Part shown: positions 1 through 64,000 of the stretch, one piece after another | How the letters are laid out: every line of letters starts with the position of its first letter | Numbering within the stretch: the stretch's first letter is position 1 | Assembly (NCBI RefSeq): GCF_025751535.1 | Contig: NZ_JAOWLC010000001.1 | Location: forward strand, 434,001-498,000 | Direction of reading: 5' to 3' | DNA: 64,000 nucleotides | DNA from: Lentibacter sp. XHP0401 | Lineage (GTDB): Bacteria; Pseudomonadota; Alphaproteobacteria; Rhodobacterales; Rhodobacteraceae | Program-made: the position numbers and the translations under genes | Notes under the pieces: model-generated | Told to the model about the DNA's origin: nothing | The model's database searches: none | The model's input: the letters and a program-made list of their open reading frames with translations, nothing else

Positions 1-17
1 CAGATGTCTTAAGGGCT

Positions 18-845
18 TCAGCGCACTTTCGCCTGGGTTTCTTCCGCAAGGGGCCAGTAAAAGTCCGGTGGAAGTCCGGCCTCGGCACGTTTTTCCTCGT
101 TGAAGGGTGGTTTCAGGCTGCTGTGGAAATAGTGTTTCACAAGGCGGTGGAATTCGGGTTTCGGATCAATCTCGTGCCGTCCGCAAAGATAGTGAAACCA
201 CTTCGAGCCATAGGCGACATGGCCCACTTCCTCCGCATAAATCACTTCAAGCGCTTGCACCACATCATCGGCCTTCGCCTTGCGGAAAATCTCGATCATT
301 CCCGGCGTTACATCGAGCCCGCGCGCCTCAAGCACCATAGGCACAACAGCCAGACGCCCCATGAGGTCGTCCGCCGTGTCCTCGGCCGCGCGCCACATAC
401 CCGCATGGGCCGGCAAAGCACCATAATGGCTGCCCATCGCTTCAAGGCAGTCACTTACAAGATTGAAATGTTTGGCTTCTTCGTCACCCGCTTTGACCCA
501 GTCGTCATAAAAACCAAGGGGAAACGGCACATGCGAAAACCGCGCGATAAGATCCCAGTGCAAATCCACTGCGTTCAGCTCGATATGCGCGACCGCATGC
601 AAAAGGGCGGCACGCCCTTGCTCGCTTCCGGGCCTGCGCCGTGGCACATCACGGGGGCTGAGCAATTCGGGCTTTTCGGGGCGCGCAGGGTGCATCGGCG
701 GGGAGGCTGTGCCGATCTCAAGGGGCGTGCCCGCCTCGCGCGCCGCAAACCATGTGGCCGCATGGCGGCGGGCCAGCGCGGTTTTTTTGCGCCCGTCCGC
801 CGTGTTGAGAATCTCAACAGCCATCCCTGCCAGTGTTTCACTCAT
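18..845 (-). CDS. DUF455 family ferritin-like protein
   Basis: A 275-residue protein of the DUF455 ferritin-like family, expected to be a soluble four-helix bundle with a di-metal centre. Visible ligand candidates are E89 (in HIELNAVD), E123xxH126 (in DEEAKHF), E173 and E206xxH209 (in EEVGH), which is the carboxylate/histidine pattern of ferritin-like di-iron enzymes. The substrate is unknown; some relatives are discussed as MiaE-like tRNA hydroxylases, but nothing here proves that. Its start codon lies inside the last codons of the upstream bcp gene (8-base overlap), so the two are probably translationally coupled, consistent with an oxidative or iron-related role. Family assignment is firm, function is not. 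Confidence 0.85.
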   Translation of the reverse strand: MSETLAGMAVEILNTADGRKKTALARRHAATWFAAREAGTPLEIGTASPPMHPARPEKPELLSPRDVPRRRPGSEQGRAALLHAVAHIELNAVDLHWDLIARFSHVPFPLGFYDDWVKAGDEEAKHFNLVSDCLEAMGSHYGALPAHAGMWRAAEDTADDLMGRLAVVPMVLEARGLDVTPGMIEIFRKAKADDVVQALEVIYAEEVGHVAYGSKWFHYLCGRHEIDPKPEFHRLVKHYFHSSLKPPFNEEKRAEAGLPPDFYWPLAEETQAKVR

Positions 846-1311
846 CCGAAAGCGCCTTCACGGCCTCAAGCACCTCGTCAACATGGCCCGGCACTTTCAC
901 TTTGCGCCACGCGCGCACAACCTGACCGTTGGCATCAACCAGAAAGGTCGAGCGCTCGATGCCCATAAAGACCTTGCCATACATCTTCTTTTCTTTCCAA
1001 ACGCCGTAATCCTCACAAGCGCTGCCATGCTCGTCTGACAAAAGCGGCACACTCAAGTCCTGCTTGGTGCGGAACTTGGCGTGGCTTTCGAGGCTGTCCT
1101 TTGAGATGCCGAATACCTTCGCACCTGCGGCTTCAAAGGCCGCCAGATCTGCAGAAAAGCCCTTGGCTTCGGTCGTGCAGCCGGACGTGTTATCGCGAGG
1201 GTAGAAAAACAGTACAACGGGGCTGCCCTTCAAGGCGCTCAGGCGCACGGTTTCGCCGGTGTCTCCGGGCAAGTTGAAATCAGGGGCGAAAAATGGCGTA
1301 TCTTGGGTCAT
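838..1311 (-). CDS. bcp: Thioredoxin-dependent peroxiredoxin, Bcp/PrxQ type
   Basis: A 157-residue AhpC/TSA-fold peroxidase that reduces hydrogen and organic hydroperoxides in the cytoplasm. The peroxidatic cysteine is C45 in the motif YPRDNTSGCTTE, with the Pro and Thr of the PxxxTxxC signature. Position 50, where E. coli Bcp has its resolving cysteine, is lysine here. C99 (in GSACEDYGVW) is the only other cysteine, so the enzyme is likely 1-Cys or uses an atypical partner. The segment FMGIERSTFLVD is typical of the family. First gene of a two-gene minus-strand unit with the DUF455 gene; the AsmA-like gene starts divergently about 160 bases away. Confidence 0.93.
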   Translation of the reverse strand: MTQDTPFFAPDFNLPGDTGETVRLSALKGSPVVLFFYPRDNTSGCTTEAKGFSADLAAFEAAGAKVFGISKDSLESHAKFRTKQDLSVPLLSDEHGSACEDYGVWKEKKMYGKVFMGIERSTFLVDANGQVVRAWRKVKVPGHVDEVLEAVKALSDE

Positions 1312-1469
1312 GAATGCTTTACCTCTACCGTCTCGTGGGGTTTCATATTATCGCGTGAACGCACGTGCAAGGCCAGCGCTCTGCCGCTTGCCTGTTTGCT
1401 ATACGCTCACATGCGCGCACCCGATGAAAGAAATTGCCAGCCGCTGAAGGGCCGGCCCGAAAGCGGACA

Positions 1470-4400
1470 ATGACCACAGAGCCCGAAAGCCAGAAAATCG
1501 CGCCAGAGCCAGCCGCGCCTAAAAAGCGCAGAAGCCTGCGCAAGCGTGCGGCCGTTGGCGTGCTCAGCCTTGCGCTTCTGGTGGTTATGCTTGTGGCGGG
1601 CTTCATTGGTCTGCTGGCTCTGCGCAGCGAACCGCTTGTCGTGCCCGCATGGGCCGAAGCCCGCATCCTTGAGCAGATCAACCGCAATCTTGCGCCGTAT
1701 TCTGCCCGTCTCGGCGAAACATCCGTGGTCATCGAAGATGGCTGGGCGCCGCGTGTTCTGCTCAGTGATGCTGAGCTTTTTGATGGTGCAGGGGCGCGTA
1801 TCGTATCTCTTGAAAGCCTGTCTGTCGGCCTTGCCATGCATCCGCTCACCAGCGGTGCGTTGCACCTGACCGATCTGCGCGTTGCAGGAACACGCCTTGG
1901 TGTGCGTCGCGATACCGAGGGTGCGCTCTGGCTCAGCTTCGGCGAAGAGCTGACCCCTTCGGGAGGCGAGGAACAGGGTAAGGGTTTTACCGAAATTATG
2001 GCCCTGCTTGATGGCTGGCTGGCGCGCGATGCGTTTTCAAAGTTCCACCGCGTTGATGTCAGTGATGTGACGGTGCGTTATGAAGACGAGCGCGCCGAGC
2101 GTACCTGGACAGTCGATGGCGGGCGTGTCGAGCTTTTGCATGAAGACGGTGATCTGAGCGCGCGCGCAGATTTTGCGCTGCTCACAGGCCGCGCTACGGC
2201 GGCGGGTGTTGAGCTTGGTTTCGAGCGCCGCGCTGCCGCGCCACTGGCCTTCGTCAATCTCAATCTTACCGATTTCCCCGCCCGCGATCTGGCCACACAA
2301 TCGGCTGCGCTCTCCTGGCTTGAGGCCCTGCGCGCGCCCATTTCAGGTGCTTTGCGCCTCTCGGTGGACGACAAAGGCGAGCTGGGTCCGCTCAGCGCCA
2401 CGCTGCAAATCGCCAAGGGCGTGCTTCAACCCAATGATGCCGCGACGCCAGTGCCTTTCACGTCTGCGCGCACCTATCTCACCTATGATCCAAAACGCCG
2501 GATCGTCCAGTTTGACGAGATTGATCTCAAAAGCGAGTGGGTCAGTTTGCGCGCGGACGGCCAGCTTGGCCTGGTAATGGAAGAGGGCGGCTGGCCCGAG
2601 GCTTTTGTGGGCCAGTTGCGCCTTGGGGCCATTTCCGCCAACCCGACAGAAATATTGCCCGAGCCTGTCAGCTTTGATGGCGGTTTTGTTGACCTGCGCC
2701 TCAGCCTTCAGCCCTTCCGCGTCGAGCTGGGCCAGCTTGGCCTGCGCGATGGAGAGACCAACCTTCACATAGAAGGCAGCTTTGAAGCCCTGCCCAAAGG
2801 TTGGAGCTATCAGATACAAGCCGCTGCAAAGGCGCTTGAACTCTCCAAAGTACTGGCGCTCTGGCCTGAACAAACCAGCCCCAAAACCCGCCAATGGGTG
2901 TCGGAAAATGTACTGGAAGGCCATATCAACGAGGCCCAGTTTGCCTTGCGTGCCGGCCCCGATGTAAAACCCGAACCGCTGATTTCCTTTGGTTACGAGC
3001 GCGTGAAACTGCGCTTTCTCAAAACCCTGCCGCCGATCGAAGGCCTCGCAGGTCACGCCAGCATTCTGCGCAAACGCTTTGCGGCACGCGCCACGAGCGG
3101 CACAATCGTCGCGCCCGAGGGCGGGCGGCTCAACGTGGCCGGCACCGAGTTTATCATCCCGCGCACGCTACCTGCCCCCGCCAAAGCACGGGTCAATCTG
3201 AAGGCCGCAGGCCAGATCACAGCTCTTTTAAGTGTGGTCAGCCAGGAGCCGATCAACGCGCTGCGTGGCACAAACCTGCCTGCTTCTCTGGCCGACGGGC
3301 GCGCTGTGGTCGAGGGCACAATCGGCTGGACCATGCAGAAAAATCCACCACCGGAAGCGCTCTCCTATGACATAAGTGCCAAGTTGAGTGATGTGCGCAG
3401 CAGCGTTATCGTGCCGGGCCGTGTGCTGGCCAGCCCGGCCCTTGAGGCAAGCGTAACACCCGAAGCCCTTGTGATTTCGGGGGCAGGGCGGCTGGATACC
3501 ATTCCCGTGTCGGGCAGCTTCCGCGCGCCGCTTGGCAAAGATGCCGCGCCCGCAACCGTTCAGGGCACGGTCGAGCTTTCACCCGAATTCGTGCGTGAAT
3601 TTCGCCTTGGCTTGCCGACAGGCACAGTTTCGGGGCGCACAAATGCCGACATTGCCCTCACACTGGCCAAAGGGCAGGGGCCAAGCTTCAGCCTCACCTC
3701 CGATCTTGCAGGTCTCGGTCTCGCCATTCCGCAGATCGGCTGGAGCCACGGCGCGGGCAACACAGGCAAGCTCAGCGTCACAGGCCGTCTCGGCAATGAC
3801 ATGAAAATAGAGGGCGTGAGCCTGTCGGCCTCGGGGCTCAATGCCAACGGCACCGTGACGCTCTCGCAAGGCCAGTTCCAGAACGCCAGCTTCGATCGGG
3901 TCACCATCGGCAACTGGCTCAGCGTGCCGCTAGAAATTGTCAGCCTCGGGCAGGGCCGTTCCCCGCGTCTCGACATCGGCGGTGGCAAACTTGATCTCAG
4001 CCAAACCACCCTTGGCGCAGGCGGATCGTCTGGCGGGCAGGGTGGCGGGCCAATCTATGCGCGGCTTGACGAACTGGTCATTTCCTCTGGCATCTCCCTG
4101 CGCAGTTTTCGCGGCGAGTTCAGCACGGCAAAGGGCTTTGAGGGCAATTTCTCGGGCAATGTGAACGGCGGTGCGCTCGTGTCAGGGCGCGTTGTGCCGC
4201 AAAGCGGGCGCAGCGCGTTCCGGATTACGTCGGAAGATGGCGGGGCGGTGCTTAAATCGGCGGGTCTTTTGAAAAATGCCTCAGGCGGCACATTCGATCT
4301 GACAATGGCCCCCGCCAGCGCGCGTGGCAGCTACAATGGCGCGCTCACAATGACATCTGTGCGCCTCAAGGATGCCCCGGCCATGGCCGCACTGCTCAAT

Positions 4401-4784
4401 GCCGCAAGCATCATCGGCCTGCTGGAGCAGCTCGGTGGGCAGGGCATCCTTTTTAACGAAGTTGAATCGCGCTTCCAGCTTACACCCAGCCGCGTCGTGG
4501 TCAGCAAAGCCAGCGCTGTGGGCACTTCGATGGGTATCTCGATGGACGGGTATTACAACCTGTCCTCTGGTGCGATGGACATGCAAGGCGTGGTCTCTCC
4601 GTTCTTCCTCGTCAATGGTATCGGCGCGATTTTTACCCGAAAAGGCGAAGGCCTCGTCGGCTTCAACTACACCCTGCGCGGCACAGCGTCTGACCCGAAA
4701 GTGCAGGTCAACCCGCTTTCGATCTTTACGCCGGGGATGTTTCGCGAGATATTCCGCCGCCCACCGCCTGAAATTAAGCGATAA
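1470..4784 (+). CDS. AsmA-like / DUF3971 large envelope protein
   Basis: About 1104 residues. After a basic cytoplasmic stretch, one transmembrane helix (about residues 28-51) anchors a very long beta-rich periplasmic domain, as in the AsmA/YhdP/TamB-like proteins thought to bridge inner and outer membrane and move phospholipid. The C-terminal part, ending in VQVNPLSIFTPGMFREIFRR, matches the AsmA-like C-terminal region of DUF3971 proteins. I chose ATG 1470 (MTTEPESQK); an in-frame TTG at 1434 would add 12 residues but lacks better support. The stop is 9 bases before queA, so the two probably form an operon. Family assignment is strong; the lipid-transport role is inferred from the family. 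Confidence 0.85.
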   Translation: MTTEPESQKIAPEPAAPKKRRSLRKRAAVGVLSLALLVVMLVAGFIGLLALRSEPLVVPAWAEARILEQINRNLAPYSARLGETSVVIEDGWAPRVLLSDAELFDGAGARIVSLESLSVGLAMHPLTSGALHLTDLRVAGTRLGVRRDTEGALWLSFGEELTPSGGEEQGKGFTEIMALLDGWLARDAFSKFHRVDVSDVTVRYEDERAERTWTVDGGRVELLHEDGDLSARADFALLTGRATAAGVELGFERRAAAPLAFVNLNLTDFPARDLATQSAALSWLEALRAPISGALRLSVDDKGELGPLSATLQIAKGVLQPNDAATPVPFTSARTYLTYDPKRRIVQFDEIDLKSEWVSLRADGQLGLVMEEGGWPEAFVGQLRLGAISANPTEILPEPVSFDGGFVDLRLSLQPFRVELGQLGLRDGETNLHIEGSFEALPKGWSYQIQAAAKALELSKVLALWPEQTSPKTRQWVSENVLEGHINEAQFALRAGPDVKPEPLISFGYERVKLRFLKTLPPIEGLAGHASILRKRFAARATSGTIVAPEGGRLNVAGTEFIIPRTLPAPAKARVNLKAAGQITALLSVVSQEPINALRGTNLPASLADGRAVVEGTIGWTMQKNPPPEALSYDISAKLSDVRSSVIVPGRVLASPALEASVTPEALVISGAGRLDTIPVSGSFRAPLGKDAAPATVQGTVELSPEFVREFRLGLPTGTVSGRTNADIALTLAKGQGPSFSLTSDLAGLGLAIPQIGWSHGAGNTGKLSVTGRLGNDMKIEGVSLSASGLNANGTVTLSQGQFQNASFDRVTIGNWLSVPLEIVSLGQGRSPRLDIGGGKLDLSQTTLGAGGSSGGQGGGPIYARLDELVISSGISLRSFRGEFSTAKGFEGNFSGNVNGGALVSGRVVPQSGRSAFRITSEDGGAVLKSAGLLKNASGGTFDLTMAPASARGSYNGALTMTSVRLKDAPAMAALLNAASIIGLLEQLGGQGILFNEVESRFQLTPSRVVVSKASAVGTSMGISMDGYYNLSSGAMDMQGVVSPFFLVNGIGAIFTRKGEGLVGFNYTLRGTASDPKVQVNPLSIFTPGMFREIFRRPPPEIKR

Positions 4785-4793
4785 GCGAGCCTC

Positions 4794-5855
4794 ATGAAAC
4801 TCTCCGATTTTGATTTCGAGCTGCCCGAAGCTCTCATCGCCACACGCCCCGCGCGTCCGCGCTCGTCCTCGCGCCTTCTGGTGGCCGAGGGGGCCGCGCT
4901 TGGCGCGCCGCTGGTTGATGCGCAGGTGTTCGAGCTTTGCCGCTGGCTCAAGGCAGGCGACAGGCTGGTCCTCAACGACACCAGGGTTATTCCCGCCCGT
5001 CTCTTTGGTGCGCGTCACCGCACGGGCGAAGCAGGGGCCACAAGCGCCCAGATGGAAGTGACACTCCTCAGCCCTACGGCGGCCGGCACCTGGACAGCTC
5101 TCGTGAAGCCTCTCCGCAAGATCCGTGATGGCGAAGAAATAACTTTTGATGCAGGCCTCAAAGCCACGCTCCTCAGCCGCGCCGACGGTCAGGCGGAGCT
5201 TCAGTTCAACCTTGAGGGCGATGCGTTTGAAGCCGCGCTCAACGAGGCCGGCGCCATGCCGCTTCCCCCCTATATAGCAGCCAAACGCGCGGCCGATGAT
5301 CAGGACAAGGAAGACTACCAGACTATCTTCGCACGCCAAACAGGAGCTGTCGCTGCGCCCACAGCCTCGCTGCACTTTGATAAAGCGCTGCTTGCTACGC
5401 TTGCGGACGCTGGCATCACCTTCACCCATGTCACGCTGCATGTCGGCGCAGGCACCTTCCTGCCCGTGAAGGTTGAAGATGTCACAACCCACAAGATGCA
5501 CGCCGAATGGGGCGAAGTCACAGAGCAAGCCGCCGCCGAAATCGCCGCGACAAAGGCCGCAGGCGGGCGCGTCATACCTGTCGGCACAACGGCGCTGCGC
5601 CTCATCGAGAGTGCCGCGCGCGACACCGGCCAAATCGCTCCTTGGCAGGGCGAAACCGATATTTTCATCTACCCCGGGTTCAAGTTCAATGTGGCCGACG
5701 GCCTCATGACCAACTTTCATCTTCCAAAATCCACGCTGATGATGCTCGTTTCGGCCCTCATGGGTCACGAACGTGTCATGGAAATCTACGATCATGCCCT
5801 CAGCGACGAATATCGCTTCTTTTCTTACGGCGATTCATCGCTTCTTTTGCCATAA
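4794..5855 (+). CDS. queA: S-adenosylmethionine:tRNA ribosyltransferase-isomerase
   Basis: QueA transfers and isomerises the ribose of SAM onto 7-aminomethyl-7-deazaguanine in tRNA to give epoxyqueuosine, a late step of queuosine synthesis. The 353-residue length is normal. The N-terminal [20 protein letters not shown], the block [13 protein letters not shown], the [13 protein letters not shown] segment and the C-terminal [16 protein letters not shown] are all classic QueA signatures. It follows the AsmA-like gene by 9 bases. Other queuosine genes are not in this window. Confidence 0.97.
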
Positions 5856-5941
5856 GGCCGAAACATCTGCATAATGTCGTTTTCAATCCCGACAGAGGTG
5901 TGTTTGAAGTCCACGCAGGCCGGAAGGCAAAAGGATAGTTT

Positions 5942-7195
5942 ATGCTACAGGTTCTCTCTTCGTCATGGGCACTGATGCTTGGAATGATGCTCTTGATGGT
6001 CGGCAACGGCCTGCAAGGCACGCTTCTTGGTGTGCGTGGTGATATCGAGGGCTTTTCTGCCTTCCAGATGTCAATCGTCATGTCGGCCTATTTCGTAGGC
6101 TTCCTCGGCGGTTCGCGCATGGCCCCGACGATGATCCGTCGTGTCGGCCATGTCCGTGTCTTTGCCGCTCTCGGCTCGTTTATTTCTGCCGTTCTCATCC
6201 TCTACGCCACATGGACAGACCCTTGGGCCTGGACCTTTATGCGCGTGATCATCGGCTTCTGTTTCTCGGGCGTTTACGTTACCGCCGAAAGCTGGCTCAA
6301 CAACTCCGCCGATAACCAGAATCGTGGCAAGGCGCTCTCGCTTTACATGATCATGCAGATGGTCGGGATCGTCATTGCCCAGGCGCTGCTTCTGGTGGCC
6401 GATCCTGCGGGCTATGTGCTCTTTGTCATCATTTCGGTGCTGGTTTCGATCTCCTTCGCACCCATTCTGCTCTCGGTCAGCCCCACGCCTGCCTTTGAAG
6501 CAACCAAGCCCAAGACCCTGCGCCAGATTATGGAAATCTCGCCTCTGGGCTGTGTCGGTATGTTTCTGCTTGGCGGCGTGTTCTCCGCCCAGTTCGGCAT
6601 GAGCGCGGTTTACGGCACGAAAGTCGGCCTCAGCTTGGGGCAAATCTCTCTCTTCGTGTCGATGTTTTACATTGGTGCCACGCTCATCCAATATCCGCTC
6701 GGCTGGCTGTCTGACCGGATGGACCGCCGCCAGCTCATCATGGTTGTCGCCGCGGTTTGCGCCGTGGGTGCGTTGATCGGCCTGCTCTCGAACGGATATT
6801 ATCCGCTGCTCCTGCTTGCCGCTTTCGTCATCGGCGGGCTGTCCAATCCGCTTTACTCCTTGCTCGTGGCCTACACCAACGACTTTATCGAGGTCGAGGA
6901 TATGGCCGCCGTCTCGGGCGGGCTTGTGTTCATCAACGGGATGGGGGCTATCTCGGGGCCGCTTCTCACGGGTTGGCTCATGGGCGCATTTGGGGCAGGG
7001 GCCTACTTTTTGCTCATAGCCACGTTGCTTGCGGCTCTCGCTGTGTATGCCGCCTACCGTATGACACAGCGCGCAGCCCCCACGGGCGATGACATGAGCA
7101 GCTACGCGCCGGTCTCGATGTCGTCCTCTGCATTGGCCGTGGAATATGCGCTCGAAGCGGGGTCGGAAGACGACGAAAGCACGGAAGCGTCATAA
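5942..7195 (+). CDS. MFS transporter (YcaD-like)
   Basis: A 417-residue major facilitator superfamily carrier with about 12 hydrophobic helices in two halves joined by a cytoplasmic loop near residues 180-205. The between-helix motif GGSRMAPTMIRRVGHVRVF (helices 2-3) and its counterpart GWLSDRMDRRQLIM in the second half are the MFS loop signatures. The family pattern with VTAESWLN near residue 115 resembles YcaD-type permeases of unknown substrate. An acidic, serine-rich C-terminal tail of about 45 residues is probably cytoplasmic. An AGGAT ribosome site lies 7-8 bases before the ATG. Confidence 0.88.
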   Translation: MLQVLSSSWALMLGMMLLMVGNGLQGTLLGVRGDIEGFSAFQMSIVMSAYFVGFLGGSRMAPTMIRRVGHVRVFAALGSFISAVLILYATWTDPWAWTFMRVIIGFCFSGVYVTAESWLNNSADNQNRGKALSLYMIMQMVGIVIAQALLLVADPAGYVLFVIISVLVSISFAPILLSVSPTPAFEATKPKTLRQIMEISPLGCVGMFLLGGVFSAQFGMSAVYGTKVGLSLGQISLFVSMFYIGATLIQYPLGWLSDRMDRRQLIMVVAAVCAVGALIGLLSNGYYPLLLLAAFVIGGLSNPLYSLLVAYTNDFIEVEDMAAVSGGLVFINGMGAISGPLLTGWLMGAFGAGAYFLLIATLLAALAVYAAYRMTQRAAPTGDDMSSYAPVSMSSSALAVEYALEAGSEDDESTEAS

Positions 7196-7290
7196 AACTG
7201 TTAAAAATGTTGCAAAACTTTACTTTCATTTGAACCTTTTGGGGCTAACGTTCACTGTAACGAGGGTCCAAATGGCGAGGAGTTGAGCCC

Positions 7291-7875
7291 ATGAGCACGC
7301 AAGTGACACCGGACGAGGTTTTGGCATTCTGGTTGGAGGACGTCGGGCAAGCGGGCTGGTATAACAGCAGCGATGCGCTCGATAGCACAATCCGCACGCG
7401 TTTCCAAAGCACGTGGGAGCGTGGCGCAGCCGGCGAGCTGAGCGACTGGTTGATGAGTGCAAACAGCGCTTTGGCCTATGTCATTCTTCTCGACCAGTTC
7501 CCGCGCAATATGTTTCGTGGCAAGGGCGAAGCTTTCCAGACCGATAAAAAGGCGCTCTGCGCCGCCAAATGTGCCATCACCAAAGGCTGGGACATGAAGA
7601 TAGACGAACCTGCGCGCCAGTTTTTCTACCTTCCGCTCATGCATGCCGAAAGCCTGTCGGATCAGGATCGCTGCATCCGCCTGTTGATGGATCACATGCC
7701 ACAAACCGGCGCGGGCAATTTGCTTCACGCTCGCGCGCATCGCGAAGTGATCCGCGAGTTTGGCCGTTTCCCTTATCGCAACGAGGCTCTGGGGCGCAGC
7801 TCAACATCCCATGAGATCGCCTATATGGAAAAAGGCGGCTACGGCGAAACAGTGCGCGCGCTGGAAGCCGCCTGA
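7291..7875 (+). CDS. DUF924 family protein
   Basis: A 194-residue soluble protein of the DUF924 family, all-helical and of unknown function. Recognisable blocks are VLAFWLEDVGQAGWY at the N-terminus, VILLDQFPRNMFRG (residues about 65-78) and FGRFPYRNEALGRSSTSHE near the C-terminus, the most conserved segment of the family. A strong ribosome site (GGCGAGGAG) precedes the ATG. It stands alone between the MFS gene and lpd, with about 95 and 150 base spacers, so it is probably monocistronic. Confidence 0.9.
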   Translation: MSTQVTPDEVLAFWLEDVGQAGWYNSSDALDSTIRTRFQSTWERGAAGELSDWLMSANSALAYVILLDQFPRNMFRGKGEAFQTDKKALCAAKCAITKGWDMKIDEPARQFFYLPLMHAESLSDQDRCIRLLMDHMPQTGAGNLLHARAHREVIREFGRFPYRNEALGRSSTSHEIAYMEKGGYGETVRALEAA

Positions 7876-8024
7876 GCTTTTTTCACGCCTCACAGGTATA
7901 GCTGCAAGACGTTTGCACGGGCTATGCTGTGATGATTGCTCCGTGAGTAAAACTGGTTTAACGTCAAACTAATTTTCAAGCGGGGCTTTCCTGCTCGATT
8001 CTTGTGACAAAACCGGAGACAGAC

Positions 8025-9419
8025 ATGGCAGCCAAATCCTTTGATATGATCGTGGTCGGCGCAGGCCCGGGCGGCTACGTTGCCGCCATCCGCGGCGCAC
8101 AGCTCGGCCTCAACGTCGCGATTGTCGAGCGCGAGCATATGGGCGGCATCTGTCTCAACTGGGGGTGCATCCCGACAAAAGCTTTGCTGCGCTCCTCCGA
8201 GGTTTTTCACCTTATGCACCGCGCCAAAGAGTTTGGCCTCAGTGCCGACAAGATCAGCTATGATCTTGACGCCGTGGTGAAGCGCTCGCGGGGTGTGGCC
8301 AGCCAGCTTTCCGGCGGCATTTCTCACCTGATGAAGAAAAACAAGATCACAACTTTCATGGGAGAGGCCACGCTGCCCGCCAAAGGTAAGGTTTCTGTCA
8401 AAACCGAGAAAGGCGCAGAAGAGCTCACCGCCAAGCACATCGTCATGGCCACAGGTGCGCGCGCGCGCGAGCTGCCGGGCCTTGAGGCCGATGGTGACCT
8501 GGTCTGGACCTATAAACACGCGCTCAACCCGCCACGGATGCCCAAGAAACTGCTGGTCATCGGCTCGGGCGCGATCGGCATCGAGTTTGCCAGCTTCTAC
8601 AACACCCTTGGCGCTGACACGACTGTGGTTGAAGTCATGGACCGCGTTCTACCCGTCGAAGACGCCGAAATAAGCGCCTTCGCCAAAAAGCAGTTCGTCA
8701 AACAGGGCATGAAGATCATGGAAAAAGCCATGGTCAAAAAGCTCGACCGCGGCAAAGGTAAAGTCACGGCTCATATCGAAGCTGGCGGCAAGGTCGAAAC
8801 GCAGGAGTTTGACACTGTCATCTCAGCCGTCGGCATCGTCGGCAATGTCGAAAACCTCGGCCTCGAAGCGCTCGGCGTGAAGATCGACCGCACCCATGTG
8901 ACCGTCGATGAGTACTGCCGCACAGGTGTTGAGGGCCTCTATGCCATCGGCGATATCGCAGGCGCGCCCTGGCTCGCCCACAAGGCCTCCCACGAGGGTG
9001 TCATGGTGGCCGAGCTGATCGCTGGCCAGAAGCCCCACGCCGTTCGCCCCGAAAGTATCGCTGGCTGCACATACTGCCACCCGCAGGTCGCTTCCGTGGG
9101 CTATACCGAGGCCAAGGCCAAAGAGCTTGGTTATGATGTCAAAGTCGGCCGCTTCCCCTTTATCGGCAACGGTAAGGCCATCGCTCTGGGGGAGCCTGAG
9201 GGCATGGTCAAAACGGTGTTTGACGCCAAGACAGGCGAACTCTTGGGCGCGCATATGGTGGGCGCGGAAGTCACCGAGCTGATCCAGGGGTATGTCGTTG
9301 GCCGCCAGCTTGAAACGACCGAGGAAGACCTCATGCAAACCGTCTTCCCACACCCCACGCTTTCTGAAATGATGCACGAAAGCGTGCTCGATGCTTACGG
9401 GCGCGCCATACATTTTTAA
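8025..9419 (+). CDS. lpd: Dihydrolipoyl dehydrogenase (E3)
   Basis: The flavoprotein E3 subunit of 2-oxoacid dehydrogenase complexes, reoxidising dihydrolipoamide with NAD+. The 464-residue chain shows the FAD-binding GAGPGG (12-17), the redox disulfide C43-C48 (CLNWGC), a second dinucleotide fold at GSGAIGIEFA, the FAD-phosphate motif YAIGDIAGAPWLAH and the C-terminal dimer-interface HPTLSEMMHE with the catalytic His/Glu pair. ATG 8025 is preceded by GGAG at 8014-8017; an upstream in-frame GTG at 8004 has less support. No E1 or E2 gene is adjacent, so this lpd is separate from its complex. Confidence 0.97.
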   Translation: MAAKSFDMIVVGAGPGGYVAAIRGAQLGLNVAIVEREHMGGICLNWGCIPTKALLRSSEVFHLMHRAKEFGLSADKISYDLDAVVKRSRGVASQLSGGISHLMKKNKITTFMGEATLPAKGKVSVKTEKGAEELTAKHIVMATGARARELPGLEADGDLVWTYKHALNPPRMPKKLLVIGSGAIGIEFASFYNTLGADTTVVEVMDRVLPVEDAEISAFAKKQFVKQGMKIMEKAMVKKLDRGKGKVTAHIEAGGKVETQEFDTVISAVGIVGNVENLGLEALGVKIDRTHVTVDEYCRTGVEGLYAIGDIAGAPWLAHKASHEGVMVAELIAGQKPHAVRPESIAGCTYCHPQVASVGYTEAKAKELGYDVKVGRFPFIGNGKAIALGEPEGMVKTVFDAKTGELLGAHMVGAEVTELIQGYVVGRQLETTEEDLMQTVFPHPTLSEMMHESVLDAYGRAIHF

Positions 9420-9430
9420 GGGCGTGTTCC

Positions 9431-9991
9431 ATGGTCTCTCTCAACCGCGTGGTGATGAACAAATCTTCCGCCGCGTGGTTGAAAGCCCTGCCTCTGGCAG
9501 AGATGGAACTGGCTGAAATCTCGGGCCAATGGGGCAAACGCTTGCCCGCTAGAACCTACGAGCGCTACAAATACCCCGAGCATGACATCTGCCTCGGCCC
9601 CTTCACTGACAAGAAGGGCCGTGTCCGTCAATTTGATCTGATCCTCGCCAATCAGGTCTGGGAGCACCTCGACCGCCCCTTTACCGCGCTCTGCCATGTC
9701 CACGACATGCTGCGCGAGGGCGGCTATTTCTGGGTCGCCGTGCCGTTTTACCTGCCGTTTCACGCCGCGCCGAATGATTGCTCCCGCTGGTCCGCGCGCG
9801 GCCTCAAAAACCTGCTCATCGAGGCAGGCTTCCCCGAGGCAAATATCCAGTCAGAACAATGGGGCAACCGCGCCGCGGCACAGCGCAACCTAGAGCCTGA
9901 CTGGCCGCCCAAATACGACCCTGAGACAGATGATCTCAGCAATGATCCCGCGTTTCCGATCTGCTCATGGGCCTTGGCGCAGAAAGTCTGA
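9431..9991 (+). CDS. Methyltransferase-like protein (Methyltransf_11 type, reduced)
   Basis: A 186-residue protein that resembles the second half of a class I SAM-dependent methyltransferase: FDLILANQVWEHLDRPF is the post-motif II strand and VHDMLREGGYFWVAVPFYLPFH the following helix-strand unit. The glycine-rich SAM-binding motif I expected near the N-terminus is not recognisable, so catalysis is doubtful. It starts 11 bases after the lpd stop and is probably cotranscribed with it. Followed by a strong palindromic terminator-like repeat. Substrate unknown. Confidence 0.75.
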   Translation: MVSLNRVVMNKSSAAWLKALPLAEMELAEISGQWGKRLPARTYERYKYPEHDICLGPFTDKKGRVRQFDLILANQVWEHLDRPFTALCHVHDMLREGGYFWVAVPFYLPFHAAPNDCSRWSARGLKNLLIEAGFPEANIQSEQWGNRAAAQRNLEPDWPPKYDPETDDLSNDPAFPICSWALAQKV

Positions 9992-10017
9992 TCGAGGGTT
10001 TTCGGCTGACGCCGACC

Positions 10018-10073
10018 CGCTGGGGGGCTAGCCCCCCAGACCCCCGGGGATATTTATGGAAAGAGGAAGCCGG
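10018..10073 (+). repeat. Palindromic intergenic repeat, terminator-like (copy 1)
   Basis: A perfect 20-bp palindrome at 10020-10039 (CTGGGGGGCTAGCCCCCCAG) is followed by a C-run and the block GGGGATATTTATGG. A related sequence lies in reverse orientation at 27769-27830: both have a G/C hairpin built around GGCTAGCC, then a run of C, then GGATATTT and an A/G-rich tail. Both copies sit between convergent genes, directly downstream of a gene on their own strand, which suggests transcription termination. Confidence 0.7.
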
Positions 10074-10080
10074 TGGAATT

Positions 10081-10434
10081 TTACCGCTTCAGCGCGCCGC
10101 CAGCGGCCTGCCAGTGGACCAATCCGCCAAGGTTATGCACCTCAGAGTAGCCAAGTTTGCGCAGGGTCATAACCCCTTGGGCCGAGCGTGCACCCGTGGC
10201 GCAATAAAGCGCAACAGGTTTGTCAACGCTCAGAGCGGTGTTGCAGGTCTTCCCCGCAGGGTCTGCCACACCGCGCAACTGCCCCAAAGGCAGGTTGATT
10301 GCGCCCTCCGCACAGCCCGTTGCCTTAAGCTCGCCCGCTTCGCGCACATCAATCAAGGTCATCTCGCCCGTGGCGATCCGTTCCAGAACGATGGCAGGGT
10401 CTGTGCGCTTGAACGCGCGCAAAAAGGCAAACAT
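10081..10434 (-). CDS. Single-domain rhodanese-like sulfurtransferase
   Basis: A 117-residue rhodanese domain. The active-site loop is CATGAR with the persulfide-carrying cysteine at C78, preceded by VALY; the domain start is VLERIATGEMTLIDVREAGE. Such proteins move sulfane sulfur, typically from polysulfide or glutathione persulfide. The ATG has a GGAG site 8 bases upstream. An ATTC-N8-GAAT palindrome lies about 50-65 bases upstream and its core is repeated in front of the DUF2892 gene at 14749-14949; rhodanese and a DUF2892-like membrane segment are fused in E. coli YgaP, so the two genes here may be split, co-regulated counterparts. Confidence 0.93.
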   Translation of the reverse strand: MFAFLRAFKRTDPAIVLERIATGEMTLIDVREAGELKATGCAEGAINLPLGQLRGVADPAGKTCNTALSVDKPVALYCATGARSAQGVMTLRKLGYSEVHNLGGLVHWQAAGGALKR

Positions 10435-10482
10435 GGGGTTCTCCGTAACAACAGGCTAGGTGTGTCCGCATATTACACACAA

Positions 10483-10503
10483 ATTCCAATAGTGGAATAT
10501 TAA
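10483..10503. promoter_or_regulatory. Candidate SqrR/BigR-type operator before rhodanese gene
   Basis: Positions 10483-10498 form a perfect inverted repeat, ATTCCA-N4-TGGAAT, which also fits ATTC-N8-GAAT, the pattern I recall for the sulfide-responsive ArsR-family repressor SqrR. It lies in the divergent spacer between the rhodanese gene and the MFS gene at 10558. The 16 bases TTAATATTCCACTATT (minus strand, 10488-10503) recur exactly at 14963-14978 upstream of the DUF2892 gene. Regulator identity is inferred. Confidence 0.6.
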
Positions 10504-10557
10504 ATTTCGGCCACGTGACACATTGAGCGCACAAGCGCCTTCAGCCTATAAGCAGGG

Positions 10558-11730
10558 ATGAAAACCAATTTCCTCCTTGTTTTCCTGCTTTGGGGTGCGG
10601 GCCTCGGCGCTGCGGCTCAATATGCCAAAGTGAGCGTGGTTTTTTCTTATTTGCCAAGTCTTTACCCCTCGGCAGGGGCCTCCATCGGCCTCGCTGTCTC
10701 GCTCGTCGGCGCAGTTGGGATCATCCTTGGAGTGGTCGCGGGCGTGCTTGTCTCGCGTTTGGGGTATCGGCGCACTTTGCTGGCCGCGCTTTGGGCGGGG
10801 GCCGCGATCTCGGCTTTGCAAGCCCTCGTGCCACCCTTTGCGGCTTTTCTCGCGTTGCGTGTGGCTGAAGGCATGTCGCATCTCGCGCTTGTGGTTGCAC
10901 TTCCCACGCTCATCGCGCAGGTCAGCGCGCCGCAGCATCGCGGCTTTACCCTTACGCTCTGGGGCACCTTCTTTGGCGTTGCCTTTGCTGTGCTCGCCGC
11001 CTTTGGTATGCCACTGGTGGTGCGCTTTGGTGTGCCCGGGCTCTTTGCCGCCCACGCTGCTTATCTTGCTCTCTTCGCGCTCATCCTCGCCCCCGTGCTC
11101 AAACCACTGGCCCGCAATGCACCCGCCGCCGTGCCAAGCTTTGCTGATATCCTCGCCAAACACGCTGAAATCTACCGCTCACCATACCTGTCTGCTCCCG
11201 CTTTCGGCTGGCTGTTCTATACCTTTTGTTTCGTCGCCGTGCTCACCGTCATTCCGCCCTATATCGACGAAGCTTCGCGAATCCGGGTTATGGCAACTAT
11301 GCCACTGGCCTCCATCCTGAGTTCGCTCACATTCGGTGTGCTGCTCCTGCGCGTTATGCCCGCAACAAGCGTTACCATTCTCGGCTTCACCCTCGCAGCT
11401 CTCACCATGCTCTGGCTCTGGGCCAGCCCCGGTGCGCCCATGGCCTGTATCGCCCTCGCGCTTTGCCTTGGCCTTGTTCAGGGCTCGGGCTTTGCCTCCG
11501 TGCCGCAGCTCAATGCCGAGGCCGCCAGCCAGGCCCAAGCCAACGGCGCGATGGCGCAGATGGGCAATCTGGGCAACACCCTCGGCACGCCAATCATGGT
11601 CGCCGCCCTCGCAGGCTTCGGCTATGTGGCGCTGCCCGTGCTCATCGGGGGTATGCTTCTGGCGGGGGCAGGGGCGCACCTTCTGCTTGCCGCGCGCCGC
11701 CGCAGCGCCGGTTTTTCATCCAACGGGTAG
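10558..11730 (+). CDS. MFS transporter
   Basis: A 390-residue, about 12-helix major facilitator superfamily protein. The helix 2-3 loop shows VLVSRLGYRRTLLAAL, a degenerate MFS signature, and the second half contains LCLGLVQGSGFASVPQLNAE. Substrate not predictable. It is divergent from the rhodanese gene and shares the spacer holding the ATTC-N8-GAAT palindrome, so it could respond to the same regulator. The ribosome site is poor (GGG directly before ATG), so a slightly later start is possible. Confidence 0.85.
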   Translation: MKTNFLLVFLLWGAGLGAAAQYAKVSVVFSYLPSLYPSAGASIGLAVSLVGAVGIILGVVAGVLVSRLGYRRTLLAALWAGAAISALQALVPPFAAFLALRVAEGMSHLALVVALPTLIAQVSAPQHRGFTLTLWGTFFGVAFAVLAAFGMPLVVRFGVPGLFAAHAAYLALFALILAPVLKPLARNAPAAVPSFADILAKHAEIYRSPYLSAPAFGWLFYTFCFVAVLTVIPPYIDEASRIRVMATMPLASILSSLTFGVLLLRVMPATSVTILGFTLAALTMLWLWASPGAPMACIALALCLGLVQGSGFASVPQLNAEAASQAQANGAMAQMGNLGNTLGTPIMVAALAGFGYVALPVLIGGMLLAGAGAHLLLAARRRSAGFSSNG

Positions 11731-11765
11731 AAATCCGCGTAAAGACAATGGCCGTCTTTCGCCGT

Positions 11766-11780
11766 GTTCCCTCATTGTTC
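11766..11780 (+). promoter_or_regulatory. LexA (SOS) box upstream of uvrA
   Basis: GTTC at 11766-11769 and GTTC at 11777-11780 are separated by exactly 7 bases, giving GTTC-N7-GTTC, the LexA operator known for alphaproteobacteria including Rhodobacter. It lies 67-81 bases before the uvrA start codon. uvrA is a known LexA target in this group. Confidence 0.8.
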
Positions 11781-11791
11781 TCATTTTTCGG

Positions 11792-11846
11792 TTGGAAGTT
11801 AGTTGGAAGTTAACTACATCTACCCCGAGAAACCTCGGGGGCGAGA
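11792..11846 (+). promoter_or_regulatory. uvrA leader: 11-bp tandem repeat and start-proximal hairpin
   Basis: Two exact tandem copies of GTTGGAAGTTA occupy 11792-11802 and 11803-11813. Immediately before the gene, 11823-11840 forms a perfect 7-bp hairpin (CCCCGAG, loop AAAC, CTCGGGG) that ends 6 bases before the uvrA ATG. It would cover the only G-rich ribosome-binding region, so it may damp translation. Role inferred. Confidence 0.5.
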
Positions 11847-14705
11847 ATGGCCGAACTCAAATACATCGAAGTGCGCGGCGCGCGCGAGCACAACCTCAAG
11901 TCGATTGATGTCGATATCCCGCGCGACCAGCTGGTGGTGATCACGGGCCTCTCTGGCTCGGGCAAATCCTCGCTTGCGTTTGATACAATCTACGCCGAAG
12001 GCCAGCGCCGCTATGTCGAAAGCCTTTCGGCCTATGCCCGCCAGTTCCTCGACATGATGGAAAAGCCCGATGTCGACCACATCAGCGGCCTCTCTCCCGC
12101 GATTTCCATCGAGCAAAAAACCACTTCCAAAAACCCTCGTTCCACTGTTGGCACGGTCACCGAGATTTACGATTACCTGCGCCTTTTGTTCGCCCGCGCC
12201 GGCACGCCTTACTCGCCCGCCACAGGCCTGCCCATCGAGGCGCAGCAGGTGCAGGATATGGTCGATCGTATCATGGCCATGGAAGAGGGCACCCGCGGCT
12301 ACCTCCTCGCGCCAATCATCCGTGACCGCAAAGGCGAATACCGCAAGGAATTCCTCGAGCTGCGCAAGCAGGGCTTCCAGCGAGTGAAGGTTGATGGCAG
12401 CTTTTACGAACTCGACGAACCACCCACGCTGGATAAGAAATTCCGCCATGACATCGACGTGGTTGTGGACCGTATCGTCATCCGCGAAGGCATGGAAACC
12501 CGCCTCGCTGACAGCTTGCGCACCGCGCTCGACCTTGCCGATGGCATCGCCATTCTGGAAACCGCGCCCACCGAAGGCGACCCCGAGCGCCACACCTTCT
12601 CCGAAAAGTTCGCATGCCCGGTCTCCGGTTTCACCATCCCCGAGATCGAGCCACGGCTGTTTTCCTTCAACGCGCCTTTCGGAGCCTGCCCTGAGTGTGA
12701 CGGCCTCGGGGTTGAACTTTTCTTTGACGAAAATCTTGTCGTTCCCGACAGCACTCTCAAAATTTACGACGGCGCGCTCGCCCCGTGGCGCAAAGGCAAG
12801 TCGCCCTATTTCCTCCAGACCATCGAGGCCATCGCCAAGCACTACGAGTTTGACAAAAACACCCGCTGGAAAGACTTGCCCGCCCACGTGCAGCAGGTTT
12901 TCCTCTATGGCTCCGGTGATGAGGAAATCGCCTTCCGCTACGATGAAGGTGGCCGCGTTTATCAGGTTTCCCGCGTGTTTGAAGGCGTCATCCCCAACAT
13001 GGAGCGCCGCTACCGCGAGACCGACAGCAACTGGATCCGCGAAGAATTCGAGCGCTACCAAAACAACCGCCCCTGCGGTGCTTGCGGCGGCTACCGGCTG
13101 CGCGAAGAGGCGCTCGCCGTCAAAATAGCAGGCGAGCACGCAGGGCAAGTGGTGCAAAAATCCATCCGAGAAGCGCTCGACTGGGTGCAATCGGTCCCTG
13201 AAAACCTGACAGCCCAGAAAAACGAAATCGCCCGTGCGATCCTCAAGGAAATCGGTGAGCGCTTGGGGTTTCTCAACAACGTGGGCCTCGAGTATCTCTC
13301 GCTGTCGCGCAACTCAGGCACGCTGAGCGGCGGCGAAAGCCAGCGCATTCGCCTTGCCTCCCAGATCGGCTCGGGCCTGCAAGGCGTGCTTTATGTGCTC
13401 GACGAGCCATCTATTGGTCTGCACCAGCGCGACAATGGCCGCCTGCTGACCACGCTGAAAAACCTGCGCGACGCGGGCAACACCGTGATCGTTGTGGAAC
13501 ACGACGAAGAGGCGATCCGTGAGGCGGACTACGTCTTTGATATAGGCCCGGGCGCGGGCGTTCACGGCGGGCAAGTGGTGAGTCACGGCACGCCCGAGCA
13601 TGTCACCAACGACCCCGCCAGCCTCACGGGCCAATACCTCTCCGGCGCGCGCAAAATCGCCATTCCGGCCAAGCGGCGCAAAGGCAATGGTAAGAAAATC
13701 AAGGTGGTCAAAGCCACGGGCAACAACCTCAAGAACGTCACAGCCGAGTTCCCGCTGGCCAAGTTTGTCTGCGTCACAGGCGTCTCTGGTGGCGGCAAAT
13801 CGACCCTCACAATCGAAACCCTGTTCAAAACCGCCTCGATGCGCCTCAACGGTGCACGCCAGACGCCTGCACCTTGCGAAACCATCAAGGGCCTTGAGAA
13901 TCTGGACAAGGTTATCGACATCGATCAGCGCCCCATCGGCCGCACGCCGCGCAGTAACCCCGCCACTTATACGGGCGCATTTACGCCCATCCGCGACTGG
14001 TTTGCAGGCCTCCCTGAGGCCAAGACCCGTGGCTACAAGCCGGGGCGCTTCTCCTTCAACGTGAAGGGCGGGCGCTGCGAAGCCTGCCAAGGCGACGGCG
14101 TCATCAAGATTGAAATGCACTTCTTGCCCGATGTCTACGTGGAGTGTGAAACCTGTAAAGGTGCGCGCTACAACCGCGAAACCCTTGAAGTCAAATTCAA
14201 GGGCAAATCCATCGCCGATGTGCTCGATATGAACGTGGAAGAGGCGCAGGAGTTTTTCAAGGCCGTGCCAAGCATCCGCGAGAAAATGGATGCGCTCATG
14301 CGTGTGGGCCTTGGCTACATCAAGGTTGGCCAGCAAGCGACAACGCTTTCAGGCGGCGAGGCGCAGCGCGTCAAGCTCTCCAAAGAGCTCGCCAAACGCT
14401 CCACGGGCCGCACGCTTTATATTCTGGATGAACCCACAACCGGCCTGCACTTTGAAGATGTGCGCAAGCTTCTTGAAGTGCTGCAAGAGCTGGTCGATGG
14501 CGGCAACACCGTGATCGTGATCGAGCACAACCTCGACGTGGTCAAAACCGCCGACTGGATCATCGACATCGGCCCAGAAGGCGGTGACGGCGGTGGCGAG
14601 ATCGTGGCATGTGGCACGCCTGAAGATGTTGCCGGCGAGCCGCGCAGCCATACAGGGCACTACCTCAAGGATATGCTGAAGCCCAAGCGCGCTGCGGCGG
14701 AGTAA
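11847..14705 (+). CDS. uvrA: Excinuclease ABC subunit A
   Basis: UvrA is the damage-sensing ATPase of nucleotide excision repair; as a dimer it loads UvrB at DNA lesions. The 952-residue length is normal. Two ABC modules are visible: Walker [10 protein letters not shown] (K40) with [13 protein letters not shown], the signature [16 protein letters not shown] and [12 protein letters not shown]; and [10 protein letters not shown] with [16 protein letters not shown] and [13 protein letters not shown]. Zinc-binding CPECDGLG and the C-terminal CEACQGDG...CETCKG cysteines are present. A LexA box and a leader hairpin lie upstream. A strong hairpin terminator follows. Confidence 0.98.
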
Positions 14706-14720
14706 GAACCGGAATGAAAA

Positions 14721-14755
14721 AGGGCGGCTTGGAAGCCGCCCCGTTTTGTTATTTC
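14721..14755 (+). terminator. uvrA terminator, convergent with DUF2892 gene
   Basis: GGGCGGCT, loop TGGA, AGCCGCCC forms a perfect 8-bp stem followed by CGTTTTGTTATTT. It starts about 16 bases after the uvrA stop and directly abuts the stop of the minus-strand DUF2892 gene; the A-run on its left side (GAAAAA) allows it to work in both directions. Confidence 0.85.
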
Positions 14756-14949
14756 TTCATCGGGCAGGTGTTAAACCCGAAGACTTTGTAAAGCGCACAG
14801 GAGCCCATGAGGCCGGTCGCAAGCGGGATAATCCCGATCAGGTAAAGCCAGTTGTAGCCGTTTGCCGAATTGAGGAAGAACCCCAAAATCAGAGCTGCGC
14901 CGATGACGATGCGAAGGATGCGGTCGATGCCGCCAACATTCTTGGTCAT
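14749..14949 (-). CDS. DUF2892 (YgaP transmembrane-like) small membrane protein
   Basis: A 66-residue inner-membrane protein. It begins MTKNVGGIDRILRIVIGAAL and has two hydrophobic helices (about residues 13-31 and 36-52), ending CALYKVFGFNTCPMKK, the DUF2892 pattern with its conserved Cys. ATG 14949 is chosen because GGAGG lies 5 bases upstream; the longer reading starts on a TTG inside that ribosome site. The family matches the membrane part of E. coli YgaP, whose other half is rhodanese. Shares an upstream sequence with the rhodanese gene at 10081-10434. Confidence 0.9.
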   Translation of the reverse strand: MTKNVGGIDRILRIVIGAALILGFFLNSANGYNWLYLIGIIPLATGLMGSCALYKVFGFNTCPMKK

Positions 14950-14962
14950 GATGACCTCCAAA

Positions 14963-14983
14963 TTAATATTCCACTATTCTTAT
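14963..14983. promoter_or_regulatory. Half-conserved SqrR/BigR-type operator before DUF2892 gene
   Basis: The 16 bases TTAATATTCCACTATT at 14963-14978 are identical to those at 10488-10503 (opposite strand). The left arm ATTCCA is intact; the expected right arm GAAT is replaced by TTAT, so the palindrome is imperfect. It sits 14-34 bases before the DUF2892 start codon, where a repressor could block transcription start. Confidence 0.5.
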
Positions 14984-15056
14984 ATGTAAGGGAAATACAT
15001 CTCTTGTGGAAGAGGGCATGATGCGGCAAATAAGCGAACTCCTTTTCACGAGCGTA

Positions 15057-15173
15057 CGCTGCATTAACTAATTTTCTGTTACCAAAAAACTGAGTCAGCC
15101 GGTGCATGCATGGTGCACGGGTTGTGTACGCTTATCACCCCTCTGGAATCAGCAGGGTTTTGCTGCGTTAACC
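15057..15173 (-). repeat. 117-base intergenic element with 11-bp phased GTGCAC-like sites (copy A)
   Basis: Read on the minus strand, this stretch aligns without gaps to 44692-44808 on the plus strand; by hand count about 86 of 117 columns match. Shared blocks include GGTTAACG at the start, GCTGATTCCAG, GGGGTGATA, three GTGCAC-like hexamers spaced exactly 11 bp (GTACAC, GTGCAC, ATGCAC here), and AAAATTAG near the end. The TAA stop codon of the glycosyltransferase gene lies inside its first block. Function unknown; see findings. Confidence 0.7.
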
Positions 15174-16832
15174 TAACCGCGCGATGTATCCGTATTTCAA
15201 CAACCAGGCATAGCAACGCTCGACGGTCATCGGGTTGAAAGACAGCATTCTGGCCACATCGGTGGCCACCACACCGCGTTTGTCCGCTGCCGTAACGGAA
15301 TCGAGAACAAGTCGTAAAGTTTCAATTTTTTCAAAGGGTTGCTTCAAATTGTTATACTTACGCAGAGTGAAAATCTCTTCCAGATCCGGTGTGCGCCCCG
15401 TGGCGACACAAGCCGCAATCCCGCGAGGCAGGGTCTCGCTGGGATAGCCCGCAAAAAGCTTCATCGGCGAAGGTGCGGTTGGATTGTCGTGTAAATGGCG
15501 CTTGTCGGCGGTCTCGGCTGCCATGCTTCGAATAGATGATAGTTCTCCCCAAAGCTCTTGATATTGCGGGATAATAACCTTCCATGAGAAGAACTCGTTC
15601 ACCCGTTTCAGACCTGCTTTTCCCATCGCTTTCCGCTTCGCAGGATCTGACGCCAAGGTCACAATCGCTTCGGTTAAGGCGGGCAAGTCAACCTCGGTCA
15701 TGGCACTGATATTGCTGCCATATTGCGCATAGGAGAGCCGTTTTGCGTGATAGCCCCAAGCATCAATCGCCCCATGCCCTGCGGGCAGGCTGCGTGTGGG
15801 CACACGAATACCCACATCCTCACTTACAGTGTCGCGCATCCCGTCCCAATCGGTGGTGATCTGGGGCAGGCCGGCGGCCATCGCCTCAAGGGGGGCAAGA
15901 CCAAAAGTTTCCTGAATATTATCAATAGGAAAAGTGAAGATATCGGCACCAGACAAGGCCTCGGTGCGGGCCTCTTTGCTGGCCCCGTCAAGGTGCGTGT
16001 AGCTCACGCTCGGCATGAGCTTTGCCGCACCCGTTTCAAAGATTTCGCGCGAGTGTTTGTCCGAGTAAATCCCGCAGGCGATAAAGTGCAGTTTCAGGCC
16101 TTTGGGCAGTTTGGCGCTGGCATCTTCTATGGCCAGAAAGAGCGGATACGGGTCAAATTTTCCGTAAGGTGTTAGGCGCGAAAGGGTAGATATAACAATA
16201 TCTTTTGATGTAAAGTTCATGCGCTGCCTGAACTTTTCTCGCGCCGCTGGCTGGTGGGCATAATCCTCAGGTGTCACCCCCAACGGAATCACAGGCATTA
16301 TCGGCCGCGCCGGGACAGAGCCAAACCGCTCTCGCAGGTAATCATCCACCATATCCTGCTGGGCCTCCTGGCTCGCCAACACAGCCCGAGACGTACAAAT
16401 CACCGCATCCCAAGGCATCTGCGGCCCCAGACGCAGATCAACCGCGCCTTGCATGACGGCAGAGGTGGCCGTTGTGTGAGTGATCCCGCAGATGGAATAT
16501 GTTGTGTTTCCAAGGCTTTGCCGCCGCCACAGCTCGGTGGTGAAGTTAGGTGCGGGGTAGTAAAGCACATCACAGGGGGCGATCTTGCGGGCATTGAAAA
16601 ATACAGATCCCCGAACGGGTTTTGATACCCCGAAAGCCTGCATTTGTGCTTCAAAGGCCTTCGCTCCCCGCGGGGTTTCGCTAAGGCTGACAAACTCATC
16701 AACTGCTGCGTGTTCGGCGAAGCCCTTGAGAAAAGAAGCCCCGGCCACACGCCGCCCGTTTATACCCTTGTTCTCAGGGTCATAGCCGTCACTGGCATAC
16801 CAGATAGCGGCATTATGTTTGGGCGTGCTCAT
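15168..16832 (-). CDS. GT4 family glycosyltransferase with C-terminal winged-helix-like tail
   Basis: 554 residues. The central and C-terminal parts show a GT-B retaining glycosyltransferase: IVISTLSRLTPYGKFDPYPL as the start of the donor-binding half and QETFGLAPLEAMAAGLPQ as the E-x7-E motif of family GT4. The donor and acceptor are not predictable. The last 50 or so residues are unusual: IETLRLVLDSVTAA then GVVATDVARMLSFNPMTV, and RCYAWLLKYGYIARLG, which reads like a winged helix-turn-helix rather than a glycosyltransferase ending. The gene stands alone, away from other polysaccharide genes. Catalytic class is well supported; the tail assignment is my inference. Confidence 0.82.
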   Translation of the reverse strand: MSTPKHNAAIWYASDGYDPENKGINGRRVAGASFLKGFAEHAAVDEFVSLSETPRGAKAFEAQMQAFGVSKPVRGSVFFNARKIAPCDVLYYPAPNFTTELWRRQSLGNTTYSICGITHTTATSAVMQGAVDLRLGPQMPWDAVICTSRAVLASQEAQQDMVDDYLRERFGSVPARPIMPVIPLGVTPEDYAHQPAAREKFRQRMNFTSKDIVISTLSRLTPYGKFDPYPLFLAIEDASAKLPKGLKLHFIACGIYSDKHSREIFETGAAKLMPSVSYTHLDGASKEARTEALSGADIFTFPIDNIQETFGLAPLEAMAAGLPQITTDWDGMRDTVSEDVGIRVPTRSLPAGHGAIDAWGYHAKRLSYAQYGSNISAMTEVDLPALTEAIVTLASDPAKRKAMGKAGLKRVNEFFSWKVIIPQYQELWGELSSIRSMAAETADKRHLHDNPTAPSPMKLFAGYPSETLPRGIAACVATGRTPDLEEIFTLRKYNNLKQPFEKIETLRLVLDSVTAADKRGVVATDVARMLSFNPMTVERCYAWLLKYGYIARLG

Positions 16833-16923
16833 TGTGTTTGCTCGTTTTGGTGTTTTTCAAAACACTAGCCCGCAGCCCGGGAAAACCAAAGCGCTGATTG
16901 CGCCGGTTTCCCCGCGCCGCTTG

Positions 16924-16938
16924 TTAACGCGACCGTAA
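16924..16938. promoter_or_regulatory. Near-match CtrA site upstream of glycosyltransferase gene
   Basis: TTAA at 16924-16927 and GTAA at 16935-16938 are separated by 7 bases, one mismatch from the CtrA consensus TTAA-N7-TTAA. It lies 92-106 bases upstream of the minus-strand glycosyltransferase start. Weak evidence on its own. Confidence 0.25.
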
Positions 16939-16966
16939 CCTCTTTGCTTCAAGCTCGGTTCAGATC

Positions 16967-17839
16967 TTAACCGCGCCCACGTTTTTCAAATCGTGGCAAC
17001 ATCGCAGAGAAATCCATGCCGCGCCCGTCTTCCTGTTCTACAAATTGTTCATAGAGCGCAGTTGCGGCTTGGCCCAATGGGGTGTCTGCATCCGCCGAAT
17101 CTGCCGCCTGTTGTGAGAGGCGCAGGTCTTTAAGCATGAGTTCCGCTGCAAAGCCGGGTTTGTATGCGTTGTCCGCGGGGCTCTGGGGGCCAACACCCGG
17201 GGCAGGGCAATAAGCGTTCATCGTCCAAGAGTATCCCGAGGAGGTGCTAACGACATCAAACATCTTCTGACGGTCAAGCCCGAGCTTGTCGGCCAGCGCA
17301 AAGGCTTCGCAGGTGGCTATCATAGTGACACCAAGGATCATGTTGTTGCAGATCTTGGCTGCCTGTCCTGCACCCGCTTCACCGCAGTGCACAGCCTTCT
17401 GGCCCATAATGTCAAAGAGTGGGGCTGCTTTAGAAAATGCCGCCTCCGAGCCGCCCGCCATAAAGGTGAGCGTGCCAGCCATGGCACCGCCAACGCCGCC
17501 GGAAACGGGCGCATCAACGAAGTGAACACCTGTCGCCTCAGCACCTTCAGCCACCGCTCGCGCACTGTCCACATCAACGGTCGAGCAGTCCACTAGGGTC
17601 GCACCTTTGTCCATCACTGGGATCACATCTGCCGCAACAGCGCGCAAAATCGCGCCATTGGGCAACATGGTGATTACAATATCCTGCCCCATGGCCGCCT
17701 CAGCCGCGCTCGCTGAGATGGTGACGCCTTCAACGACCACATCGGCCATGTCAAATCCGGTGACACTATGGCCCGCTTTTGCAAGGTTGGCAGCCATGGG
17801 TGCGCCCATATTGCCAAGTCCGATAAATCCGATTTTCAT
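16967..17839 (-). CDS. mmsB: 3-hydroxyisobutyrate dehydrogenase
   Basis: Oxidises 3-hydroxyisobutyrate to methylmalonate semialdehyde with NAD+ in valine degradation. The 290-residue protein begins MKIGFIGLGNMGAPMAANLA, the Rossmann fold plus family signature; VDAPVSGGVGGAMAGTLTFM is the substrate-binding loop; and GAGQAAKICNNMILG carries the catalytic lysine (K in AAKICNN). The end FSAMLPRFEKR fits MmsB. Third gene of the minus-strand run acyl-CoA dehydrogenase, hydrolase, mmsB, 14 bases after the hydrolase. Confidence 0.95.
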   Translation of the reverse strand: MKIGFIGLGNMGAPMAANLAKAGHSVTGFDMADVVVEGVTISASAAEAAMGQDIVITMLPNGAILRAVAADVIPVMDKGATLVDCSTVDVDSARAVAEGAEATGVHFVDAPVSGGVGGAMAGTLTFMAGGSEAAFSKAAPLFDIMGQKAVHCGEAGAGQAAKICNNMILGVTMIATCEAFALADKLGLDRQKMFDVVSTSSGYSWTMNAYCPAPGVGPQSPADNAYKPGFAAELMLKDLRLSQQAADSADADTPLGQAATALYEQFVEQEDGRGMDFSAMLPRFEKRGRG

Positions 17840-17853
17840 GAGAACGGTCTCCT

Positions 17854-18885
17854 TTATGGGAATGTCAGTTCGAGTCGGCCGAGAGGGGCCAACATGGCTT
17901 CTGCGACACTCGGGTCAATTTGCGCGGTAGAATGTTTCCAGCGCGGTGTGCGGTCTTTGTCGATAATGGCTGCGCGAATGCCTTCAAGGAAGTCGCCGTA
18001 TTCCATGGCCCGCGCGGTGAAGCGATACTCCAAAGCGAGTGCTTCCCGAACATCAGTGCAGCCTCTGAGGCGCTTCATTATGAGCAGGGTAGCGGCCATG
18101 GAAAGTGGCGACGCACGGTTCACCGATTTCAGCGCAGCGGCGGCAAAGGCTGACGTATCAGCTTGTAAGACTTCCAGAATGGCCGACAGATTTGTCTGCG
18201 CGAAAGCGGCGTCAATTATGGTTTGGTTCGGCTCCAAATGGCCCTCTGGCGCAGTGCTGCTGGCAGCAGTGAGCACTTCCAAATCTGCGCCATTCCAAAG
18301 GTCTTCTATAAGCTTTGTCCACTTGGCTTCAGGGATGTAAAGGTCGGCAAAGCCCGCATAAATTGCGTCAGCTGCAACCATCCGCGCGCCAGTGAGGCCG
18401 AGGTATGCACCACAGGCCCCCGGTGCATTGGCAAGGATCATCGAGCCGCCTACATCCGGCACAAGTCCGATGCCGCACTCGGGCATCGCCACTTGTGAGC
18501 TTTCCCCCACAACACGGTGAGAGCCATGGCAGCCAACCCCCATGCCGCCCCCCATCGTAAAGCCTTGCAGGAAGGAAACGACAGGTTTGGGATAATCGTG
18601 CAACGCGGCGTTCATCCGGTATTCATCACGCCAGAAGGTTTGGCCAAAGGCAAAGTCACCGCGCTTTCCCGTCTCGTAAAGCTCTGCAATATCACCGCCG
18701 GCCGAGAAGGCTTTTTCACCCTCTGCGTCGATGATTACAAGCTTCACTGCAGTGTCATCCTGCCAGCTTTCAAGGGCCGCGTGAATGGCAGTAACCATCT
18801 GATATGTAACTGCATTCAGCGCTTTCGGACGGGTGAGTGTAATTCGTCCAGCGCAGCCCTCAACCCTGATGAATATGTCGCTCAT
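17854..18885 (-). CDS. 3-hydroxyisobutyryl-CoA hydrolase (enoyl-CoA hydratase superfamily)
   Basis: A 343-residue crotonase-fold enzyme. FSAGGDIAELYETG forms the oxyanion-hole region, and MPECGIGLVPDVGGS holds the Glu and Asp that distinguish 3-hydroxyisobutyryl-CoA hydrolases from plain hydratases. The length (about 340 instead of 260) also fits the hydrolase. It would release 3-hydroxyisobutyrate for MmsB, the next gene. Its start overlaps the acyl-CoA dehydrogenase stop by 4 bases (ATGA), so coupled translation is likely. Confidence 0.92.
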   Translation of the reverse strand: MSDIFIRVEGCAGRITLTRPKALNAVTYQMVTAIHAALESWQDDTAVKLVIIDAEGEKAFSAGGDIAELYETGKRGDFAFGQTFWRDEYRMNAALHDYPKPVVSFLQGFTMGGGMGVGCHGSHRVVGESSQVAMPECGIGLVPDVGGSMILANAPGACGAYLGLTGARMVAADAIYAGFADLYIPEAKWTKLIEDLWNGADLEVLTAASSTAPEGHLEPNQTIIDAAFAQTNLSAILEVLQADTSAFAAAALKSVNRASPLSMAATLLIMKRLRGCTDVREALALEYRFTARAMEYGDFLEGIRAAIIDKDRTPRWKHSTAQIDPSVAEAMLAPLGRLELTFP

Positions 18886-20027
18886 GATACATCTGCAATC
18901 ATCTGGCGCGAGATGATCATGCGCATGATTTCGTTGGTTCCTTCAAGAATTTGATGAACCCGCAAATCACGCACGATTTTCTCAATGCCATAGTCGGCCA
19001 AGTAGCCGTAGCCGCCGTGCAACTGAAGGCAGCCGTTGGCGACATCAAAGGCCGCGTCGGTCACCATCAGCTTGGCCATCGCGCAAAATTTGCTCGCATC
19101 TGGCGCACCGTTGTCAAGTTTCCATGCGGCTTGGCGCAAGAAGGTGCGAGAGGCTTGCAATTTGGTTTCAAACTCGGCCAGACGGAACTGAAGCGCCTGA
19201 AACTGGTTGATGGGCTTGCCGAAAGCCTTGCGCTCACTCATGTATTGCATCGTGAGGTCGAGCGCGTTTTGGGCTCCGCCCAAAGCTGAGGCAGCTATGT
19301 TAAGGCGCCCGCCATCAAGCCCCGCCATGGCATAGGAAAAGCCGCGGCCTTCCTCGCCGATCAGGTTGTCATGTGGCACTGTGCAATCGTCAAATTGAAC
19401 CTGGGCTGTGGGCTGCGCACGCCAGCCCATCTTGTCTTCAAGCGCACCAAAGCTAAGGCCTGCCGCGCCATCTTCCACCACAACGGTCGAAATGCCTTTG
19501 GGCCCGTCTACGCCGGTACGAACCATTGTGACATAAGCATCGGAGTAGCCTCCGCCCGAGATAAAAGCCTTTGTTCCATTGAGTTTATAGCCCTCGTTGG
19601 TTCTTTCCGCACGGGTTTTCAGCGCGGCGGCATCAGAGCCTGAACCTGGCTCTGTGAGGCAATAGGAGAAGATTTTTTCCATAGAGCATAGGGCGGGTAG
19701 CCATTTGGCTTTTGTTTCCTGAGAGCCGAACTTGTCGATCATTCCGCCGCACATATTATGGATCGATAGGAACGAGCCCACAGCGGGGCAAGCCATTGCC
19801 AGCGCTTCAAACACCAGTGTTGCATCAAGCCGTGACAGGCCGGAGCCGCCGCTTTCCTCGCTGACATAAAGCCCGCCAAAGCCCAGCTCGGCCAGTTTGG
19901 GCCAAAGCTCCTTCGGAATCGTTTCGGCCTTTTCCCACTCCTGCGCAAAGGGTGCGATATGCTCTGCGCCAAAGCTCTTAGCCATATCGAAAATCAGCGT
20001 TTGCTCTTCACTCAAAGCAAAGTTCAT
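18882..20027 (-). CDS. Acyl-CoA dehydrogenase, probably isobutyryl-CoA dehydrogenase
   Basis: A 381-residue FAD enzyme. CLTEPGSGSDAAALKTRAE is the FAD/substrate signature; ERKAFGKPINQFQALQFRLA and LHGGYGYLADYGIEKIVRD are family blocks; the catalytic base is the Glu in ILEGTNEIMRMI. Membership of an operon with 3-hydroxyisobutyryl-CoA hydrolase and MmsB points to isobutyryl-CoA as substrate (ACAD8 type), giving methacrylyl-CoA. First gene of the operon; a near-perfect 28-bp palindrome lies 31-58 bases before the start. Confidence 0.92.
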   Translation of the reverse strand: MNFALSEEQTLIFDMAKSFGAEHIAPFAQEWEKAETIPKELWPKLAELGFGGLYVSEESGGSGLSRLDATLVFEALAMACPAVGSFLSIHNMCGGMIDKFGSQETKAKWLPALCSMEKIFSYCLTEPGSGSDAAALKTRAERTNEGYKLNGTKAFISGGGYSDAYVTMVRTGVDGPKGISTVVVEDGAAGLSFGALEDKMGWRAQPTAQVQFDDCTVPHDNLIGEEGRGFSYAMAGLDGGRLNIAASALGGAQNALDLTMQYMSERKAFGKPINQFQALQFRLAEFETKLQASRTFLRQAAWKLDNGAPDASKFCAMAKLMVTDAAFDVANGCLQLHGGYGYLADYGIEKIVRDLRVHQILEGTNEIMRMIISRQMIADVS

Positions 20028-20057
20028 GGCGGTATCCTCCCAGATGTCAGTTGTGCG

Positions 20058-20085
20058 TGCGAATTGAACATATGTTTAATTCGCA
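20058..20085. promoter_or_regulatory. 28-bp near-perfect palindrome before valine operon
   Basis: Thirteen of fourteen base pairs match around the centre at 20071/20072; only 20066/20077 fails. The core is AACATATGTT with outer arms TGCGAATT and AATTCGCA. It lies 31-58 bases before the acyl-CoA dehydrogenase start codon. Length and symmetry fit a dimeric TetR- or MerR-type repressor site; no such regulator is encoded nearby. Confidence 0.6.
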
Positions 20086-20142
20086 AATCTTACAGGAGTT
20101 TTGCAGGGCTTCAAGCCGTCAAGGCAGCTACAATTCTTTAGC

Positions 20143-21276
20143 CTATAATCCTGCGTGAAACTCGTCGATGAGATACGTTACAACCGAGCCTAAGGCGGCG
20201 TCTTTGTCCTGACCTGCCGCGCGGGCCTCTTTGTAAACTTGGCGTTGTAAGTCTGCTGCGTTGCCCTTTGCCGCAATCTCTCTGGCGTGTTCAACTTCTT
20301 GGCGGCAACCGAGAATACCAGCGTCCTCTTCGACCAGTGTGATAAGTTCTTCGACAAGCTCATTGAAAGGAACAATCTCTCGCGCACCGAGGTCGATCAG
20401 CCCTTCACTTACTCCGTAGCGCTGTGCACGCCAGCGGTTTTCTGAAATGAGAAAGTTGTCATAAATACGCCAGCGCTGGTTTTTCATCGCAAGCCGCCAG
20501 AGCATCCGGGTGAGGGATTGGATCAGCGCAGCCAGTGTCAGAGCGGTTTCCATGCGCGGGGAGACATCACAGATGCGGCTTTCGATCGTTGGAAAGCGCG
20601 AGGAGGGCCGTAGATCCCACCAGACCTTGGAGCTGTCTTCTATCACCCCAAGCTCGACGAGGACTTCAATAGAGCGGTCGAACTCATCCCAACTTTCCAT
20701 GCGCGGCGGTAGGCCCGTGCGCGGGAGGTTGTCAAACACGGACAAGCGGTAACAGCTGAGGCCAGTGTCGTGCCCTTGCCAGAAGGGGGATGAACAGCTT
20801 AAAGCCAGCAGGTGCGGCAGGAAGTATTTGAGTTGGTTGACCAGATCAATACGCATGGATTTTTCGGGGATCCCGACATGGACATGACAGCCGCAAATGA
20901 GCAACCTCTGGACCACACCGGCAAGATCATCGTGTAACTCGTTGTAGCGCTCTTTCGGGGTGTGGTGCTGATCGCGCCAGTCGGAAAACGGGTGGCAGGA
21001 GGCCGCTATCGGGGCAAGGCCGTGCTCACCTGCAATGCGGGCGACTGTGCTGCGCAACCGTTTCAGGTCTTCGCGAGCCTCACCAACATTGGCGCAAACC
21101 TTGGTTCCGATCTCGACCTGACATTCCAGAAACTCGGGGCTGAACTGGCCCTCAAGGGCATCAGCGCAAGCTTGCATCATCTTTTCCGGCGCACGGGCCA
21201 GCGCCAGACTTTCGCGATCGACAAGCAGGTATTCTTCTTCAATACCGATTGTAAAATCTGGTTCGGTACGTGACAT
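20143..21276 (-). CDS. YbdK-type carboxylate-amine ligase (glutamate-cysteine ligase 2 family)
   Basis: A 377-residue ATP-grasp-like ligase of the GCS2/YbdK family. [20 protein letters not shown] is the N-terminal signature; [19 protein letters not shown] and [19 protein letters not shown] supply metal and substrate residues. Family members show weak gamma-glutamylcysteine ligase activity, but true function and substrate are open. It sits on the same strand behind the STAS-like gene and about 115 bases before the valine operon, with no obvious link to it. Confidence 0.88.
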
Positions 21277-21346
21277 GGCGTGTCCTTTTGTGACAAAGGT
21301 TCCGCCGATTTCAACAGCAATTCCGTTTTAGCGCAAGCCTTTGGGC

Positions 21347-21730
21347 TTAGCTTTGCTCAACCCAAGTCTTAGCATCCTGTATTGTTTCAAATATTGCGGC
21401 TCTGGCCCAATTCGACTGTTCGGTCAGGTTTTCAAAAATACGGCTCATGCCGAAGGAAACCTCATTTGAGACTACAAGCGCAACTCGCATGGGCACCCCA
21501 GCCTCTGCATAGCGGCGGCCATACATTGCAAAAAGCGAGAAGACTTCGCTAAAGCCAACTTCGCTTGTATCGACGTCTCTGAGGTCGGCAATATGTGGAC
21601 GGGGTAAGGAAAAGTCAGGGTCGGCCTGATAGCTCTCGAACATAGTCGAGATATCAGAAAGGGTCACAACTCCAGTGTACAGAGCTACAACAACGTTAGG
21701 CTTTTCGAGTATTTGGTAGCTTACTGGCAT
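21347..21730 (-). CDS. Hypothetical protein, STAS/SpoIIAA-like
   Basis: A 127-residue soluble protein with no signal peptide or membrane helix. The alternation of short strands and helices, with HIADLRDVDTSEVGF in the middle and ALVVSNEVSFGMSRIFENL later, recalls STAS or SpoIIAA-like domains, but I cannot name a family with certainty. The ribosome site is weak (CTAGGCCT before ATG). It lies between the mmsA terminator and the YbdK-like gene, possibly cotranscribed with the latter (70-base gap). Confidence 0.6.
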   Translation of the reverse strand: MPVSYQILEKPNVVVALYTGVVTLSDISTMFESYQADPDFSLPRPHIADLRDVDTSEVGFSEVFSLFAMYGRRYAEAGVPMRVALVVSNEVSFGMSRIFENLTEQSNWARAAIFETIQDAKTWVEQS

Positions 21731-21760
21731 AGGCCTAGCAATTCCCGGACGGCTAATGTG

Positions 21761-21790
21761 AAAAACGGCCCCCGCTAGGCGGGAGCCGCT
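21761..21790 (-). terminator. mmsA terminator
   Basis: On the minus strand, CGGC/GCCG and GCGGG/CCCGC arms (21766-21788) form a 9-bp stem with one mismatch and a 3-base loop, followed by TTTTT at 21761-21765. It begins about 27 bases after the mmsA stop and separates mmsA from the STAS-like gene. Confidence 0.85.
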
Positions 21791-21814
21791 TCTACCATGG
21801 CGATAAATATAATT

Positions 21815-23314
21815 TTAGTCCATAGGCTTGAAGTTGAATTCGCCACCATTTTTGATGCCTGAGGGCCAACGTGACGTGACGGTTTTGGTGCGTGTGTAGA
21901 ACTTGAACGCATCAGGACCGTGCTGGTTCAAATCGCCGAAGACAGATTTTTTCCAGCCGCCGAATGTGTGGTAGGCAAGTGGCACAGGGATTGGCACGTT
22001 AATGCCGATCATGCCAACATTGATACGGTTGGCGAAGTCGCGTGCGGCATCACCGTCGCGGGTGAAAATTGCGGTTCCGTTGCCATACTCGTGGTCCATC
22101 GCAAGCTTGAGAGCTTCTTCATACGAGCCTGCGCGCACAGTGCTGAGCACGGGGCCGAAGATCTCTTTTTTGTAGATGTCCATGTCAGGTGTAACCCTGT
22201 CAAAGAGATGCGGACCAACAAAGAAACCGTCTTCATACCCCTGAAGCGAAAAGTCACGACCATCGACAACAAGTTCGGCACCTTGATCAACGCCCGATTG
22301 AACAAGCTTGAGGATGTTTTCCTTCGCAGCTGAGGTCACAACGGGGCCATAGTCGACATCATCACCCGAGGTGTATGGCCCGACTTTGAGCTTTTCAATG
22401 CGCGGAACGAGCTTTTCAATGAGCTTGTCTGCTGTTTCTTCACCCACGGGAACAGCGACAGAGATCGCCATGCAGCGTTCGCCTGCTGCGCCGAAACCCG
22501 CACCGATGAGGGCGTCTGCGGCTTGGTCAAGGTCGGCGTCAGGCATAATGATCATGTGGTTCTTCGCACCACCAAAGCACTGCACGCGCTTGCCCTGTGA
22601 ACAGCCGGTGCCGTAGATATATTCGGCAATCGGCGTTGAGCCAACAAAACCGACAGACTGGATTGTCTCGTCATAGAGGATCGCGTCAACAGCCTCTTTA
22701 TCGCCGTTCACCACTTGCAGAATACCTTTTGGAAGGCCTGCTTCTTCCATGAGTTCGGCCAGCATGAGCGGAACCGACGGGTCGCGCTCGCTAGGCTTAA
22801 GGATAAAGGCATTGCCGCAAGCGAGGGCCGGGCCGAACATCCACATCGGGATCATGGCGGGGAAGTTGAACGGGGTGATGCCGGCTGTCACGCCGAGAGC
22901 CTGACGCATGGAATACATATCGATGCCGGGGCCTGCGCCATCGGTGTAGTCGCCCTTGAGCAACTCTGGAGCGCCGATGCAATACTCGATAACTTCGAGG
23001 CCGCGCTGCACATCGCCTTTGGCATCAGGGAATGTTTTGCCGTGCTCGCGGCTCAGCGCTTCGGCGAGTTTGTCCATATCGCGGTTGAGCAGATCGACAT
23101 ATTTCATCATCACGCGCGCGCGGCGCTGTGGGTTGGTCGCCGCCCATGCGGGCTGGGCTGCAGCGGCGATGGCTACGGCCTTTGCCATCTCTTCTTTAGA
23201 GGCTAGCGGCACCTTGGCCTGCACTTCGCCTGTGGCGGGATTGAAAACGTCAGCAAAACGGCCAGACGTGCCTTTGACATGTTCGCCGCCGATGTAATGG
23301 GTAAGTTCTTGCAT
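21815..23314 (-). CDS. mmsA: CoA-acylating methylmalonate-semialdehyde dehydrogenase
   Basis: Converts methylmalonate semialdehyde to propionyl-CoA (and malonate semialdehyde to acetyl-CoA), the last step of the valine branch. The 499-residue aldehyde dehydrogenase shows GITPFNFPAMIPMWMFGPAL, the cofactor loop VGFVGSTPIAEYIYGTG and the catalytic cysteine in GAAGERCMAISVAV. ATG 23314 (MQELTHYIGG) is used because GGAGG lies 5 bases upstream; an in-frame TTG four codons earlier is inside that site. Divergent from a LysR gene and ended by its own terminator, so regulated apart from the other valine genes. Confidence 0.96.
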   Translation of the reverse strand: MQELTHYIGGEHVKGTSGRFADVFNPATGEVQAKVPLASKEEMAKAVAIAAAAQPAWAATNPQRRARVMMKYVDLLNRDMDKLAEALSREHGKTFPDAKGDVQRGLEVIEYCIGAPELLKGDYTDGAGPGIDMYSMRQALGVTAGITPFNFPAMIPMWMFGPALACGNAFILKPSERDPSVPLMLAELMEEAGLPKGILQVVNGDKEAVDAILYDETIQSVGFVGSTPIAEYIYGTGCSQGKRVQCFGGAKNHMIIMPDADLDQAADALIGAGFGAAGERCMAISVAVPVGEETADKLIEKLVPRIEKLKVGPYTSGDDVDYGPVVTSAAKENILKLVQSGVDQGAELVVDGRDFSLQGYEDGFFVGPHLFDRVTPDMDIYKKEIFGPVLSTVRAGSYEEALKLAMDHEYGNGTAIFTRDGDAARDFANRINVGMIGINVPIPVPLAYHTFGGWKKSVFGDLNQHGPDAFKFYTRTKTVTSRWPSGIKNGGEFNFKPMD

Positions 23315-23390
23315 TTGATCCTCCAAGCAAATTTGAAAGTATAATAGCCTTGCGTTTATGCGGTGAAAAGAGGCAGGTTCTCACGGCATG

Positions 23391-23408
23391 TTTTGCGTTT
23401 TTGCAAAA
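23391..23408. promoter_or_regulatory. Inverted repeat between mmsA and LysR gene
   Basis: TTTTGC at 23391-23396 and GCAAAA at 23403-23408 form an interrupted palindrome in the 106-base divergent spacer, 13 bases before the LysR start codon. A T-N11-A element, typical of LysR-type operators, is contained in it. Likely autoregulatory or mmsA-controlling site; inferred. Confidence 0.4.
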
Positions 23409-23420
23409 TAGGAGGGCAGG

Positions 23421-24317
23421 ATGACCCCGAATTGGGACGATATGAAAAACTTTCTCGCCGTGGCGCGTGCCGAAACCCTTTCAGGGGCCGCCGCGTTGCT
23501 GAGGGCTGATCCTGCAACGGTCGGCCGTAGGGTGTCGCGATTGGAAGGGGCTTTGGGCGAGGTGCTTTTCACCAAATCTCCGCAGGGTTACATGTTGACG
23601 CCACAGGGCCAGAAGCTGCTTCCTCATGCGGTTCGGCTGGAGCAGGCCATGCTCGACGCGCGCGATGCCTTGGACGGGCAGGGGGCTGAGCTTTCTGGAC
23701 AAATCAGGCTTGGGGCGCCCGATGGTTGCGCCAATTTCCTTTTGCCGCAAGTCTGCGCGGCAATCACAGCCCAAAACCCTGATCTAGATATTCAGATTGT
23801 GGCGTTGCCGCGTATTTTTAACCTTTCGAAGCGCGAAGCAGATATGGCCATTACAGTGAGCCGGCCCGAAGCGGGGCGGCTTGTCGTGCAAAAACTTGCA
23901 GATTATAAACTACACCTCGCGGCTTCTGAAGGATATCTCTCTAGTCATCCGCCAATTTCTGACATGGCTGCGCTTGGAGGGCACCGGATTGTTGGCTACA
24001 TCCCCGATATGATCTTTGACAAAGAACTTGATTATATGAGCGGCACGCCTTTTGAGCGGGTGGCGCTGGCGTCCAATTCGGCCTCTGTGCAACTGAACAT
24101 TTTGCGGCAGAGCGGCGGTGTCGGTGTGGTGCATGACTTTGCGCTGCCAGCAGCGCCCAATTTGCGAAAGGTGTTGGCCGATAGTTTTAGCCTTAAACGC
24201 AGCTTTTACCTTATCCGTCATGAGGATGACCGTCGCGTTGCACGCCTGACGCGATTTGCTGAAGCGCTCAGTGAGGGGGTGCGCCGTGAAGTTGCGAAGC
24301 TTGAAGCGCTCGCTTGA
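23421..24317 (+). CDS. LysR family transcriptional regulator
   Basis: A 298-residue LysR-type regulator. Residues about 5-64 form the winged helix-turn-helix (FLAVARAETLSGAAALLRAD then VGRRVSRLEGALGEVLFTK); the rest is the periplasmic-binding-protein-like effector domain starting at LSGQIRLGAPDGCANFLLP. Divergent transcription from mmsA makes mmsA the likely target, with a valine-pathway intermediate as a plausible effector. Ribosome site GGAGG is well placed. Confidence 0.9.
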   Translation: MTPNWDDMKNFLAVARAETLSGAAALLRADPATVGRRVSRLEGALGEVLFTKSPQGYMLTPQGQKLLPHAVRLEQAMLDARDALDGQGAELSGQIRLGAPDGCANFLLPQVCAAITAQNPDLDIQIVALPRIFNLSKREADMAITVSRPEAGRLVVQKLADYKLHLAASEGYLSSHPPISDMAALGGHRIVGYIPDMIFDKELDYMSGTPFERVALASNSASVQLNILRQSGGVGVVHDFALPAAPNLRKVLADSFSLKRSFYLIRHEDDRRVARLTRFAEALSEGVRREVAKLEALA

Positions 24318-24363
24318 CAGAATAGCCCGCGCTGGCGCAACTTAAAAGAAAAGGAGATTGCCT

Positions 24364-24798
24364 ATGCACGTGCACCAGATCCTGAAGTCCAAAGGCGATG
24401 GCCCCGTGATCACCATCACGTCTAAAACTTCGATTGCCGAGGCCGCCAATGTTCTGGCCGAACGTCGTATTGGTGGCTTGATTGTGTCGAGTGACGGAAC
24501 TCAGGTTGAAGGCATTCTCTCGGAACGTGATATCGTGCGCTCACTTGCGCTGCGCGGTGCCGTCTGTCTTGAAGAGACAGTGGGTGATCTTATGACGCGC
24601 AATCCGGTTTGCTGCAGCAAGGATGACACCGCCGATTCAGTGCTCCAAAAAATGACAAACGGCCGCTTCCGCCACATGCCTGTCACAGAAGACGGTGCGC
24701 TTGTCGGAATCATCACCATTGGCGATGCTGTGAAAGCGCGACTCGAAGAATTGGCGATGGAAGCCGAAGCCCTTCAGGGCATGATTATGGGGCACTGA
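24364..24798 (+). CDS. Two-CBS-domain protein
   Basis: 144 residues made of two CBS motifs: residues about 8-62 (VITITSKTSIAEAANVLAER ... ILSERDIVRSLA) and about 75-130 (MTRNPVCCSKDDTADSVLQK ... GIITIGDAVKARLEE). CBS pairs bind adenosyl ligands and usually act as regulatory modules. ATG 24364 follows AAGGAG by 7 bases; a TTG six bases earlier is less likely. It lies 46 bases after the LysR gene and about 90 before coaD. Confidence 0.92.
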   Translation: MHVHQILKSKGDGPVITITSKTSIAEAANVLAERRIGGLIVSSDGTQVEGILSERDIVRSLALRGAVCLEETVGDLMTRNPVCCSKDDTADSVLQKMTNGRFRHMPVTEDGALVGIITIGDAVKARLEELAMEAEALQGMIMGH

Positions 24799-24888
24799 TA
24801 GCCGGTTTTGAACGGTGGGGTTGTCATTTCTGCCCGAATCCTGCATTGCAGCGTAATTATATTTCGCAGCCATACCCGCGAGGCTCAT

Positions 24889-25386
24889 ATGCGCATCGGT
24901 CTTTATCCTGGGACGTTTGATCCCGTCACCTTGGGACATCTTGATATCATCAAACGCGGAGCTGCATTGGTGGACCGTCTCGTGATTGGCGTAGCAATCA
25001 ATAGAGACAAGGGCCCACTTTTCGACCTTGAAGAGCGCGTTGAGATGATTGAGGCGGAATGTGCTTCTCTGTCTTGCGAAACGGGCGCCGAAATTGTCGT
25101 GCACCCGTTCGAGAACCTGCTGATTGATTGCGCAAAGGATGTCGGCGCGCAGATAATCGTGCGCGGTCTGCGCGCTGTTGCGGACTTTGAGTATGAATAT
25201 CAAATGGTCGGGATGAACCGTTCGCTCGATGATTCTGTTGAGACAGTGTTTCTAATGGCCGAGGCGCGCCATCAGGCGATTGCTTCCAAACTCGTGAAAG
25301 AGATTGCGCGGTTAGATGGAGACATCTCGAAGTTCGTTACTCCGCTGGTGCGGGAGCGTGTTTTGGCGCGCTTGGGTAAAACCTGA
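24889..25386 (+). CDS. coaD: Pantetheine-phosphate adenylyltransferase
   Basis: Penultimate enzyme of coenzyme A synthesis: joins ATP and 4'-phosphopantetheine to dephospho-CoA. The 165-residue protein starts MRIGLYPGTFDPVTLGHLDI with the nucleotidyltransferase (T/H)xGH motif (H17), followed by RGLRAVADFEYEYQMVGMNR and the C-terminal SSFV-like variant SKFVTP. ATG 24889 matches the family N-terminus; an in-frame extension to 24808 has no homology to the family. Confidence 0.96.
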   Translation: MRIGLYPGTFDPVTLGHLDIIKRGAALVDRLVIGVAINRDKGPLFDLEERVEMIEAECASLSCETGAEIVVHPFENLLIDCAKDVGAQIIVRGLRAVADFEYEYQMVGMNRSLDDSVETVFLMAEARHQAIASKLVKEIARLDGDISKFVTPLVRERVLARLGKT

Positions 25387-25389
25387 AGC

Positions 25390-25533
25390 TCAGCGCCAGA
25401 AGGCCAGCCATTCAATAAGCTCTGCCATTTTGCGCAGCAGGAAGATTGTGCCATTCCAATCATAAAAGAACTTGTCCAGACACAAGAGCGAGACAATCAA
25501 CAGCCCCAAGCCGATCGCGATCTGTGTGTTCAT
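25390..25533 (-). CDS. Small membrane protein, 47 residues
   Basis: Translated by hand from the gap between coaD and the gap gene. It reads MNTQIAIGLGLLIVSLLCLD, then KFFYDWNGTIFLLRKMAELI and EWLAFWR, then TGA. Residues about 4-22 form one membrane helix, followed by an amphipathic aromatic-rich segment. The ribosome site is modest (AAGAAAG, about 7 bases upstream). Its stop is 4 bases from the coaD stop (convergent). It lies behind the gap terminator, so it may depend on read-through or its own promoter. Function unknown. Confidence 0.65.
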   Translation of the reverse strand: MNTQIAIGLGLLIVSLLCLDKFFYDWNGTIFLLRKMAELIEWLAFWR

Positions 25534-25555
25534 GCTGTGTCTTTCTTACCCGAAC

Positions 25556-25592
25556 AAAAAAAGCTCCCGCGAGATATGCCTCACGGGAGCGT
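25556..25592 (-). terminator. gap terminator
   Basis: Arms GCTCCCG (25563-25569) and CGGGAGC (25584-25590), extended by GAG/CTC inside, form a strong hairpin. On the minus strand it is followed by seven T (25556-25562). It starts about 27 bases after the gap stop. Confidence 0.88.
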
Positions 25593-25617
25593 ATTTCGCA
25601 AGAAACCAAAGTAGTGT

Positions 25618-26616
25618 TTAGATACGGCCCATCATGACGGCGACGTCAGCCATGCGGCAGCTAAAGCCCCATTCGTTGTCATACCAAGCCAGAACGCGCA
25701 CAAGGCGCCCTCCCACGACTTTGGTTTGAGCGGGAGCAAAAATCGAACTTTCTTCCGTGTGATTGAAATCAATCGAAACGAGCGGTGCTTCTTCATAACC
25801 AAGCACACCCTTCATGGCGCCGTTGGCGGCTTCGCGAACGATCTCGTTGATGTCGGCGACAGTCACATCCTTGCTAGCTGTAAACGTCAGATCAACGGCG
25901 CTTACATTGGGGGTTGGTACCCGGATGGCTGAACCATCGAGCTTGCCTGCAAGTTCGGGCAAGACTTCTCCAAGTGCTTTTGCCGCGCCTGTTGATGTCG
26001 GAATCATGCTCATCGCCGCGGCGCGGGCGCGATAGAGGTCGCTGTGGCGGCGGTCAAGCGTGGGCTGATCCCCTGTGTATGCGTGGATCGTGGTCATGAT
26101 CCCGCTTTCAATGCCCACCGCATCGTTGAGCACTTTGGCAACTGGTGCGAGGCAGTTGGTTGTGCATGAGCCGTTTGAAATCATGGTGTGAGAAGCTTGA
26201 AGGGCATCATTGTTCACGCCGTACACAATCGTTTGGTCTACGTTTTTGCCAGGTGCTGAAAGCAGAACTTTCTTTGCACCGCGCTCAAGATGTGCCTTGG
26301 CTTTCTCGCCATCGTTAAAATTGCCTGTGCATTCAAGCACCACATCAACACCGGACCAGTCGAGCTCTTCCATGTTATAGGTAGAGAACATCTGCATCTC
26401 GCCAGCACCGAGGTCCATCATCTGGTCGCCGATCTTGACATCTTTGGGAAAGCGGCCATGAACGCTGTCGTATTTGATAAGATGAGCCGCGGTTTCAAGC
26501 GGGCCGGTTGCGTTGACTTTAACGACTTTGATATCGTCGCGTCCTGAAGCTGCAATGTGCGAAAGCGTACAGCGCCCGATGCGGCCAAAGCCGTTGATCC
26601 CCACGGTGATGGTCAT
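25618..26616 (-). CDS. gap: Glyceraldehyde-3-phosphate dehydrogenase, type I
   Basis: Central glycolytic/gluconeogenic enzyme. 332 residues: NAD-binding GINGFGRIGR (6-15), catalytic C151 in SNGSCTTNCLAP, H178 in TTIHAYTGDQ, and WYDNEWGFSCRMAD at the C-terminus. ATG 26616 follows AAGGAG and gives the standard N-terminus; an in-frame extension upstream does not resemble the family. Monocistronic with its own terminator. Confidence 0.98.
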   Translation of the reverse strand: MTITVGINGFGRIGRCTLSHIAASGRDDIKVVKVNATGPLETAAHLIKYDSVHGRFPKDVKIGDQMMDLGAGEMQMFSTYNMEELDWSGVDVVLECTGNFNDGEKAKAHLERGAKKVLLSAPGKNVDQTIVYGVNNDALQASHTMISNGSCTTNCLAPVAKVLNDAVGIESGIMTTIHAYTGDQPTLDRRHSDLYRARAAAMSMIPTSTGAAKALGEVLPELAGKLDGSAIRVPTPNVSAVDLTFTASKDVTVADINEIVREAANGAMKGVLGYEEAPLVSIDFNHTEESSIFAPAQTKVVGGRLVRVLAWYDNEWGFSCRMADVAVMMGRI

Positions 26617-26805
26617 AGTCTCTCTCCTTGCGCGACAATGTCTTGCCAATGTCTTAGCTGGGCTGGCGCAAGGCTGAAAGGGGGATGCCGCGCAAATTAC
26701 GCATCTGTTAGCGTTAAACTTTCACATGAAAGGCAAAAAGAGGTTTCTTGGTTGCGCTATTTCTGCGGGGCAGGCAAAACTGCCTCTAAAATGGAGAGTT
26801 AAGTT

Positions 26806-27768
26806 ATGAGTGGTTTGCTGGCACTTTTGGATGATGTCGCGGCAATTGCCAAAGTGGCAGCAGCCTCTGTGGATGACGTGATAGGGCAGGCAGCCAAGGC
26901 CGGTTCGAAAGCCGCGGGCGCGATGATTGATGATGCAGCCGTGACACCTAAGTATGTGCATGGCTTTGCTGCTGAGCGCGAATTGCCGGTTATCTGGCGG
27001 ATCGCACGCGGATCAATGATCAACAAACTTGTTTTCTTGCTACCTGCCGGGCTTGCACTGAGCAATTTTGCGCCTTGGGCTATTCCGCCCTTGCTGATGT
27101 TGGGGGGCGCATATCTTTGCTTTGAGGGAGCGGAGAAAATCGCTCATGCTTTGGGCTTGATAGAGCATCATCATGCCGAAGGAGAAGAAACGCATGACGA
27201 TCCTGCGCACCTTGAAGAAGAGCGCGCGAAAGGCGCAATCAAGACAGACTTTATTTTATCTGCCGAAATCATGACGATTGCACTGGCGGCCATTCCCAAA
27301 AGCACCTTCTGGATGGAGGCTTTTACGCTCGCAGCAGTGGCTGTTATGATTACTGTTGCCGTCTATGGCTCGGTCGCTTTGATTGTGAAAGCCGATGACG
27401 TTGGCTTGCACATGGCCAATAACGCACACTTTAGTTTTACGCGCCGTCTGGGCGAAGGCATTGTAAAAGCCATGCCGAATTTTCTCTGGTTGCTCACAGT
27501 TGTCGGAACGGCTGCAATGCTTTGGGTCGGTGGCTCGATAATTATACATGCGCTTCACGAGTTGGGATTTCACGCGCCATATGTAATGATTAAAGAAATG
27601 GCTGCCTCACTTGCTAATAGTATTGGCGGTGCGATAGGTGCGCTGAAATGGGTGTTTACGGCAACGATGGACGGCATTTTGGGCCTTGCTCTGGGTTTAT
27701 TGCTCGTTCCGTTCGGCTTGAAGGTTGTGACACCAATCTGGCAGGCGTTGTTTCGTAAAAACGTCTGA
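26806..27768 (+). CDS. DUF808 family (YedI-like) membrane protein
   Basis: A 320-residue inner-membrane protein of the DUF808/YedI family. The N-terminal MSGLLALLDDVAAIAKVAAA and the block AERELPVIWRIARGSMINKL are family hallmarks; about six hydrophobic segments follow, with a histidine/acid-rich loop (IEHHHAEGEETHDDPAHLEE) near residue 125. No function is established for the family. Divergent from gap with a 190-base spacer; convergent with tkt across a palindromic repeat. Confidence 0.9.
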   Translation: MSGLLALLDDVAAIAKVAAASVDDVIGQAAKAGSKAAGAMIDDAAVTPKYVHGFAAERELPVIWRIARGSMINKLVFLLPAGLALSNFAPWAIPPLLMLGGAYLCFEGAEKIAHALGLIEHHHAEGEETHDDPAHLEEERAKGAIKTDFILSAEIMTIALAAIPKSTFWMEAFTLAAVAVMITVAVYGSVALIVKADDVGLHMANNAHFSFTRRLGEGIVKAMPNFLWLLTVVGTAAMLWVGGSIIIHALHELGFHAPYVMIKEMAASLANSIGGAIGALKWVFTATMDGILGLALGLLLVPFGLKVVTPIWQALFRKNV

Positions 27769-27830
27769 TCTTTTTCGTTCCCCAAATATCCTAGGGGGAG
27801 TTCGAGGAGGGGCTAGCCAGTCCCCCCTCG
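27769..27830 (-). repeat. Palindromic intergenic repeat, terminator-like (copy 2)
   Basis: Read on the minus strand it carries a hairpin with outer arms CGAGG and CCTCG around GGCTAGCC, then CTCCCCCTAGGATATTTGGG and an A-rich tail. The arrangement matches the repeat at 10018-10073. It lies between the convergent DUF808 and tkt genes, downstream of tkt in its own orientation. Confidence 0.65.
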
Positions 27831-27848
27831 TTGCGAATACCCGAAGCT

Positions 27849-29864
27849 CTAAAGAAGAGCTTTCACTCTCGTAGCGATGGCTTCGGCAGTGATGCCAAAC
27901 TTCTCAAACAGAACCTCGGCTGGGGCAGATGCGCCAAAGCCTTCCATCCCGACAAAGTCCGCTTTGCCAGCCTTGCCACGCTCACCGGTCAGCCAGCGGT
28001 CCCAGCCCATACGCGCGCCTGCCTCGACGGCCACACGCACGGGACCTGCGGGCAAGACTTTGCGGCGGTAGGCTTCGTCCTGTACTTCAAAGAGCTCCCA
28101 GCATGGCATCGAGACAACCCGGGTACCGATGCCTTCGGCTTCCAGAATAGCGCGCGCGTCCATTGCGGCGGACACTTCAGACCCTGTTGCCATGATGATG
28201 GCTTGGCGCTTACCTGTCGCTTCAGCCAGCACATATGCGCCCTGAGCTGTGAGGTTCTTCAACTTGTGTTCTGTGCGCAGCGTCGGCAGATTTTGACGTG
28301 TCAAAGCAAGCACCGAGGGGGTGCTTTTCGATGTGAGCGCAATCTCCCATGCTTCAGCGGTTTCAACTGTGTCACAGGGGCGGAAGGTGTAACTGTCGGG
28401 TGTTGCACGACAGATCGCCAGATGCTCGACAGGTTGGTGTGTTGGTCCGTCTTCGCCCACACCGATGCTGTCGTGTGTCATGACAAACACCGTTGGAATT
28501 TTCATCAAAGAGGCCAGCCGCATGGAGGGGCGGGCGTAGTCAGTGAATGTAAAGAATGTCCCGCCATAAGCCCGCACGCCGCCATGGAGCACCATGCCGT
28601 TCATCGCGGCGGCCATGCCATGCTCGCGGATGCCATAGTAGATATAGCGTCCTTTACGGTTGTCGATATCATGCGTGCCTAAATCACCGGTCTTGGTGTT
28701 GTTTGAGCCAGTGAGATCAGCAGAGCCGCCCACGGTCTCTGGCATGATCGGGTTGATCACTTCCAGCACCATTTCCGAGCTTTTGCGCGTTGCTACTTTT
28801 GGAGCGCCTTCGGAGATTTGCTTTTTCAGCGCTTTAATTGTGGCGGAGAGCTTCTTTGGAGGATCAAAGGCAAGCGCGCGATTGAAGTCTTCCTGCTTGC
28901 GGCCAGATAGGCTGGCAAAACGCTCTTCCCATGCCGCACGCTCTGATGCGCCGCGTGTGCCGATGGCTTCCCATTGTGCTTTGATGTCTGAGGGGATTTC
29001 GAACGGCCCCCAAACCCAGCCATAGCCTTGTTTGGCTTCGGCCAGTTGGCTTGCGTCGGTGAGCGCACCATGTCCCTTTGAGGTGTCCTGAGCCGCGTGG
29101 CCCAGAGCGATGTGCGTTTTGCAAGCAATCATGGAAGGCTTCGACGTAGTCTTGGCCTTGGTAATAGCCGCATCAATCGCGATCGGGTCATGTCCGTCTA
29201 TCTCGATCACATGCCAGCCAGCCGCTTTAAACCGCTGTGGCTGGTTCGTGCGGTCAGACAGCTCGACTGTGCCATCGATAGTGATGTTGTTGTTGTCCCA
29301 GAAGACAATAAGCTTGCCGAGGCGCTGGCGCCCTGCAAGCGTTATGGCTTCTTGGCTAATACCTTCCATCAAGCAACCGTCGCCTGCGATAACATATGTA
29401 AAGTGGTCAACGATCTTGCGGCCATAGCGCGCGCGCTGGATTTCTTCAGCGATGGCAAAGCCGACCGAGTTGGCGATTCCCTGGCCGAGTGGGCCTGTCG
29501 TTGTCTCGACGCCTTTGGCGTGGCCATACTCCGGGTGGCCTGCTGTAATTGCGCCCCATTGGCGGAAGTTTTTTACCTGCTCGATGGTCATGTCTTCATA
29601 ACCCGTGAGGTGCAACAGAGAATAAAGCAACATCGAGCCGTGACCCGCTGACAGGATAAAACGGTCGCGGTCGGGCCAGTCCGGGGCCTTCGCATCAAAC
29701 TTCAGGTGCTTTTCATAAAGCACAGTCGCAACGTCTGCCATGCCCATGGGCATTCCGGAGTGACCGGAGTTGGCAGCGGCGACAGCATCAAGTGTGAGTG
29801 CGCGTATGGCGGCGGCGCGCATCCAATGGTCCGGGTTGGCGGCGCGTAGGGCAGCAGTATCCAA
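27849..29864 (-). CDS. tkt: Transketolase
   Basis: Thiamine diphosphate enzyme of the pentose phosphate pathway (and of any Calvin cycle present). 671 residues. Signatures: [20 protein letters not shown] at the N-terminus, the ThDP-binding [13 protein letters not shown] with [10 protein letters not shown], and [19 protein letters not shown] followed by [19 protein letters not shown] in the pyrimidine domain. The start is a TTG (29864) with GAGGA 8 bases before it and gives the family N-terminus [14 protein letters not shown]; the first ATG would remove 14 conserved residues. Confidence 0.97.
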
Positions 29865-30067
29865 GGCTTCGTCCTCATTTCATGGCAACAGGTTTCTTAA
29901 AGGTCTTTAACAGCCCAAAGTGAAGAGGCAAATGTGGTTTTCCTCTGATGGGTGCAAAACCCGATAATATGGCCTAAACTTTTTAATAAGCCACTCGGCA
30001 TAGTGGCGGTTTGATTCGCGAATGCGAAGCGTGACCTGCAACAGGCATAAGTATTGAGGATGTGCAG

Positions 30068-30559
30068 ATGAGTGAGATTGAAGAGCTTGAGCGTCGCATT
30101 ACGGCAGCTCTGGACCGAATTGGGCGCTCGACGGAGGCTATGGATGGCGCTGGTACTGATCCTGAAGAGGTCGCTAAGCTGAAATCAGCGCTGGAAGAAG
30201 AGAAACTTGTCAGCGCCCAGTTTGAAGAGCGTAACAAAAAATTGCGTGAGAAATATGAAGACGCGCGGGAGACACTGGAAGCCGAACTCGAAGCACAGCG
30301 TATGGCGACCGCAAAGCTCGATATGGAAATGCAGAGAATGCGTGCAGCCAACGAACAGTTGCGCAGCTCCAACTCCGCATTGCGTGAAGCAAACGAAAAG
30401 GGTGTAGGCGAGCCCCATCTGATCAATAAAGCGATGCTGGCCGAGCTTGAGGGCTTGCGCGCGGCACGGGCTGTCGACAAGGCCGAAGCCGCCGCAATTG
30501 CCGATACAATCGGTTTGGCCCTTAACGGGCAGTTGCCCACGATTGAGGAGGGCGTCTGA
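30068..30559 (+). CDS. Coiled-coil protein upstream of zapA
   Basis: A roughly 163-residue, highly charged cytoplasmic protein. Residues about 35-115 are almost continuous heptads rich in Glu, Lys, Leu and Arg (EEVAKLKSALEEEKLVSAQF onwards), predicting a long coiled coil. The C-terminal LINKAMLAELEGLRAARAVD looks like a short conserved module. It overlaps zapA by one base (TGATG), so the two are translationally coupled, and a division-related scaffold role alongside ZapA is plausible. GTG 30062 is an alternative start. Confidence 0.8.
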   Translation: MSEIEELERRITAALDRIGRSTEAMDGAGTDPEEVAKLKSALEEEKLVSAQFEERNKKLREKYEDARETLEAELEAQRMATAKLDMEMQRMRAANEQLRSSNSALREANEKGVGEPHLINKAMLAELEGLRAARAVDKAEAAAIADTIGLALNGQLPTIEEGV

Positions 30560-30969
30560 TGCCAGAGATAAAGATAGAGATCGGTGGACGGGTTTTTGAA
30601 GTGGCCTGTCAGGAAGGCGAAGAGCACTACCTACATAGTGCGGCTGCGATGCTGGATGCAGAAGCCAGTACACTTACCAGCCAGATTGGGAGGCTGCCCG
30701 AGCCACGAATGTTGCTTATGGCCGGGTTGATGCTTGCAGACAAAACAGCAGGTGTCGAAGACAAGCTAAAATCGCGCGACGCACGCATTGCAGAACTTGA
30801 GAATGAAATAGCACGGCTCAGCACCATGCCCGCGCCAACGCCAGAGCGCATCGAAGTGCCCGTGGTTCCGGTATCTTTGTCAGACAGTATGGCAGAGCTT
30901 GCCGCGCGCGCAGAATCCATTGCAGGCGCTCTCGAAGAACGGCTTGGCGCGAAAAAAACGGTTGGCTGA
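30559..30969 (+). CDS. zapA: Cell division protein ZapA
   Basis: ZapA binds and bundles FtsZ at the division ring. 136 residues: the N-terminal beta unit MPEIKIEIGGRVFEVACQEG and the helical EEHYLHSAAAMLDAEASTLT, then RMLLMAGLMLADKTAG leading into a coiled coil. The C-terminal 40 residues are a proline- and valine-rich linker plus helix, longer than E. coli ZapA, as usual in alphaproteobacteria. Coupled to the upstream coiled-coil gene. Confidence 0.88.
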   Translation: MPEIKIEIGGRVFEVACQEGEEHYLHSAAAMLDAEASTLTSQIGRLPEPRMLLMAGLMLADKTAGVEDKLKSRDARIAELENEIARLSTMPAPTPERIEVPVVPVSLSDSMAELAARAESIAGALEERLGAKKTVG

Positions 30970-31031
30970 GATTTTCTTCTTGATTCCGTATTTACAAGCC
31001 TAGCGGATGCCGCTTATAGAAGCGCTCGGTC

Positions 31032-31108
31032 CGGGGCGTAGCGCAGCCTGGTAGCGCACCTGTTTTGGGTACAGGGGGTCGTAAGTTCGAATCTTACCGT
31101 CCCGACCA
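31032..31108 (+). tRNA. tRNA-Pro (anticodon UGG)
   Basis: A 77-base cloverleaf including an encoded CCA. Acceptor arms CGGGGCG and CGTCCCG pair with one G-U; the anticodon arm is CCTGT, loop TTTGGGT, ACAGG, giving anticodon TGG; the T arm is GTAAG TTCGAAT CTTAC. No integrase or target-site duplication is seen beside it. Confidence 0.97.
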
Positions 31109-31847
31109 TCTTACTACATCGTAAAAGTAAGCTCCGCATTTATGCGGCAGCTTGCTTGTGCGTGTTTGAAGCGGTTTTCAATGTGATCCCAATAGAGGGG
31201 AGTGTTGGGGAGAGTTTGCGAACTCGAAGCCCATAGAATCGTTTGTGGCCAGACTTCGGCTTGTCGGATCGACTTGTGGTAAAAAAACGGATATTGGCCC
31301 AGAAGACTGTAAAGAATGTGTGACATTCTTCTACCCACGACATTTTTTTATAGGGGCTCATATTTTATCCACTGCCATGTATAAAATGTGCCCCCAAAAA
31401 GCCTCTTTTTTGAGCGTTTTGTCGTAAGCCTGTCAAAAGAAAAGAGTTTCGCGACTTTGTGATCGTTTGGTTTGCCAAGCCTTTGCCTGCGTTGATCGGG
31501 GGATGAATCATCATGGGTGACCAGGCAAACCGTTAGGTCACTATCGTCAACAGAAATTTGGACAAATTAACAAAAAGTTTCCGTTGACCTGTCGTGTCTA
31601 AATACGCCAGATAGTGTCAGCCGGATGAAAGACCACAACATATAGAGGTCATCAGTCGGGCGGGGACAGGTTTAGGTCACAAGCATAGCGCTTTAGGCGT
31701 CGTGGTAAGGCTGCGTAGAGGTGTATCTGCGTAAACGGAGACCTTGTGTTCTTGTCAGATTAAGCTGGCTCAACAGAGAGGTTGGTCCACTTGAGTGGGC
31801 AACTGTTCGGGAATTTGGATCAAATGGCTAGAGGGCAAGGCAGAGCA
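31109..31847. other. 739-base noncoding region between tRNA-Pro and nrdJ
   Basis: No convincing gene is present; the longest open frame (31245-31427, 60 codons) lacks a ribosome site and coding character. Structures seen: an 11-bp stem at 31129-31153 (probable tRNA processing or termination hairpin); a perfect 8+3+8 inverted repeat at 31312-31330 (AAGAATGT/ACATTCTT); a long imperfect hairpin at about 31366-31410 with GGGGC/GCCCC outer arms; distant arms GGTTTGCC (31469-31476) and GGCAAACC (31524-31531); and the sequence TTAGGTCAC twice (31533-31541 and 31672-31680). The last 270 bases probably hold the nrdJ promoter and leader. Confidence 0.6.
31602..31648 (+). promoter_or_regulatory. Candidate NrdR box pair upstream of nrdJ
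   Basis: Two 16-base sites, 31602-31617 and 31633-31648, match the NrdR consensus ACACAATATATAGTGT (as I recall it) at 11 and 12 of 16 positions and start exactly 31 bases apart, the usual helically phased spacing for NrdR box pairs. A possible -35 (TTGACC, 31584-31589) lies just upstream. They are about 200-245 bases before the nrdJ start. Confidence 0.5.
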
Positions 31848-34800
31848 ATGAAAATTGAGAGAAAGTTTACTGAGGCAGGTAAAGACGCATACGCAGGCAT
31901 AGAGTTTGTGACGACGACCTCCGAAATTCGCAATCCTGACGGCACGACTGTGTTCAAGCTCGACAACGTTGAAGTTCCAAAGAAGTGGAGCCAAGTTGCA
32001 TCGGATGTGATTGCCCAGAAATATTTCCGCAAAGCCGGCGTTCCCACCACGATGAAAAAGGTGAAGGAAAAAGACGTCCCAGAATTTCTCTGGCGCTCGG
32101 TTCCAGCCTCCGACGCAACAGAGAAGACCGGCGAGATTTCCGCCAAGCAAGTATTTGACCGCCTTGCGGGCGCTTGGGCTTATTGGGGCTGGAAAGGCGG
32201 CTATTTCACAACAGAAGAAGACGCGAGCGCCTATTATGATGAAATGCGCTACATGCTGGCTACACAGCGTGCCGCACCAAACTCTCCTCAGTGGTTCAAC
32301 ACCGGCCTGCACTGGGCCTATGGTATCGACGGGCCAGGGCAGGGCCACTACTATGTGGATTACCAATCCGGCGAGCTGACCAAATCTGCCTCTGCCTACG
32401 AGCACCCGCAGCCACACGCGTGCTTCATCCAATCTGTCAAAGATGATTTGGTCGGTGATGGCGGTATCATGGACCTCTGGGTGCGTGAAGCGCGTCTGTT
32501 CAAGTATGGCTCCGGCACGGGCACTAATTTTTCACACCTGCGCGCCTCAAACGAAGCCCTCTCGGGCGGCGGCAAATCATCTGGCCTCATGGGGTTCCTA
32601 AAGATCGGTGACCGCGCGGCTGGTGCTATTAAATCGGGTGGCACAACACGCCGCGCGGCCAAGATGGTCATTGTCGATGCGGACCATCCCGATATCGAAG
32701 AATACATTAACTGGAAGGTGAAAGAGGAGCAAAAGGTTGCTTCTATTGTCGCTGGATCAAAGCTACACGAAGAAAAGCTCAACGAGATTTTCGCAGCCAT
32801 TCGAACATGGGACGGTTCAACCGAGGATTCGGTCGATCCCAAGAAAAACGAACAGCTCAAAACGGCTATTCGTGGCGCGAAGAAAGTTCACATTCCTGAA
32901 ACATACGTCAAGCGCGTGCTTGACTATGCAAAGCAGGGTTTTGGCTCGATCGAGTTTCCGACTTATGACACAGATTGGGATTCTGAAGCCTACGCTTCAG
33001 TCTCGGGCCAAAATTCCAACAACTCGATCCGCGTGACAAACGCCTACCTCAAAGCCGTCAAAGACGATGCCGATTGGGAGTTGATCCGCCGCACAGATGG
33101 CTCGGTAGCGAAAACCATCAAGGCACGTGCACTTTGGGAAGATGTGGGACACGCCGCATGGGCCTGTGCTGATCCTGGTATCCAGTTCCACGACACAGTC
33201 AATGAGTGGCACACTTGCCCTGAAGATGGCGAGATCCGCGGCTCCAACCCGTGTTCGGAATACATGTTCCTAGATGACACGGCCTGCAACCTTGCTTCTA
33301 TGAATCTGTTGACCTTCCTCAAGGATGGAAAGTTCCAAGCTGAAGACTACATGCACGCCACTCGCCTGTGGACAGTGACGCTCGAAATCTCGGTGACGAT
33401 GGCGCAGTTTCCGTCAAAAGAAATTGCGCAACGCTCGTATGACTTCCGCACATTGGGCCTTGGCTATGCCAACATTGGTGGCCTTCTGATGAACCTCGGA
33501 CTCGGCTATGACAGCGATGAAGGTCGCGCGATCGGTGCAGCTCTCACAGCAATAATGACCGGCGTGTCTTATGCGACATCTGCCGAAATGGCGGGCGAGC
33601 TTGGGGCTTTTGCAGGCTATGAACGCAACCGTGAGCACATGCTCCGTGTTATTCGTAACCACCGCAATGCCGCTTATGGCGCGACCGAAGGCTACGAGAA
33701 CCTCGAGATCAAACCTGTTCCGCTTGATCTTGCAAGCTGCCCTGACGGCCAGCTGGTTGATCTGGCGATGGCTGTCTGGGATGAAGCTCTCAAACTGGGC
33801 GAAAAGCACGGTTACCGCAACGCGCAGGTGTCAGTTATTGCGCCGACAGGCACGATCGGCCTTGTGATGGATTGCGATACCACAGGCATCGAGCCCGATT
33901 TCGCGCTTGTTAAGTTCAAAAAGCTTGCGGGCGGTGGTTACTTCAAGATCATCAACCAGTCTGTTCCTGCCGCGCTTGAAAAGCTTGGCTATGGGAGTGC
34001 GCAGATCGAAGAAATCGTTTCTTACGCTGTCGGCCACGGCACACTCGGCAACGCACCAGGCATTAACCATACGTCGCTTATCGGCCATGGCTTTGGCCAA
34101 GCAGAGATCGACAAGGTTGAAAACGCTCTTGGCACAGCCTTTGATATCCGCTTTGTCTTTAACCAATGGACACTTGGTGAAGCTTTCTGCACAGGCACGC
34201 TTGGCATTCCTGCGGCGAAGCTCAATGATCCGACATTCGACTTGCTCAAGCACCTTGGTTATGCGCGTGCCGATATTGATGCGGCCAACGACCACGTCTG
34301 CGGGACCATGACGCTGGAAGGTGCGCCACACTTGGCCGAAAAGCACTACAACGTGTTTGATTGTGCCAACCCATGCGGCAAGCGCGGTAAGCGTTATCTT
34401 TCGACAAATGCGCATATCTATATGATGGCAGCGGCCCAAAGCTTTATCTCGGGCGCGATCTCCAAAACGATCAATATGCCCAATGATGCAACGATTGAAG
34501 ACTGCCAGAAAGCTTATGAGCTCTCATGGAGCCTCGGCGTCAAAGCCAACGCGCTTTACCGTGACGGCTCAAAGCTGAGCCAACCATTGGCCTCGGCTCT
34601 GGTCGAAGATGACGACGAAGCACTCGAAATCCTCGAAACAGGGTCCTCGCAGGAAAAAGCTGCCGTTTTGGCCGAGAAGATCGTCGAGAAGATCATCGTA
34701 AAAGAGATCGTTAAATCTCACCGCGAAAAGATGCCCGAGCGTCGCAAGGGCTATACTCAAAAAGCTGTTGTGGGTGGTCACAAGGTTTACCTGCGCACTG

Positions 34801-35540
34801 GCGAGTATCAGGACGGCGCGCTTGGTGAAATCTTCATCGATATGCACAAAGAGGGCGCTGGCTTCCGTGCGATGATGAACAACTTCGCCATCGCGGTGTC
34901 TGTCGGCCTTCAGTATGGTGTGCCGCTCGAAGAGTTTGTCGATGCCTTCACCTTCACCAAATTTGAGCCTGCTGGCATGGTTCAGGGCAACGACAGCATC
35001 AAGAATGCTACGTCGATCCTTGATTACATCTTCCGCGAGTTGGCCGTGAGCTACCTTGACCGCACAGATCTGGCCCATGTGAAGCCCGAAGGCGCAAGCT
35101 TTGATGACCTTGGCCGTGGCGAAGAAGAGGGTGTGAGCAATATTCAGGAGATGAGCGAAACATCCGCGTCGCGCTCGTTGGAAGTGCTCAAGCAGATCAG
35201 TTCGACCGGTTATTTGCGCAAGCGTCTGCCTCAGGAGCTTGTGGTGCTGCAAGGCGGCCAAAGCTTCGGCGGCATGTCGATGGCCTCTGGTGATCCTGTG
35301 AGCGCGCTGAACACGCTTGTGCCTGAAACAGCCAAGACAGCTTCAGCAGCGACAATCGTTATGAGCGAGTCACTGTCCACGACGACAAGCACAACAGCGC
35401 TGAGCATGGACGAGCGCACGAAAGCCAAGATGCAGGGCTACGAGGGCGAAGCTTGTGGCGATTGCGGCAACTACACATTGGTGCGCAACGGCACATGCAT
35501 GAAGTGCAACACATGTGGAGCCACATCTGGTTGTTCATAA
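31848..35540 (+). CDS. nrdJ: Vitamin B12-dependent (class II) ribonucleotide reductase
   Basis: Reduces ribonucleotides to deoxyribonucleotides with adenosylcobalamin, independent of oxygen. 1230 residues, normal for the large proteobacterial NrdJ, so no intein is inserted. Visible features: [20 protein letters not shown] near residue 145, [17 protein letters not shown], the active-site segment [20 protein letters not shown] with the thiyl/redox cysteine, [20 protein letters not shown], and a C-terminal zinc-ribbon-like [10 protein letters not shown] ... [14 protein letters not shown] carrying the redox cysteines. ATG 31848 ([11 protein letters not shown]) matches the family start; ATG 31824 is an in-frame alternative. 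Strong terminator downstream. Confidence 0.96.
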
Positions 35541-35897
35541 GAAATTAGCAGTCACGGGGCGGGTGCGCTCGCCCCTGAACGCGTTCAGGCCGCAGGCATA
35601 AAACTACGAGCGGTGAATATAAGTGAGCCTGAACGGCGAAACTTGAAGGGGGGTCCAAGCGGCCCCCCATTTTTTTCTCAGGGTTTTGTTAGGAGTGTTT
35701 GAGACAGGGATGTGTGTCGATAGACATTCTGGAGGCCATCGCTTCAACTCAAAGCAAACTGCAGCGTGCTGCACATACGATCCTTGCTTTGAAACTGACC
35801 CAACATGAAACGTCTATTCTCAAACAACAAGCACGAAGCAAGGCGCATTTCGTGAAACCCGGGCCGAGTTTGGCCCTTGTAGGCGTTTTGCTAACTC
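35541..35897. other. Intergenic region nrdJ-ureD
   Basis: 357 bases without a convincing gene. It holds a short hairpin at about 35556-35575 (GGGGCG/CGCCCC), a perfect 14-bp palindrome CTGAACGCGTTCAG at 35575-35588, the nrdJ terminator and then about 210 bases that should contain the urease promoter. An 81-codon frame starting on TTG at 35699 has no ribosome site and is not believed. Confidence 0.55.
35648..35677 (+). terminator. nrdJ terminator
   Basis: GGGGGG (35648-35653) and CCCCCC (35663-35668), extended by an inner CC/GG, enclose a small loop and are followed by ATTTTTTTC. Classic intrinsic terminator about 110 bases after the nrdJ stop. Confidence 0.88.
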
Positions 35898-36956
35898 ATG
35901 CTTGTGCGCTCCCATCACCAAAAGAGCTGCATATGCCACTTTGATGGCTTCAAGGATTTGCTCATAGGGCGTGTATTATTTCATCTGACTGCCGATATTT
36001 GCATAAAATATGGGCGCTCCTTGCTGTCTCGAGGCTTCGCAACCGACAATCTGGTGGCAGCCAATAGCCCTGTCCTCCAAAAAAAACTGAGGGCTCAGGC
36101 AGCTGGAGATTTCAGAATTAATTCGCTCATCAAAATACCCTCCCAAATAGGTCGCTCTGGGCAACCAAGAGCCAATGGCAGAGTGGATATCGCCACCAAG
36201 AAACTTGATGGTGATACAAAACTCGCCCGGCTGCACCAGTCCGGCTCATTCAAGTGTTTGTTTCCACGTGTTGCCAACAAGGCTTTTGAGGCTATTTTGC
36301 TCAATACTGCGGGCGGCGTAACTGGCGGCGACAGGTTCTCTTTTACGGCGGATGTCGGTGCAGAATCCAAATTGACAGTGAGCACACAAGCATTTGAACG
36401 CGCCTATCGGGCACAGCCAGGTGAAACCGCCAAAATGAACAATCGTCTGCACGTTGGGCGTGGTGCGCGGATTAACTGGCTGCCACAGGAAACCCTTTTG
36501 TTCAACGGAAGCTCGCTGGAGCGCCAGTTACTGATTGAGCTGCAAGCCGGGGCATCGGCCTTGGTGGTTGAGCCTTTGGTGTTCGGGCGCGCCGCGATGG
36601 GCGAAAAGCTGTCAGGAGTTTTCTTCAAAGACCGGATTGAAATCCGCCGAGCAGGGAAGCCTCTTTATCTTGATGCGCTCAAACTGGGTGGGCAATTATG
36701 TGAACATCTTGCGAGTAAGTTTATCGCCAATGGTGCAGGTGCGATGGCCTCTCTTGTTTATGTTGCGAATGATGCCACGGCGCATCTGGCAAGCATTCGT
36801 GCGATTCTGCCCGAGACGGCGGGGGCAAGTCTTCTCTTCGATGATGTTCTGGTGGTGCGTGTGTTGGCAGAAGACAGTTTCGAACTGCGGCAAACCTTGA
36901 TCCCTGTTCTGACCCGCTTGCACGGCGGCGACCTCCCTAGATGCTGGATAATATGA
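35898..36956 (+). CDS. ureD: Urease accessory protein UreD (start uncertain)
   Basis: UreD/UreH forms the UreDFG complex that delivers nickel to urease. Conserved UreD text runs from [14 protein letters not shown] through [68 protein letters not shown] and [20 protein letters not shown] to [15 protein letters not shown], ending 1 base before ureA. The open frame begins at ATG 35898 (352 residues), but family members start about 20 residues before PRANG, and no ATG/GTG/TTG occurs there; the nearest candidates are GTG 36054 and GTG 36183. The N-terminal 50-90 residues as drawn are probably not all translated. Confidence 0.85.
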
Positions 36957-36957
36957 C

Positions 36958-37260
36958 ATGAATCTGACCCCGAGAGAAAAGGACAAGCTGCTCATTGCCA
37001 TAGCAGCGGAGGTTGCCAGAAAACGGTTGGCGCGCGGCGTAAAGCTCAACTTTCCCGAAGCAATCGCGCTTATCACGGATGCTGTTGTTGAAGGCGCCCG
37101 GGATGGGCGCAGTGTCGCCGAGATGATGGAAGCGGGAGCTGAAGTTATTACAGCCAGCCAATGCATGGAGGGCATTCCCGAGATGATCCCCGAGGTTCAG
37201 GTTGAAGCAACTTTTCCGGACGGAACAAAGCTTGTCACCGTCCATAATCCAATCCGCTAG
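36958..37260 (+). CDS. ureA: Urease subunit gamma
   Basis: The 100-residue gamma subunit of the (ABC)3 urease. It starts [20 protein letters not shown] and contains [20 protein letters not shown] and the C-terminal [20 protein letters not shown], all diagnostic. One base separates it from ureD; the 56-residue peptide gene follows 12 bases later. Confidence 0.97.
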
Positions 37261-37272
37261 AGGAAAACCGAA

Positions 37273-37443
37273 ATGAAATACATTCTCATCACTCTTACCG
37301 TGCTCGCCGCAAACCCTGTTTGGGCTCATGTCGGCACGCATAGCCATCCGCACGGCTCTGATCCTTCGTGGATTTTGCTGTCACTTGCGGGGGCAGTTGT
37401 TGTTGCGGTTGGCACAGCTTTGGCCATGGCACGCCGCAAATGA
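37273..37443 (+). CDS. 56-residue His-rich single-pass peptide between ureA and ureB
   Basis: Read by hand: [18 protein letters not shown] is a signal peptide, followed by [14 protein letters not shown] with four histidines and then the membrane helix [20 protein letters not shown] and the basic stop-transfer ARRK. An AGGAAA ribosome site lies 7-8 bases upstream, and the TGA overlaps the ureB ATG (ATGA), so it is a real, coupled member of the urease operon. The short periplasmic His cluster suggests nickel binding near the membrane. No named family is known to me. Confidence 0.85.
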
Positions 37444-37748
37444 TTCCGGGTGAGCTTTTCGTTGGTGAGGGTGAATTGGTCCTCAATGAAGGGGCCGAGG
37501 TAACCATTCTTATGGTGGCCAATACGGGCGATCGCCCCGTGCAGGTCGGGAGCCATTACCATTTTGCCGAAACCAACTCGGCACTTGAGTTTGAGCGTGA
37601 TGCAGCGCGCGGCAAGCGCTTGGACATCGCCTCTGGCACAGCCGTACGGTTTGAGCCGGGGCAGCGCCGCGAAGTTTCACTTATTCCCTTCGGCGGTGCG
37701 CGCAAAGTCTACGGGTTCAACCAAAAAGTCATGGGCGCGCTCGACTGA
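37440..37748 (+). CDS. ureB: Urease subunit beta
   Basis: 102 residues, the beta subunit. [40 protein letters not shown] and [20 protein letters not shown] are diagnostic. ATG 37440 overlaps the stop of the 56-residue peptide by 4 bases. ureC follows after a 32-base spacer with its own strong ribosome site. Confidence 0.97.
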
Positions 37749-37780
37749 GCCACCGGAGATATAAAATCAGGGAGGCAGTG

Positions 37781-39520
37781 ATGCCCGCAAAGATTGCACG
37801 TGCCGATTATGCCGCGATGTTTGGCCCCACGACAGGCGACAAACTCAGACTGGCAGACACTGATCTGATTATAGAGGTCGAGCGAGATCTGACCGCCGAG
37901 CGTGCGGGGGGCGCTAACGCCTTGCGCTACGGTGAAGAAGTCAAATTCGGGGGCGGTAAGGTGATCCGCGATGGTATGGGCCAAAGCCAGATCACACGTG
38001 CCGCTGGAGCGGTGGACACCGTTATCACCAATGCGTTGATCGTAGATCATTCGGGTATCTTTAAGGCCGATGTCGGCCTGAAAGACGGGCGCATTGCCAA
38101 AATCGGCAAGGCAGGCAACCCGGATACCCAACCGGGTGTTGATATCATAGTGGGTCCGGGAACCGAGGTCATCGCTGGCGAGGGGCGCATCCTGACAGCG
38201 GGCGGCTTTGATAGCCACATTCATTTCATTTGCCCCCAACAGATCGAAGATGCACTTCACTCAGGGCTGACAACCATGCTCGGCGGAGGCACCGGCCCCG
38301 CACATGGCACACTTGCAACCACTTGCACGCCCGGGCCCTGGCACATCGGGCGTATGCTGCAGGCGGCGGATGCTTTTCCGATGAACCTCGCTTTTTCGGG
38401 TAAGGGCAATGCCTCACGCCCAGAGGCGCTTGAAGAGCAAATTCTTGGTGGCGCGTGTGCGCTAAAGCTACACGAGGATTGGGGCACAACTCCTGCTGCG
38501 ATCGACTGCTGCCTGTCTGTTGCAGATGATTGGGACGTTCAGGTGATGATTCACACTGACACGCTCAATGAAAGCGGCTTTGTTGAAAATACTGTCGCCG
38601 CCATGAAGGGCCGCACGATCCACGCCTTTCACACCGAAGGTGCGGGTGGCGGGCACGCGCCTGATATCATCCGCATTTGTGGCGAAGAACATGTGCTGCC
38701 ATCGTCTACTAATCCTACACGCCCTTTTACAGTGAACACGCTTGAAGAGCACCTTGATATGCTGATGGTGTGTCATCACCTCGATAAATCAATCCCCGAG
38801 GATGTTGCCTTTGCAGAAAGCCGTATCCGCCGGGAGACGATTGCTGCCGAGGACATCCTCCATGACATGGGCGCGTTTTCGATCATCGCGTCAGACAGTC
38901 AGGCGATGGGGCGTGTTGGTGAGGTGCTTATCAGAACCTGGCAAACTGCCGACAAAATGAAAAAGCAACGCGGGCGGTTGGCGGAAGAGACGGGTGAGAA
39001 TGACAATTTCCGCGTTCGCCGCTATATTGCAAAGTACACGATCAATCCCGCTATTGCGCATGGTATAAGCCATGAAATCGGCTCGATCAGTGAAGACAAG
39101 CGCGCCGACCTTGTGCTCTGGAACCCCGCGTTCTTCGGCGTGAAGCCCGAGATGGTTCTTCTGGGCGGTAGCATTGTTATGGCGCAGATGGGGGATCCGA
39201 ACGCGTCTATACCGACACCTCAGCCCGTTTACTCGCGCCCGATGTTTGGCGCTTACGGCCGCTCCGTTGAAAGCTCTGCGGTGTGTTTTGTCAGCGTGGC
39301 CGCGCAGGACGCAGGGATAGGCGCTTCACTGGGGCTGGCCAAGCAGACGGTGGCGGTGCGCAACACCCGTGACATCGGGAAATCCGATCTCATTCACAAC
39401 AACGCGACGCCCTTTATAGAGGTGAACCCCGAAACATATGAAGTGCGCGCAGATGGCGAGTTGTTGACCTGCCAGCCAGCAGAAGTGCTGCCGATGGCGC
39501 AACGCTACTTCCTGTTCTGA
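37781..39520 (+). CDS. ureC: Urease subunit alpha (catalytic)
   Basis: 579 residues holding the di-nickel site that hydrolyses urea to ammonia and carbamate. Nickel ligands and catalytic residues are visible: HIHF in [18 protein letters not shown], the carbamylated lysine in [12 protein letters not shown], His in [25 protein letters not shown], the mobile-flap [20 protein letters not shown] and the Asp in [18 protein letters not shown] sits before ATG 37781; the adjacent GTG 37778 is disregarded. Confidence 0.98.
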
Positions 39521-39549
39521 AACATATGAACGACAGTAAAGAGACCAAG

Positions 39550-40002
39550 ATGACCCAGCCAAAACTGATTGCCCGCGCCTATCATGACCATGCCCATGCA
39601 CCCGCGTTTGCGCGCGTTTCCCTTGATTACGAAGCGCGTTTTTTACGGCGTAAAGTTTTGAGCACAGATGACGGACAGGCGTTGCTTGTCGATCTGGCAA
39701 AAACCACCTCGCTGGGTCATGGCGGGGTGCTGGTGTTGGAGGACGGCCGCGAAATTGGGGTTGTGGCAGCGCCCGAGGAGCTACTGGAGGTGACGGGAGA
39801 AGACCTTGTGCGCATCGCGTGGCATGTCGGCAACCGCCACACGCCCTGTCAGATCGAGGCGACGCGGCTGTTGATACAGCGGGATCATGTGATCAGCGAT
39901 ATGCTTGATAAAATCGGGGCCAAGGTGCGCGAAGTTATCGAGCCGTTCACACCGGAAGGCGGCGCTTATGGGCATGGCCGGACCCACAGCCATGCCCACT
40001 GA
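39550..40002 (+). CDS. ureE: Urease accessory protein UreE (nickel chaperone)
   Basis: About 150 residues. VLVLEDGREIGVVAAPEELL and VRIAWHVGNRHTPCQIEATR with LLIQRDHVISDMLDKIGAKV are UreE signatures; GNRH supplies the conserved nickel-binding histidine at the dimer interface. The tail [11 protein letters not shown] is a short His-rich nickel-binding end. ATG 39550 (MTQPKLIARAYHD) matches the family and follows AAAGAG; ATG 39526 would add eight residues without a ribosome site. Confidence 0.93.
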   Translation: MTQPKLIARAYHDHAHAPAFARVSLDYEARFLRRKVLSTDDGQALLVDLAKTTSLGHGGVLVLEDGREIGVVAAPEELLEVTGEDLVRIAWHVGNRHTPCQIEATRLLIQRDHVISDMLDKIGAKVREVIEPFTPEGGAYGHGRTHSHAH

Positions 40003-40639
40003 TCGCGCTATCCTGACCTTGTCACAGTGGTTCTCACCGGCCTTTCCCGTGGGATCGTTTGCATATTCGCACGGGCTTGAATGGGCAGTCGACATAGGTG
40101 AGGTCTTGGACGCACATGCGGCGCTAGACTGGATCGCCAGTGTGATCGAGCACGGAGCAGGCTGGAACGATTGCCTGTTTCTTGCGACTGCCTATAAGGC
40201 GGTGCACCCTGATGAACTGAGTGAGGTGGATGCCACCTGCCGTGCCTTTGCGGCCTCCCGCGAAAGGGCCAAGGAGGCAGACCTTCAGGGGGTGGCGTTC
40301 TGTACGGCAGTTTCTGATATCTGGCAGCATGATCTGAAAAATCTGGTGTATCCCGTTGCAGTGGGGCGTGCCGCGCAGCTGCAACGTCTGCCGCTTGCGC
40401 TTACTGCCAAATTCTATCTGCATAGCTTTGTCAGCAACCTTGCCGCCGCTGCAATGCGGCTTGTGCCACTTGGTCAGACAGAGGGCCAGCGCCTCATCAA
40501 CACTCTAATGCCGCTCCTGTCGGACACTGCAAGCAAAGCTGTTGAGCGCAGCTTGGATGACCTCGCCGCCTCGGCTTTCTTGTCAGATATAGCCTCAATG
40601 AAACACGAAACCCAGTATTCAAGGATTTTTCGAACATGA
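39992..40639 (+). CDS. ureF: Urease accessory protein UreF
   Basis: About 215 residues of helical UreF, the GTPase-gating member of the UreDFG complex. Start [20 protein letters not shown] then HGLEWAV, and [34 protein letters not shown] are family blocks. ATG 39992 (MPTDRAIL) overlaps the end of ureE by 11 bases; ATG 39968 is possible and has a somewhat better ribosome site. It overlaps ureG by 4 bases. Confidence 0.93.
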
Positions 40640-41262
40640 CCCAGATGAACGGCCCCCTTCGTGTTGGTATTGGCGGCCCTGTCGGGGCAGGTAAAACCAC
40701 GCTGACGGCTGCGCTCTGCGAAGCTCTGCGCGAGGCATATTCGATCGGCGTGATCACCAATGATATCTACACGCAGGAAGATGCAGAAGCGCTGATGCGA
40801 CTACAGGTCTTGCCACAAGACCGTATCATCGGTGTAGAAACAGGAGGCTGCCCGCACACGGCCATCCGCGAGGATGCGTCGATCAATCTTGCTGCTGTGG
40901 CAGAGATGGTCGCGCGTCATCCCGATGTTGAAATTATTCTGATTGAAAGTGGAGGCGACAATCTGTCTGCAACTTTCAGCCCCGAACTGGCAGATGTGAC
41001 CCTCTATGTGATTGATGTGGCCGCAGGTGAAGAGATTCCGCGTAAGGGCGGCCCGGCTATCACGAAGTCCGATATCCTTATCATCAATAAGACTGACCTG
41101 GCACCTTATGTTGGTGCCTCTCTTGAGGTGATGGAGCGTGACGCGACAAAGATGCGCTCTGACCGCCCCTTTGTGTTTGCCTCGCTGCGTGCGCGGGAGG
41201 GTGTCGCCGAGATCGTTTCTCTGCTTGCTCGGATCGGCGGCTTTGAAGCGCCACGAAGCTAA
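40636..41262 (+). CDS. ureG: Urease accessory GTPase UreG
   Basis: A 208-residue SIMIBI-class GTPase that binds nickel and drives metallocentre assembly. P-loop [13 protein letters not shown] (K in GAGKT), [17 protein letters not shown] with the nickel-binding [20 protein letters not shown], and [11 protein letters not shown] for guanine recognition. ATGA overlap with ureF. Last gene of the urease operon; a stem (CCGGTTTGCC against GGCAAA-CCGG) without a T-run lies about 20 bases downstream. Confidence 0.98.
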
Positions 41263-41492
41263 TTGTCTTGTCATAAGCGCCGGTTTGCCAAACGGGCAAA
41301 TCCGGTGCGCGCCAAATGGCTCAAATCTATGTGCAGTTTTTTGCTGAGCCAACTCGCGCTTGTGAAAATGCCCGATCCGGCAGCTTTCGGCGTGTTCTCG
41401 GGGGCTTTTACCTTGGCGCTGTTCCAAATGTTAATTGGGAGTTTATCTCGGCCTCGAAGGCAAACACGCCTTCCTTAAAAGGAGGACGACCA

Positions 41493-41741
41493 ATGAATAA
41501 ATTCGCACTCACGATCGCAACTCTGGCTACGGCCATGTCACCGGCTCTCGCGATGAGCGACAATGCAGTCGAAGTCGATGCAAACGGCGACGGTGTTCTC
41601 TCTCTGGAAGAGGTGCAGGCAATCTGGGCCGATGTTACGGCTGAAGATTTCGCCGTGATGGATGCAAACAGTGATGGCTCACTGGATGACGAAGAAATCA
41701 AAGCTGCTGAAAACGCGGGCATGATGAAATCGGAAGGTTGA
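41493..41741 (+). CDS. Secreted EF-hand calcium-binding protein (first of tandem pair)
   Basis: 82 residues. A signal peptide (MNKFALTIATLATAMSPALA) is followed by two EF-hand loops, DANGDGVLSLEE and DANSDGSLDDEE, each with the 1-3-5-12 acidic ligand pattern. Expected to be periplasmic and to bind two calcium ions. AAAAGGAGG lies 7 bases before the ATG. An in-frame upstream extension to 41316 is not credible. The neighbour at 41788 is a paralogue, so this is a local duplication; role unknown. Confidence 0.88.
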   Translation: MNKFALTIATLATAMSPALAMSDNAVEVDANGDGVLSLEEVQAIWADVTAEDFAVMDANSDGSLDDEEIKAAENAGMMKSEG

Positions 41742-41787
41742 GCTTTCCAGAGATTAAAAAAACAAGCCAAACCAAAAGGATAGACCC

Positions 41788-42036
41788 ATGAAAAAGACAT
41801 CACTCACGCTTGCTGCTCTTGCAACCGCTCTGACACCAATGCTGGCCCATGCGGATACTTTCGCAGCGATTGATGCCAATGGCGATGGTATGGTGACCAT
41901 CGACGAAGTGCAGGCTGTATTTCCGGATGTGACAGCCGAGAGCTTCTCCGCAATGGATATCAATGACGACGGGCTGCTGGACGCAGACGAGATTATCGCA
42001 GCCGAAGAAGGTGGCATGATGAACAAAGGCGGCTAA
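41788..42036 (+). CDS. Secreted EF-hand calcium-binding protein (second of tandem pair)
   Basis: 82 residues, same length and layout as the preceding gene: signal peptide MKKTSLTLAALATALTPMLA, then loops DANGDGMVTIDE and DINDDGLLDADE, and a Met/Gly-rich end (EEGGMMNKGG) like the first copy's NAGMMKSEG. AAAGGA precedes the ATG. The 46-base spacer and the single terminator after it suggest a two-gene transcript. Confidence 0.88.
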   Translation: MKKTSLTLAALATALTPMLAHADTFAAIDANGDGMVTIDEVQAVFPDVTAESFSAMDINDDGLLDADEIIAAEEGGMMNKGG

Positions 42037-42110
42037 GGTGTGCCAGCGCATTCGGGTTTGACCCCAAACAAGCCCGAATGCGCGTGAATATCAGCTTATC
42101 CACTTTGAGA

Positions 42111-42146
42111 AAGGCTCCGAAGCTTTTGTTTCGGGGCCTTTTTTCA
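42111..42146 (+). terminator. EF-hand pair terminator
   Basis: AAGGCTCCGAA (42111-42121) pairs with TTCGGGGCCTT (42130-42140) over 11 positions with one G-U, loop of 8 bases, followed by TTTTC. The T-run touches the stop codon of the convergent cyclodeaminase gene. Confidence 0.9.
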
Positions 42147-43190
42147 GGTATCAGCGCGCTTGAGCATCCCGAAGAGATCACGCGGATCATCCGGATCGGC
42201 GAGCATGTCGAGGTCTTGATAAAAGGCGGTTCCTTTGATGTGCTCGCGAACGTAGCGCAGGGCTGAAAAATCTTCGATGGCAAAGCCGACAGAGTCAAAC
42301 AGAGTGATCTGCTTGTCGCTCACACGGCCTCTGGCGGCCCCTGAGATAACTTCCCAGAGTTCGGTAACGGGATGATCTTCCGAAAGCTGTTGAATCTCGC
42401 CTTCAACGCGTGTCTGGGGCGGGAATTCTACAAATATATCAGAGCGATGCAGGATTGCTTCGGCCAGTTCTGTCTTGCCAGGGCAGTCACCGCCGATGGC
42501 GTTGATATGGACGCCTGTGCCAATCATATTGTCGGTGAGGATCGTCGCGCATTGCTTGTCGGCAGTGCAGGTTGTGATGATTTCGGCGCCTTCCATACTT
42601 TCTTCGGCACTTTTGCATTTGGTCACCTTTACGCCCATGCCCTCAAGGTTGCGTGCGGCCTTCTCGGTTGCGGCGGGGTCGACATCGTAGAGGCGCACAG
42701 CCTCAAGCCCGATGATGGCTTTCATGGCAAGGGTCTGGAACTCGGATTGTGCGCCATTCCCGATCATGGCCATGGTTTTTGCGCCCTTCGGGGCAAGGTG
42801 TTTGGCGGCCATAGCCGAGGTTGCGGCGGTGCGCAGTGCCGTGAGCATGGTCATCTCGCTGAGGAGGGTCGGGTAGCCCGTGTAGACATCGGCCAGAAGC
42901 CCGAAGGCCGTTACGGTTTGCAGGCCTTCCGAGGTGTTTTTTGGGTGTCCATTTACGTATTTGAAGCCGTAAGCCTCACCATCAGAGGTGGGCATCAACT
43001 CTATTACGCCGACATCGGAGTGGCTCGCGACGCGGGGAGTTTTGTCAAAGAGTTCCCAGCGTTTGAAGTCGTTTTCGATCTCGTCGGCGAGGCCGCGCAG
43101 CATGTTTTCCAAACCGATATGATGCACCAGTTTCATCATGTTGGCCACGGATACGAAGGGGACGTAAGCTTTAGAAGATGGCGTTATCAT
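42144..43190 (-). CDS. ocd: Ornithine cyclodeaminase
   Basis: Converts ornithine to proline and ammonia with bound NAD+, the step after arginase. 348 residues: GVIELMPTSDGEAYGFKYVN and HPKNTSEGLQTVTAFGLLAD near the active site, LLSEMTMLTALRTAATSAMA, the Rossmann fold TMAMIGNGAQSEFQTLAM, and VHINAIGGDCPGKTELAEAI. ATG 43190 follows AAAGG by 7 bases and gives the family start; a longer frame to 43325 runs into arginase and is not used. It starts 10 bases after the arginase stop, so one operon. Confidence 0.94.
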   Translation of the reverse strand: MITPSSKAYVPFVSVANMMKLVHHIGLENMLRGLADEIENDFKRWELFDKTPRVASHSDVGVIELMPTSDGEAYGFKYVNGHPKNTSEGLQTVTAFGLLADVYTGYPTLLSEMTMLTALRTAATSAMAAKHLAPKGAKTMAMIGNGAQSEFQTLAMKAIIGLEAVRLYDVDPAATEKAARNLEGMGVKVTKCKSAEESMEGAEIITTCTADKQCATILTDNMIGTGVHINAIGGDCPGKTELAEAILHRSDIFVEFPPQTRVEGEIQQLSEDHPVTELWEVISGAARGRVSDKQITLFDSVGFAIEDFSALRYVREHIKGTAFYQDLDMLADPDDPRDLFGMLKRADT

Positions 43191-43200
43191 ATTGTAACCT

Positions 43201-44121
43201 TTAAGAAAAAGAGCGTGTTGGGCGATCAAATACGCGCCGTCCGAGGGCAGAAGCCGCAAGATCGACCATGACTTTTGCTGTGCGGCCGCGCTCGTCGAGG
43301 AAAGGGTTGAGCTCGACCAGATCAAGCGAGGTCATCAGCCCGCTATCGCAGATCATTTCCATCACCAGATGCGCCTCGCGCATGGTGGCACCTCCCGGAA
43401 CGGTTGTGCCGACAGCGGGTGCGATCATCGGGTCGAGAAAGTCGACGTCAAGGCTCACGTGCAACGCGCCTTTTGCCTTCGCAACTTTTGCCAGGAACTC
43501 TGAAAGGGGGGCCGCGATGCCGGATTCGTCGATCATGCGCATGTCGTAGGCGTGAATTTTTGTTTGTTGCATGGCCTCGCGTTCGGCGGGATCGACCGAC
43601 CTTAGGCCCAAAATGCAAACATTCTCTTGCGGGATAGGGCGTTCAACCTTTGGGAAGCCATTAAATCCTTGTCTGCCAGTGACATAGCCGATGGGGGTGC
43701 CGTGCAGATTGCCTGAACCTGTGGTTTCGGGTGTGTGGTAGTCTGTGTGGGCATCCAGCCAGAGCAAAAACTGCGGCTGACCTTGCATGGCAGCGTAGGC
43801 ATTGACGCCGCCCACGGAACCGAGCGAGAGAGCGTGATCCCCCCCCAGAAAAATCGGGAGTCCCTTGGCCATGGCTTCCTTACCCGTGCGCCAGAGGCGG
43901 TTTGTCCAACCCACTGTTTCGTGGTGTTTGTAGATGTGTGCCTCAGGGTCGTCAGCGGCGTGTTCGGCGGGGGCCATATTGCCCCAGTCGCGGACGCGAT
44001 AACCAAGCCCCGTGAGGGCCTCTGTGAGCCCTGCGGTGCGGTAGGAATCGGGGCCCATGAGGCAGCCTTTGCGGCGCTTGCCTGAGTCCATCGGGGCGCC
44101 AATGAGGATAATATCACGCAT
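43201..44121 (-). CDS. rocF: Arginase
   Basis: Hydrolyses arginine to ornithine and urea at a di-manganese centre. 306 residues. Metal ligands: His in GGDHALSLGS, DAHTDYHTPE (Asp, His, Asp) and SLDVDFLDP (two Asp). The N-terminus RDIILIGAPMDSGKRRKGC and TVPGGATMREAHLVMEMI fit the arginase branch rather than agmatinase. ATG 44121 is preferred over an in-frame start 8 codons upstream. Its urea can feed the urease encoded 3 kb away. Divergent from an Lrp/AsnC gene, the probable regulator. Confidence 0.94.
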   Translation of the reverse strand: MRDIILIGAPMDSGKRRKGCLMGPDSYRTAGLTEALTGLGYRVRDWGNMAPAEHAADDPEAHIYKHHETVGWTNRLWRTGKEAMAKGLPIFLGGDHALSLGSVGGVNAYAAMQGQPQFLLWLDAHTDYHTPETTGSGNLHGTPIGYVTGRQGFNGFPKVERPIPQENVCILGLRSVDPAEREAMQQTKIHAYDMRMIDESGIAAPLSEFLAKVAKAKGALHVSLDVDFLDPMIAPAVGTTVPGGATMREAHLVMEMICDSGLMTSLDLVELNPFLDERGRTAKVMVDLAASALGRRVFDRPTRSFS

Positions 44122-44243
44122 ATTCTTCCGTCCTTGCTTAGCCAATTTTGCGGCAGGTTATGTGCGAATTGAGGAAGGATATAGCTTTCAAAATGCACAT
44201 ATTGAGGGTAGTTTGATCTAAATGGGCATATAGAGTTAACAAT

Positions 44244-44672
44244 ATGGATGATCTGGATCAAAAGCTTGTGTCTGCCCTTCGGCAGGATGCGCGGGCCTCT
44301 CATTCGGACCTTGCCGGGGCGCTCGGGGTGACGCGGGCAACAGTGCGCGCGCGGATTGCGCGGCTGGAGGCGCGAGGGGTTATTCTCGGCTACTCTGTGG
44401 TCTTGCGCGAGGACCGTCTGGCCGACCCTGTGAGGGGGCTTATGATGATCGGAATCGAAGGACGCGGGACAGAGAGAATCCTGCGGCAACTGGCAGGATT
44501 TCCGGCAGTGCGGGGCGTGCACAGCACCAATGGACGCTGGGACGTGATTGCGGAAATAGGCACTGACAGCCTTGAGGCTTTTGACGATGTTCTGGCGCGG
44601 ATCAGGAAGCTTGATGGCGTGGCAACATCGGAAACTTCGCTGCTTTTGAGCACCAAAAAATCGACGGGTTAG
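44244..44672 (+). CDS. Lrp/AsnC family transcriptional regulator
   Basis: 142 residues. N-terminal helix-turn-helix: LDQKLVSALRQDARASHSDL then GVTRATVRARIARLEARGVI; C-terminal RAM ligand-binding domain from VRGLMMIGIEGRGTERILRQ to LLLSTKKS. Divergent position next to arginase and ornithine cyclodeaminase suggests it controls arginine use with arginine or ornithine as effector, as known for related regulators. The 122-base divergent spacer holds TGTGC/GCACA arms 33 bases apart. Confidence 0.92.
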   Translation: MDDLDQKLVSALRQDARASHSDLAGALGVTRATVRARIARLEARGVILGYSVVLREDRLADPVRGLMMIGIEGRGTERILRQLAGFPAVRGVHSTNGRWDVIAEIGTDSLEAFDDVLARIRKLDGVATSETSLLLSTKKSTG

Positions 44673-44691
44673 GAGGGGCACCGTTCCGTCT

Positions 44692-44808
44692 GGTTAACGG
44701 GGGGAAACTGCGCTGATTCCAGGGGGGTGATATGCGTGCACGATGCGTGCACCCCCCGTGCACCGTGTGAATCGGGGTTCTGTTAACGCAAAATTAGGTA
44801 ACGAGGCG
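44692..44808 (+). repeat. 117-base intergenic element with 11-bp phased GTGCAC sites (copy B)
   Basis: Homologous without gaps to the minus strand of 15057-15173. Three perfect GTGCAC hexamers start at 44736, 44747 and 44758, exactly 11 bp apart and so on one face of the helix. An 8-bp pairing GGGGGGTG/CACCCCCC surrounds the first two, but it is not conserved in the other copy. It lies 20 bases after the Lrp/AsnC stop, between convergent genes, as copy A lies at the end of the glycosyltransferase gene. Confidence 0.7.
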
Positions 44809-44834
44809 TTCGGTGCCCGGGGCAGGTTGGTCTT

Positions 44835-45743
44835 CTATAATCTGTGGCTTGCTTCGAGGCGGGTGCCTTTGAAACGGGACAGGCAAGCTGTGATCTCTTC
44901 GCGTGTCGTGAACAAACATGCCGATGTGGACAGCGCATCGGCGAGAGCCGCCGATTGTGCAGAGACCGAAATTTCCCGCCAGTTCGCAGGTGTCGGAGTG
45001 CCTGAGCGCGGATCAAGAATGTGACCGACGGTTGAGGCTTGATCAAATGTCGTTCCGAGCGGAGCAGAGGTGGCTAGGGCGCGTGTTGCCAAGGGCACTT
45101 CGCCCCCAGCTGAAAGCTTGACGGGCCAGGCATTGCCATTGGGTTGCGTGCCGAGCGCGCGGAACTCGCCTGTATCAATCAGGATGTTGGCGAGGCCCTC
45201 CGCTTCGAGCATATCCGCCACGCGGTCGGCAATGTAACCCTGCGCGATGCCATTCAGAGTCAGCGCCATATCGGGGCGCAGTGTGATTGCGTCGCTGTCA
45301 AAGCTGATTTTGTTCCACCCCGTCAGAGCGCGGGCGGTGTTCAGGGTGCTTTCGTCAGGCGAAGTGCCGTTGGCGAAGGCTTCGGCATAGGCGGCCCAGA
45401 GCGGCTGGATTGTCGGGTCAAAACGACCTTCGCTTGCGGTGTGAACCGCACCTGCTAGTGACAGGCATTCCAGAAGTTCGAACGGGGCCGATTGTAGCGC
45501 ACCGCTGCGGTTGAGCTGTGAAAGAGCGCTGTCTTTGCGGTAGAGGCTGAAGATATCTTCCAGCCGCGAGATTTCGGCCGCAACGCGGGCGCTGATGGCC
45601 TTGGCATCAGGATGGGCCAGCCGCAGGGTTGCGCCTGCGCCTAGGGCTGTGCCCGTCCAAGTATAGAGAGCCTCGGCCTGCGTGACCTTGGGAAAGGCGA
45701 TGGCAGCGGCGCTGATGGTTAGAAAGCGGCGTCTTGTGGTCAT
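44835..45743 (-). CDS. nosX: NosX, ApbE-type FAD:protein FMN transferase
   Basis: Attaches FMN covalently to NosR, sustaining N2O reductase activity. 302 residues with a Tat signal (TTRRRFLTISAAAIAF), then DIFSLYRKDSALSQLNRSGA, SEGRFDPTIQPLW, MALTLNGIAQGYIADRVADM, LIDTGEFRALG and the metal-binding GHILDPRSGTP, all ApbE motifs. ATG 45743 is used (AGAGGG upstream). Four bases separate it from nosL; last gene of the nos operon. Confidence 0.94.
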   Translation of the reverse strand: MTTRRRFLTISAAAIAFPKVTQAEALYTWTGTALGAGATLRLAHPDAKAISARVAAEISRLEDIFSLYRKDSALSQLNRSGALQSAPFELLECLSLAGAVHTASEGRFDPTIQPLWAAYAEAFANGTSPDESTLNTARALTGWNKISFDSDAITLRPDMALTLNGIAQGYIADRVADMLEAEGLANILIDTGEFRALGTQPNGNAWPVKLSAGGEVPLATRALATSAPLGTTFDQASTVGHILDPRSGTPTPANWREISVSAQSAALADALSTSACLFTTREEITACLSRFKGTRLEASHRL

Positions 45744-45747
45744 GGTT

Positions 45748-46314
45748 CTACCCTCTATTCTCGCGCGAAAGCGCGCGCAGGCGATCTTCAAAATCGCTAT
45801 CGGTTTCTTCGCCGTCCAAGGCCACGGGGGCCAGAACGGTACTATCAGGAATATCGGACAAGCGCATGAGATTGCCGCCATTTTCAGCGGCAAATTCGCG
45901 GGCTTTTACACGGTTAGAAAACGGGACAATTTCGGGCGCGCCCATGCCGCCAACGACACTTGAGCCGACAACATAGACAGCCTCTTCGGCGGTGATCCAG
46001 TTGTCAGCCCCCGGTGCATCCCATGTGGCGCCTTGAGCGCCCATGTCGTTCACCCAGATTGTCAGGATGGCATGGCTTTGCTCGGGCATCCGCATATAGG
46101 CGATTGCGTCACGCACCTGACTGAAGAACAGCGGCGCCGCAGGCAGACCTGCAAGGTGGGCCTGCGCTTTGGGGCCAGCGTGCTCAAGCAGGTTCATCTG
46201 GCAGTAGTGCCCCACTGCGTCGGCATTGAGCGGCACGGCCGAGGTGTCTTGCTTGGCCTCTTCCTTGCAGGCGGCCAGCGCCAGAAGCGCACATATGAGC
46301 AAAAAGTGTTTCAT
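45748..46314 (-). CDS. nosL: NosL copper(I) lipoprotein chaperone
   Basis: Periplasmic lipoprotein that supplies copper for the CuZ site. 188 residues. The signal ends in the lipobox LAAC (C16), and the NosL motif YCQMNLLEHAGPKAQ provides the CxM copper ligands. Blocks YVVGSSVVGGMGAPEIVPF and REFAAENGGNLMRLSDIP are typical. Start overlaps the nosY stop (ATGA). Confidence 0.95.
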   Translation of the reverse strand: MKHFLLICALLALAACKEEAKQDTSAVPLNADAVGHYCQMNLLEHAGPKAQAHLAGLPAAPLFFSQVRDAIAYMRMPEQSHAILTIWVNDMGAQGATWDAPGADNWITAEEAVYVVGSSVVGGMGAPEIVPFSNRVKAREFAAENGGNLMRLSDIPDSTVLAPVALDGEETDSDFEDRLRALSRENRG

Positions 46315-47135
46315 GGCTCGACCTTCCGGAAGACCAGTGCGGCCAAGGCGAGGGAAACGAGCGGCCAAGCTGCGATAGAGAGCAGGGATTGCCATTGTGG
46401 AATGGCATTCGCTGCGCCACCAACCCCTGCGGCGACCTGCGTCGCTTGTGAAGCCGTCAGGTTGAACAGGCGGAAAGCGTCAGCGGGGTTTGCCAGCAAG
46501 GCCAGCGGGAAAACCTTTGTGGTGAACGCGCCGCCATCGTCGGCCACAACGGCTGCGAGCAGGCCCAGATCGTAGAGCACGACGAGGCCGAGCCACAGGC
46601 CGATGGCCAAGCCCGCCGCGCCCGAAACGCGGCGCGCCATTGAGGACAGCGCGTAGCCTATGCCCAAGAAGGTTGCGCCAAGCAGGACAGATGTCCACGT
46701 CAGCCGCCAGAGGGCCGCAAGCCCCGATACGGCGGCGGGATCGGCGATTATGGTGACGAGGGCGGCTGCTCCGTAGCCGGCCGCGATTGCAACAATCAGA
46801 ATGGCCGTATGTGCCACGAGCTTGCCTGCAAGAACTTCCCATCGGGCAACAGGATAGGTGAGCAGCAAGGGCAAGGTGCCGCGCTCGACCTCGCCTGCGA
46901 CGGCATCAAACGACATGAGCAGGGCGACCAGAGGCACAAGGTAAACCGAGAGAGAGGTGAGTGACGCCACTACAACAGAGAGGCGGTCAGCACCGAGCGC
47001 GCCTGTCGGAGCGGAGCCTGCTGCGGACAAGACCAGTGAAAAAATCACCATCAGCAGAACGGCGATCAGCACCCAGCGGTTGCGCCGTGCGATGTGAACT
47101 TCTGTGGATGCAGTGGCGAGGATGCGTGCGATCAT
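46311..47135 (-). CDS. nosY: NosY ABC transporter permease
   Basis: A 274-residue integral membrane protein with about six helices, partner of the NosF ATPase; together with NosD they handle a sulfur species and/or copper for CuZ maturation. It opens ARILATASTEVHIARRNRWV then VLIAVLLMVIFSLVLSAAGS, and contains SFDAVAGEVERGTLPLLLTY with YPVARWEVLAGK, the conserved cytoplasmic loop of NosY. Coupled to nosF and nosL by 4-base overlaps. Confidence 0.95.
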   Translation of the reverse strand: MIARILATASTEVHIARRNRWVLIAVLLMVIFSLVLSAAGSAPTGALGADRLSVVVASLTSLSVYLVPLVALLMSFDAVAGEVERGTLPLLLTYPVARWEVLAGKLVAHTAILIVAIAAGYGAAALVTIIADPAAVSGLAALWRLTWTSVLLGATFLGIGYALSSMARRVSGAAGLAIGLWLGLVVLYDLGLLAAVVADDGGAFTTKVFPLALLANPADAFRLFNLTASQATQVAAGVGGAANAIPQWQSLLSIAAWPLVSLALAALVFRKVEP

Positions 47136-48028
47136 TGGCCGTCCCTCCGGCTGAAATGGCTGTAGATGTCTTCCAGACTCGGCGGAATGACTTCGACATC
47201 GGCGAGCTTGGCTTTAAGGGACGAGATGCGGGCGAGGGTGGCCAGTTTTTCGTCTTGCGAGCATGTGAGGTTCAACGCGCCATTGACGCGGATCGCATCA
47301 GGCAGTGCGGCCATAATATCGGTGTCATATCGGTTGAGAGCGTGGAGTTGCATGGAAACGGGCAGGGCGGCTTCGCGCCTGAGCTCGGGCAATGTGCCTT
47401 CCGCAACCATCTTTCCGCCAGACAGGATGAGCAGCTGATCGGTGCGGGCCTCGACCTCTGTCAGAGCGTGACTCGACAGCAGGATCGCCGCGCCATCTGC
47501 CGCCAGACCATCGAGCAGTTCGTAAAAGTCGCGACGCGAGACAGGATCAAGCCCGCTGGTGGGCTCGTCGAGCACCAGAAGGCGCGGTTGTCCTATAAGG
47601 GCCTGGGCTAGGCCGACACGCTGGCGCATGCCTTTGGAGTATGTGCCGATGCGGCGCTTGGCGGCGTGGGCAAGGCCGACACGGTCAAGCAGCTCCATCG
47701 CGCCGGAGACAGGCTCGTTGCGCAGGCGCATGTAGTAGGTGATCTGCTCAAGCCCTGTGAGGGCAGAGTGAAAGGCCGCATTTTCGGGCAGATAGGCCAC
47801 ATGCGCGCGTGCCGCAGCGTTGCCGGGGGCTGCGCCACAGACGGAAATCTCGCCGCTATCCGCTGTGATCAGGCCAAGAATGACCTTCATCAGCGTCGAC
47901 TTGCCCGCGCCGTTATGGCCGAGCAGGGCCACCCGCTCGCCGGGAGCGACGCGCAGTGAAACATCTGTCAGGGCTTTGACCCCGCCAAATGCCTTAGTGA
48001 GATGAGAGATCGTTAATGTCGAAGTCAT
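47132..48028 (-). CDS. nosF: NosF ABC transporter ATPase
   Basis: 298 residues. Walker A LLGHNGAGKST, Q-loop YLPENAAFH, signature YSKGMRQRVGLAQAL, Walker B LLVLDEPTSGLDPVS and switch SSHALTEVEAR. Energises the NosDFY system. Overlaps the 3' end of nosD by 35 bases and nosY by 4. Confidence 0.96.
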   Translation of the reverse strand: MTSTLTISHLTKAFGGVKALTDVSLRVAPGERVALLGHNGAGKSTLMKVILGLITADSGEISVCGAAPGNAAARAHVAYLPENAAFHSALTGLEQITYYMRLRNEPVSGAMELLDRVGLAHAAKRRIGTYSKGMRQRVGLAQALIGQPRLLVLDEPTSGLDPVSRRDFYELLDGLAADGAAILLSSHALTEVEARTDQLLILSGGKMVAEGTLPELRREAALPVSMQLHALNRYDTDIMAALPDAIRVNGALNLTCSQDEKLATLARISSLKAKLADVEVIPPSLEDIYSHFSRRDGQ

Positions 48029-49325
48029 CTATTTGTCTTTCATTGCGCTTGGCGGCGGCTTCGGCCTCCAATGCGGTGTATTCGGATGGGACGGGCACAA
48101 CGGGCGCTGCCATGAGCGGTGCGCTGTCGACAACCCCACCGGGGAGTGTTGCGGGGAAGCTCGATTGCGCCCAGCGAATGAGTTGCACGGCAGGGGCGCC
48201 TGTGAGCAAGGATGCGGCAGGCTGTGACCAGAGGATATGGTCCATCAGATCATTGGGGCGAAACGGGCTGTCGGCGATACCGTCACCGCCAAGGTCAAAG
48301 CCCGGATGGTCGGACCAATAGTTGCCACGGCCCTCAAAACTCCACTCGATGTCACGCGTGCCGACGTATTTCACTTGGGTGCGGTTGCCGATGAAGGCGT
48401 TGCCGGTGAGCACATTGCGTTCGGAGCCTGCGGTGAAATGGATGCCGATGTTGCAGCCTTCAAAGCGGTTGTTGCTGAGAATGTTCTTGTGGGCGTTGTA
48501 GATAAAGGTGCAGCGGTCGGCCCCGCCGCGCACGAGGTTGCCCGAGACATCGGCGTTGTTGGCGAAGTTGAGCATTACTCCGTGACTGCCATCTGACAGG
48601 CTGAGATTGTCTTTCAAAATCACACGGTTTGAAAACATAATCGCATAGCCGAGATGGTTGCCGATGGAGACATTCCCCGAGACTTCGGAGTTGTTGGTAT
48701 ACATGTAGTGCACAGCAAAGCGCAGATCGCGGAACAGGTTGTTGCGGTAGGTTCCGTGGCGTGAGGCGTTGGAGAAAATGCCGTCGCGGCCCCAGCGCAC
48801 CGAGTTTCCCTCGACAATAGCTCCCGGAGAATTCCAGACATAGATGCCGTTGCCACGGTCATTCATACGCGGGTTTTGCGTGCCTTCGATTGTGTTGCCG
48901 CGCACCACGGCATCAAGCCCGCCGTGCACATCAACGCCGTGCAGATTGCCGAGCAGGCGGTTGCCTTCAACAAGCGCGCGGTCGGCTTTTTTCAGGATCT
49001 TCACGCCAGCGTCCAGGTCCTGACTGCTCAGGCCCGAACCTGTGATGGTAAGGCCTTTCACAGTGACATCTGCGGCGTCGATGGTGACGACGGTGCCTTG
49101 CCCCAAGCCATCAATGATGGCTCCGGGCGGGCCAGTCAGTGTCAGGGGGCGGTCAATGATGACGGGGCCGTCGTAGCGCCCCGCTTCGAGAATGAGCACA
49201 TCGCCGGGGGCAGCCCCGGCGATGGCTTGGGCAAGGCCCCCTGATGCGGGCGGCACACGCAGCTCTGCCGCCCAAAGGGGCAGGGCCGCGAGAGCAACAA
49301 GCAAAATTGTTAGGGGGCGCAGCAT
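47994..49325 (-). CDS. nosD: NosD periplasmic maturation factor
   Basis: 443 residues: signal peptide MLRPLTILLVALAALPLWA, then a right-handed beta-helix of CASH repeats, seen as recurring N-rich turns (VEGNRLLGNLHGVDVHGGLD, RGNTIEGTQNPRMNDRGNGI, YRNNLFRDLRFAVHYMYTNN, LTGNAFIGNRTQVKYVGTRD). Works with NosFY in assembling the copper-sulfide CuZ cluster of NosZ. Two bases separate it from nosZ. Confidence 0.96.
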   Translation of the reverse strand: MLRPLTILLVALAALPLWAAELRVPPASGGLAQAIAGAAPGDVLILEAGRYDGPVIIDRPLTLTGPPGAIIDGLGQGTVVTIDAADVTVKGLTITGSGLSSQDLDAGVKILKKADRALVEGNRLLGNLHGVDVHGGLDAVVRGNTIEGTQNPRMNDRGNGIYVWNSPGAIVEGNSVRWGRDGIFSNASRHGTYRNNLFRDLRFAVHYMYTNNSEVSGNVSIGNHLGYAIMFSNRVILKDNLSLSDGSHGVMLNFANNADVSGNLVRGGADRCTFIYNAHKNILSNNRFEGCNIGIHFTAGSERNVLTGNAFIGNRTQVKYVGTRDIEWSFEGRGNYWSDHPGFDLGGDGIADSPFRPNDLMDHILWSQPAASLLTGAPAVQLIRWAQSSFPATLPGGVVDSAPLMAAPVVPVPSEYTALEAEAAAKRNERQIDDFDINDLSSH

Positions 49326-49327
49326 GT

Positions 49328-51268
49328 TCAGGCGTCCTTCGGTTCAACAAACATACGGCCGCGCATTTCCATGTGCAGCGCGTGGCAGAACCACTGGCAG
49401 TAATACCAGAACACACCCGGAGTGGCCGCAACAAACGTGACTGAAGACGTCGCTTGTGGCGCAATTTCCATAGCAACACCGTGGTTGCCCATTGTGAAGC
49501 CGTGTGTCAGGTCGTCGATGTCATCAAGGTTGGTGACATAAACGGTCACTTCGTCGCCCTGTTTTACGGTGAAGGTTTCCAGCGCAAAGTTCGGTGCCTG
49601 ACTTGACATGTAAACGCGCACTTTGTTGCCGTCGCGAATGACAGTGTCTTGCCAGTCGTCCAGATCAACACCATCCGCCTCGGCCTGCTTGCGTGCATCT
49701 GCCCACATCGGATCCTGACGGTCCCAGACAGATTTCGGATTGACCTTTGAGGGGTCAACGATGATCGCGTCATGCGGTTCGGCAAAGGTCGGGCCATCAT
49801 GAATGAGTGTCAGTTTGTCACCGTCGATTGCGAACAACTGCTCGTTTTCAGGCTTCAACGGTCCGACATTGAGATATCGGTCTTTGGAGAACTTGTTCAT
49901 CGTCAGATAGTATTTAGATGACGCTTCCAAGGTCTCGCCCATAACGGTTGAGTTGTGGCCGGGCTGGTAGTGCACATCCTCTTTGGTAATGATGGGGTCG
50001 ACATCCTCGCCGTTATAAAGCTGGATCGCTTTCGCAATGTCCCAAACAACAACCTGGCTGTCGAGGAAAAGCGTGGTATAGGCGCGGCCTGTGCCGTCAA
50101 AGCAGGTGTGAAGTGGTCCAAGGCCCAGCTCGGGCTCGGCCACAACAACGCTGCGCGGATCGGCATCCTCATCGAATACGGCATCAAGTTTGCGCACGTC
50201 GATCACCGAAACGGTGGGCGACAGTTTGCCCGCGATGCAGAGGTGGATCTTGTCGGGCGCCATGTTGCAGCCGTGGGGGTTGTTGGGGATCGGGATGTAG
50301 CGGGTGTATTTCTTGTTTTGTCCTTTACGTCCGTCCAGAACCTTCACACCGTTCAGCTCCTGGTAATCACCTGCTTCGATACCGGCTTCGATCTCTTTGA
50401 TGTTGAAAACAACCACGTGGTCCATGTCGGCTTCGGTCATATCCGCAAGCGTCATGCCCATTTCCGAGTTATACGATGTCGAGAAGGCGTATTTTCCGTC
50501 GTAGTCGCAATCGGTGTTGTCGAGGTTGCCCGAAACCATCACCTGCCACGCCACTTTCATTTCGTCGGCATCAACAGCGGTATAGAAGTTTACATAGTTT
50601 TCAGGCTCATCGAGGATCTTTCCGTCGTTGACCATTGGCACTTCGTCTTCACCGTTACAGAAGATGTAGTTGGTGCGTGGCCAGCGTTGGGGGCGTAGAC
50701 CGTGGATCGCCTTGGCGTTGGGGATCTCGATGATCTTGTCGCATTTCATCACGTCACAGCGCACCCGCGCCACGCGTGTGTTGGCCTTGTCATTCATGAA
50801 CAGGTAGCGCCCGTCATATTTGCCTTCGGTGAAGGACATATGCGGGTGGTGCAAGTCACCGTTTGGTGGGAACTGGTGGCCGTTGGCCGCAAGCTGCGCT
50901 TTGGTCTTTTCCGTGAGGCCTTCGGTGAGGATTTTCTTGGATTCGTTGGTGATCCCCCAGCCGGTGGCCGAGCAGATGTTGAACACCGGAACACGCATCA
51001 GTTCGCGCATTGACGGGATGCCGAGAATACGCATCTCGCCGCACTGGCCTGATGACCAGAAGCCGTAGAACTCATCGAGCTGGCCCGGTGCCACTTCTGC
51101 GCCAGCAGCTGCACGCGCGCTTGTTGCGCCGGCAAGGGTCGCTGCGCCGACAGCGGCGGACCCTGTCAGCATTGCGCGCGAGCCGAATGCGCCTGCAAGT
51201 GCTGCGCCACCTGCGGTGGCCCCGAGCAGGCTTCTGCGTGAAATTGGCAGTCTCTTTCCTTCAGACAT
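49328..51268 (-). CDS. nosZ: Nitrous oxide reductase NosZ (clade I)
   Basis: Reduces N2O to N2 in the periplasm. 646 residues with a Tat signal ([20 protein letters not shown]), marking the clade I, Tat-exported type. CuZ histidines are seen in [13 protein letters not shown] and NPHGCNM, NSTVMGE and EPHDAIIV segments; the cupredoxin CuA domain ends [20 protein letters not shown] with both Cys, His and Met ligands. ATG 51268 follows AAAGGA and starts MSEGKRLP; longer in-frame readings extend into nosR. Confidence 0.98.
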
Positions 51269-51270
51269 GT

Positions 51271-53481
51271 TTAGTCCTTTCTGAGGTTTGGTGGTGTTTG
51301 TTGTTGGTTTGGGTGCCCGACGAAACGTGTCAGATCCGGGCCGGCGGCATCTTTGGCACGGCGTTTCATTTTCTTGATCACAACCGGGCAGGTCGTTTCG
51401 GACTGGTAAAGCACCTGACAATGCAGGCAGTTGATGCACTCGTTAGGATTGATTTCCCCTGTCGGATGAATGGCCTGAACGGGGCATTGGTGCGCACAGG
51501 TTTGGCAGGGGTTGCCGCATTCCTTGTAGCGTTTGAGCCAGTCAAACATGCGCAAGCGTGCCGGGATCGCCAGAGCGGCTCCGAGCGGGCAGAGGTAGCG
51601 GCAGAAGAAGCGCTCGACAAACAGACCGGCAATCAACAGCGCGGCAACATAGGCCACAAACGGCCATGCGCGCACGAAGTTGAGAATGATCGCTGTTTTG
51701 AAGGGTTCGACTTCGGCCAGACGTTCGGCTTGTTCGATACTCGAAAGAGATACGCCGAAGAGGCCAAGGAAGATCATGTATTTCAACGGCCACAGGCGCT
51801 CGTGCAAGCCCCATGGAAGTGTCCATTGAGGAATGTGCAATGCGCGGCCGATACGGTTGAGCAACTCTTGAAGCGCACCAAACGGGCAGAGCCAGCCGCA
51901 ATAGGCCCCGCGGCCCCAGAACAGAAGCGCCGCGGCAACGGAGAACCACAAGATAAAGGTCAGCGGATCAAGCAGGAATGCCTGCCAGCTGAAGCCGGAC
52001 ACGAGCGAGCCGAACAGCGCCATAAGGTTGACAACCGAGAGCTGCGCATTGGCATACCAGCCGAGATATATCAGCGTGAAGGTGAGGAAGCCCATGCGGA
52101 ACCAGAAGAACCAGCGCTCGTTGCGGGTTGCGAATGTCTGAAAGAAAAATACCGCCGTCAACACGGTCAGCATCACGCCCAGCACGATGATCTCGGTGGT
52201 TTTGCTTTCCCAGATACGTTTCCAGAGCGCTTGCTGCGCGTCTGTCTCGGACTGGTCCGTGACCTGCTCGACCGCAGCCGGAACCTGAGGGGCAGGCGCT
52301 GGTGCGATGGCGCGGATGTATTGCGGCGGCAGTTGGTAGCCGAGATCAAAGGTGGTGAAGACCTTCTCGATCGCGCCGACCTCGCGCTGAACCAGAAGCT
52401 GGATGCGGAACGGTTGTGTCGGGTCAAACCCGCTGTCAGCAGGGATTTTGAACAAATCCGCCTCGTTGAAGGCCGGAGCCCCCTCGGCGACAATCGTGTT
52501 GATACGCTTGTGCATGCGGTCTCGGAAGCGAACAGACACATCATGCTGGATCAGAACGATACGATCAAATATCCCGCCGCGCACATAGCCCGAGCCTTTG
52601 AAGGAATAGAGCCCGCGCCCGACAATAGCGACTGCGTGGTCGCCTTCTTCCAGCCAGTCATCCAGATTTTGGGCGACAGCATCCCCAAGCAAGGCCTTTG
52701 CAATCGCGGGATGCGAGACAAGAGCCGCCTGCATCTCGATGAAAGTGGTTTCCGGTGCTTCGGTCAGGGCGCGTTTGGCGGCGCGCTCGTCGTCCATGGC
52801 TGCGAAGGCTTCGTTGACTTGCCCGACATCTAGCGAAAGGCGGCGCAATGTGCCATCGCCTTCAAGTGTCATCCAATCGCTCGCAGCCTCGGCATCGGGG
52901 TTGATCTCGTATTGCGGCCCTGTGCCTTTTTCTTCAACGGCAAGCCCGCCCAACCCGAGCTGACGGGCAACTTTAAGGCCTGCACGAACGATTGAATCGT
53001 CGATTACCATGATTGTCACGGTCGCGCCTGAAATGATATCAAGCTCATGCGCCGTGCCGCCGGAGTCGGCTTCGGCAACCAGATCAAGCCCTGTGTAGCC
53101 AGCAACCAAAGCTTTGATTTTGGAATCGGGAATGCCGATCAGAACAATCGGTTCGGAGTGCTTCACCAGATCAACGCCGATGACTTTGGCGGCATCATCA
53201 ACGGCAACCATGGTGTGAATGGGCTTGCCCGAATACCCTGTGGTGGACACAAAATCGGATGTGACAAAGGCCCAACCAATGCGCTCTCCTGCTTTGAGGA
53301 TCTCGACTGCGGGTATGTTTTCGTCGATCGCGCCAAAAGCGTCGGCTCCCTCCACAAGCTCGCTGGCGACAACATCGGGCAGGAGCTTGGAAAGAACTGT
53401 TTGTGCCGCTGCCGGAAGCCCGCAAAGAAGCGTCATCGCAGCAAAGACCATAGCTTTAAGGAGGAGGTGGAGGTTTGTCAT
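51271..53481 (-). CDS. nosR: NosR flavo-iron-sulfur electron donor/regulator
   Basis: 736 residues. Signal peptide ending AAAQ, a periplasmic FMN-binding domain with the flavinylation motif [16 protein letters not shown], about five membrane helices carrying [13 protein letters not shown] and [13 protein letters not shown] (CxxxCP motifs), and a cytoplasmic end with two [4Fe-4S] clusters ([13 protein letters not shown] and CINCLHCQ...CP). Passes quinol electrons to NosZ and is required for nosZ expression. Two bases before nosZ and 4-base overlap with nosC. Confidence 0.97.
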
Positions 53482-53963
53482 GCGGTGGCGTCCTTGAGTG
53501 GTGGTCGCCCGTCGCCGTATGTTTTCTGGCCATCGTATGCCTGATCGGAAGAGAACAGGTTTGATGTTGTCTGTCGTGTTACGTGCCCCAGCGGGGGGCC
53601 ACGCGGCATTGGACGGGTTTTATAGGTGTGAATGTAAGGCGTGGCGAAAGCCGGTAGGTCAGCCGCGGAAGTGATTTGGCTGAATGTGAAGCGCTTGCCG
53701 CTGTTGATATCCAGCGTACCTGCCATGGCATGGCTGCAAACGAGGCAGTCCTGACAGTCGTGAGATGGATTTACAGGGGTTCCGCCGGAATCAACGAGAA
53801 CTGTTTCGGCGAAACCGTCTGCGCAAATTTCCATAGTAAACGATGCGCCGGAGGTTTGTGCTGCTGCCATACCTAAAGGGCCATACAGAGTAAGGCCCAC
53901 AGCTAAAACCCAGCTGAAAATTATGGAAGCGGCATGTTTCATCGGTGTTTTCATACTGCCCAA
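53478..53963 (-). CDS. nosC: NosC-like exported protein with CxxCxxC motif
   Basis: About 161 residues. A hydrophobic signal (ASIIFSWVLAVGLTLYGPLG) is followed by a small domain with HDCQDCLVC, the CxxCxxC motif reported for NosC, the first gene of the Paracoccus nosCRZDFYLX cluster; its function is unknown. Starts at 53963, 53954 or 53942 are all possible and none has a strong ribosome site. Its stop overlaps nosR by 4 bases, so it is the first cistron. A perfect 17-bp inverted repeat (53957-53973) straddles the earliest start. Confidence 0.75.
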   Translation of the reverse strand: MGSMKTPMKHAASIIFSWVLAVGLTLYGPLGMAAAQTSGASFTMEICADGFAETVLVDSGGTPVNPSHDCQDCLVCSHAMAGTLDINSGKRFTFSQITSAADLPAFATPYIHTYKTRPMPRGPPLGHVTRQTTSNLFSSDQAYDGQKTYGDGRPPLKDATA

Positions 53964-53973
53964 TTATTGGGCA
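53957..53973. promoter_or_regulatory. 17-bp perfect inverted repeat at nosC start
   Basis: TGCCCAAT, a central T, ATTGGGCA. It overlaps the first possible nosC start codon, so it could be a repressor site or a leader hairpin governing entry into the nos operon. If nosC starts at 53942 or 53954 the repeat is wholly upstream of the gene. Confidence 0.45.
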
Positions 53974-54053
53974 AACGTTGTTCTGGCGCAAACTCAGCGG
54001 CAGTTTTGGTGGCGACGTTTCGCCCAAGTCTCGCTGTGTGCTGAATTATTTTC

Positions 54054-54067
54054 CTGTCATGAAACAA
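54054..54067. promoter_or_regulatory. Degenerate FNR/NnrR-type site upstream of nosC
   Basis: On the minus strand it reads TTG-N8-CAG, one base from the TTG-N8-CAA half-site pattern of FNR/NnrR family regulators that control denitrification genes. It lies about 90-125 bases before the possible nosC starts and inside a larger inverted repeat, TTTTCCT at 54049-54055 against AGGAAAA at 54068-54074. Confidence 0.35.
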
Positions 54068-54240
54068 AGGAAAATTGCTGTTTTCGTCAGAATCAGACCA
54101 CAAGCCCGATGGTTTGCGGCGGATTAAACCGAGCGTTGGCCTTTTGGGGCTGGTGTCGTGGGGTTGAGACCTGCCCATCGCCGGCTCGAAGCGGGCCAGG
54201 TCTTACCTTGTTTGGGCGTCAATCAAGGCGATTGGAGTGC

Positions 54241-55197
54241 CTAGGATCCGCGCGCATGGAAGACAAACCCCAAGAGATTGAGCAAGACCTGCGCGGCGAG
54301 GATGCTTGTGCTGCCTGACGGGTCATAATCGGGGGCGACTTCGACGAGATCTATGCCGACGATCTTGTGAGCTTGGGCGACCTGTTGAAGGAGTTCCAGC
54401 ACCTCGTAGTAGAGAAAGCCGCCGTGGCTGGGTGTGCCTGTGCCCGGCGCGATGGAGGGGCAGAAGGCGTCGATATCAAGGGTGATGTAGACGCGGGCGC
54501 CTGACGGGATGCGTTTGGCTGTTTCCACCGCGCCGAGCGCGCGCATCTGGCGGACGGAGAGGATATCGGAGCCCATGGCGCGGGCAGCTTCATAGCCTTC
54601 CTGCGTGGTGGAACTGACATTGCGGATACCGACCTGGGTGAGTCCTGTGACATAGGGCTTCTCGGCGGCGCGGCGCATCGGGTTGCCGTGACCGTTGCGC
54701 ACGCCGTGGCGGACATCGACAAAATCAAGGTGGGCGTCGATTTGGAGGATGTAAATATCGCCTTGGCCGTCAAAGGCGTTGATGCAGGGGATGTTGACGG
54801 AGTGATCGCCGCCGATGACCACAGGCAGCGCGCCTGCGGCCAGTGCTGCGCGCACGCCTGTTTCGATATTGGCGTGGCTTGTGGCAGTATCTGTGTGGAC
54901 GATATCGGCATCGCCCATGTCAACGATGCGCACGGAACCGGGCAGATAGGTGACATCATCCTCGTGGTCATAGGCGCCTGCGTGACCAAAGGAGAAGAGC
55001 GTGGAGGCTTCGCGCACGGCGCGGGGGCCAAAGCGCGCGCCAGAGCGATACTGCGTGCCTGCATCAAAAGGCGCGCCGAGCACGGCGACATCGGCCTTTA
55101 GCGTGCTCCAGTCGGGGGCGTAGGGGCGCTTGGCGAAGGTTGCAATGCCGACGAAGGGAAGGTTGAGGCGGCCGGTATCATATGTGTTGTCGCTCAT
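54241..55197 (-). CDS. speB: Agmatinase-type ureohydrolase
   Basis: 318-residue ureohydrolase, a second manganese enzyme besides arginase. Ligands: GGDHSVN, QIDAHLDFVD, TLDIDAFCPS. The conserved block RSGARFGPRAVREAS and the end VEVAPDYDPSGSTSILAAQV are the agmatinase pattern, giving putrescine and urea. Guanidinobutyrase or another guanidine hydrolase cannot be excluded. A 10-bp stem with one bulge follows at about 54160-54210 but lacks a T-run. Confidence 0.88.
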   Translation of the reverse strand: MSDNTYDTGRLNLPFVGIATFAKRPYAPDWSTLKADVAVLGAPFDAGTQYRSGARFGPRAVREASTLFSFGHAGAYDHEDDVTYLPGSVRIVDMGDADIVHTDTATSHANIETGVRAALAAGALPVVIGGDHSVNIPCINAFDGQGDIYILQIDAHLDFVDVRHGVRNGHGNPMRRAAEKPYVTGLTQVGIRNVSSTTQEGYEAARAMGSDILSVRQMRALGAVETAKRIPSGARVYITLDIDAFCPSIAPGTGTPSHGGFLYYEVLELLQQVAQAHKIVGIDLVEVAPDYDPSGSTSILAAQVLLNLLGFVFHARGS

Positions 55198-55329
55198 TTC
55201 GTGCTCCTGTGCTTTGAGGACAGAGTGCGGCGCGCTTGCGGGCTTGGCAAGGGCTGCGACATTGTCGGGCTTGGGTTTGCCGCGCGAAAGGCGTATGGCT
55301 GCGGAAATACATGCTGCAAGGGGAATGTG

Positions 55330-56310
55330 ATGCGTTCAAGAACAGGCTTTGGCGAGCAAACGCCACCCGCGATTTTCTCGCTAATCCTCGGGCTGTTTGG
55401 CCTGTCGATGGCGTGGGGAGCTGCGGCGCGAATGTCGATTGTGCCTGCGGCGATATCCGAGATTATCTTGGGTGGTGTTGCGGTTGTTTTTGCTATTGCA
55501 GCAGTGGCTTACGGTAGAAAGCTGACGTTGCGGGCCGGCACGCTGATTGAGGATGCGCGGATATTGCCAAACCGTGGCGGGCTGGCGGCTTTGGCTGTTT
55601 GCGTTTCGGTTCTGGCGGCGGGGCTTGTGCCGATTTCGCCGGTCTGGGCTACGCGGGTTATGTATGTGGCGCTCGGGTTGCATGTGTTAATGGCGCTTTT
55701 GGTGATCTATGTTTTGGTGAGCGGCCCGAAAGAACAGAGACAGGTGACACCGCTTTGGCATTTGAGTTTTGTCGGCTTCATTGTGGCGGCTGTTTCGGCT
55801 GTGAACCTTGGCAAGTATGAGCTGGCGGAAGCGATTTTCTGGGCGACGCTTGTGGCGGCAGTGATCATTTGGGCTGTGAGTGCAGTGCAGCTTGTGAAGC
55901 GTGTGCCACCAGCGCCTTTGCGGCCGATGCTGGCCATTCACCTTGCACCTGCGAGTCTGTTTGTGACGGTGGCGCTTGGCTTTCCTGCCGATGATTTCCC
56001 GACCATGGTGATGATGGCACGTGTCTTCTCCATCGTGGCGATGCTTATTCTGCTTGGCCTGCTTGTCTCGCTGAAAAGTCTGCTTGAGGCGGGGTTCAGC
56101 CCGATGTGGGCCTCGTTTACCTTTCCGATGACAGCGTTTTCGGCGGCAATGCTTAGCTATGCTGGGCAGATCGACAGTGTTTTGGAGCGCATTCTGGGCG
56201 GTGTCATGCTTGCTGTGGCGAGTGTGGTTGTGCCCTACATCGCGGTGAAGGTGATCCGCATGTGGATGACGGGGCAGCTTGCTCTCAAGACCAATGCGGC
56301 CAAAGCCTGA
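55330..56310 (+). CDS. TDT/SLAC1-like transporter
   Basis: 326-residue integral membrane protein with about ten helices, of the tellurite-resistance/dicarboxylate transporter (TehA, SLAC1) family. It begins MRSRTGFGEQTPPAIFSLIL with LGLFGLSMAWGAAAR, and contains HLAPASLFVTVALGF, where the pore-lining phenylalanine of the family is expected. Substrate probably a small anion. ATG 55330 follows AAGGGGA; the in-frame upstream extension runs back into the divergent agmatinase promoter. Confidence 0.87.
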   Translation: MRSRTGFGEQTPPAIFSLILGLFGLSMAWGAAARMSIVPAAISEIILGGVAVVFAIAAVAYGRKLTLRAGTLIEDARILPNRGGLAALAVCVSVLAAGLVPISPVWATRVMYVALGLHVLMALLVIYVLVSGPKEQRQVTPLWHLSFVGFIVAAVSAVNLGKYELAEAIFWATLVAAVIIWAVSAVQLVKRVPPAPLRPMLAIHLAPASLFVTVALGFPADDFPTMVMMARVFSIVAMLILLGLLVSLKSLLEAGFSPMWASFTFPMTAFSAAMLSYAGQIDSVLERILGGVMLAVASVVVPYIAVKVIRMWMTGQLALKTNAAKA

Positions 56311-56346
56311 GATTGGCCTTTTACTTTTGGCCAATGCGTGAAATAG

Positions 56347-59009
<2,663 letters not shown>

Positions 59010-59046
59010 ATACACACTTTTTAGGTGAGTTTTTTTCTTATCGGCT

Positions 59047-59061
59047 TTAATCATGGGTTAA
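59047..59061. promoter_or_regulatory. CtrA binding site upstream of cckA
   Basis: TTAA at 59047-59050 and TTAA at 59058-59061, separated by exactly 7 bases: a perfect TTAA-N7-TTAA CtrA box. It lies 48-62 bases before the cckA start codon, a position suited to promoter control, and would place cckA under its own pathway's output regulator. Confidence 0.65.
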
Positions 59062-59108
59062 CGCTTCCAGCGTATGACAGAGTTGACCCCTGACTGGAGC
59101 CCCTGCCT

Positions 59109-61436
59109 GTGAGCCATGTAGCCTTTACACCTGATCCCGTGACGAAGGTTTCGATGCGTCTGATGCCGCGCGCTTCTGTGCTGGTTTTGTTGGCGTGTGC
59201 TGCGTTTGGCCTGTCCTATCTGGCAGAACACGAGCAGATCAAGCTGGGGGCTGCCATTGTCGGCACGAGCCTGTGCTGTCTGATGCTGATCAGTGCGATT
59301 GTTGCGCTGCGCTTTCGCCTGGCCAGCCGCCGGGGACAAAGGGCTGTGGCCGATTTGGTTGCGCATGATGCGGCGGCCTGTTTTGTGGCCGATGATGTTG
59401 GGGAGATCTGGTATAGTAACGGCGCTGCTACGGCACGTTTCTCGGACCTCCCCAAGACGGTGGAGGCGGCCCTTTCGACCGTGGTGAGTAGCCCGACAGG
59501 GCTTGTGACGCGGCTCTATTTGAAGGCAAGGCAACTTGGCGCCGCGCGGGAAGACGTTGTCACCCGGGAGGCGCATTTGCGACTCTCGTGCCACAGGCTA
59601 CGCCAAGGGGGGGCGATCTGGCGTTTGGAAGATTTGCCTCCGGCCAAGGCAGAGAGCGGGTTGAGTGGCGCTGAAGCGCTGCCCGTGCTTGTTGTCGGGC
59701 GGCAGGACACGGTTTTGTTCATGAATGATGCAGCGCGGCAGTTTTTTGGCGAGCGGGTAAAGACACTTGACCGCGTTGTTCCGAACCTGCCTCTCAAGCT
59801 TGACCGTTTGCAGGAAGTGAACACGGAAAGTGGCAGTGTCGCTTGCGTTATCACCGAGTTGTGTCTGGGGGCGGGACGGCGTGAGCTGGCTTTCGTGCCG
59901 ACGCAGGAAAACATTGTCGAGTTTCCCGAGAGCATGCGCTTTTTTGACGAGCTTCCTGTGCCGCTTTTGAAGCTGGCACCGGACGGGGTTGTGACCGAAG
60001 CCAACAAGATGGCTTGTGATCTGTTGGGGCGTAGAGATCTGATTGGCGAGAGCCTTGGTGTGCTTTTGGAAGGGTTGGGCCGTTCGATCAAGGATTGGCT
60101 TCACGATACGATACTGGGTCGGGTGAGCCGCCAGACCGAGTTTCTGAAAGTGCGGAGCAACGATTTCGAGACCTTTGTGCAAGTTACGCTGAAGGCTGCG
60201 CGGGAAGGCAGTGAGCATGTGCTTGTTGCGGTGTTAAGTGATGCGACCGAATTGAAAACGCTTGAGGCACAGTTTGTGCAGAGCCAGAAAATGCAGGCGA
60301 TCGGCCAGCTTGCGGGCGGTGTCGCGCATGATTTCAACAATTTGCTGACGGCCATCACGGGGCACTGTGACTTGTTGATGCACAAACGTGCAGAGACCGA
60401 TCCTGATTTTCTTGATCTCGAGCAGATCAACCAAAACGCAAACCGTGCGGCGGCTCTTGTGAGCCAACTCCTTGCCTTTTCGCGCAAGCAGACGCTGCGG
60501 CCAGAAACGATTGATGTGCAGGAAACGCTTTCCGACCTGACCCATTTGCTCAACAGGTTGGTCGGCGAGAAGGTGCAGCTTGAATTTGAGCACGAAGCCG
60601 ATAACCAGACGATCAGGGCAGACAAACGCCAGATTGAACAAGTTGTAATGAATCTGGTCGTGAATGCACGCGACGCCATGCAGGAAAGTGGCGTGGTCAC
60701 GATCCGCACGGCAGGCCTGACATTGGACGCACCACTCATGCGAGACAGGGCCGAAGTGCCTCCGGGATCTTATGTTTCGATAAAAGTGATTGATCAGGGC
60801 ACCGGTATTCCTGCTGATAAGTTACAGAAAATTTTCGAACCGTTCTTCACGACAAAGCGAACGGGAGAGGGCACAGGCCTCGGCCTGTCAACGGCTTATG
60901 GAATTGTGAAGCAGACAGGTGGATTTATCTTTGCCGATAGCAAGGTGGGCAAGGGAAGCTGTTTTACGCTTCTTTTGCCCACTCAGGAAGCAGCGGAGCA
61001 AGTGCCTGCACCTGATGCAGGGATAGCTGAGGCGGAAAGAATGGAAATGCCGGATTCGACCATTCTGCTGGTTGAAGATGAAGCGCCGGTGCGCGCTTTT
61101 GCGTCGCGTGCGCTTAAGCTGAAGGGGTTTACCGTGCTTGAGGCGAGCTCTGGCGAAGAAGCGCTGGACATTTTGAAAGATGAAACACTGCACGTTGATG
61201 CATTTGTGACCGATGTTATCATGCCCGGACTAAAGGGGCCGGAATGGGTTATTGAGGCCCGCAAGCTGCGCAGGGACGTGAATGTGGTGTTTGTGTCCGG
61301 CTATGCGGAAGATGTTTTCAATGACAACGGCTTTGAAATTCCGTGTTCCACATTTTTGCAGAAACCGTTTTCTCTGGGTGAGCTGGCTGATGTGGTTCAG
61401 GCGGCGGTTTCGCAACCCTTTCCAGTCAATCAATAG
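59109..61436 (+). CDS. cckA: CckA hybrid histidine kinase
   Basis: Top kinase of the CckA-ChpT-CtrA phosphorelay (motility, gene transfer agent and cell-cycle control in alphaproteobacteria). 775 residues: two membrane helices (about 22-38 and 46-66); PAS-like regions around 85-160, 190-235 and 275-390; HisKA with [20 protein letters not shown]; HATPase with [10 protein letters not shown] and [18 protein letters not shown]; and a receiver domain with the phospho-acceptor Asp in [12 protein letters not shown] and Lys in LQKPFS. It starts on GTG 59109 with GGAG about 11 bases upstream. The stop overlaps the convergent sulfotransferase gene by 11 bases. Confidence 0.94.
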
Positions 61437-62019
61437 AGGCATAAAGCTCGAATTCTGCATGGCACTCGCGGTGCAAGCGTGCGGAAAGATCGGCGGAGAG
61501 CTTTAGATCACGGTTGGGCGAAACATTGACTTTTGGAAGGGTGATTTCGATTTCAAGGCGGTCCTGCAGATAAGCAATGCATGCGTCGAGGTTTTCATAG
61601 CGAAAAAAATGGTTGATCGAAGTGCCATTGGGGCGAGCTTCAACAAACTTGGACTGCGCTCCGACATTTGCGTAAGCAGGCCTGTCTGCCGCGAGATAGG
61701 CCTCGACAAAGGTTTCAAAGCTGATGCCGGCGGTTGATACCGCACGTCCGGACAAAAAAGGTCGCTGGCGATAGCGATACCAACTTCCGAGCCAGCTTAT
61801 AGGCTCGCGGATCACGGCAACGGTTTCGACATCATCACCGATAAATTTTTCAACCATAGGTCTGAAGAATCGGTTGTATCTGTAAACAGGTGCGTGCTTG
61901 AGCTCGGGAGGATCAAGAACAGCGATGGCGGCATGTGGCGCAAGGGCTGTTTCGATCGCGGTTGTGCCCGTTTTGGGCACGGAAAAAAAGACCAGTTTGG
62001 CTTTGGAGAAGATCAGCAT
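61426..62019 (-). CDS. Small sulfotransferase-family protein
   Basis: 197 residues. LVFFSVPKTGTTAIETALAP is the PAPS 5'-phosphosulfate loop of sulfotransferases, and VAVIREPISWLGSWYRYRQR supplies the 3'-phosphate-binding Arg and Ser. The chain is shorter than typical enzymes but has both PAPS motifs. Acceptor unknown. Convergent overlap with cckA at its 3' end; divergent from recA. Confidence 0.85.
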   Translation of the reverse strand: MLIFSKAKLVFFSVPKTGTTAIETALAPHAAIAVLDPPELKHAPVYRYNRFFRPMVEKFIGDDVETVAVIREPISWLGSWYRYRQRPFLSGRAVSTAGISFETFVEAYLAADRPAYANVGAQSKFVEARPNGTSINHFFRYENLDACIAYLQDRLEIEITLPKVNVSPNRDLKLSADLSARLHRECHAEFELYASID

Positions 62020-62104
62020 GGGCCTGCTTTCATTTATCTTGTGCCGGTAAACTACTCTTTAACCAATTTACCCAAAAGTCTGAATCGTAAATTTATGTTG
62101 TAAT

Positions 62105-62119
62105 GTTCTCTCTTTGATC
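62105..62119. promoter_or_regulatory. Secondary, imperfect LexA box near recA
   Basis: GTTC-N7-GATC at 62105-62119, one base short of GTTC-N7-GTTC. It lies 22 bases from the perfect box at 62127-62141 and could be a second weak operator. Confidence 0.3.
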
Positions 62120-62126
62120 CCATAAG

Positions 62127-62141
62127 GAACATAATGAGAAC
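62127..62141 (-). promoter_or_regulatory. LexA (SOS) box upstream of recA
   Basis: GAAC-N7-GAAC (62127-62130 and 62138-62141), which is GTTC-N7-GTTC on the other strand. It lies 52-66 bases before the recA start, the expected operator position in alphaproteobacteria. Confidence 0.8.
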
Positions 62142-62192
62142 ACATGCAGCGATTGCCGCCTCGGGCGGGGTGTGAAATAAGGACATATAACA

Positions 62193-63293
62193 ATGGCAAC
62201 GGCAGATCTTTTGAACATGAAAAACAAGCGCGACTCAGACAAGCAGAAGGCGCTCGACAGTGCTTTGGCTCAGATCGAACGGCAGTTCGGCAAAGGCTCT
62301 ATCATGAAAATGGGGAGCGAAAACGCCATTCAGCATATCGAAGCCACGTCCACAGGCTCGATCGGGCTTGATATCGCGCTTGGGATCGGGGGGCTGCCGA
62401 AAGGGCGGATCGTTGAAATTTATGGCCCTGAAAGCTCGGGTAAGACAACCCTTACGCTGCATTGTGTGGCTGAAGAGCAGAAAAAGGGTGGCGTTGCAGC
62501 CTTTGTGGATGCGGAGCACGCACTTGACCCGCAATATGCCAAGAAGCTTGGCGTTGACCTTGACGAGCTGTTGATTTCGCAGCCTGACAATGGAGAACAG
62601 GCGCTTGAGATTATTGACACTCTTGTACGCTCGGGCGCTGTCAGCCTTGTGGTGGTTGACTCGGTGGCAGCCCTGACGCCGAAATCCGAACTGGAAGGCG
62701 AAATGGGGGATTCAAGCGTTGGTGTGCACGCCCGCCTGATGAGTAAAGCCATGCGAAAACTGACAGGTTCGATTTCACGCTCGAATTGCATGGTGATTTT
62801 CATCAACCAGATCCGCATGAAAATCGGCGTGATGTTTGGTAGCCCCGAGACGACAACGGGTGGTAACGCGCTCAAGTTTTATAGCTCCGTGCGTCTTGAT
62901 ATTCGTCGCATCGGCTCGTTGAAGGACCGTGACGAAGTGGTCGGCAACCAGACGCGTGTAAAAATTGTGAAGAACAAGGTTGCACCGCCCTTCAAGCAAG
63001 TTGAATTTGACATCATGTATGGTGAAGGCATTTCTAAGACGGGGGAGTTGCTCGACCTTGGGGTGACCCTCGGGATTGTTCAGAAATCGGGTGCATGGTT
63101 TAGCTGTGGCGATGAGCGGATCGGGCAGGGGCGCGAGAATGCGCGCCAGTATCTGAAAGATCACCCCGAAATGGCTTATGATATTGAAGACAAAATCCGT
63201 GCTGCGCATGGCCTCGACTTTGATGACGAAAAGCCCACGGCAGCTGGAAAAAATCCGCAAGCAAGCGACGATGACGACTTGCTTGAAGGGTAA
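62193..63293 (+). CDS. recA: Recombinase RecA
   Basis: 366 residues. Homologous recombination and co-protease for LexA. Walker [51 protein letters not shown], loop L2 region around [20 protein letters not shown], and an acidic C-terminus ending DDDDLLEG. The N-terminus [20 protein letters not shown] is the alphaproteobacterial form. AAGGA about 9 bases before the ATG. Confidence 0.98.
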
Positions 63294-63313
63294 ACCTGCA
63301 TTTTGATAAATTG

Positions 63314-63347
63314 AAAGCGCCGGTGCAGAGAATGCTCCGGCGCTTTT
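63314..63347 (+). terminator. recA terminator
   Basis: AAAGCGCCGG (63314-63323) and CCGGCGCTTT (63337-63346) form a perfect 10-bp stem with a 13-base loop, followed by one more T and then G. About 20 bases after the recA stop. Confidence 0.82.
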
Positions 63348-63379
63348 GCTCTGTGGACATGAGCTTTCGTGGCAGCTAA

Positions 63380-64000
<621 letters not shown>

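Follow-up and report, generated by a model that had tools for sequence, protein, structure and literature searches.

A dispersed family of hexamer arrays aligned with GC skew on the chromosomes of Lentibacter and its relatives

Two copies of one element in the window

The window, a 64,000-nucleotide stretch of the 3.71-Mb draft genome of Lentibacter sp. XHP0401 (the source genome, G000; window G000:C11:434001-498000), contains two copies of an element located at the ends of genes. Copy A occupies 15048-15189 on the minus strand (G000:C11:449048-449189) at the end of a glycosyltransferase ORF (15168-16832, minus), and copy B occupies 44675-44820 on the plus strand (G000:C11:478675-478820), following an ORF at 44244-44672 (plus). 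Profile R1 recovers them with E values of 1.9e-28 (copy A) and 4.8e-35 (copy B, the top-scoring copy of the genome), values that are to be read in light of the fact that both copies belong to the 13 sequences used to build this profile. The first-pass annotation had reported an ungapped match of about 86 identities between 15057-15173, read on the minus strand, and 44692-44808, read on the plus strand, and our count confirmed 86 of 117, far above the next-best ungapped match of either copy in the whole window on both strands (53 identities; mean of about 29-30, standard deviation 4.7).

Read in its own direction, each element has a left outer box (of the CGNNCG type at 15177-15186, minus, in copy A; 44679-44688, plus, in copy B), followed by GGTTAACG (15166-15173, minus; 44692-44699, plus). 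As the annotation had also stated, both copies begin at or just after the stop codon of a same-strand gene: GGTTAACG of copy A overlaps the stop codon of the glycosyltransferase ORF (15168-15170), and that of copy B starts 20 bp beyond the end of the preceding ORF. A G-rich box, GGGGTGATA (15133-15141, minus; 44724-44732, plus), stands upstream of the core array, which consists of three hexamers at 11-bp spacing. This array is an exact GTGCAC-N5-GTGCAC-N5-GTGCAC in copy B (44736-44763, plus) and reads GTACAC, GTGCAC and ATGCAC, with two mismatches to the triple GTGCAC, in copy A (15102-15129, minus). The right outer module extends from AAAATTAG to AGCGTACG in copy A (15053-15075, minus) and from AAAATTAG to GGCGTTCG in copy B (44790-44812, plus). 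When up to three mismatches to the triple GTGCAC were allowed, copies A and B were the sole two matches in the window (0.08 expected), and none of 100 shuffled sequences contained two.

In keeping with their orientation, minus-strand copy A is surrounded by negative GC skew and plus-strand copy B by positive skew; the sign switches near 20 kb (within 16000-24000 of the window), between the two copies. Their orthologues in a second genome of the genus (L135 and L134 in G001) are likewise oppositely oriented. This suggests that an old inversion end, or another change of skew, lies between copies A and B.

Family size, core and position

Searching the genome and its relatives, as proposed in the first-pass annotation, yielded both further copies and an excess of the GTGCAC triple. 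Profile R1, built from 13 copies, returned 59 matches in G000 at E<=1, corresponding to 58 distinct elements with E<2e-11 and one match (E 0.14) antisense on one of these 58. The elements are mostly intergenic and occur at a density of about one per 64 kb. The triple hexamer with at most two mismatches is found at 57 places in this genome, compared to none for the reversed control pattern. All seven genomes of the genus that we examined carry the element (profile matches at E<=0.001): 58 in G000, 52 in G001, 55 in G002 and 49 in G004, as well as 22 in G003, 21 in G005 and 25 in G006, where the matches are mostly weak.

Alignment of 109 copies (58 from G000 and 51 from G001) identified the box GGGGGGTGA and the three CGTGCAC units as the most constant parts. 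Elements range from 40 to 150 bp: short copies comprise barely more than the core, and long copies are extended on the left by a module of CGNNCG followed by GGTTAACG and on the right by one composed of GTTAACG, AAATTAG or similar, TTAA, and GCGTNCG. A strict pattern of the right module, employed as a family-wide probe, matched in 3 of 394 genomes; the core, not the flank, is therefore the widely shared part. GANTC, the methylation site of CcrM, is present in 34 of 51 G001 copies and 40 of 58 G000 copies and is not universal.

For 49 of the 58 G000 copies, at least one gene of the surrounding 6-kb stretch is common with a G001 stretch containing an element, when about 5.4 shared positions would be expected from the portion of G001 covered by element stretches. 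None of nine element-free G001 stretches was matched in the same comparison. Judging from these shared neighbours, the positions of the elements are inherited vertically within the genus. Identity between the 49 orthologous pairs is 0.98 at the hexamers and 0.99 in the box, whereas it drops to 48% in the spacers, to 40% in the variable part upstream and to 66% in the downstream part; the respective values for unrelated copies are 47%, 30% and 55%. By this sequence comparison, the core, that is the G-rich box and the three hexamers, is under strong purifying selection, and the spacers and the upstream part are nearly saturated. The annotation had called for a test of covariation versus base-level motif conservation, and the outcome is base-level: the hexamers are 98% conserved between orthologues and there is no covariation. 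The spacers also show preferences particular to each genome, with AACCC in 28 and 29 of the 51 G001 copies and more varied letters in G000, and hold almost no memory of orthology.

Other genomes of the genus carry different cores at shared positions. Among the 30 loci of G003, G005 and G006 in which the units were counted, 17 have a flanking gene in common with an element locus of G000 or G001 (in two cases only at 45-47% identity), and in the 14 of these 17 that were aligned, the outer modules and in places the flanks are recognisable, while the cores differ. The units of the G006 loci are of the GT(A/G)CA type, mostly three per locus and 12-13 bp apart, and the loci of G005 and G003 contain mostly three to four units of the GTGCAT or ATGCAG type, spaced mostly at 12, 12 and 11 bp. 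The strict 11-bp spacing noted at first is a feature of G000 that does not extend to these relatives (mostly 12-13 bp in the G006 loci examined; 12/11 in G005 and G003), and, given the spacing in G006, binding to a single helix face is not a general rule. Two G006 places match the G000-type pattern, so replacement of the core is incomplete. One G006 locus, L054 (G006:C33:457413-457543), retains three GTGCAC at 11 bp and is possibly a relic of an older code; the nine further G006 loci that were examined have other cores. Of 28 loci outside the genus, 5 have a flanking gene in common with G000 or G001 loci, which is near a possible chance level, and shared positions are therefore a property documented within the genus only.

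A profile scan of 198 genomes of the family gave matches in 18, and a deeper scan of eight of these (E<=1) returned 96 in G100, 55 in G216, 25 in G024, 21 in G136, 15 in G068, 13 in G103, 7 in G124 and 6 in G223. The loci drawn from these scans of relatives were picked by a model trained on G000-type elements. The pattern GTRCAY-N5-GTRCAY-N5-GTRCAY, which admits GTGCAC, GTACAC, GTGCAT and GTACAT alone and lets other cores escape, occurs in 52 of 394 family genomes and is absent in 342, while its reversed control has 3 matches in all 394. Of the 52, 38 hold at least four strand-places and 14 hold three or fewer, some of which are perhaps due to chance; spread and polarity were checked in few of the 52. 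Among the places listed, each positive genome tends to employ one or two of the four hexamers. Across 385 genomes sampled from the whole class, of which 5 belong to the family, the GTRCAY triple was found in two, namely G000 and one of the 380 outside the family, in which the matches listed resemble a minisatellite. Records with at least one element include, among the matches listed, Roseovarius, Zongyanglinia, Sulfitobacter and Loktanella. Using copy B alone as the query, with a sensitivity of about 65-70% identity or more, we obtained matches in 4 of 72,556 plasmid records, all Sulfitobacter and at one place each, and in none of 50,697 phage records. Three of these plasmids (L325, L326 and L327) share one segment, in which the element lies beside a RidA-family gene.

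Orientation and spread along the chromosome

The strand of the element corresponds to the sign of local GC skew, computed without the element and 60 bp on either side, in 50 of 51 G001 copies and 57 of 58 G000 copies, so that the locally G-rich strand carries 107 of 109. The ORFs in the same stretches are split between the element's strand (293) and the opposite strand (350). Using GC skew as a proxy for replication direction, we find that the orientation of the elements follows replication and is independent of gene direction. G001, a single 3.28-Mb contig, allows for comparison with the replichores: 45 of 51 copies agree if the skew minimum is taken as the origin, and 44 of 51 if the parS sites are. 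This origin rests on the skew, which is mixed at about 2.95-3.02 Mb, and on two exact parS sites, at 3,035,462 and 3,037,346, that support the origin region; the sign of the skew also changes at about 1.46 Mb. A stretch near the presumed origin (G001:C1:2945000-3020000; L372-L375) is without elements, has mixed GC skew and contains several ORFs that, on visual inspection, resemble sugar or polysaccharide genes, and is possibly a genomic island.

Six to seven of the 51 G001 copies, in which the core is intact or nearly so, oppose their replichore, and wrong orientation is therefore tolerated. Five of the reversed copies sit in local skew of matching sign, for the most part weak, as would be expected of inverted segments; in one orthologous pair (L143/L188), the copies of both species run against the local skew. 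Agreement with skew was also found in 31 of 33 copies of a Lentibacter metagenome-assembled genome (MAG), in 19 of 19 of the Roseobacter MAG AQU-03, and in 21 of 21 of AQU-04, an apparent near-duplicate and hence not independent. The latter is labelled as a Flavobacteriia bacterium, yet its matching contigs carry the names and lengths of those of Roseobacter sp. AQU-03, and the label is probably wrong. In other named records, 9 of 11 loci follow the skew (both misses being Loktanella loci, among the matches listed), and loci of other species and genera do so in 68 of 76 cases, 4 of which are shared with the named-record and MAG sets.

Part of this polarity would follow from the G-richness of the element alone, given that G-rich 8-mers outside the elements already lie on the G-rich strand in ratios of 115:24 and 6474:1834 (78-83%). 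When 0.83 is taken as the composition baseline, 107 of 109 still exceeds it (P 4e-7). Agreement is 10 of 11 in G100. In G262, 8 of 9 copies are consistent with each other and with the skew, and here GTGCAT reads on the C-rich strand, while the core as read on the G-rich strand contains 7 G and 12 C and so is not rich in G.

Along the G001 chromosome the elements are more evenly spaced than random (coefficient of variation of the gaps 0.67 vs 0.97, P 0.001), with 4 gaps below 20 kb where 13.4 would be expected. Counts by quartile from origin to terminus are 16, 12, 14 and 9 and hence do not rise towards the terminus. With respect to genes, as called by an ORF heuristic, the 109 elements lie in 34 convergent, 14 divergent and 46 tandem contexts, 14 inside a called ORF and 1 without a neighbour call; background gaps are 22 convergent, 46 divergent and 64 tandem (convergent versus divergent, Fisher P 6e-5). 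The 46 tandem contexts divide equally, 23 with the element on the strand of the genes and 23 with it on the other strand.

Candidate functions and relation to known systems

Broadly, the element belongs with polar chromosomal sites, yet it lacks the KOPS motif and the gradient of AIMS and is a poor fit to a strict fork barrier. KOPS, given as GGGNAGGG (PMC13342612), and their reader FtsK gamma resemble it in being polar, dispersed on the chromosome and oriented from origin towards terminus (44-45 of 51 for the element in G001). However, KOPS is a short motif, in contrast to an array of 40-150 bp without terminus enrichment, and none of the 109 G000 and G001 copies holds GGGNAGGG on either strand. 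FtsK gamma is, from sequence comparison, unlikely to read the element: G000, G003 and G005 have different cores yet an identical FtsK gamma recognition region, and GGGNAGGG is absent from the 109 copies. AIMS are described as leading-strand-biased, chromosome-wide octamers that are shared more among related taxa and become more abundant and more biased towards the terminus (PMC5993296). The element shares the leading-strand bias (107 of 109 copies lie on the strand that is locally G-rich), but it is a long composite array whose density is flat or falls towards the terminus, so that an identity with AIMS is unsupported by the G001 quartiles.

Tus-Ter and RTP-Ter are polar protein-DNA sites aligned with fork direction, as is the element, and comprise about ten sites around the terminus, whereas the element has 58 copies chromosome-wide and, in G001, several that are intact and reversed. 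In parC/ParR and tubC/TubR, a small DNA-binding protein reads an array of direct repeats of 11 or 12 bp; these are single plasmid loci beside their own genes and have more repeats per locus, in contrast to dispersed chromosomal mini-arrays of 3-4 units. The sites of Noc and SlmA are likewise dispersed on the chromosome in tens; unlike the element, they are short palindromes without polarity. A dif consensus had no match within 8 mismatches, and a dif pattern had one poor match. We know of no element of this size that is polar, evenly spread and inherited in position and has a core that turns over, and to our knowledge replication-oriented chromosome signs are either short oligomers or a few terminus sites. 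Among the papers listed in searches of the open-licence PMC literature, none describes it, which is weak evidence for its being unpublished.

The reading that we favour, and hold to be slightly more likely than not, is that the chromosome-wide family of replication-oriented arrays serves as oriented landmarks for a putative, co-evolving DNA-binding protein in replication or segregation. Three or four protomers of this dedicated protein would line up head-to-tail along the array as a polar complex, which could mark direction, serve as a loading site or work as a gate for machinery travelling along the chromosome arms in replication or segregation. The logic is similar to that of KOPS, with a reader that is probably not FtsK gamma. 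Core and putative reader would co-evolve, and the signs would differ between lineages as a result. A more far-reaching version, which we put forward tentatively, is a private address system of the Rhodobacteraceae, in which 50-100 oriented arrays and a dedicated reader direct chromosome machinery and fast co-evolution yields different signs at the same positions within one genus. The chromosome-wide spread, the replication polarity and the core turnover at shared positions, which are the main features and were absent from the first-pass annotation, suggest a direction-sign system on bacterial chromosomes that is so far undescribed. Such a system would make three questions directly testable: what reads direction on the chromosome arms of the ecologically important Rhodobacteraceae, how the specificity of a protein can shift in step with that of its dozens of sites, and whether lineages are kept apart by such codes.

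The arrays could constitute a chromosome-wide polar fork barrier, similar to Tus-Ter or RTP-Ter, that passes forks running from origin to terminus and stops those moving backward. Orientation along replication and under-representation between divergent genes are consistent with such a role, and a multi-protomer array of direct repeats could resemble a polar roadblock; nevertheless, the six to seven intact or nearly intact G001 copies that face the oncoming fork, one of them reversed in two species, and the lack of terminus enrichment make it unlikely. The arrays might also be non-polar anchoring sites for nucleoid occlusion or a nucleoid-associated protein, their orientation being a passenger of the G-rich leading strand or of ancestral order. 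Noc and SlmA sites are roughly similar in number and in their terminus-poor distribution to the approximately 50 dispersed elements, which are slightly fewer near the terminus, and 78-83% of G-rich 8-mers outside the elements are on the G-rich strand anyway. We give anchoring a small chance of being correct, given that the observed polarity exceeds this baseline, that the G262 cores are consistently oriented in 8 of 9 cases without being G-rich, and that direct repeats are intrinsically polar.

The remaining alternatives had all been raised at first pass in some form. A mobile noncoding element is unsupported as a present activity, with 49 of 58 positions orthologous and matches in 0 of 50,697 phage and 4 of 72,556 plasmid records. 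An old one, such as a MITE or an IS200/IS605-like element inserting into the lagging-strand template, which dispersed with a bias in orientation and has since become fixed, would account for copies of one, mostly intergenic sequence family, for the roughly inverted CGNNCG/TTAAC modules at both ends of long copies, and for the flanking gene being shared by just 5 of 28 loci outside the genus; single-strand transposons do insert with replication-linked orientation. Still, we consider it quite improbable: the 49 of 58 positions are common to two species (as tested within the genus), selection is concentrated in the core, the core differs in place while the flanking modules stay recognisable, the end boxes lack covariation, and beside the absence from phages, the three plasmid records examined, out of four, share one segment. 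Of the proposed regulator-binding array, the binding of a protein stands, based on base-level conservation of the hexamers without covariation, whereas an ordinary OmpR/PhoB-type transcription regulator is very unlikely. Direct repeats at 11-bp spacing are what operators of such a regulator would look like, but the elements are under-represented between divergent genes (14 divergent vs 34 convergent; background 46 and 22), which is not a promoter-type location, and they are evenly spaced and oriented with replication rather than linked to gene strand (23 same, 23 opposite). The 12-13 bp spacing in most G006 loci and the 12/11 spacing in G005 and G003 likewise argue against it.

A structured RNA or 3'-UTR element is scarcely credible, even though both window copies follow a same-strand gene and RNAalifold predicted 20 pairs from 13 copies. 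A two-sided change occurs in 1 of these 20 pairs, and nearly all of them rest on invariant palindromic letters, whose self-pairing in GTGCAC is broken in the GTGCAT lineages. Pairs between the end boxes, either as hairpins or as pairing inverted repeats, were not above the best of 1000 shuffles. The 3'-UTR RNA of the first-pass annotation thus finds no support, neither from covariation nor from the tandem contexts, which are evenly divided between the two strands. Rfam, at the gathering threshold, gave no match at copies A and B, and its matches in the window are a tRNA and a member of the 5' ureB small RNA family (RF02514, 115 bits) at 37964-38251 on the minus strand, a family described in Helicobacter.
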